A stretch of 23,789 nt of DNA, taken from a virus. Below the pieces are notes generated by a model. The model searched no databases. It saw only the letters and a list, made by a program, of their open reading frames with translations, and was not told the DNA's origin. The position numbers and the translations under genes are program-made. Location: the IMG/VR virus record IMGVR_UViG_3300042298_001776, positions 1 through 23,789 of that record. The stretch is one strand, 5' to 3'. Numbering within the stretch: position 1 is the stretch's first letter; each line of letters starts with the position of its first letter. Positions 1 to 23,789 of this stretch are shown here, in pieces.

Positions 1-111
1 AGATGGCGTCGGCAAATCGTCTGGCTTCTTTACCCAAAGCAGATAGCCAAGACCGGCCACAATGAGCCAAGGTAGGTACTTGTTGAGATCCCCCGACGTT
101 TTCTCAGTCAT
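1..111 (-). CDS. Small membrane protein, cut by window edge
   Basis: An ATG at 111 on the minus strand opens a frame that runs off the left edge after 37 residues. It is preceded by GGGGAG about 8 bases upstream, a good ribosome binding site. The readable part has a short polar N-terminus (MTEKTSGDLNK), one hydrophobic segment at about residues 13-25 (LPWLIVAGLGYLLW) and then a charged KKPDD stretch, so it is a single-pass membrane protein. It overlaps the stop of the preceding gene by 8 bases (ATGACTGA), which implies translational coupling. With the two upstream membrane proteins it may belong to a lysis cassette. No family recognised; the C-terminal part is not in the window. Confidence 0.6.
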   Translation of the reverse strand, partial: MTEKTSGDLNKYLPWLIVAGLGYLLWVKKPDDLPTPS

Positions 112-391
112 CGCGATCGTCTCCCCAGTCGACTGGTTCAAGTGCCGATGCAACGACCGATGGTTCCTCAACGTTGTTTTCCTTCCACCACTTCCACAGA
201 AGCATCGCGATCTGGAGCAGCAGCAATATCGTTGCTGGATCGAGGCCACGGACTCGGCAATCCGCATCAAAGATGAGTTTTGCTTCGTCGCCATTGCCGT
301 GAGACGCGATCCATGCATCTCTGGCAATGTGACGAGCGAGAAGACGCTGTCGGAGGTTAAGCACTTGGCACATCCTTTGGCGATGTACCAC
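104..391 (-). CDS. Hypothetical protein with one membrane segment
   Basis: This is a small protein of about 95 residues. The frame is open upstream to a TTG at 421, but the best start is the GTG at 391, which has GGAG 9 bases upstream; an ATG at 373 is a further alternative. The N-terminal half is rich in Arg and Leu. A hydrophobic helix (PATILLLLQIAMLLW) follows in the second half, then a WKEN motif and an acidic tail ending in WGDDRDD. It overlaps the upstream holin-like gene by about 35 bases and the downstream membrane gene by 8, so the three are a tight translational unit. The architecture (short basic region, one membrane helix, acidic tail) could suit a lysis accessory protein, but no family is recognised and the function is inferred only from position. 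Confidence 0.6.
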   Translation of the reverse strand: MVHRQRMCQVLNLRQRLLARHIARDAWIASHGNGDEAKLIFDADCRVRGLDPATILLLLQIAMLLWKWWKENNVEEPSVVASALEPVDWGDDRDD

Positions 392-542
392 GAAGAGAAT
401 CTCCGACGATCCAAGCACCAATGAGCATTATCAGATTGGTCAATTGGTCTTCTGGGATCGGCAGCTTGTCCTTAAGCACAACCGCTGCAACGCCTGCAAC
501 TGCGGCCCAGAATCGCTTGGATTTTACGAGGTCAGATATCAC
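357..542 (-). CDS. Holin-like small membrane protein
   Basis: This 61-residue protein has two hydrophobic segments, about residues 11-23 (FWAAVAGVAAVVL) and 34-50 (LTNLIMLIGAWIVGDSL), separated by a short charged loop with LPIPEDQ, and a lysine-rich N-terminus. Size and topology fit phage holins, which form lesions in the inner membrane at lysis. The start is a GTG at 542 with a strong GGGGAGG ribosome binding site 6 bases upstream. It is the first gene of a three-gene membrane cluster running off the left edge. No endolysin is in the window, so the lysis role is an inference from topology and grouping. The 114 bases upstream (543-656) hold no gene; I see only a weak TCACC/GGTGA hairpin there. 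Confidence 0.55.
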   Translation of the reverse strand: MISDLVKSKRFWAAVAGVAAVVLKDKLPIPEDQLTNLIMLIGAWIVGDSLRGTSPKDVPSA

Positions 543-656
543 TGATCACCTCCCCTCTTTGGCTTGAGTACGGTTAGTCACCTTTGGTGATGCTACCGAG
601 CTAGCCAGCAGGTTCAGAGATGCGGATTTGTGCTGCTTCCGACAAACAGACCAAAA

Positions 657-881
657 CTATCCAATTCGACTCGATTTGACGTTCACTATTTTCGATGCCT
701 CAAGCCATGTCTCAATCTGGATTCGTGTCCAGTACGATCGTCGAGCATGAATTAGAAACGGTGCTGGCAGAGATTCATTTCGAGTCCACGCGTGAATGGT
801 TCTCGTGCTTACACCCAATTCCGCTGCAAGTTCCTTTGCACCTAGCAGCTTTGCTTGCTGGTTTAATTGTTCGTTGTTCAC
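657..881 (-). CDS. Small HTH DNA-binding protein (excisionase/MerR-like)
   Basis: A 74-residue protein whose middle (KELAAELGVSTRTIHAWTR, about residues 16-34) is a helix-turn-helix of the kind found in AlpA, excisionase and MerR-type N-termini; it is followed by a wing-like segment and a C-terminal helix (QIETWLEAS). Such proteins bind short DNA sites and often act as excisionases, terminase small subunits or transcription activators. The start is GTG at 881 with GGAG 7 bases upstream. It lies between RusA and the possible lysis genes, close to where many phages carry a late regulator or terminase small subunit; that role is inference. Its first 107 bases overlap, out of frame, the end of the upstream gene, which is unusually long for a same-strand overlap. 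Confidence 0.65.
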   Translation of the reverse strand: MNNEQLNQQAKLLGAKELAAELGVSTRTIHAWTRNESLPAPFLIHARRSYWTRIQIETWLEASKIVNVKSSRIG

Positions 882-1161
882 GCTTCGGCTCCTGTGCTCG
901 TTCCTGTTCCTGCCTCGCCAGTCGTGCAGTGAGAATGATCAGCTGCATCTCGTTTGATTCTTCGATCGTTCCTGGCCGTCGCTCATCGTTCGGATGATGC
1001 AGTTCCTCGCCAGCCTCAAGCCTCGCCGTCATCACCTCGATTTTCTCGGCGGTCCCAGGCTTGGCCGCGGTCGCCATCTTCGGAGGCAACCCGATCCAGT
1101 CCTCATCGTGGCTCTTGTTTTTGATTTCCTCAAACACGTTTTTGTGCCGGAATTGCTTCAT
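775..1161 (-). CDS. Hypothetical protein, 128 aa
   Basis: The start is well defined: ATG at 1161 with GGAGG 7 bases upstream, inside the end of the rusA-like gene (32-base overlap). The protein is strongly charged and hydrophilic, with no membrane segment. The middle contains a predicted helical stretch (EKIEVMTARLEAGEELHHPND) and a second helix-forming stretch rich in Glu, Gln and Arg (LARQEQERAQEPKREQ). The last 35 residues are basic and contain four scattered cysteines or histidines; they are encoded in DNA that is also the start of the HTH gene in another frame. I do not recognise a family. The clear ribosome binding site and operon position make it a real gene; the C-terminal tail may be a by-product of the overlap. 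Confidence 0.6.
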   Translation of the reverse strand: MKQFRHKNVFEEIKNKSHDEDWIGLPPKMATAAKPGTAEKIEVMTARLEAGEELHHPNDERRPGTIEESNEMQLIILTARLARQEQERAQEPKREQRTIKPASKAARCKGTCSGIGCKHENHSRVDSK

Positions 1162-1567
1162 CGTTCACCTCCGTGATTGTGATAAGTGTGTGTGCTGACT
1201 CATGTCCTCCAGCGATCCACTTCACGCAACTAAACAAAGCAATTTGCGAATCATCATCCCAAGCCACTTCATTTAGTGCGTCAAACACAGCTTTTGTTAA
1301 ATTGTCGGCGTCTGGTTTTTTGCAATGCAACACTCTCGGCATCGGTTTCGTTTTCCAAATCATTGATTGTGGACGAGGAAAGATGAATTCGATGTGACAT
1401 TTAACTGGTCCGGAGGCAATTAAACTCCTGATCGCTTGACCACCGACAAGTTTAATGGCGAGCTTGTACGGATCTGCTGTGGATGGGTTATAAACCCCCT
1501 TGCCGTATTTCATTCTTCGCGGCCTTGGCTGAGGCACTGGAGTTCCATCAACACGAAATGTAATCAC
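1130..1567 (-). CDS. rusA: RusA-family Holliday junction resolvase
   Basis: This 145-residue protein has the RusA signature: an N-terminal GTPVPQPRPR segment (residues 8-17) for DNA contact, the acidic KPDADNLTKAVFDALN motif with D86 and D88 followed by K92, and a second acidic cluster WDDDSQI (D104-D106). RusA dimers cut Holliday junctions with symmetric nicks; lambdoid and many other phages encode them to resolve recombination intermediates before packaging. The start is GTG at 1567 with GGAGG 7 bases upstream, and it overlaps the stop of the upstream gene (GTGA). Length fits the family (about 120-145). It belongs functionally with the Sak4-like ATPase and the DUF669 protein elsewhere in this operon. 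Family assignment is firm; activity is assumed from the intact acidic residues. Confidence 0.9.
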   Translation of the reverse strand: MITFRVDGTPVPQPRPRRMKYGKGVYNPSTADPYKLAIKLVGGQAIRSLIASGPVKCHIEFIFPRPQSMIWKTKPMPRVLHCKKPDADNLTKAVFDALNEVAWDDDSQIALFSCVKWIAGGHESAHTLITITEVNDEAIPAQKRV

Positions 1568-1794
1568 TCGATCACCTCCGCTCCGATGACGCTTCCGCCT
1601 TCGCCATCAAACACCAAGCACGGAAAGGTTGCGTTGGGATCATCGAGTCGCAGACGCTTTGCACAGAACGCCTCGAAACGATGCCAACACTCAACCGCTT
1701 CAGACTCTTGCAAACCAAAATGGAATTGCAAAGTGCCACAAAGGAATCCTTTCGGCGTAAGCTGCAAAGTTTGCACCTCATCATCGCTTTCCAT
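1564..1794 (-). CDS. Hypothetical protein, 76 aa
   Basis: The chosen start is the ATG at 1794, which has GGAGG 4 bases upstream; the frame is open to 1812 but the upstream ATG lacks a ribosome binding site. The protein begins MESDDEVQTLQLTPKG, is acidic and soluble, and contains an ECWHRFEAFCAKR segment. It has no recognisable domain. It overlaps the 39-aa membrane gene upstream by 14 bases and the rusA-like gene downstream by 4 (GTGA), so the three are translationally coupled. Function unknown. Confidence 0.6.
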   Translation of the reverse strand: MESDDEVQTLQLTPKGFLCGTLQFHFGLQESEAVECWHRFEAFCAKRLRLDDPNATFPCLVFDGEGGSVIGAEVIE

Positions 1795-1900
1795 CTCGCC
1801 TCCACATCGCATAAGAAGTCAAACCACCACCAGCCACCGCGAAAGGAAACCACCACGGAATCGCGGATTCCACTAGGTAGCGAAATTCGAATAAGCTCAT
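1781..1900 (-). CDS. 39-aa single-pass membrane protein
   Basis: A short gene easily missed because of its size. ATG at 1900 has AAGGGA about 7 bases upstream. The peptide starts MSLFEFRYLVESA, has a hydrophobic core (IPWWFPFAVAGGGLTSYAMW, roughly residues 14-33) and ends with basic residues RRDGKR, the topology of an N-out or tail-anchored single-span protein. The stop overlaps the start region of the next gene. The alternative reading of this DNA in another frame lacks a convincing start. No family recognised; small membrane peptides of this kind in phages may be host-interaction or lysis-timing factors, but nothing here shows that. Confidence 0.6.
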   Translation of the reverse strand: MSLFEFRYLVESAIPWWFPFAVAGGGLTSYAMWRRDGKR

Positions 1901-1933
1901 TGTTTTTCCCTTGCAATTCGGAATATGGTAAAT

Positions 1934-1958
1934 TCAACATATCACCGTGATATGTTGA
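1934..1958. promoter_or_regulatory. 25-bp perfect palindrome (possible operator)
   Basis: Two 12-base arms, TCAACATATCAC and GTGATATGTTGA, are perfect complements with a single base between them. The site lies between the end of the last cassette-like gene (stop at 1976) and the start of the 39-aa membrane gene (1900). A one-base spacer is better suited to binding of a dimeric protein to duplex DNA than to an RNA hairpin, though an 11-bp stem with a 3-base loop is also possible. No T-run follows, so it does not look like a terminator. Confidence 0.55.
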
Positions 1959-1975
1959 TGTCCGCATACTATTTG

Positions 1976-2173
1976 TTATCGTGACGACTCAAACGGAATC
2001 GTCACGATGTACGAAATTGTCAAATGCAACGGCACGCATGGGATGAAGCAAATCCAAACGTCTGTCCACATTCGCTTTGGCCCGTCGTCGAATTGCCCGT
2101 ATCCGTGCTTCCAAAACACGCCCACCCATAAATCTTCCAGCTTCCACTCAAATTTCGCTCTGGTAATCGACAC
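1976..2173 (-). CDS. Hypothetical 65-aa protein, integron-cassette-like gene
   Basis: The proposed start is GTG at 2173, immediately after the right core of attC-like site A; the frame is open further upstream, but that DNA is the recombination site itself. No clear ribosome binding site is seen, so the start is uncertain. The sequence contains KFEWKLEDLWVGVFWK and, near the end, DVWICFIPCVPLHLTIS; I recall similar short proteins with a DLWVG...C.PC.PLH pattern in planctomycetes, but cannot name a family or function. The gene is flanked exactly by a 9-bp inverted repeat, CACGATAAC at 2171-2179 and GTTATCGTG at 1975-1983, with the TAA stop lying inside the latter. This is the pattern of a gene brought in as a circular integron cassette. 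Confidence 0.6.
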   Translation of the reverse strand: MSITRAKFEWKLEDLWVGVFWKHGYGQFDDGPKRMWTDVWICFIPCVPLHLTISYIVTIPFESSR

Positions 2174-2264
2174 GATAACAACCCATTCCACCGAAGTCCC
2201 CGACAACGGTTATTTGACTTGTGAACATCCACCGACGGGGACTCGGTGAATGGGAGCGTTATCC
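2171..2264 (-). repeat. attC-like site A (complete)
   Basis: Read on the minus strand, the site starts with a TAAC core that contains the stop of the gene at 2259, then a 25-base arm (2236-2260) that pairs with a 26-base arm at 2177-2202. The pairing (CCCATT, CACCGA and GTCCCCG blocks) is interrupted by small unpaired bases, as in attC sites, and it ends in GTT. The inner part (2203-2235) holds a second small hairpin. Cores are GTTATCC on one side and GTTATCG on the other (minus-strand end), close to but not exactly the GTTRRRY consensus. Confidence 0.7.
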
Positions 2265-2531
2265 TGGAAACTCTGGTGTATCGCATAGTTTCCACGCAAT
2301 GACATCCTTCGGAGGCCACTGCTCACCATACCCGCACTTTTCGCCTTCGTACCGATGAATCATCAACCCATCGACATCAACAAATGTCTGTGCGTAATCA
2401 ACATGGATATGCCCGCTCCACTCTCTCACGGCAATCCAGATCGAATCGCCATCTCCTGGCTCGATCGACGGACCGATCCATTCCTGGATAACAACGGATT
2501 GCACCGAAGCCTCATTCGTCTCGCTCATCAT
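2259..2531 (-). CDS. Hypothetical 90-aa protein, cassette-like gene
   Basis: The start is the double ATG at 2531/2528, with GAGG 5 bases upstream; the longer open frame to 2603 runs through the site B hairpin and is not used. The protein is acidic and soluble, beginning MMSETNEASVQSVV, with segments GDGDSIWIAVREWSGHIHVDY and a C-terminal PKDVIAWKLCDTPEFPG. The ending vaguely resembles the DUF551 pattern (a final VxxW-x-P segment), but I cannot assign it. The TAA stop overlaps the core of attC-like site A. Its 5' side lacks the matching inverted repeat because site B is truncated there. Confidence 0.65.
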   Translation of the reverse strand: MMSETNEASVQSVVIQEWIGPSIEPGDGDSIWIAVREWSGHIHVDYAQTFVDVDGLMIHRYEGEKCGYGEQWPPKDVIAWKLCDTPEFPG

Positions 2532-2550
2532 ATTTACCTCTTTCCTTTCG

Positions 2551-2576
2551 GCTCGGTGAATCCGAGCGTTAGGTGT
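2551..2576 (-). repeat. attC-like site B (truncated, left half only)
   Basis: On the minus strand the core ACCTAAC fits the RYYYAAC consensus and contains the TAA stop of the gene at 2569. It is followed by a short perfect hairpin, GCTCGG and CCGAGC around a 5-base loop (2551-2567). The same start (AACGCT..., then ATTCACCGAG) is seen in site A, but the second, pairing arm and the closing GTT are missing; the sequence goes straight into the ribosome binding site of the next gene. Confidence 0.6.
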
Positions 2577-2883
2577 ATTCTTCAAAACCCTCTGGCACAC
2601 CACCTACCAGTTCAACTGCAAGCTGATCTATAAGGGTCGTTAGCCGCTTCCGTCGATCTGCATCTTCGCCAATCACTACCCTTCCACCACCTGGAGAGAC
2701 CGCGATGTACAACGCCTCAAGGGCTTGCATGCGAAAAACTGCATCGTCGCTTTTGTAATACCTATCGCCGCACTTGCTGTAATTCCATCCGGCACGTACC
2801 GGGAACTTCAGTTCATCTTGCAGTTGCTTTTCTGGTTCTGGTCGCGGTATCGCAATTCCACCATCAGTCGTTATGAACTCCAT
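2569..2883 (-). CDS. Hypothetical 104-aa protein, cassette gene
   Basis: ATG at 2883 lies 4 bases after an AGGTG that is itself part of the attC core (GTTAGGTGT), so the recombination core supplies the ribosome binding site. The protein is soluble, with MEFITTDGGIAIPRPEPEKQ at the N-terminus, a central region with KSDDAVFRMQALEALYIAVS and a C-terminal helix-forming RKRLTTLIDQLAVELV. No family recognised. It is flanked by a private 9-bp inverted repeat: ACACCTAAC at 2887-2895 and GTTAGGTGT at 2568-2576, the latter including its own stop codon. This is the strongest single example of an integron-type cassette here. Confidence 0.7.
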   Translation of the reverse strand: MEFITTDGGIAIPRPEPEKQLQDELKFPVRAGWNYSKCGDRYYKSDDAVFRMQALEALYIAVSPGGGRVVIGEDADRRKRLTTLIDQLAVELVGGVPEGFEEYT

Positions 2884-2886
2884 GAA

Positions 2887-2981
2887 ACACCTAACAATTG
2901 CGTGAACCGAAGCCCCCGATTCGGCGTTTTTGAAATAGAGGCGTAACCGGCGGGGGCTCGGTTACGCATTGCGTTCGTCGT
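2887..2981 (-). repeat. attC-like site C (complete)
   Basis: Read on the minus strand the site runs from ACGACGAAC (2981-2973) to GTTAGGTGT (2895-2887). The right-hand core GTTAGGT matches GTTRRRY exactly. The outer arms (AACGCAATGCGTAACCGAG + CCCCCG against CGGGGG + CTTCGGTTCACGCAATTGTT) pair almost completely with a few unpaired bases. An inner CCGGTTACGC block gives an alternative hairpin with the first arm, as in site D. Length about 95 bp, within the range of attC sites. Confidence 0.75.
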
Positions 2982-2982
2982 A

Positions 2983-3240
2983 CTAATCTGCACCCTGCAA
3001 CTGGTCACGTTCAATCAACAGATATTCAGTGCCTTCGATGTGCCGCCCATCAGGGTGAAAGTAGGTCATTAGCGAATAGTACCACTTTCCACACGCTCGC
3101 CACCTGCACAGCACAACCGAAGCTGCTGGCCACTTTTGTGCGGTCTCCCACGTATACCAATAACGATATGGAAACAGCTCTTGCGCATCAGTCGCCTCCT
3201 CGTATTTGCGATCACCGCCACTACCCATAAACAACTCCAT
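2983..3240 (-). CDS. Hypothetical 85-aa protein, cassette gene
   Basis: The start is ATG at 3240, just inside the cassette after the GTTCGTCGT core; the frame is open to 3537 but that stretch is the recombination site and the antisense of the neighbouring gene's frame. The protein (MELFMGSGGDRKYEEATDA...) is soluble, aromatic-rich (YRYWYTW, KWYYSLMTYF) and ends LLIERDQLQGAD. No family recognised. A private 9-bp inverted repeat flanks it: ACGACGAAC at 3244-3252 and GTTCGTCGT at 2973-2981, with the TAG stop only 2 bases outside the latter. No obvious ribosome binding site other than a weak TCCTATGGAG context. Confidence 0.65.
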   Translation of the reverse strand: MELFMGSGGDRKYEEATDAQELFPYRYWYTWETAQKWPAASVVLCRWRACGKWYYSLMTYFHPDGRHIEGTEYLLIERDQLQGAD

Positions 3241-3243
3241 AGG

Positions 3244-3337
3244 ACGACGAACAAACCGTTGCACCCAAGCCGCCGTAGGTGCGTTTTTTACTCTGGAACC
3301 GTTCACCGGCGGCTGGGTGAACGGTAGCGTTACTCGC
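3244..3337 (-). repeat. attC-like site D (complete)
   Basis: On the minus strand the site runs from the core GAGTAAC, which contains the stop of the gene at 3330, to TTTGTTCGTCGT. The outer arms at 3308-3331 and 3250-3274 pair over about 20 bases (ACCGTT, CACCC, GCCGCC blocks) with extra unpaired bases, and a perfect 10-bp inner hairpin (ACCGTTCACC/GGTGAACGGT, 3299-3326) shares the first arm. The AACGC start, the inner copy and the CAAAAACGC/AAAAAACGC motif in the loop are common to sites C and D, so they are related. Confidence 0.75.
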
Positions 3338-3713
3338 TCACCTCGCACGAAAACAGATTCGGTGCCTGTCCACCCCAAAATTCTTTCGTGTCCAAACGCT
3401 CCATGTCGTCTCGCGTTGAACGCACTCGACAGCACGGAGCTGAAATCACCACCACACCCTTCGACGTGAAATGACGCACTCGTATCAAGCCACCTGAACA
3501 CCACGGCCAGTCTTCGTCTGCACGCAGCAACTTCCAACCGTAGTTGTGCAGCCGTCCATCAGACGCCTCAATCCGCCACAGGATCGCTTGCGTCAAAACC
3601 AATCCTCCCTTTTGGTCAAAAACGTGATTGATCTCGATGCAATCAACTTGGTACTCGTGCGTTGTTGGCATCAACGGTGATCCTAGGCATGCAAAAAGGA
3701 CGGCGAGCATCAT
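3330..3713 (-). CDS. Hypothetical secreted or membrane-anchored protein, 127 aa
   Basis: The start is the double ATG at 3713/3710 with AGGA 5 bases upstream. The N-terminus MMLAVLFACLGSPLMPT is a short hydrophobic stretch that could be a weak signal peptide with a possible lipobox-like ACLG. The body contains NHVFDQKGGLVLTQAILWRIE, a YGWKLL segment, a CSGG motif and a C-terminal RSTRDDMERLDTKEFWGG. This layout (beta-rich first half with an aromatic/GW centre, then a TRDDxE-type stretch) resembles hypothetical proteins I recall from planctomycete genomes, but no function can be named. The stop lies in the core of attC-like site D. Its 5' flank (GTTACAG) only partly matches the expected partner of GAGTAAC, so its cassette origin is less clear. 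Confidence 0.65.
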   Translation of the reverse strand: MMLAVLFACLGSPLMPTTHEYQVDCIEINHVFDQKGGLVLTQAILWRIEASDGRLHNYGWKLLRADEDWPWCSGGLIRVRHFTSKGVVVISAPCCRVRSTRDDMERLDTKEFWGGQAPNLFSCEVSE

Positions 3714-3720
3714 GCTTTTC

Positions 3721-3807
3721 CTGTAACAAAAAGGACCGTGTTTTTGTTTCAATCCCGATCAGGAAACCCAACTTCAAATTTCGCTCAAAACGTCATTTCG
3801 TTACCGA
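3721..3807 (-). repeat. Possible degenerate attC-like site E
   Basis: Between the DUF551-like gene and the next gene there is a GTAAC...GTTAC pair about 80 bases apart (3804-3798 and 3727-3723 on the minus strand), with additional AAA/TTT and GAC/GTC pairings inside. The centre is not palindromic and the cores deviate from consensus. The preceding stop codon lies 7 bases past the first core. I regard this as a decayed site or coincidence. Confidence 0.25.
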
Positions 3808-4023
3808 GCGGGGTTCGTCTGCCGGCACTGCCGGCCCAACTGGGAACTCAGCCCAGTAGGTCACTTCAGAATCAATTGGTGCACCATTTGAAAAGATCCA
3901 GTACCCGTCCTCCAGGTAACCAGGCCAAACAACATCTGGCGAATCTGGCACATACACCAAGACGACAATCCCCTCGTCTGGCGTGTCTTGTTTTGTCTCA
4001 ATCCAGGTGATTGTCTCATTCAT
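3793..4023 (-). CDS. DUF551-like small protein
   Basis: The start is ATG at 4023 with AGGGA upstream; the open frame extends to 4071 into the GGACAAAA-type repeats, which are unlikely to be coding. The 76-residue protein has the pattern of DUF551 phage proteins: an early TWIE segment, DTPDEGIVVLVYV, then GYLEDGYWIFSNG and VTYWAEFP followed by a proline-rich end. In that family the final VTHWMPLP-type segment is the hallmark; here it is VTYWAEFPVGP. DUF551 proteins are common in the accessory early regions of phages and have no known function. It sits directly downstream of the candidate origin and upstream of the cassette-like genes. Confidence 0.6.
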   Translation of the reverse strand: MNETITWIETKQDTPDEGIVVLVYVPDSPDVVWPGYLEDGYWIFSNGAPIDSEVTYWAEFPVGPAVPADEPRSVTK

Positions 4024-4040
4024 ACCATCCCTACGCTTCT

Positions 4041-4238
4041 GTCCGTTTTGTCCACCTTTTGTCCCATTCAATTCGGGACAAAAGGTTTTGACTTAAAACC
4101 CTATAAAAAGACTGATAAAACACATATATAAAACCCACAAAAACACTTATGTCCTTATGTCCAGTCCTGGTAATACCTGTAGGGATACGTAAGCCCTCTC
4201 GGGGGTATACAGGGACAAAAGGACAAAAGGACAAAAGG
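4041..4238 (-). repeat. GGACAAAA repeat region (candidate replication origin)
   Basis: About 200 bases without a gene, just downstream of the primase-helicase. It holds a 12-bp perfect inverted repeat, ACCTTTTGTCCC and its complement with a 9-base spacer (4054-4086), two tandem TTATGTCC units (4147-4162), three tandem GGACAAAA units (4213-4236) and a further GTTTTGTCC at 4045-4053. The same octamer thus appears about six to eight times in both orientations, with an A/T-rich stretch (ACATATATAAAACC, around 4123-4136) between. Iterated boxes, an A/T-rich tract and closeness to the initiator gene suit an origin. No T-run follows the hairpin, which argues against a simple terminator. Confidence 0.5.
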
Positions 4239-4249
4239 TCGTCGGCCAA

Positions 4250-6370
4250 TCAAATCATTGGCCTTTCGTAATAGACTTTTGGCCGGCCAGAAGTTTTGTC
4301 CCGAACTATCGTCAGTCCGAGCTCCGTGGCAGCAGCTTCAAAGTCGCCCGAGGTTATGTTCCTGAATGTCCTGAGAAGATCTCGTTTGCTGACTCGACCC
4401 GCCTCGGTGGCTCGCGTCAGTATTGTTTTGGCTCGCTCCAGATTCTTGTCGATCGTATTCTCGCGGATCAGTCCGCAAGCGATCCTGGCTAGCCAGTTTG
4501 CAAGTTTGATGCCCCAGTTGATGTCCTGAAGCTCGATCGCGACAAAGTCCCATTGGCACTCTGTCGGCGATACCTCTAGTCTAGCAGCTCGATGCACCAA
4601 TGACAACTTCATTGATCGAGCAGCGACTCGGGCCCAGACTGCAGCTCGAGATTCCGACTCCCTAGACATTCGGTCATCGATCTCCAGACCGTGATTGTTC
4701 CATCGGTCCAGCGCGTCAACGCTCATTTTCATTACTTCTGGCACTGGGTACTGCGATCCCAGATTCCCGCCTGGTGCGAACTTGATCCAGCTTGCTACTT
4801 GATCAACCATCTCCTGCGACGGTGTTGAGATCTTTGCGTCCTTTTTTCGAGGTGGACGTTCCTGGACCGGCCAGAACGCAATCCGTCCAAAGAGTCCGTC
4901 CGCAACCTGTTCCATACTGATCGAATCAAACACCGTCGCACCGGCAGCCAGCCCCAGAAGGACTAGATGCGGTTGGTTGACTTTGTTCCTGACTCCATCC
5001 GAGTGAGCTGCACCGCCGTAGTTGCCGGCCGATTTCGAGTACAGCTTCAGCAAATGCGTTCCGATGTTCTTGATGTGCTGGTTGCCCTTCTTGTCCAACA
5101 CCGCTTGCAGAATCTTTCCGAACTCGTCGCAGACCCAGACCCCGCATGGATTGAGCGATACTGCTTTCATCAGGCCGTTACCTGATTGGACATCTGGTGG
5201 CAATTGATGCGATCCGCTGGGGTCCGCAGCGTCGAGGATCTTGGTGATTGTCGTTTCGCAAGCTTCCTTGCCGGATCCAGTAGTCGCCAAAATCAGGTTG
5301 TAATCGTTTGTCCGCATGTCCGTATGGCTCCGGATCCGCCGGCCAAAGATCGTCTCGCAGATCGACATTGCCACAGCGAGCCCCATGACGTGGCTCGGTC
5401 GGAACGCTGTCTCGATGTAAAAGTCGAATACCTGACGAATCAAACCGGACGGAGGAACCATCGCACCACAGAAATCCTCGTCGTTGTCGTTGTCCTCGTC
5501 CGCTTGCTCCTGAGCTGCAGAACCCCACTTCTGGTTTACTATTCCGCTGATGTTTACGTCGGAGTAAACCTGCACCGTATTCTGCTTGTCCTGGCGAGGT
5601 GTGCCCGACTTGCTGGCGGATCCAACTACCTGAACAATCTCGTCATCTGGAAGCGGTGACGGCAGCGAATCGTTCCACTTGGCAACGAGCTCCAGCACAT
5701 CGCTGATCGCCAAACGCTCGCCATCGTCACCCAGGAGTGCGATCAAGTGTCCAGCCAACCTGAATGCTGCGTTGTTCCTGCCACCTTCTGCCGGCCGTTC
5801 GCAATGCTCGACGTACTGTTCAGCACGCTTCTTGAGATCGCTGTTGCGTGTTTGAAGCGACAGAGCCACATAGTCGACCGTCTTTTTTGCGTCTGCTTTA
5901 AGGTGCTTTTCGCAGATCCAGTCGACCGCTTCCTGGCCATCCCCGATTTTATCGAAGGACTTGATTTGCTCCCCAGTCACCGCGAACCATCGGTTCTTGT
6001 CGTAGCACTCGACGCCTACGTTGTGATTTGCACATCTGGCCCATTCTGGCTTGCGAGCTCGAGTCCAGAACTTGATTCCGGTTCCGCTCGGAGATATTTC
6101 GGCGTAGGACACGCCAGCCATCTTGGCGATGATCTCAACCGCGATCTCGTTGTATTTCCCGTTCTCGTCGATGCAATCATCGATGTCGATGCCACACAGA
6201 CCGTCGGAACCAGTGAACACAAATCCAATTCGCTCAAAATCCTGCACATCTTCAAACGGCAGCTGCTGGCTCGAGTCAGTCCACCTGCAATTGGGTAGCT
6301 TGTTTCCGCTCTCGAGTCTCCAGGTGATCCATTGCGGCCGAGATGTCAAATCCTTTGGTATGCAACTCAT
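4250..6370 (-). CDS. Primase-polymerase / DUF3987-type helicase
   Basis: A 706-residue replication protein. The N-terminal part resembles bifunctional DNA primase/polymerase domains: GIDIDDC at about 60-66 supplies the metal-binding acids, SPSGTGIKFW at 93-102 the conserved SxxGxH-like loop, and CYDKNRWFAVTG at 122-133 the last motif. The C-terminal half (from about 300) has a Walker A TTGSGKE (363-369) and a Walker B-like VWVCDEFG, as in DUF3987 or D5-like phage helicases. It would prime and unwind at the phage origin. ATG at 6370 is preceded by GAGG 10 bases upstream; a TTG at 6376, directly after the HNH stop, has better spacing and is possible. The region between the two domains is acidic (QADEDNDNDED). 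The candidate origin follows its stop. Confidence 0.85.
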   Translation of the reverse strand: MSCIPKDLTSRPQWITWRLESGNKLPNCRWTDSSQQLPFEDVQDFERIGFVFTGSDGLCGIDIDDCIDENGKYNEIAVEIIAKMAGVSYAEISPSGTGIKFWTRARKPEWARCANHNVGVECYDKNRWFAVTGEQIKSFDKIGDGQEAVDWICEKHLKADAKKTVDYVALSLQTRNSDLKKRAEQYVEHCERPAEGGRNNAAFRLAGHLIALLGDDGERLAISDVLELVAKWNDSLPSPLPDDEIVQVVGSASKSGTPRQDKQNTVQVYSDVNISGIVNQKWGSAAQEQADEDNDNDEDFCGAMVPPSGLIRQVFDFYIETAFRPSHVMGLAVAMSICETIFGRRIRSHTDMRTNDYNLILATTGSGKEACETTITKILDAADPSGSHQLPPDVQSGNGLMKAVSLNPCGVWVCDEFGKILQAVLDKKGNQHIKNIGTHLLKLYSKSAGNYGGAAHSDGVRNKVNQPHLVLLGLAAGATVFDSISMEQVADGLFGRIAFWPVQERPPRKKDAKISTPSQEMVDQVASWIKFAPGGNLGSQYPVPEVMKMSVDALDRWNNHGLEIDDRMSRESESRAAVWARVAARSMKLSLVHRAARLEVSPTECQWDFVAIELQDINWGIKLANWLARIACGLIRENTIDKNLERAKTILTRATEAGRVSKRDLLRTFRNITSGDFEAAATELGLTIVRDKTSGRPKVYYERPMI

Positions 6371-6376
6371 TATCAA

Positions 6377-6934
6377 CTAACCTCTTTTTAAGCTGCTTTC
6401 TGCATGAAATAATCCATGACATTTGCTGCACAAACAAACAATATCATTAGATTCTTCTGCACCAAGATTGTCGTAGGTTCTGTGATGAACCTCCAAATCT
6501 TTTCCGCTACTGCACACTGCACATTTTTCTTTGAACCTATAAAGACAATGTCGCCGTTCCGATTGCCAATGATCAGTTTTTAAGTAAATCTCATACGGCA
6601 ATGACTTATACAGCGTAGCTATAAAACGCTCTCTTTGAAAACCTTTCCAATTGTTTATATGGTCGTAAAACCCTTGTTCTCTTCCGCAATCACGGCATAC
6701 ATTTTCTACTATGACTTCAAATGCTTTCCCACAGTCGCCGCATCGAAACTCGTTCTTTTCTTTAAAAGAAGATGTGTATTGTGCAATATGCTCATCAAAA
6801 AACAACGCATCCATTAACACGAGAGAAATGCTTTCAGTACAATCAGATTTATTTTCTATTGATGCTTTGAGTATCCTTTTCAAATTCTCTTTTAGTAATC
6901 TGTAATCACTACGCGAAATACTTCTGTAGCTCAA
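6377..6934 (-). CDS. HNH endonuclease with zinc-binding cysteines
   Basis: A 185-residue protein with two zinc sites. The middle carries CGDCGKAF and CRDCGRE; the C-terminus is an HNH nuclease domain: CAVCSSGKDLEVHHRTYDNL followed by NDIVCLCSKCHGLFH, in which the HH pair, the Asn and the last His would form the metal finger and CxxC pairs bind structural zinc. The start is TTG at 6934 with GAGG 7 bases upstream, overlapping the helicase stop. The DNA is visibly more A/T-rich than the genes on both sides, which suggests a later insertion, as with free-standing homing endonucleases. Equally it may be a phage HNH nuclease acting in replication or packaging. Confidence 0.8.
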   Translation of the reverse strand: MSYRSISRSDYRLLKENLKRILKASIENKSDCTESISLVLMDALFFDEHIAQYTSSFKEKNEFRCGDCGKAFEVIVENVCRDCGREQGFYDHINNWKGFQRERFIATLYKSLPYEIYLKTDHWQSERRHCLYRFKEKCAVCSSGKDLEVHHRTYDNLGAEESNDIVCLCSKCHGLFHAESSLKRG

Positions 6935-8577
6935 AATGGCACCTCATCATTCGATTGGTTTTCGTATTCTTCCACAGTCAATCCGACTGGCAACTCGTCA
7001 ATTTCTCGATCCAGCACCTTCCAGAATCGGCCTTCACGCCTGGCAGTCACTGTCCTGGGGATCGCGACCCATTGCCGATTAAACAGGTCGATCGCTTCGT
7101 CGATACCTGCTGGACACTCGACCGACGAATGAATCGACCACCAATCCTCCGCCTTGCGACGTGCAAACCCACCATGCTCAATGCAAACCCACTCGCTGAG
7201 CCCAAACGGCATGTTGGCTTCCTCGAGCGTGTAGGTGACTCGGAGGCTAGGGACCTTGCCATCCTTTTCATGCCTGCTGTAGGTCGCACCAGCAACCGTA
7301 AATGTCTCCGGCTCGGTCAGCGACAGGATCTCCGCTTCGGTGTCTGCCTTTTGATCGTGGTTTGGTGCTCGCTCGAGAAACTCGAATCCGCATTCGCACA
7401 ACCGATCCTTCTTGGAAATGAACGATTCGCAGTTTGGACAAATCTTGTCCGTCTCAGCGGATCCGCCACCCTTGCGATTCCTCGGCCGGCCGTAGTCGAT
7501 CGCGTCAATGGGTCCGTGTCGCTCAATGTTGGAACCAAAATCGAGCACCAGGCAATCACTCTTTGATGGATGCGTTCTCAGTCCTCGGCCGACGATCTGA
7601 GCAAACAACCCTGGTGATGCGGTCGCTCTCAGGATGCAGATCGCGTCAACGCACTGAGCGTCAAACCCAGTCGTCAAAACGTCGACATTGACCAGCCAGC
7701 GAATCTTCATTGCCCGAAAGTCGTTCAGGATCGCAGCTCTCTCGAGCGGCAGCGTGTCGCCCTCGACCATTGCGACCGTCTCACCCGTCATGGTTTCGAT
7801 CGCATTAACCACGCTCAGAGCGTGTTTAACTGTCGTACAAAACACCATGATCGAATGCCGATCGGATGTCTTTGCAACCATTTCCTGGACTGCCTCGGTC
7901 ACCTGAGCACCACCGAACAGCGTCTCGAGTTCCTTTGCCACAAACTCGCCATAGCGAACATGCAAACCCGACGTATCGAAAACCGTCTCGTTTGGCTTGT
8001 TTGTGACGGAGCATAGAAAGCCTTCCTCAATCAAACGCTTGACCGAAGCCTCGTAGCAGATCTTGTGGAACACACCGTCAGGACGGCACAGGGATCCCTC
8101 TCCAGTCCGGAACGGTGTCGCTGTCAATCCGACGACTCGCACATCAGGGTTAATCGTTCGCATGTCCGATAGGAACGTCGAGTACATCCCTTCGCCATCG
8201 GTTGGAACCAAATGCACCTCGTCGATAATAACCAGGTGCCTTCGATCAAATTGACACGCCTTCGAGTAAACCGACTGAATACCACAAAGGACTACATCCA
8301 TCTCCGTCGAGAAACGTCTCAACCCTGCCGAGTATTCGCCGATCGGAATATCCACCAACGCGCGTACCTTTTCAGCGTTCTGCTGGATCAGTTCCTTGCG
8401 GTGCTGCAGGATCAGCACTCGACCGGAATAGTCCTTGACGGCTCGCCGCACGAGCTCGGCGATCACTAGACTCTTTCCGGATCCCGTCGGCAAACAGATC
8501 ACCGGATTGCCGGCCTGGTTACATAGGAACTCGTAGGCCGCGTCGACCGCTTCTTTTTGATACCATCGCAGATCCAT
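6931..8577 (-). CDS. DEAD/DEAH-box superfamily 2 helicase
   Basis: A 548-residue SF2 helicase. RWYQKEA at 4-10 is a Q-motif, PTGSGKS at 30-36 the Walker A, DEVH at 119-122 the Walker B, TATPFR at 152-157 motif III, and QIVGRGLRTHPSK in the second RecA domain motif VI. After the helicase core comes a zinc ribbon (CPNCESFISKKDRLCECGF, about residues 385-405) and a roughly 130-residue C-terminal domain I do not recognise. It resembles the RadD/YejH-type helicases found in many phages. It would act in replication or recombination. ATG at 8577 follows a small GTGCC/GGCAC hairpin at 8588-8602 and has only a weak ribosome binding site; the stop overlaps the HNH start. Confidence 0.9.
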   Translation of the reverse strand: MDLRWYQKEAVDAAYEFLCNQAGNPVICLPTGSGKSLVIAELVRRAVKDYSGRVLILQHRKELIQQNAEKVRALVDIPIGEYSAGLRRFSTEMDVVLCGIQSVYSKACQFDRRHLVIIDEVHLVPTDGEGMYSTFLSDMRTINPDVRVVGLTATPFRTGEGSLCRPDGVFHKICYEASVKRLIEEGFLCSVTNKPNETVFDTSGLHVRYGEFVAKELETLFGGAQVTEAVQEMVAKTSDRHSIMVFCTTVKHALSVVNAIETMTGETVAMVEGDTLPLERAAILNDFRAMKIRWLVNVDVLTTGFDAQCVDAICILRATASPGLFAQIVGRGLRTHPSKSDCLVLDFGSNIERHGPIDAIDYGRPRNRKGGGSAETDKICPNCESFISKKDRLCECGFEFLERAPNHDQKADTEAEILSLTEPETFTVAGATYSRHEKDGKVPSLRVTYTLEEANMPFGLSEWVCIEHGGFARRKAEDWWSIHSSVECPAGIDEAIDLFNRQWVAIPRTVTARREGRFWKVLDREIDELPVGLTVEEYENQSNDEVPF

Positions 8578-8612
8578 TGGCGTCCGTGCCTAAAAGGCAC
8601 CTCCTTGAGTTT

Positions 8613-9485
8613 TTATTTACTTGCGGTAGCTGACAACTCACCGAACTTTCGCATCGCTTCAACATACTCAGGATGCTGCAACGCCGAATCTGACTCGCGG
8701 ATTAGCTTTCGGCTTTCACCTAACACCATTGAATTGAATGCGGAAAACATCAAATTCATATATCGATTCGGCTCCATCTTGCGATCTGCCATAACCTGTT
8801 CGCGAAATACATTCGCAGGATGATTAGACAGTTCGTCTTGCTCTTTTGCCAAAACTTTCATAAACGTGTCGGCATCTTCCACAGAACGATGCGAAGCGAT
8901 GTAGTAAAATGCAATCGTTACTGAAGGCGGGTAAACTTTTTTCAATGCGGTTGAATTGGCAACACGCGCGACGCACTTAAAAAACAAGTCCGGCATCTGC
9001 TGACAAATAGACAAACACGCTGCATCCGTAATCGAACTCGCTCCATCACATCGCAAAGACTTAAATCCGCAATACCGACGTAACGCACGAATGGAACCTG
9101 CCATTGCGGTCGTATTGCTGTATCCATGTTTCTTCAAATACAAAGACAAATTTCGCATTTTTCCTTTGTCTTGATTTGGATCGTCTATCAATTCCTTTGG
9201 GCAATTTCTCAACACAAATGTCCAAAATCCAACCCCAGATTGCACGCATGCAGTCAATCGAGTTTGGCCGTCAATCAGACGACCATCTTCTGCAAAAGCA
9301 ATCGTGGCAGTTGTGATTGTAAACAGACCTTTTGCCATATCACTTTCATATCTCGATGTTGTCGAATCAGAACGATTTCGATAATTGCTGGTGTTTTTCT
9401 CCAGCATTTCTAACGCTGTATCCGGTGCAATAAATTCAAACGAAAACTGCACCCTCTTGCAGCGATCAAGCAAATCAAGCTTCAT
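8613..9485 (-). CDS. ParB-like nuclease-domain protein
   Basis: A 290-residue protein whose N-terminal third carries the DGRLIDGQTRLTACVQSG stretch (about residues 67-84) typical of phage ParB/Srx-like domains, preceded by the N-terminal region that positions TTATIAF. The rest is mainly helical, with a DADTFMKVLAKEQDEL segment and a basic C-terminus. Such proteins are widespread in phages and can bind or cut DNA, or use CTP; which applies here is not visible. ATG at 9485 is chosen because GGAGG lies 5 bases upstream; a GTG one codon earlier is possible. It lies between the helicase and a tRNA-like element in the early operon. Confidence 0.7.
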   Translation of the reverse strand: MKLDLLDRCKRVQFSFEFIAPDTALEMLEKNTSNYRNRSDSTTSRYESDMAKGLFTITTATIAFAEDGRLIDGQTRLTACVQSGVGFWTFVLRNCPKELIDDPNQDKGKMRNLSLYLKKHGYSNTTAMAGSIRALRRYCGFKSLRCDGASSITDAACLSICQQMPDLFFKCVARVANSTALKKVYPPSVTIAFYYIASHRSVEDADTFMKVLAKEQDELSNHPANVFREQVMADRKMEPNRYMNLMFSAFNSMVLGESRKLIRESDSALQHPEYVEAMRKFGELSATASK

Positions 9486-9526
9486 CACATCCTCCTCCTA
9501 ATAACAAACAATCAACCTCACTAATC

Positions 9527-9570
9527 GATCGGTCAGGATTCGAACCTGTTCATCCCTTATTGATCCGATC
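9527..9570 (-). ncRNA. Miniature tRNA-like fold (acceptor + T-arm)
   Basis: On the minus strand, GATCGG pairs with CCGATC (6 bp) and encloses a T-arm-like hairpin, CAGG-TTCGAAT-CCTG, whose 7-base loop is a canonical T-loop (TTCRANY). The only other element is a 3-bp ATC/GAT hairpin with a 7-base loop. There is no D-arm or full anticodon arm, so it cannot be a normal tRNA; it is either a tRNA remnant or a small structured RNA. It sits in the 109-base gap between the DUF669 and ParB-like genes. Confidence 0.4.
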
Positions 9571-9597
9571 AACGCCATAACTTGGAGGCGAGCAAAC

Positions 9598-10086
9598 CTA
9601 GTTCTGCCAAGGTGCCTTTGCCGGCCCAGCAGCAACGTATTGGCCGTTGTTGTCGGCCGTCACCATCGATGGCGAACTGACCGGACCAGCGGATCGCGGC
9701 TTGTAGCCTTTGATCTCGTTTCGGAGTTCGTCATTCTCTCCACGCTTTTTTACGGCAACCGTAATCCGCATCGTCTTGTTGTGCAGCTCGGACGAATCGG
9801 CCGGTGTCATGACTCCCACAGCGCGACAGATCGCGGAGAGAGTTCCTTCGGCGATCTGAACTGTGGTCTTATTAGCGTTCTTCAGGTTCAAAAACTCAGT
9901 CAATGGCTTGTTCTTAAACTCACCGTTGACGATCTGAAACGTCAGCTTCAAGTAAGAACCGTTACCGTCCTTTGTCGCCATCATCTCTGAGGCGACAATG
10001 CACGCTTCATACTCGCCCGGCGGAAGCGGTTGATACGCCGCTCGTGGCTCAACTGTCCGTGCATCAAATCCTTGTAAATTTCCCAT
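9598..10086 (-). CDS. DUF669 protein, likely ssDNA-binding role
   Basis: A 162-residue protein fitting the DUF669 family: LPPGEYEACIVASEMMATKDGNGSYLKLTFQIV, then PLTEFLNLKNANKTTVQIAEGTLSAICRAVG and a basic KGYKPR segment near the end, followed by a disordered Ser/Pro/Gln-rich tail ending APWQN. DUF669 proteins usually stand next to Sak4/RecT-type recombination genes and are thought to act as single-strand DNA-binding proteins; the acidic or aromatic C-terminal tip of SSB is loosely echoed by PWQN. The start is ATG at 10086 with GAGAGG 9 bases upstream; the frame is open to 10110. It follows the Sak4-like gene by 27 bases. Confidence 0.8.
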   Translation of the reverse strand: MGNLQGFDARTVEPRAAYQPLPPGEYEACIVASEMMATKDGNGSYLKLTFQIVNGEFKNKPLTEFLNLKNANKTTVQIAEGTLSAICRAVGVMTPADSSELHNKTMRITVAVKKRGENDELRNEIKGYKPRSAGPVSSPSMVTADNNGQYVAAGPAKAPWQN

Positions 10087-10113
10087 GTTGAAAAACCTCT
10101 CACAAATCAAAAA

Positions 10114-10980
10114 CTAAAAAGGGGCATTGGCTACGATTGCCTCAACTGCCGCATCACTCTCTACGCTTCGCTTCTTGCTGGATCCATCGACCACGACGCC
10201 AGCAATATTTCCAGCCGGCTTTGCCGTTGCTGGTTCTGTGTTCTTCGTGCTGCCAGTAAACTTGACTGGAGGCATGTATGGCTTGAGAGCCTCATAGGTC
10301 GGCTGCAGCTCGTCCGGAAGACCCAAGCGATTCTTTGCCTCGTAGGCCGCGGACTTAGTTGTCGCCATGTAACGTTCCTTGCCACCGACGGCCACAGCCC
10401 TCTTGGCTCCAAAGCCTTCGTCCTTGGTCAGGGTGCTCGTCCTGTACCGCAGGAAAAACACCTCGTCCATCCATTCCGTGACACAACCACTCCCCTTAAG
10501 GTGCAGCGACGGCCGCCAGTAGTTGTACGAGTCACCTTCTGGATTCGTGAACTTCTCGATCGACTCATGGCAGGTAAACACGATGTGTCGTCCCTGTTGC
10601 CACAGATACCCAAAACCTTCAAACAAATGCTTCCATCGCAACTCTACGGATTGGTAACCCTTGCCAAATCCGATGTCATCGATTGTTTTCTTGCCGGCTT
10701 CCTTTGCCACATCATCAAAGATCAGCTTTTCCAGCCAATCGATTGTGTCGACGACGATCGTCTCGTACTGGCTGTTGGCGAGCTCGATCAAGCAACCCGT
10801 AAACTCCGTGACTGACTTGATAACATCGCTCGAGTCAACATCCAGATCCCCGATGCCGTCCTCCAAATTTAGAAAGATCGGTCTTGGAAACGCAGCTGCG
10901 AGGCTCGACTTTCCAATCCCATTCTCACCGTAAATCAAAACACGCCTGGCTCGAGGAACTCTCCCCTTAGTAATCTTCAT
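10114..10980 (-). CDS. Sak4-like recombination ATPase (AAA_24)
   Basis: A 288-residue RecA-fold ATPase. Walker A is GENGIGKS at about 18-25 after RVLIYG; FLNLEDGIGDLD follows; Walker B is ETIVVDTIDWL; a sensor-like IVFTCHESIEKF is in the middle. This is the layout of phage Sak4-type proteins (AAA_24), which anneal single strands together with a phage SSB. The last 60 residues are low-complexity (Thr, Ala, Pro) and probably disordered. ATG at 10980 has GGAGG 5 bases upstream. Together with the DUF669 protein and RusA it would form the phage recombination system. Confidence 0.85.
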   Translation of the reverse strand: MKITKGRVPRARRVLIYGENGIGKSSLAAAFPRPIFLNLEDGIGDLDVDSSDVIKSVTEFTGCLIELANSQYETIVVDTIDWLEKLIFDDVAKEAGKKTIDDIGFGKGYQSVELRWKHLFEGFGYLWQQGRHIVFTCHESIEKFTNPEGDSYNYWRPSLHLKGSGCVTEWMDEVFFLRYRTSTLTKDEGFGAKRAVAVGGKERYMATTKSAAYEAKNRLGLPDELQPTYEALKPYMPPVKFTGSTKNTEPATAKPAGNIAGVVVDGSSKKRSVESDAAVEAIVANAPF

Positions 10981-10995
10981 CTAACCCTCCAAAAA

Positions 10996-11097
10996 CTAAC
11001 CAACACACCACAACAAACCCATCACCGTCACAAAGACGACAACAACTAACAACACTTCAAATACGGGCCATTCGTCCCAATCAATTTCTTTATCCAT
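10996..11097 (-). CDS. 33-aa single-pass membrane protein
   Basis: A very short gene with a strong ribosome binding site, GGAGGAG, 6 bases before ATG at 11097. It begins MDKEIDWDEWPVFE (acidic, likely outside the membrane) followed by one long hydrophobic segment (VLLVVVVFVTVMGLLW) and ends CVG. It lies between the tRNA-like element and the Sak4-like gene. No family recognised. Its layout suits a small membrane-bound regulator or inhibitor, but nothing proves expression beyond the ribosome binding site. Confidence 0.6.
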   Translation of the reverse strand: MDKEIDWDEWPVFEVLLVVVVFVTVMGLLWCVG

Positions 11098-11112
11098 AAT
11101 CAACTCCTCCAG

Positions 11113-11187
11113 AATCAGCGACGGGATTTGAACCCGCTACTCGGCATCGCCCCCTGCCGTGTGTTTCCTGGATTACACCACGCTGAT
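11113..11187 (-). tRNA. tRNA-like gene with 8-base anticodon loop, no U33
   Basis: On the minus strand the 75 bases fold into a full cloverleaf: acceptor ATCAGCG/CGCTGAT (7 bp), U8-G9, D-arm GTGT/ACAC with a GG in its 10-base loop, anticodon stem CGGCA/TGCCG, variable loop AGTA, T-arm GCGGG-TTCAAAT-CCCGT (one G-T pair), discriminator T. The anticodon loop, however, is 8 bases long (GGGGGCGA) and lacks the universal U33. The isotype therefore cannot be read. No CCA is encoded after the discriminator. It may be a degenerate tRNA, a +1-frameshift-type tRNA or a tRNA mimic. Confidence 0.6.
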
Positions 11188-11203
11188 TTCCATTTCCGCT
11201 CTA

Positions 11204-11374
11204 TCACAAGGATTTAATGAGCGGAAACCTTTTATAGACATCCTTCTCGCATCGAACCGATCGCTCCTTATTCAATGCTCTTAACACCACCACCAACGCT
11301 GTCTCTGTTGCGGTAAGGTGCACTCTCGATGTCGCAATCGACTCCGCAAGCTCCATTGCTTCTTTCTCGCTCAT
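11204..11374 (-). CDS. Hypothetical 56-aa protein
   Basis: A short gene with a near-perfect ribosome binding site (AGGAGGT, 5 bases before ATG at 11374) and a 4-base ATGA overlap with the upstream gene. The protein (MSEKEAMELAESIATSRVHL...) is probably helical: an acidic first helix, a TATETALVVVLRALNKE helix and a basic end. No family recognised. The stop lies 17 bases before the tRNA-like element. Confidence 0.65.
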   Translation of the reverse strand: MSEKEAMELAESIATSRVHLTATETALVVVLRALNKERSVRCEKDVYKRFPLIKSL

Positions 11375-11790
11375 CGCTTACCTCCTAAGCAAAACAAAAA
11401 CCGCACAAACTCACACAGCACTTGCCATCTGTTCTCACGATCGCGTCGATTCATCGCGGCAGCGATCACGTAGATCCGCTCAGGATGCAGACGAAACGCT
11501 TGCACCTCGGTGACCAGCCAGTACACCTGGTCGCATGTTTCGTGATTCCAGATCCAATACAGTCCGCAACGCATCCACGCGGGACGGACGTTGAGCAGAT
11601 TGAGCTTGAGGAACTCAGCCTCCAGCCAGTAGAAATCGATGTGATCAAGCGAGATCGATCCCTTGCCACCGCAGTAGCAACAATCGTCGGCCAGTTGCCC
11701 GCGACGCTCGCACCACTCGCAATCGATCGACTCGATCACGTCATCAATGAAGCGTTCGATGCAGCGATCAATTGCAGCTTCAGTTGTCAT
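11371..11790 (-). CDS. Hypothetical zinc-finger protein, 139 aa
   Basis: ATG at 11790 lies within the end of the csrA-like gene, the reading frames overlapping by 11 bases, so translation is probably coupled. The N-terminal half contains C24xxC27 and C37xxC40 with CYCGGKG, a DnaJ-like zinc finger arrangement. The rest is rich in Trp, Tyr and Leu, for example RCGLYWIWNHETCDQVYWLV, and ends with a hydrophobic VRFLFCLGGKR. It is probably a soluble, zinc-binding, small phage early protein; its partner or substrate is unknown. Confidence 0.65.
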   Translation of the reverse strand: MTTEAAIDRCIERFIDDVIESIDCEWCERRGQLADDCCYCGGKGSISLDHIDFYWLEAEFLKLNLLNVRPAWMRCGLYWIWNHETCDQVYWLVTEVQAFRLHPERIYVIAAAMNRRDRENRWQVLCEFVRFLFCLGGKR

Positions 11791-11953
11791 CAGTCGATTC
11801 CTTTCGATCTAACAGTTCGCCACGCACAATGCTGACATTTTCCGGAGCATCAATCGCCAAACTGATTTGGTTGACGCCGCAGCGGTTGACGACGATGCGG
11901 ATGTTTCCGCCGATCACGATGCACTCGTCTTTCTTCCTGCCTAGAACTAACAT
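11780..11953 (-). CDS. csrA: CsrA-family translational regulator
   Basis: A 57-residue protein starting MLVLGRKKDECIVIGGNIRI, followed by NQISLAIDAPENVSIVRGEL. This matches CsrA nearly position for position: the MLVLxRK start of the first strand, xESIxIG-type turn, the VxLxIxAP strand and the V-S-V-x-R-x-E end that supplies the essential RNA-binding Arg (here R44). CsrA dimers bind GGA motifs in mRNA leaders and block or promote translation. The start is ATG at 11953 with GGAG 7 bases upstream. The last bases overlap the next gene and the first 104 bases overlap, out of frame, the end of the excisionase-like gene. A phage CsrA could retune host mRNA use or the timing of its own genes. Confidence 0.9.
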   Translation of the reverse strand: MLVLGRKKDECIVIGGNIRIVVNRCGVNQISLAIDAPENVSIVRGELLDRKESTDDN

Positions 11954-12155
11954 TGCTTCTCTCCTTAGTCGCTAGAAACTTCTTTAACTCACTCACCAAA
12001 AACTTCCGTGGCCCACGATCTGAGAACAGATAAATGGGATTTAACTGGCCTGTCTTGCACAGCTCACGCAATTTGGTTTGACCAATGCTGAGCATTCGAG
12101 CTGCCTCCCTCGCACTCACGGCCAGAGCCGGTGCTACTTCTTTGCGGTAGAGCAT
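11850..12155 (-). CDS. Excisionase-like HTH protein
   Basis: The first 63 residues form a helix-turn-helix of the excisionase/HTH_17 type: ALAVSAREAARMLSIGQTKLRELCKTG followed by a wing (LNPIYLFSDRGPRKFLVSELKKFLA). Such proteins bend att-site DNA to drive excision or act as repressors. ATG at 12155 has GGGAG 7 bases upstream and overlaps the preceding gene by 22 bases. The last 35 residues are extremely basic (RRVHRDRRKHPHRR...) and come from DNA that is also the start of csrA in another frame, so the tail is probably a consequence of the overlap. As the second gene from the early promoter and with an integrase nearby, an excisionase is a reasonable guess. Confidence 0.7.
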   Translation of the reverse strand: MLYRKEVAPALAVSAREAARMLSIGQTKLRELCKTGQLNPIYLFSDRGPRKFLVSELKKFLATKERSNVSSRQEERRVHRDRRKHPHRRQPLRRQPNQFGD

Positions 12156-12406
12156 CGCTTGGCTCCCAATAGCTCAACGATGATTGGATTGCTGGGCGGA
12201 CGACCGCTGCGATTGCGAGGCAACCACTTTCCAGCCTCGACACGTTCTTCGTCGCTGGTCAACCCATTGCGGATTGCTCGGTACGTTGTCTTCGCACATG
12301 CGTCGTGCACACCACGCACAACGCGATCACCGAGAGGCTCGCCACATGTCAGGCAGATTCCTAACCGCGTGCACTTCTCAATCTTCTTCTTAACTTCCGG
12401 TTTCAT
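12134..12406 (-). CDS. Zinc-ribbon protein, first gene of early operon
   Basis: A 90-residue basic protein with C18xxC21 and, after RGVH, C37, giving a CxxC...HxxC zinc site; then TYRAIRNGLTSDEERVEAGKWLPRNRSGRPP. The same order (CxxC, RG, CxxC-like, AI..G, AG...PR...GRxP) is seen in the divergently transcribed protein at 12587, so the two are probably related. ATG at 12406 has AGGAG 6 bases upstream, and a well-formed promoter (12446-12474) sits in front. As the first early gene, facing the lysogeny module, it is a likely transcription regulator. No precise family is recognised. Confidence 0.65.
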   Translation of the reverse strand: MKPEVKKKIEKCTRLGICLTCGEPLGDRVVRGVHDACAKTTYRAIRNGLTSDEERVEAGKWLPRNRSGRPPSNPIIVELLGAKRCSTAKK

Positions 12407-12445
12407 TTCGATCTCCTACGTGAGCACCATGCTCAACGGCAGAGG

Positions 12446-12474
12446 ATCTTATCGACCCTAAATACGTTTTGCAA
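12446..12474 (-). promoter_or_regulatory. Sigma70-type promoter of the early operon
   Basis: On the minus strand a -35 box TTGCAA (12474-12469) and a -10 box TAAGAT (12451-12446) are separated by exactly 17 bases. Transcription would begin near 12439, about 33 bases upstream of the ATG at 12406, and could run through the whole minus-strand early operon. TTTTGCAA occurs again near 12500, possibly part of an operator. Confidence 0.6.
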
Positions 12475-12554
12475 CACAATTCCGGACAGAATCCGCAAAG
12501 TTTTTTGCAATGCGTTTCGTAAGTGTTTTTGGTCAAAAGATTTAGGCGTCCTTG

Positions 12555-12579
12555 ATTGTTTGAAAAGTTCTGAAACAAT
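12555..12579. promoter_or_regulatory. Imperfect inverted repeat, possible operator
   Basis: ATTGTTT and AAACAAT are separated by 11 bases, with partial symmetry inside (about 20 of 25 positions symmetric). It lies directly before the ATG at 12587 and opposite the early promoter, where a lysogeny repressor would be expected to bind. I see no convincing plus-strand -10/-35 pair here. Confidence 0.4.
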
Positions 12580-12586
12580 TCGATCT

Positions 12587-12994
12587 ATGACCCAAAACAC
12601 TGAGCTACGCCAAGCAGTAAAGCACCTAGAGTCCGCACTTTCTGTGTTGAAGAAACTGTTGCAAATTACGAACGCTGCTGCGGACAATGCGTTGCATGAC
12701 GCAAATAGCAAAGAATTATGCTTGGAATGCAAGAATCCGTCGCGACCGATCCATCGGCGTGGCCTGTGCAACGGATGCTACCACGCGGCAATGAACGCTA
12801 TCAAAGACGGGGCTTTTACGGACGACCAGCTACTTGCAGCTGGTCGAATTGGACCTCGGCAAAAGCCCGGTAGAAAGCCTACTCGCGACTATTCAAACCT
12901 GCCGTCTCCGCTGGACGCTGCAACTGTACAGGTCGAAAAAACAGAGTGTCCCGAGTCGTCCGCAGCAGCAAAACGGCTTCGCGGCAAGAAATAG
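12587..12994 (+). CDS. Zinc-ribbon protein, candidate lysogeny regulator
   Basis: A 135-residue protein on the plus strand. A predicted helical N-terminus (TELRQAVKHLESALSVLKKLLQ) could form a coiled-coil dimer. Then comes a zinc ribbon, C45xxC48 and C61xxC64 with RRGL between, followed by AMNAIKDGAFTDDQLLAAGRIGPR and a basic GRKPTR segment. The second half is close in pattern to the divergent gene at 12134-12406. The start is ATG at 12587; a TTG at 12560 is possible; neither has a strong ribosome binding site. Standing between the control region and the integrase, it is placed like a phage repressor, but this is inference and the zinc-ribbon fold is unlike CI. Confidence 0.7.
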   Translation: MTQNTELRQAVKHLESALSVLKKLLQITNAAADNALHDANSKELCLECKNPSRPIHRRGLCNGCYHAAMNAIKDGAFTDDQLLAAGRIGPRQKPGRKPTRDYSNLPSPLDAATVQVEKTECPESSAAAKRLRGKK

Positions 12995-13064
12995 GCTTGG
13001 CGTTTACCTGAAAGTATTCTCCATTGCGAAACACGAAAACATCGAATCGGGGTGCAGTACTCAT
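12879..13064 (-). CDS. Possible small gene antisense to 12587 gene end
   Basis: A 61-residue reading frame on the minus strand with ATG at 13064 and GAGAGA just upstream. The first 45 residues (MSTAPRFDVFVFRNGEYFQV... SCREAVLLLRTTRDTLFF) read like a folded small protein with beta strands and a helix; the end, encoded opposite the plus-strand gene, is less convincing. It occupies most of the gap 12995-13174, which otherwise holds nothing clear. It may be a real small regulator transcribed toward the repressor-like gene, or an accidental frame. I give it less than even odds. Confidence 0.4.
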   Translation of the reverse strand: MSTAPRFDVFVFRNGEYFQVNAKPISCREAVLLLRTTRDTLFFRPVQLQRPAETAGLNSRE

Positions 13065-13174
13065 CGTTCTCTCTCAAAGCTAGCTTATGGTTTTTTAACG
13101 GTTCGATTCTTGAGCCCCCGCAGACACGTTAGGTCACATCTCTCCAGAAAGTCAACTTAACCAGTACGACCGAC

Positions 13175-14386
13175 ATGGCACAGCTCACGCAATTAGCAAA
13201 CGGAACGCGGCGAGTGCAGTGGACATCGCCAATCGACGGTGCTCGGCGGACACTACGCCTCGGCAAAGTGTCCAAGCGAGACGCAGAAACCATACGCGGT
13301 CACGTTGCGAATCTGCTCAGTGCTCAATGCCTGGGGGTCGGTGTCGATGCCTCGACCTCAACCTGGCTGTCGAGAGTCTCTGACGCGTTAAAGATCAGGC
13401 TAGCTCGCTGCCATTTGATCACCGGCGTTGAGATCCCACCAAGAACAGTCCGCAAAACGCTGAAGGATTTTTTCGACGCCTACATTGAGCAGCGGCGGTC
13501 TGCCGTCAAACCAGCAACGGTTCTTGTTTGGAAAACGGCTTCGAAGTCGTTTATGGATGCCGTAGGTACGGATCTTCGGATCGACAAGCTGCGAGCCAGC
13601 CACGCCACCACCTGGATCGACGCCATGCGATCCGCAAGCCTCTCTCCAGCAACGCAGCACAAACGCTTAACATTTGTCAAGCAATTCCTGGATCACGCCG
13701 TGGCCGACGAGAAACTGTCAAAGAATCCGTTCTCCGACGTCAAGCTGTCTCGACCCAGCGGCAAAAGCAACGTCGAGGTGACTCGTCAAACCATCGATGG
13801 TTTGATTCAACACCTACCCCCCAAATGGCAAGCGATCGTAGCATTGTGCCGGTACGGAGGTCTTCGGTGTCCCTCCGAGGTGCTTTCGCTTGAGTGGTCA
13901 GGAATTGACTTCAACGCTGGCACCATGCAGATTCATGAGCCAAAGAACGAGCGGCAGCATGGACGCGGCAAGCGTCTCTGTCCGCTGTTCCCAGAGCTTA
14001 GGCCGTACCTCGAAGCGTTACCTAGTCGCGAAGGGTACGTGATCGACGACGCCAAGATGCGAGCGGTGTCCAACACACCGACCGGCTGGGCGAACGTCAA
14101 CCTATCGACAGCGTTGAAACGCTACCTGAAGCAAGCCGACATCAAACCGTGGCCGCGTTTATTTCATTCGCTTCGAGCGAGTCGCCAGACCGAACTGGAA
14201 CGGGATTTCGGACTGACCGCAGCGTGTGCCTGGCTCGGCAACACCGAGAGCGTTGCAAAGCAAAGCTACCTGCTGGTGACCAGCGATCTATGGGCGTCTG
14301 CCTCTGGACAGGCGGACGTAAAAAGGGACGTAAAAAAGGACGTATCGAACGTCATCAAAGGTCGTCAAGGTCGAGTGCGACAATAA
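13175..14386 (+). CDS. int: Tyrosine recombinase (phage integrase)
   Basis: A 403-residue site-specific recombinase. The core-binding domain spans about 90-185. The catalytic domain shows R231 in CRYGGLRCPSEVL, H331 and R334 in LFHSLRAS, LGNTES at 354-359 (where LGH is usual, so the second His/Trp is Asn), and the nucleophile Y365 in KQSYLLV. It would integrate the phage into the host chromosome at the candidate attP directly downstream. It lacks the extra helical insertion of integron integrases, so it is a phage-type integrase. ATG at 13175 has no clear ribosome binding site. The C-terminal tail DVKRDVKKDV is the translation of three GGACGTAAAAA-type DNA repeats that probably serve as arm sites, so this DNA has two roles. 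Confidence 0.9.
   Translation: MAQLTQLANGTRRVQWTSPIDGARRTLRLGKVSKRDAETIRGHVANLLSAQCLGVGVDASTSTWLSRVSDALKIRLARCHLITGVEIPPRTVRKTLKDFFDAYIEQRRSAVKPATVLVWKTASKSFMDAVGTDLRIDKLRASHATTWIDAMRSASLSPATQHKRLTFVKQFLDHAVADEKLSKNPFSDVKLSRPSGKSNVEVTRQTIDGLIQHLPPKWQAIVALCRYGGLRCPSEVLSLEWSGIDFNAGTMQIHEPKNERQHGRGKRLCPLFPELRPYLEALPSREGYVIDDAKMRAVSNTPTGWANVNLSTALKRYLKQADIKPWPRLFHSLRASRQTELERDFGLTAACAWLGNTESVAKQSYLLVTSDLWASASGQADVKRDVKKDVSNVIKGRQGRVRQ
14314..14344 (+). repeat. Direct repeats in int 3' end (likely arm-type sites)
   Basis: Three copies of GGACGTA (14314, 14326 and 14338), 12 bases apart, the first two followed by runs of A. A matching GGACGTAAAAAG is found beyond the core at 14497. Repeats on both sides of an att core are typical arm-type binding sites of tyrosine integrases. 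Confidence 0.55.
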
Positions 14387-14387
14387 A

Positions 14388-14421
14388 AAAACCCTGGAAA
14401 ACTTGCGATTCCCAGGGTTTT
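14388..14421. terminator. Bidirectional hairpin terminator
   Basis: AAAACCCTGG and CCAGGGTTTT form a perfect 10-bp stem with a 14-base loop. On the plus strand it ends integrase transcripts 2 bases after the stop codon. On the minus strand the stem is followed by seven T and would stop read-through from the late operon before it runs antisense into int. The T-run is better in the minus direction. Confidence 0.75.
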
Positions 14422-14434
14422 GAAAGTAAAAAGA

Positions 14435-14454
14435 TGGAGGCGGCGGGAATTGAA
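14435..14454 (-). other. Candidate attP core (tRNA/tmRNA 3'-end-like)
   Basis: Read on the minus strand, TTCAATTCCCGCCGCCTCCA has the form of a T-loop (TTCAATT), T-stem 3' half (CCCGC), acceptor 3' half (CGCCTCC) and discriminator A, as in the 3' end of a tRNA or of tmRNA (ssrA). There is no tRNA body around it. A gene-end fragment next to an integrase gene is the classic attP core for phages that integrate into tRNA or ssrA genes and restore the gene end. Confidence 0.6.
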
Positions 14455-14496
14455 AACCATTCAATTTCACAGTGTTTTTGATGTGTTTTTACAGGT

Positions 14497-14520
14497 GGAC
14501 GTAAAAAGCGACGTAACGTC
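14497..14520 (+). repeat. Direct repeat and GACGTAACGTC palindrome (P' arm)
   Basis: GGACGTAAAAAG at 14497-14508 repeats the motif in the int 3' end, followed by another GACGTAA at 14510 that is part of a perfect 11-base palindrome GACGTAACGTC (14510-14520). Together with 14314-14344 it brackets the core at 14435-14454. Confidence 0.5.
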
Positions 14521-14638
14521 AACGACGGCGTTGTCGGTCCGATCATGATCTTTTTGGCATCTTGTGGCTAGCGTGGCCGCTGATGATTACGATGCGGACA
14601 TCGCATCATTTCGGTTTCTTTCGCTCGGGGAATTTGTT

Positions 14639-15232
14639 ATGGCTTGGAAAGTGTATTTGCCGACCGGTACGGTCGAAGTCGGTTCCGCGGATCTAAAACG
14701 TATGGCGGCCAGCGGCGAGATTGAGAAGTCGACGATTGTTGAGTCGACAACCAATAAGGTCAGGACTCAAGCTGTTGGGATCGCTGGATTGGTGTTCAAG
14801 TCGGAAGATGTAAATCTGTTGGATTTGCCCGTCCCTGAAGTGCCGCAGACTCCGCCGACCTGGAACCCGCCAGAGGAGCAGACAGCTTTCCAAGAGCCTG
14901 CATGGACGAAGAAGGTGGAATACGTGAATGTCGTTCCTTCTGGATTCAGTGCTCTATTTGACATCAATTTTAATTCGATGTGGACGCCAATGCTGCTCAG
15001 CATGGTTTGGATTACTTGGTTAGTTGTCGGAGTATTGGCTGCTATCTTGCAAATCGTTGCCTACGCTTCCACAGTTGGGGTTTCCGGTTCTACAACTGAC
15101 CGGAACATTGCCATTGGTACTGGATTCCTCATCATTCTCGGCGGAACTGTGGTTATCCGCGTTGCGCTTGAAACCATTGCTGTTATCTTTAAAATCTGCG
15201 AGTATCTGAAGCGGTTGGATGAAAAGTCCTAA
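14639..15232 (+). CDS. GYF_2-DUF4282 membrane protein
   Basis: A 197-residue protein. The N-terminus MAWKVYLPTGTVEVGSADL...RMAASGEIEKSTIV...AGLVF follows the GYF_2 (DUF4339) pattern common in planctomycete and related bacteria. After a Pro/Glu-rich linker comes a DUF4282 domain: FSALFDINFNSMWTPMLLSM, first membrane segment (about 140-160), a Ser/Thr loop, second segment (FLIILGGTVVIRVALET) and the typical IAVIFKICEYLKRLDE end. ATG at 14639 is chosen because GGGGAA lies 7-8 bases upstream; the frame is open to 14564. It is the only plus-strand gene between attP and the late operon, a position typical for lysogenic-conversion genes, so it may alter the lysogen's membrane or block superinfection. 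Function is inference. Confidence 0.7.
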   Translation: MAWKVYLPTGTVEVGSADLKRMAASGEIEKSTIVESTTNKVRTQAVGIAGLVFKSEDVNLLDLPVPEVPQTPPTWNPPEEQTAFQEPAWTKKVEYVNVVPSGFSALFDINFNSMWTPMLLSMVWITWLVVGVLAAILQIVAYASTVGVSGSTTDRNIAIGTGFLIILGGTVVIRVALETIAVIFKICEYLKRLDEKS

Positions 15233-15483
15233 CGCTCGAGTCTGTAGCCGATGCGGTGCAACGCCCTAGCAATGTCTGTGGCGGTTTCCTCGATGGCACT
15301 CTCGTCCAAGTCCCAGTGGCATGCGTGGAGCATCTCGTGAATCAACGTGTCCAACTCCACCTCGCCGCGGAGCGTGCTGCGTACGGTGATGGTCTTGCTG
15401 GCAGGATCGCAGAGTCCGTCGTTGCCTGGTCCCGGGTTGCCGCGATGGAGTGTCCAGTAGCGTCCGCGAAGTCTGCATCGCAT
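15229..15483 (-). CDS. Small HExxH metallopeptidase-like protein
   Basis: An 84-residue protein with the zinc-peptidase signature LIHEMLHACHW (about residues 48-58). The segment before it (SKTITVRSTLRGEVELDTL) and the following acidic helix (SAIEETATDIARALHRIGY) fit SprT-like or phage-type small zinc peptidases; a third zinc ligand could be the Glu in the IEET segment. The start ATG (15483) overlaps the stop of the upstream metallophosphoesterase gene (TGATG); a GTG one codon earlier also exists. The stop overlaps the end of the plus-strand gene by 4 bases, tail to tail. It may process a virion or cell-wall protein, or be a domesticated fragment without activity. Confidence 0.7.
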   Translation of the reverse strand: MRCRLRGRYWTLHRGNPGPGNDGLCDPASKTITVRSTLRGEVELDTLIHEMLHACHWDLDESAIEETATDIARALHRIGYRLER

Positions 15484-16499
15484 CACGCACCTCGCACTTC
15501 GCCACGTTTGTTGATTCGCATGTTCCGGACGCTGAAACTGCCGTCTGTGGCGATGTCCACCCAGGCGAATCCGTGATTCCAGCGGTTGACTCTGGCATAT
15601 TCTGGCGTGAGATCGCAGAGGCAGCCAGTGCTCCAGACAAATGTTTCCGAGTGGAACATGTCGGTATCGGCGTGGCCTGATGTCTGATGGCTGTGTCCGA
15701 CGAGGACGGTGTGATGGGTTCGGAGGAATGCTCCGCGTGCTGGGTTGACCGGCGAGAAGATCGAGCGGCCCAGCTCGTGGCCGTGGAGCACTGGGAGCTT
15801 GCCCAACATGATCGGTCGTTGGTCGCCGATTACCTCGATCCCGAATTGCTTCGACTTCACCAACTCATCGATGCGAACGTTCGCGAGGTCGTAGATCTCG
15901 GGTGCTCGATTCCAAATGAAGTGATCCCAGCGTTCTTCGTGGTTTCCAAGTTTGAAGACGATGCGTGCTTTTGGGAACTCATGCCTGAGCCATTCTAGGC
16001 CAGAGATCACCAGCTTCAACTCCTCGCTAAACCGTCGATGATGTGGATCGCGTTGGTGCCTGCTGACTTGGTAGAAATCGGCGAAGTCTCCGTTGATGAG
16101 CAGGCAGTCTGGTGATTGCTTTTTCAACTCCTTCACCGCAGATCCGAACGCTGTGACGTCGTGGTATGGGATGTGAACGTCGCTGATGATCGCGACGCGT
16201 TTGGCGTCGATTTGGAACGGTTCCCAGGCGGTTGAAAGACTCGGTGGCATTTTGGGAACTTGACCAGCAGTTCCCTTTGGTCTTGGTTGAGTTGCGAATT
16301 TCTTCTTGGCAGATCCGTGGGCACCGCGGATTGATCGAATGGTGCTGCGAGCGGTTTCGATGGTCGCGAAGCTGTTTGGTCGTTCGGCCTTGGCTCGTTT
16401 AGCTAGGCCGAGATTGCTTGCGTCTGGAAACTTTTTGCACAGTTCCTCCAGGTAGAGACGAGCTGACGTGTGAGGCGGTCCTGGTCGTTTTTCTGTCAT
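15483..16499 (-). CDS. Calcineurin-like metallophosphoesterase
   Basis: A 338-residue protein. Residues 1-60 are helical and resemble a DNA-binding helical domain (YLEELCKKFPDASNLGLAKRAK). From about residue 100 the metallophosphoesterase motifs follow in order: SDVH (D107, H109), NGD (G137-D138), GNHEER (N186, H187, E188), HGH (H239-H241) and GHSH (H269, H271), all the residues that bind the two metals. Substrates of phage members of this family include nucleotides and DNA ends; here it is unknown. ATG at 16499 has only a weak ribosome binding site. It lies between the glycosyltransferase and the peptidase at the end of the late operon. Confidence 0.85.
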   Translation of the reverse strand: MTEKRPGPPHTSARLYLEELCKKFPDASNLGLAKRAKAERPNSFATIETARSTIRSIRGAHGSAKKKFATQPRPKGTAGQVPKMPPSLSTAWEPFQIDAKRVAIISDVHIPYHDVTAFGSAVKELKKQSPDCLLINGDFADFYQVSRHQRDPHHRRFSEELKLVISGLEWLRHEFPKARIVFKLGNHEERWDHFIWNRAPEIYDLANVRIDELVKSKQFGIEVIGDQRPIMLGKLPVLHGHELGRSIFSPVNPARGAFLRTHHTVLVGHSHQTSGHADTDMFHSETFVWSTGCLCDLTPEYARVNRWNHGFAWVDIATDGSFSVRNMRINKRGEVRGA

Positions 16500-16515
16500 C
16501 TCAGTCCGTCCGTGT

Positions 16516-17559
16516 TTAGGTGAGGATGCGTTTCGCCGTTTCTAGCTTGTCTTTGCAAGTCGCTAGGTGGATGATGTGTGCGTCGTCGAGTCCATCCCAG
16601 AACTCTTTGAAATAAAATTGCCAGTTGAACCGTGAGTCGAGCAGCTCGTAACCGTGTTTGATCGCCTGCTGCTCAACGACAATCTGCTCGGCACAGTGGC
16701 TCGTCGGTATGGTTTCTGGCGGTGCAGTCCAAACAGACGCTGCCGATTTTCGCGTGTAGACAACGCCAGAGTTTAGGCAGATGTCGCTGTTGTCGTACTC
16801 CATGCCAATCGCTGTGCAGACGTCGCATCGTTCAGATCGCAACCAATCGATGCTCTGGAGGTACCGTGCATCATCATGAATCATGAGATCGCAGGATTGG
16901 CCGAACAGCGATGGACAGGATTCCTTGATGATGCAGTCGGCATCGACAAAAAGCACTTCCTCGTATTGCTCGACAAAATGCCGCGTGCGGAACTTTTCAA
17001 GTCCCCACCAGGATTTGGTCGAGTTTGTCAAGGCGATGTAGTCCGCTCGGCAGCGGTCAGCGTAGGCCTTGATCGTTGGTCCGGTGATCTCAAGAAGATC
17101 GAGGTACTCGCGGCCAGTTGCAACGGTAACGACTGCTTTGGTTTTGCCAGACCAGGGCCGAACGTTTCGCCAGAGGGTGAGTGCCTGGCCGAGCGTCAGT
17201 TCAGCCTTGCCAAGCTTTCGATTAACTGCGTTGTGAATGCGTACCGTCCAATGGAAGAACGCCATTGGACTGGAGTAGTCTGGTGGCATTTCCTTGATAA
17301 TTTGCTGGTATCCCGTTTTGCATTCACAGCGATTTGGAATGAAGTAAACCCATAGGTCCATCCATTGCGGATCACATCCTCGATAGGAATGCAGCAGTTT
17401 CCAAGCAAATCTTCCTGCGTTTCCAATAGCGTCCTGTGATGGAATTAAGTTTTGCTCACGCTGGGAGTAAGCATTCACAGTTTGCGTACTCATTTGCTTT
17501 ACTTGTTTCTTTATTGTTCCGTCGGGAACTACACCAGAACCAAGTTCGATTGTTGCCAT
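16516..17559 (-). CDS. Glycosyltransferase with Erv-like N-terminal domain
   Basis: A 347-residue two-domain protein. Residues about 50-125 (FAWKLLHSY ... IPNRCECKTGYQQII ... PPDYSSPMAFFHWTVRIHNAVNRKLGK) follow the layout of Erv/ALR sulfhydryl oxidases: W..LH, a cysteine pair, a Pro-Pro turn and the HNxVNxxLGK helix that binds FAD. The cysteine pair is CxC (C78, C80) instead of CxxC, so activity is uncertain. From about 140 a GT-A glycosyltransferase domain follows, with the DxD motif in LFVDADCI (D206, D208) and a CDLMIHDDARY segment. ATG at 17559 is chosen for its AGGA 5 bases upstream; the frame is open to 17580, inside the previous gene. It directly follows the cysteine-rich virion protein. 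Confidence 0.7.
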   Translation of the reverse strand: MATIELGSGVVPDGTIKKQVKQMSTQTVNAYSQREQNLIPSQDAIGNAGRFAWKLLHSYRGCDPQWMDLWVYFIPNRCECKTGYQQIIKEMPPDYSSPMAFFHWTVRIHNAVNRKLGKAELTLGQALTLWRNVRPWSGKTKAVVTVATGREYLDLLEITGPTIKAYADRCRADYIALTNSTKSWWGLEKFRTRHFVEQYEEVLFVDADCIIKESCPSLFGQSCDLMIHDDARYLQSIDWLRSERCDVCTAIGMEYDNSDICLNSGVVYTRKSAASVWTAPPETIPTSHCAEQIVVEQQAIKHGYELLDSRFNWQFYFKEFWDGLDDAHIIHLATCKDKLETAKRILT

Positions 17560-17572
17560 TTGAGTCCTGTTT

Positions 17573-18940
17573 TTAAGCAAAAGTTACTGACCAACTAGGC
17601 GAATTAAAACAGCACTGGCGACTGACGAATGTGCATGCTTTTTCCACATCGCGAGACAAAAACACTTCGTAGACGTAAAATTTAATCGTTCCACAACCGA
17701 ATAAGGTGCAAGTAGTCGCAGCCCACTCATCCCAGTAGCAATCAGAATTTTCGTCGCATGTTTTTATGAAATAGAGCTGATAAAACTGTCCTGGCCCCAA
17801 CGCGCAACTTACGTTCAACCAATAATCTATTTTCGTCTCGCACTCATCCAGATTGCCGATTGCTTCGCCTGCATAAACTGTTTGAGTCCCGCAATCGAAT
17901 GAATAGCATTCACTTGGTTCACAAAACGAATCCAGCACGTCTCCGTCGCAACACCCGATAAAAATCGTATATGGATAATCAGGCGACCCAGGTACAGTTA
18001 TTGGTATGCATTCCCGCTGGCAACACAAATTGTCGATGTTTACGGTTGTAGGTGTTAAAGACTTGCTGGTGGAAACATTGCAATCGCAAAGATCAATCTC
18101 GACATTACACGCCGGAACTGAAGAAACTGAAAAGCACAGCGATGTTTCACGAGCGTCGTTAGATCCGCAGCTATCCCAGACGCAGTCAGATCCTAGATCG
18201 GAATCCGTAAAAGTCACCGTACCAGTTGGAAGAGTATCGTAAAATTTGACTCTGTTGAAACTGGCAAGTCCGCTCGATAGCACACACAGTATCCCCGGCC
18301 CAGTTAAATCGTTCAGATCGCAGGTTCCTGTTTCCTCGTCACTACACGACAATGTTGGTGCTGGATCGTCGTTGATGGACACACAAGGATCGGTTAATCC
18401 GGTTATTTCCCTGGTTAGTGTAACGGTTCTATCTCGAATTATGCGTGCAACATAATTGAAGAAATACTTTGATGACACAATCCACTTAGTGACAGGAGAC
18501 GCATCTCCGCATGTAACCTCTTGCTTCGAAATGCAAATCTCTATGTATGCTAATTTTATTCCAGACAAAAGCTTGTATTTGTTTTCCTGAATAAGGGTTG
18601 AACTTAGATCAAACAAGGTTGATTCAGGATCTGGACAGCAGTGAACCTGTTCAACAGTAAAAGAGCATGGTAGCAAATCTGTCGGCAACCCAACCTTCGG
18701 CTTTACCGTTGGTTTTTTTATGTATCTGCGGATTTCATCAATGGTGCGGGTTTGTGTTAAAAACGCCGACGAACAGCAATTTTGCCACTGCAAATTGTAT
18801 GGATCGTTTGGTGAAAGCGTCATGCATTTGCAGCATAGCCCGCTCCAACTTGATGCAGTCCATCCAGTCTTGGTAATTGTAGGAAGTTCGTAGTTGTCTG
18901 GTATGTAGCAAGTGCAGCAGCAGTTCCCAATGGTCCCCAT
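17573..18940 (-). CDS. Cysteine-rich virion protein (41 Cys in 455 aa)
   Basis: A 455-residue protein beginning MGTIGNCCCTC, with 41 cysteines spread over its length, many as CC or CxC pairs (CCKC, NCC, CCQREC, CDC). The rest is rich in Ser, Thr, Asp and aromatic residues, suggesting a beta-rich extracellular structure. It contains no membrane segment or known domain. The ATG at 18940 follows the previous stop without a gap (TAAATG). Its place after the tape measure and tail proteins suits a tail tip, baseplate or fibre protein. Such a cysteine content suggests a disulfide- or metal-stabilised structure; the next gene carries an Erv-like domain, which may not be chance. Confidence 0.65.
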   Translation of the reverse strand: MGTIGNCCCTCYIPDNYELPTITKTGWTASSWSGLCCKCMTLSPNDPYNLQWQNCCSSAFLTQTRTIDEIRRYIKKPTVKPKVGLPTDLLPCSFTVEQVHCCPDPESTLFDLSSTLIQENKYKLLSGIKLAYIEICISKQEVTCGDASPVTKWIVSSKYFFNYVARIIRDRTVTLTREITGLTDPCVSINDDPAPTLSCSDEETGTCDLNDLTGPGILCVLSSGLASFNRVKFYDTLPTGTVTFTDSDLGSDCVWDSCGSNDARETSLCFSVSSVPACNVEIDLCDCNVSTSKSLTPTTVNIDNLCCQRECIPITVPGSPDYPYTIFIGCCDGDVLDSFCEPSECYSFDCGTQTVYAGEAIGNLDECETKIDYWLNVSCALGPGQFYQLYFIKTCDENSDCYWDEWAATTCTLFGCGTIKFYVYEVFLSRDVEKACTFVSRQCCFNSPSWSVTFA

Positions 18941-19306
18941 TTAGCAAACCCCCACGGCAATCCATTTGTTTCCGACGCGGAAGCAAATAACGTAGGCACC
19001 AGATGCGATGGCCGATCCTGGATTCCATACAGTGATAGAACTGCTAGACGTGTCTAGCTTTTGCATATCAAACGTGGAGACAACGCCAACATCGCTAATC
19101 TTCTTCATTGTCACAGTGCCTGTGCCAAGCGTCGTTCCGCTGCGTGCTGTAATTGAGCTGTTTGCCACACCCAGTCTAGTATCGAAGCCAATCGATGGCG
19201 TGGTGCTGGAATCGGAACCAGATACGGTTTGACCGCCAATTATGCGGATGAGTGCGGTCGAGTCGGCCTTGTTAAAGGCGTACATGGTGTCGAATTCGTC
19301 GGCCAT
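18941..19306 (-). CDS. Small virion protein, 121 aa
   Basis: A Ser/Thr/Gly-rich protein (MADEFDTMYAFNKADSTALIRIIGG...), beta-rich, with an end like YVICFRVGNKWIAVGVC. No catalytic motif. The start is ATG at 19306 with AGGAG 7 bases upstream, 3 bases after the previous stop. It stands between a tail protein and the cysteine-rich protein and is most likely a tail or virion decoration protein. The family is not recognised. Confidence 0.6.
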   Translation of the reverse strand: MADEFDTMYAFNKADSTALIRIIGGQTVSGSDSSTTPSIGFDTRLGVANSSITARSGTTLGTGTVTMKKISDVGVVSTFDMQKLDTSSSSITVWNPGSAIASGAYVICFRVGNKWIAVGVC

Positions 19307-19309
19307 CGG

Positions 19310-20173
19310 TTAGCTCCTGATGAAATCGGCAAACTCGATTTCCTTTTTGATGCGAAACGTGACCTCGTCTGGATCAGAACCAGCCGCCTTGAACAATCCA
19401 GTCGTTTTGTCAAGATTGCCGATGATGGCGGTGGTTCCATCTGCGTCGTAGCAACGCTTCCCGTTGATGTCGACGGGACCAACATTTAGCAAATTGACGT
19501 CGTGATTGTCTGGATCGTAGGTGACTCGATATGTGACTCTCCACGCTTGAAACCCACCAAAGTATCCAAGCTCTGCTCCAGTGACTTCCAAAAGCAACGT
19601 TCGCACGGCTCTGCCAGCAAAAGATGTTTTATTGACGCAGTCGTTGCGGTCCATGATCGTCTTAAGATCCTGTGACGCATTTTCGAACTGCGTGAAACTG
19701 AATTGAGCAAGCGTGCGAGTTTCGGTAAGCGGTGTTTCAAACGGTGTTTTTGCACTGTTTGCTATGAGTTTTGCTGTCGGTGTGGTTTTGTCCTTGGTGA
19801 CGACACGTTCTTTGGTGCTGAACGAATCGACCTTAAAAACTGGAATCCAAGTTGTTGGATTTTCGCTAGGGTTGTTCTCGTCCTGCTTCTGGTCCTCCTT
19901 ATTGCTCTCAAACTCGCAAACTACGTCCCAGTAAAGCGGATTGACCTCGGATCGGGTGCAGGACTTCGACGTGCAGACGAGTTGGTACGGGCCGTACAGC
20001 AAGCCGACAATCGGTAGGCCGGGAGTTTGTAGCAGGACTTCCTCTCTGGTGACGGATTTGGAGTCAGTGACTACCAGGAACGTGACGCTGGATGTGAACG
20101 TCAACGAGTTTGACTCGCCACGCTTTACACTTCCTGATCCGCCTCGTTTCTCGCCGACAATTTCGCTTGGCAT
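19310..20173 (-). CDS. Tail protein downstream of the tape measure
   Basis: A 287-residue protein beginning MPSEIVGEKRGGSGSVKRGE. It has alternating hydrophobic patterns typical of beta-sheet virion proteins (SLTFTSSVTFLVVTD, GLPIVGLLYGPYQLVC, WRVTYRVTYDP) and ends with a charged KKEIEFADFIRS. Directly downstream of the tape measure, siphophages encode a distal tail protein or a tail-tip component, and this is the most likely role. The start is ATG at 20173 with GGAAGAAA about 9 bases upstream. The family is not certain. Confidence 0.6.
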   Translation of the reverse strand: MPSEIVGEKRGGSGSVKRGESNSLTFTSSVTFLVVTDSKSVTREEVLLQTPGLPIVGLLYGPYQLVCTSKSCTRSEVNPLYWDVVCEFESNKEDQKQDENNPSENPTTWIPVFKVDSFSTKERVVTKDKTTPTAKLIANSAKTPFETPLTETRTLAQFSFTQFENASQDLKTIMDRNDCVNKTSFAGRAVRTLLLEVTGAELGYFGGFQAWRVTYRVTYDPDNHDVNLLNVGPVDINGKRCYDADGTTAIIGNLDKTTGLFKAAGSDPDEVTFRIKKEIEFADFIRS

Positions 20174-20174
20174 G

Positions 20175-22430
20175 TTAGTTTCTTCCTGCCATCGCCAGGC
20201 GTGGTGCGTTGGTGTTTTGCTCCGCGATCTTGCGGAGTTCTTTTAACTGGTCCTCGGCAAGCTTCTTGGCCTCGGCAGCTTGCTTTGATTTCTCGTTTTG
20301 CTGTGCGATGAACTTGTACGCTTCTACGGAACCGGCTCGTAGAGCAGGTGCTATAGTGGATGCTAGGCCGCCAGATGCGTTCTGGACGAATCCAGCGGCA
20401 AGGCTCATGCCTGCTTGGTTCATCAGCGTATCGTCGATGAATCCGCCCTGACGAAGCTGCAACAGCTTTTCCATCTCGCTACGCATGCGATCTTGTGGAT
20501 TAAACCTGTTGAACAACTGATCGGCTTCGCGTTGCTGATCTTTGAATGCTCGCTGGGCGTCCTCGGCGGCTTTTCTCTCCTCTGCAATGCGTTCTTTTTC
20601 AGCGTTTTTTAATTCTTCTTGCGATTTTCTTTCAAGGTCTATTTTTGTTCGCAAGAACAAAAGATCGTGTGCCTGTCGCTCTGACATTCCATTCCTAATG
20701 TCACGCTCATACTCAAGTTGTATTAGATTTTCCCCCGCAAGCACTCGAAACTCATCCTGCAACCTTTGTTTTTCCTTAAGGAAGTCAAGTTGAGCCTTTT
20801 GGTCGTTTACCGACTGTGCTTGGTCGAAGTCTGTTCCTTCACGCATCGATTTGAGTCGCTCGGCTTCGCGATTGCCAAGGATCAATTGGTCGAGTTGATA
20901 AGCAAGATCCTCGCCTTGTTGTGCGTATTGCTGCGAAAGCTTTATTTGCTTGGTGAGTTGCTCATCAACCTGCTTGCTCATTACTTCTCTAGTTTGCACC
21001 TGCTTTTCGAGAAGTTGTTGATTTCTGGTCTCCTGGCTAGCATTGGCAAGAGAACTAAATAAACCATGCGACATGAAATCGGTAATCGTAATCATTGCTG
21101 CGGTGATATTCGGACCAGCAATTTGAGCTGACGCGTCAACCATCTTGTCCGCCATGAATGCGGCGTTTTCCATAGCAGATGTTGCCATGTCTATTCCAAA
21201 GATCCAGCTTGTGATTTCTTCTTTTGCAATCTTCCCAAGAGATGTTCCAGCAGTTCGCTGAAGATTTTGAAAGCTTGTCTCTAGCTTTGCGAGATTTCCC
21301 ATGAGCGTCTTGCTCATCATCTCATTCATTTGGTAGAAGCGACCACCTTCGGAGGTTGCACGCTTCAAGGATTCGGCGACCATCTGAGCGGAGATACCAC
21401 CCTCCTCCATCCGCTTCCGCAACTCGATCATCGAGATGCCAGTGTCGTCGCTGATCTGCTGGAGTGGATTGAATCCAGCGTTGACCATTTGGAGCACTTC
21501 CTGGCCCATTAACCGTCCGTTCGCGGTGATCTGGCCCATTGCCAACGCGAGCGACTGGAAACGCTCGTCGTTGCCCATGCTGATCTCGGATAATTGCTTT
21601 AAGGTTGGCACCAAAGTTCGGACGCTCATGCCATATCCGAGCAAGGTCTTCCCTGCACGCTCGAAGGCTGCGGCGGCGAGCGGACTGGCCTTGTCCAGTT
21701 CGCGGAACTCCACCATCAACGCACTGGCAACAGATTTTGAGCCAGTAAGAACACTGAACGCAGCTTTGGACGCCTCAAACTCTGCTGCAAGCTGGATCGA
21801 CTTCTTAAATGCATTTGCTGCGGCAGATACCGAAGCAAATCCAGCAACCATACCCATTAGCTGGCTTATGTTTTGCTTCAGAAAATTATTGAACATTGCT
21901 CCAGTGCTGTTCACTTGCTTGATGTCGGTATCAAGCTTTGCAATCGCACGGGAGTGGGTTTCTTGATTGATTGCACCCATTGCCAAAAGATCGTTGTATT
22001 CTTTTAGCTTGGCAATGCGTGCTTCTTCTGAGCTACGCACAGAATCCGTTAACTGACGTCCACGTTGCATCAACGCTTCGCGTTGCTTGAGGATTTGTGC
22101 CTCATACGCCATCTGGTCTGCAAGTTCCTTTTCTTGCTTCTCAAGTGCGTCGGCAGCGGCGGTAGCACGTTGCATCGCTGGCGTGACAACGCCAAACTTC
22201 GCGGCAAGATGTTCCTGAGCCTGTGCCATTTGCTCTTCGGATAGTCCGGCCTGCTTCATGGCTCGTTCAAGCAGTTGCATTTGCTTTTCGAACTTGCCAG
22301 TCGGACCTTCCAAGTCGGTCATAATCCGACCAATGGATCGCAATTCGTTGGATGCAAATTGACCGGAAGCCTTTAGCTCCGTAATGTCCATGCCGATCTT
22401 GAGGCTAGCTGCGTTGATCGTTCCGGCCAT
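20175..22430 (-). CDS. Tape measure protein
   Basis: A 751-residue protein with the features of tape measure proteins: an N-terminal region MAGTINAASLKIGMDITELK, long Gln/Glu/Lys-rich coiled-coil stretches (EKQEKELADQMAYEAQILKQ; AEKERIAEERKAAEDAQRAF), and in between the conserved block LTGSKSVASALMVEFRELDK ... SISMGNDERFQSLALAMGQITANGRLMGQEVLQMVNAG, well known from this family, followed by hydrophobic helices (ANAAFMADK...). Tape measure length sets tail length; about 750 residues suggests a tail near 110 nm if the usual 1.5 Å per residue holds. ATG at 22430 overlaps the end of the frameshift product upstream by 26 bases, as expected. Confidence 0.9.
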   Translation of the reverse strand: MAGTINAASLKIGMDITELKASGQFASNELRSIGRIMTDLEGPTGKFEKQMQLLERAMKQAGLSEEQMAQAQEHLAAKFGVVTPAMQRATAAADALEKQEKELADQMAYEAQILKQREALMQRGRQLTDSVRSSEEARIAKLKEYNDLLAMGAINQETHSRAIAKLDTDIKQVNSTGAMFNNFLKQNISQLMGMVAGFASVSAAANAFKKSIQLAAEFEASKAAFSVLTGSKSVASALMVEFRELDKASPLAAAAFERAGKTLLGYGMSVRTLVPTLKQLSEISMGNDERFQSLALAMGQITANGRLMGQEVLQMVNAGFNPLQQISDDTGISMIELRKRMEEGGISAQMVAESLKRATSEGGRFYQMNEMMSKTLMGNLAKLETSFQNLQRTAGTSLGKIAKEEITSWIFGIDMATSAMENAAFMADKMVDASAQIAGPNITAAMITITDFMSHGLFSSLANASQETRNQQLLEKQVQTREVMSKQVDEQLTKQIKLSQQYAQQGEDLAYQLDQLILGNREAERLKSMREGTDFDQAQSVNDQKAQLDFLKEKQRLQDEFRVLAGENLIQLEYERDIRNGMSERQAHDLLFLRTKIDLERKSQEELKNAEKERIAEERKAAEDAQRAFKDQQREADQLFNRFNPQDRMRSEMEKLLQLRQGGFIDDTLMNQAGMSLAAGFVQNASGGLASTIAPALRAGSVEAYKFIAQQNEKSKQAAEAKKLAEDQLKELRKIAEQNTNAPRLAMAGRN

Positions 22431-22785
22431 TCTTCGCCTTCTCCAGTCCTAAAGATTTCAACATTCCGCCAAACGCTTTTTGGTTCTCGCTGCTGCTCGA
22501 CGGCAACGTGATCTCAACTCGCTTCTTTGGCCTCTTCCACCGCGGAGGCATGTAATCCTCGAAGTCCGGTGGCTCTTTTCCGGCCTGGCAGTACGTACCA
22601 AATGCCGATTGGTGAGCGATCATCGCTGATTGTGCCCAACGCTCGCCAATAGGCTCGACCTGGTCAAACGCTGCCCAGAAATCCAAAGCACCTCTCGGAA
22701 GCGATGCAAGCCACGCCTGGACGTCCACGATGCCCCATTCGAGTGCAAGTCTTCCGGCGAGCATCAGCCGGGGACTTCGTCGGAG
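22405..22785 (-). CDS. Frameshift-only domain of tail chaperone (T part of GT)
   Basis: This frame has no independent start with a ribosome binding site; it is entered by a -1 shift at AAAAAAC (22791-22785). After the shift the product continues LRRSPRLMLAGRLALEWGI, then a WLASLPRGALDFWAAFDQVEPIGERWA block and PPRWKRPKKR. The EWGI...W segment resembles tail chaperone T domains, which bind tail tube subunits. The fusion with the upstream G frame (22764-23117) would be about 237 residues long. It ends inside the start of the tape measure gene. Confidence 0.75.
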   Translation of the reverse strand, partial: LRRSPRLMLAGRLALEWGIVDVQAWLASLPRGALDFWAAFDQVEPIGERWAQSAMIAHQSAFGTYCQAGKEPPDFEDYMPPRWKRPKKRVEITLPSSSSENQKAFGGMLKSLGLEKAKNGRNDQRS

Positions 22786-23117
22786 TTTTTTACCAACGCC
22801 TTGACCTCGCCGGGATCGTAGCGGTTGAGCTGCTGGCACTCGTCGAACAGGACTCCGGCCACGGATCGCGGCATCGCCTTGAGCTGCGATTCGTCGTCCA
22901 CAATCCGATTGCCAGAATCGTCGAGCAGCATGATTGCGATCATGGCTCGGCGTGCTCTGGAAAAGTCGAAGCGTCCAGCTTTGTCCTGAATCATCAATTC
23001 GTACTGCGTGCCTTGCTCCTCGGTCATTTCGCGAAGGCGATAGGATCGACCAGCGATCTCTACCACCTTTTCACGTAATGGCTCGGCGAGCGAAGCAAGA
23101 AAATCGTCTTTATTCAT
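22764..23117 (-). CDS. Tail assembly chaperone (G part)
   Basis: A 117-residue protein starting MNKDDFLASLAEPLREKVVEI, with GRSYRLREMTEEQGTQYELMI and a charged C-terminal KALVKNSDEVPG. Small acidic proteins directly upstream of the tape measure, read into a second frame, are the gpG/gpGT-type tail assembly chaperones that hold the tape measure during tail building. ATG at 23117 overlaps the stop of the previous gene (ATGAATAA). The last codons GTA AAA AAC provide an A AAAAAC slippery site in the correct phase; normal termination at TGA (22764) gives G and a fraction of ribosomes makes GT. Confidence 0.8.
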   Translation of the reverse strand: MNKDDFLASLAEPLREKVVEIAGRSYRLREMTEEQGTQYELMIQDKAGRFDFSRARRAMIAIMLLDDSGNRIVDDESQLKAMPRSVAGVLFDECQQLNRYDPGEVKALVKNSDEVPG

Positions 23118-23412
23118 CGTCCTCGTCCGATTCTTCGAGTTGTGCCTTGATCGCCTCAACGACTTGTTTTAGGTGCGTCTGAGGCGGATTTACCTTGGAC
23201 TCCTCCGGACAGAAGATTGGACGCTGTGCAACGCATTCAGCGACGACTTCGTCTGTCTTGTGCCAAGGAAAGTTTGACAATGGCAAAATCTCGGAATCGA
23301 CAGCGTGCGGCAAATAGCCGATGAGAACGCCATCGTCGAGAATCTGCCATTGAGTGATTTCAATCTCCTCGCCTTGGAGATTGATTGCCAAATGCTTTTG
23401 CAAAGTGATCAT
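23110..23412 (-). CDS. Hypothetical tail-region protein, 100 aa
   Basis: A soluble protein beginning MITLQKHLAINLQGEEIEI with a beta-rich middle, a PIFCPEE segment and a strongly acidic C-terminus EESDEDDE. It lies between the tail tube and the tail chaperone, a position that in many siphophages holds a small protein of unknown role. The ATG at 23412 comes 4 bases after the previous stop and has no clear ribosome binding site, so coupling is likely. Confidence 0.6.
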   Translation of the reverse strand: MITLQKHLAINLQGEEIEITQWQILDDGVLIGYLPHAVDSEILPLSNFPWHKTDEVVAECVAQRPIFCPEESKVNPPQTHLKQVVEAIKAQLEESDEDDE

Positions 23413-23418
23413 TGGTTA

Positions 23419-23789
23419 TTACGCCACAGTGAAGGAAGGAGCAGTGGCACCATCGAAGACGATTGTGTATTCGCCTTCCATGATCTTGCCTTGCTCGCAG
23501 GATGGAAACTTGACGGACTTAACAAAAACGGTTCCCTGAAGCGAACCGGCTCCTGGGTAGGTGATGGTCGCACTGATGCCAGCGTATGGTTCCGCTGTCG
23601 GAATCATTTGCGTGGTTATGCCTGGAGCTGCACCAGTCCAGTAAAAGGTAATTGTCAATTCCGGGTTGTTGCGGAGATCGCTCGGACGAATTGTCTTCAT
23701 TCCACTCGTCGATAGACTGGTGGTTTCGAGTTGCTCGGTTCCGATGCTGTAATCGCCAATCTTTTTGATCAGCGTGGTAACCAATCCGG
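23419..23789 (-). CDS. Major tail tube protein, N-terminus cut by window edge
   Basis: The frame runs to the right edge without a ribosome binding site (readable GLVTTLIKKIGDYSIG), so the true start is outside. The visible 123 residues have a beta-rich pattern: TIRPSDLRNNPELTITFYW, a GISATITYPGAGSLQGTVFVKS stretch and the end GEYTIVFDGATAPSFTVA, all typical of lambda gpV-like tail tube subunits. The place upstream of the chaperone and tape measure fits. The rest would lie to the right, with connector, capsid and portal genes. Confidence 0.65.
   Translation of the reverse strand, partial: GLVTTLIKKIGDYSIGTEQLETTSLSTSGMKTIRPSDLRNNPELTITFYWTGAAPGITTQMIPTAEPYAGISATITYPGAGSLQGTVFVKSVKFPSCEQGKIMEGEYTIVFDGATAPSFTVA

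Follow-up and report, generated by a model that had tools for sequence, protein, structure and literature searches.

Introduction

Lysogeny control is best known from helix-turn-helix (HTH) repressors in phages of a few host phyla. In lambdoid phages, CI and Cro share a fold and are encoded by divergent genes; one gene lies next to the integrase gene on the lysogeny side, the other heads the early operon, and the immunity region is a cassette exchanged between conserved flanks. The message of lambda cI from PRM is leaderless. Small zinc-finger regulators are also found in phages; the Ogr/Delta proteins of P2/P4 phages are late-gene activators. DksA acts on RNA polymerase and not on operators. 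MrpR, the master lysogeny repressor of prophage SPbeta, is not of the classical CI type; it is folded like a tyrosine recombinase, and its site of action is a repeated element of the SPbeta genome (PMC10516654).

We analysed a 23.8-kb virus record (the whole stretch, called the window below) in which two divergent genes, zrL and zrR, have the CI/Cro arrangement: zrR lies on the lysogeny side by the integrase gene, zrL is first in the early operon, the two share a common predicted fold, and the segment holding them is exchanged between conserved flanks. As with lambda cI, the putative zrR promoter is near enough to the ATG to allow a leaderless message. Unlike CI and Cro, zrL and zrR have neither an HTH nor a CI protease-like domain but a metal ribbon with a basic tail, and their regulation is predicted. 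As putative small zinc-finger regulators of phages they resemble Ogr/Delta; they differ in cysteine spacing, in the late-gene role of Ogr/Delta and in having no Pfam match to that family. MrpR is a precedent for a master repressor of non-CI type, as is proposed here for zrR; it differs in its tyrosine-recombinase fold and is not known to be paired with a divergent paralogue (PMC10516654).

Results

Layout of the locus

The original prediction placed two zinc-ribbon genes on either side of a 180-bp gap, and its coordinates and motif description were correct when checked against the sequence and the open reading frames. The features of the locus are as follows (L085 and L086 are contigs of the related viruses L008 and L007, respectively).

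11780-11953, minus strand: CsrA homologue (PF02599, 3.5e-18), early operon, after zrL or HTH_17
11850-12155, minus strand: HTH_17 (excisionase-like) protein, encoded second in the early operon by a gene that overlaps the zrL 3' end
12134-12406, minus strand: zrL, 90 aa, first gene of the early (leftward) operon, SGRPP tail
12166-13070, no strand: exchanged cassette (zrL-control region-zrR), without blastn similarity to L085; 12166-13172 against L086
12407-12586, no strand: control region, 180 bp between the divergent starts, 41% GC
12446-12474, minus strand: promoter-like TTGCAA-17-TAAGAT towards zrL, 8/12
12552-12579, plus strand: promoter-like TTGATT-16-AACAAT, the -10 ending 7 nt before the zrR ATG
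12555-12579, no strand: candidate operator, a 25-bp imperfect palindrome (ATTGTTTGAAAAGTTCTGAAACAAT) that covers the putative zrR promoter, weak on its own with a score reached by about 19% of background windows
12587-12994, plus strand: zrR, 135 aa, ATG at 12587 and stop at 12994, first gene of the lysogeny module
12879-13064, minus strand: small convergent ORF overlapping the 3' end of zrR, within the exchanged cassette
13175-14386, plus strand: tyrosine integrase, lysogeny module

A GGAG ribosome site lies immediately upstream of zrL, and zrR has an alternative TTG start at 12560. Leftward from the gap, the gene order is zrL, HTH_17, CsrA, AAA_24 ATPase, DUF669, DEAD/ResIII helicase, PriCT primase and RusA; rightward, it is zrR, tyrosine integrase and DUF4282 membrane protein. 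L007 (5332-5523) and L008 (5339-5551) have weakly conserved counterparts of the small convergent ORF at the corresponding position.

At the switch, the place usually held by a CI/Cro-type HTH protein, an HTH_3 search gave no match in six records (G000, G007, G008, G009, G232 and the L126 record). The sole HTH_3 match in the window was weak and fell at 759-836, within a small protein of the HTH_17 type encoded next to RusA. An HTH_17 domain was found in the neighbour at 11850-12155, which matched phrog_66 (phage excisionase/regulator-like) at 1.4e-4, and was absent from zrL and zrR.

Kinship and predicted folds of zrL and zrR

The metal-site motif of zrL is C18-x2-C21...H34-x2-C37 (CLTC...RGVHDAC...RAIRNG...EAGKWLPRNRSGRPP), and that of zrR is C45-x2-C48...C61-x2-C64 (CLEC...RGLCNGC...NAIKDG...AAGRIGPRQKPGRKP). 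Downstream of the ribbon, RAIRNG in zrL and NAIKDG in zrR are followed by AG and then by SGRPP and PGRKP, respectively. The claim that the two proteins are related was confirmed. BLASTP aligned them at 32% over 56 aa (E=2e-9), and their Smith-Waterman score was 88, against 26.6 +/- 4.9 for shuffles. A profile built from the six left (zrL) proteins only recovered 7/7 right (zrR) proteins with E values of 1e-6 to 1e-18, the best shuffled decoy reaching 0.02, and the converse profile likewise recovered every left protein. Inside each phage, the likeness of the pair gave Z values of 8.5-17 in five of the six loci and 3.1 in the remaining one; zrL and zrR gave no indication of co-varying within phages (21/120 permutations).

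In the predicted folds, both proteins have a CxxC knuckle followed by two helices, the first starting at the second metal pair and the second short, and end in a low-confidence basic tail. The models of zrL and zrR show a knuckle with two short helices and no three-helix HTH. In zrR an extra N-terminal helix is predicted at residues 2-42 of the window protein (pLDDT 81-96 over the first 30 residues); the extra N-terminal stretch is carried by the right proteins only, and it was amphipathic beyond chance in some members only. Comparison of the two models, which the original prediction had proposed, showed agreement in the order and length of the elements. A treble-clef layout fits both models, with a best structural Z of 2.4-2.5 (weak) to the Parkin RING and HRD1 zinc fingers. 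Like treble-clef fingers of the GATA and nuclear receptor type, zrL and zrR are predicted to have a CxxC knuckle and a second metal pair at a helix start; they gave no sequence or fold match to such fingers, and the comparison concerns layout only. A hidden HTH in zrR (helix 62-74 then 79-85) was considered and rejected, since the model lacks the third helix that such a domain should have.

Neither protein had a significant match in Pfam, PHROGs, NCBIfam or PADLOC, and a PDB sequence search, run for zrR only, returned nothing significant. No match to the pair was found by tblastn against 50,697 phage genomes, and a plasmid search gave a single chance-level match. Foldseek and VIA-align returned no trustworthy structural match, an absence that does not by itself indicate a new fold. 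HTH families of Pfam did not match zrL or zrR at E<=10, and Ogr/Delta (PF04606) matched neither of the two at E<=10 nor any of 11 family members at E<=1. The DksA-like phrog_54, whose namesake targets RNA polymerase, matched 2/11 members (best E 0.074, far from significance), and no member had a Pfam match to the DksA/TraR family. Because neither a homologue of known function nor a fold match was found, we treat DNA binding as presumptive. The literature searched, which lacks most subscription papers, yielded no paper on zinc-ribbon lysogeny repressors and no relevant study of regulation in Planctomycetota phages. The logic of the switch would be a known one and the protein family appears to be new, judged from the lack of matches in cultivated phages, plasmids, profile libraries and solved structures.

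The pair in other phages and prophages

A search for the pair in other planctomycete phages, also suggested by the original prediction, found it in five further phage or prophage loci, so that the divergent arrangement is kept in six independent loci (the window, L007, L008, L107, L108 and L126). The orthologues are as follows.

zrL: L007:6001-6273, L008:5971-6234, L107:7753-8013, L108:2471-2707, L126:5001-5261
zrR: L007:5429-5815, L008:5403-5786, L107:7128-7538, L108:3153-3566, L126:4424-4789, L087:5671-6081

L007 and L008 are two other virus contigs that share with the window the divergent pair, the integrase, HTH_17 and csrA; L003/L004 hold 100% copies of the window's proteins. A genome scan with an alignment of the C-terminal half of the integrase led to Planctomycetota, with top matches in Pirellula. 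When 396 species genomes of the order and 397 of the class were searched with profiles, two of them, G232 and G244, proved to carry the pair, and the genus group of G232 contains Pirellula-labelled genomes (G002-G004). The sixth pair, L126, came from a later viral scan. Matches in G110, G326, G080 and G238 were weak, lay in other settings and were not used.

In G232, the pair belongs to a 47.9-kb prophage (L107) in a Planctomycetota chromosome (G232:C1:1037683-1085654). Its ends are a 44-bp att repeat, equal to the 3' end of tRNA-Pro, at 1037683 and 1085611; between the repeats lie int, zrR, zrL, csrA and terminase-like, portal-like and tail genes, with the integrase gene adjoining tRNA-Pro. 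The order is int, HTH_17 with a methylase-like gene, membrane protein, zrR, control region, zrL, csrA and recombination genes. This prophage, in tRNA-Pro(cgg), is apparently intact and sits in a complete-looking Pirellula-group chromosome, making it a possible laboratory model.

In L087-L090, zrR occurs without zrL and faces an HTH_17 gene that starts the early operon, indicating that zrL is dispensable in some phages. Single or tandem ribbons of a wider family occur in early operons of planctomycete (pro)phages (L109:1520-2016 and L110:3293-3475); they are more distant, lie beside an HTH-like gene and have no divergent ribbon partner.

Several further observations were made at these loci. In-frame upstream ATGs at L107:7717, L108 about 2761 and L126:4965 would add similar N-terminal extensions of 12-18 residues to zrL (MRIQTFVMGFVDM, MQVSIKETRWIEVKKSAM and MRVKINVTRWVVM, respectively), and the true zrL start may lie there in these three. 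The CsrA homologue recurs in early operons close behind zrL (window 11780-11953; L107 about 8230-8420; L126:5437-5664; L110:2608-2880). Early operons also carry tRNA or tRNA-like genes (L126:5323-5396; L107:8070-8138; window 11112-11187), placed between zrL and csrA in L126 (tRNA-Met) and G232 (odd anticodon). The membrane protein (window 14564-15232, plus strand; L107:6475-7128; L126:3794-4414) has an N-terminal segment that looks GYF-like by eye, and the DUF4282 match is that of the window copy. Its place directly after zrR in G232 and L126 makes expression in the lysogen probable, and the protein is a candidate for exclusion or conversion.

Exchange of the cassette

The window was compared with L085 and L086 by blastn. 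On the left flank, DNA identity was 91% to L085 (up to 12166) and 86% to L086 (up to 12165); on the right flank it was 86% to L085 (from 13070) and 84.5% to L086 (from 13173). The left border of the dissimilar segment agreed within one base in both comparisons and lies where the end of zrL overlaps the start of HTH_17. Protein identities to L085/L086 were 94/79% for HTH_17, 95/72% for CsrA and 93/80% for the integrase, against 52/46% for zrL and undetected/30% for zrR. The same pattern is seen in lambda-type phages when immunity regions are exchanged. Loss of DNA identity across zrL-control region-zrR, with proteins that are still homologous, is the signature of an exchanged heteroimmunity cassette; in these three closest phages, whose flanks are 84-91% identical, the pair and its control region behave as such a cassette, in support of the original reading as a switch. 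Divergence alone is not unique to the cassette, because a second stretch (17287-18914, structural gene region) also loses similarity to L086. A cysteine-rich 455-aa protein is encoded at 17573-18940, and most of its DNA falls in that stretch.

Candidate operators and promoters

In L008, a stretch of 184 bp contains five 11-bp palindromes of the GAAACnGTTTC type, an about 60-fold enrichment over the 10.3 kb outside it, which has four; the five include two pairs spaced 12 bp and overlie promoter-like hexamers on both sides. The G232 control region holds GGAANNNTTCC sites 12 bp apart, and that of the window holds a TTTTGCAA repeat at 36-bp spacing. Palindrome counts were raised in L007, L008 and L087 and were not above background in the control regions of the window, L107 and L108; about 20% of windows in the genome background attain the palindrome density of the window's control region. 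Lag-12 repeats summed over seven regions were reached by 1/300 Markov shuffles; this signal is suggestive only, because the best of all lags was reached by 18/300.

The spacing and promoter signals emerged from post hoc inspection, and a strict sigma-70 scan of the control region gave no site. Promoter-like hexamers towards zrL are stronger in L126 (10/12) and L108 (11/12) than in the window. On the other side, a -10-like box ends 6-8 nt before the zrR ATG in 4/6 pairs (window, L007, L008 and L126), a position that was enriched (P=0.015; 0.33 for the zrL side as control), and the zrR message is possibly leaderless or nearly so.

Discussion

We propose, with a probability of about 0.57, that the 0.9-1.0 kb zrL-control region-zrR segment is the immunity cassette of one group of temperate phages that infect Pirellula-like Planctomycetota, with zrR as repressor and zrL as its counterpart. 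In the corresponding model, in which we infer zinc binding, DNA binding, the identity of the operators, repression and the direction of each effect, zrR would be made in the lysogen and would combine an N-terminal helix for oligomerisation with a treble-clef-like zinc ribbon and a basic GRxP tail. It would bind operator repeats in the control region and shut the early promoter ahead of zrL, HTH_17, csrA and the recombination/replication genes. The first early product, zrL, a ribbon and tail without the helix, would feed back on the control region or on zrR, being either a Cro-like counter-repressor or an antirepressor. We are less sure of this role for zrL than of that proposed for zrR, because one related phage group keeps zrR without zrL.

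The switch of two related ribbons put forward in the original prediction gains from the kinship of the proteins, their recurrent divergence, the lack of HTH_3 matches at the switch in the six records searched and the exchange of the cassette. It is not the sole reading, because the second early gene encodes an HTH_17 protein and zrR alone faces HTH_17 in L087-L090. The arrangement in L087-L090 suits an asymmetric switch in which zrR is the repressor and is opposed on the lytic side by the HTH_17 protein (11850-12155), which would work like P2 Cox as both excisionase and repressor, and zrL is an accessory duplicate tuning zrR or the early promoter; the phrog_66 match, to phage excisionases and regulators, points the same way. 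HTH_17 proteins were present in 5/5 records searched, but their place varies: they lie beside zrL in the small phages, G232 and L126 have none between zrL and csrA, and in G232 the gene adjoins the integrase gene on the lysogeny side, as expected of an excisionase. Moreover, HTH_17 lies outside the cassette and is 79-94% conserved, whereas a partner that reads the operators should change with them. We regard the asymmetric switch as unlikely.

Contacts with RNA polymerase or RNA are common among zinc ribbons, and the ribbons here could be host-takeover or RNA-level regulators (RNA polymerase binding, antitermination or RNA binding next to csrA) in place of operator-binding repressors. The related ribbons within early operons beside csrA and HTH genes, and the lack of a DNA-binding homologue, would fit such a role. 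The exchange of a divergent, lysogeny-side zrR together with intergenic DNA is unexpected for a host-directed factor, and the repeated palindromes in L008 and G232 overlie promoter-like sites, which makes this explanation improbable. Least probable is a fast-evolving accessory pair (counter-defence, exclusion or similar) at the operon junction by chance, with lysogeny kept by an unrecognised protein: arms-race genes are also highly divergent, and the small convergent ORF and nearby DUF4282 membrane protein could be exclusion genes, but PADLOC gave no match, homologous genes flank the control region in six loci with the intervening region exchanged too, and no other regulator candidate is constant across the set.

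On the immunity-cassette reading, a wider proposal can be made, which we hold tentatively and at somewhat less than even odds: two paralogous zinc-ribbon proteins, with and without an oligomerisation helix, would read the same operators, placing CI/Cro logic on a metal-dependent fold, independent of HTH repressors and diversifying by cassette exchange into many immunity types. If true, this would be an independent invention of the paired repressor switch on a zinc fold. It would offer a way to mark immunity groups among these phages and a source of small, testable zinc-dependent regulators, and it would make testable the general question of how commonly a bistable phage switch arises when a single DNA-binding domain is duplicated.
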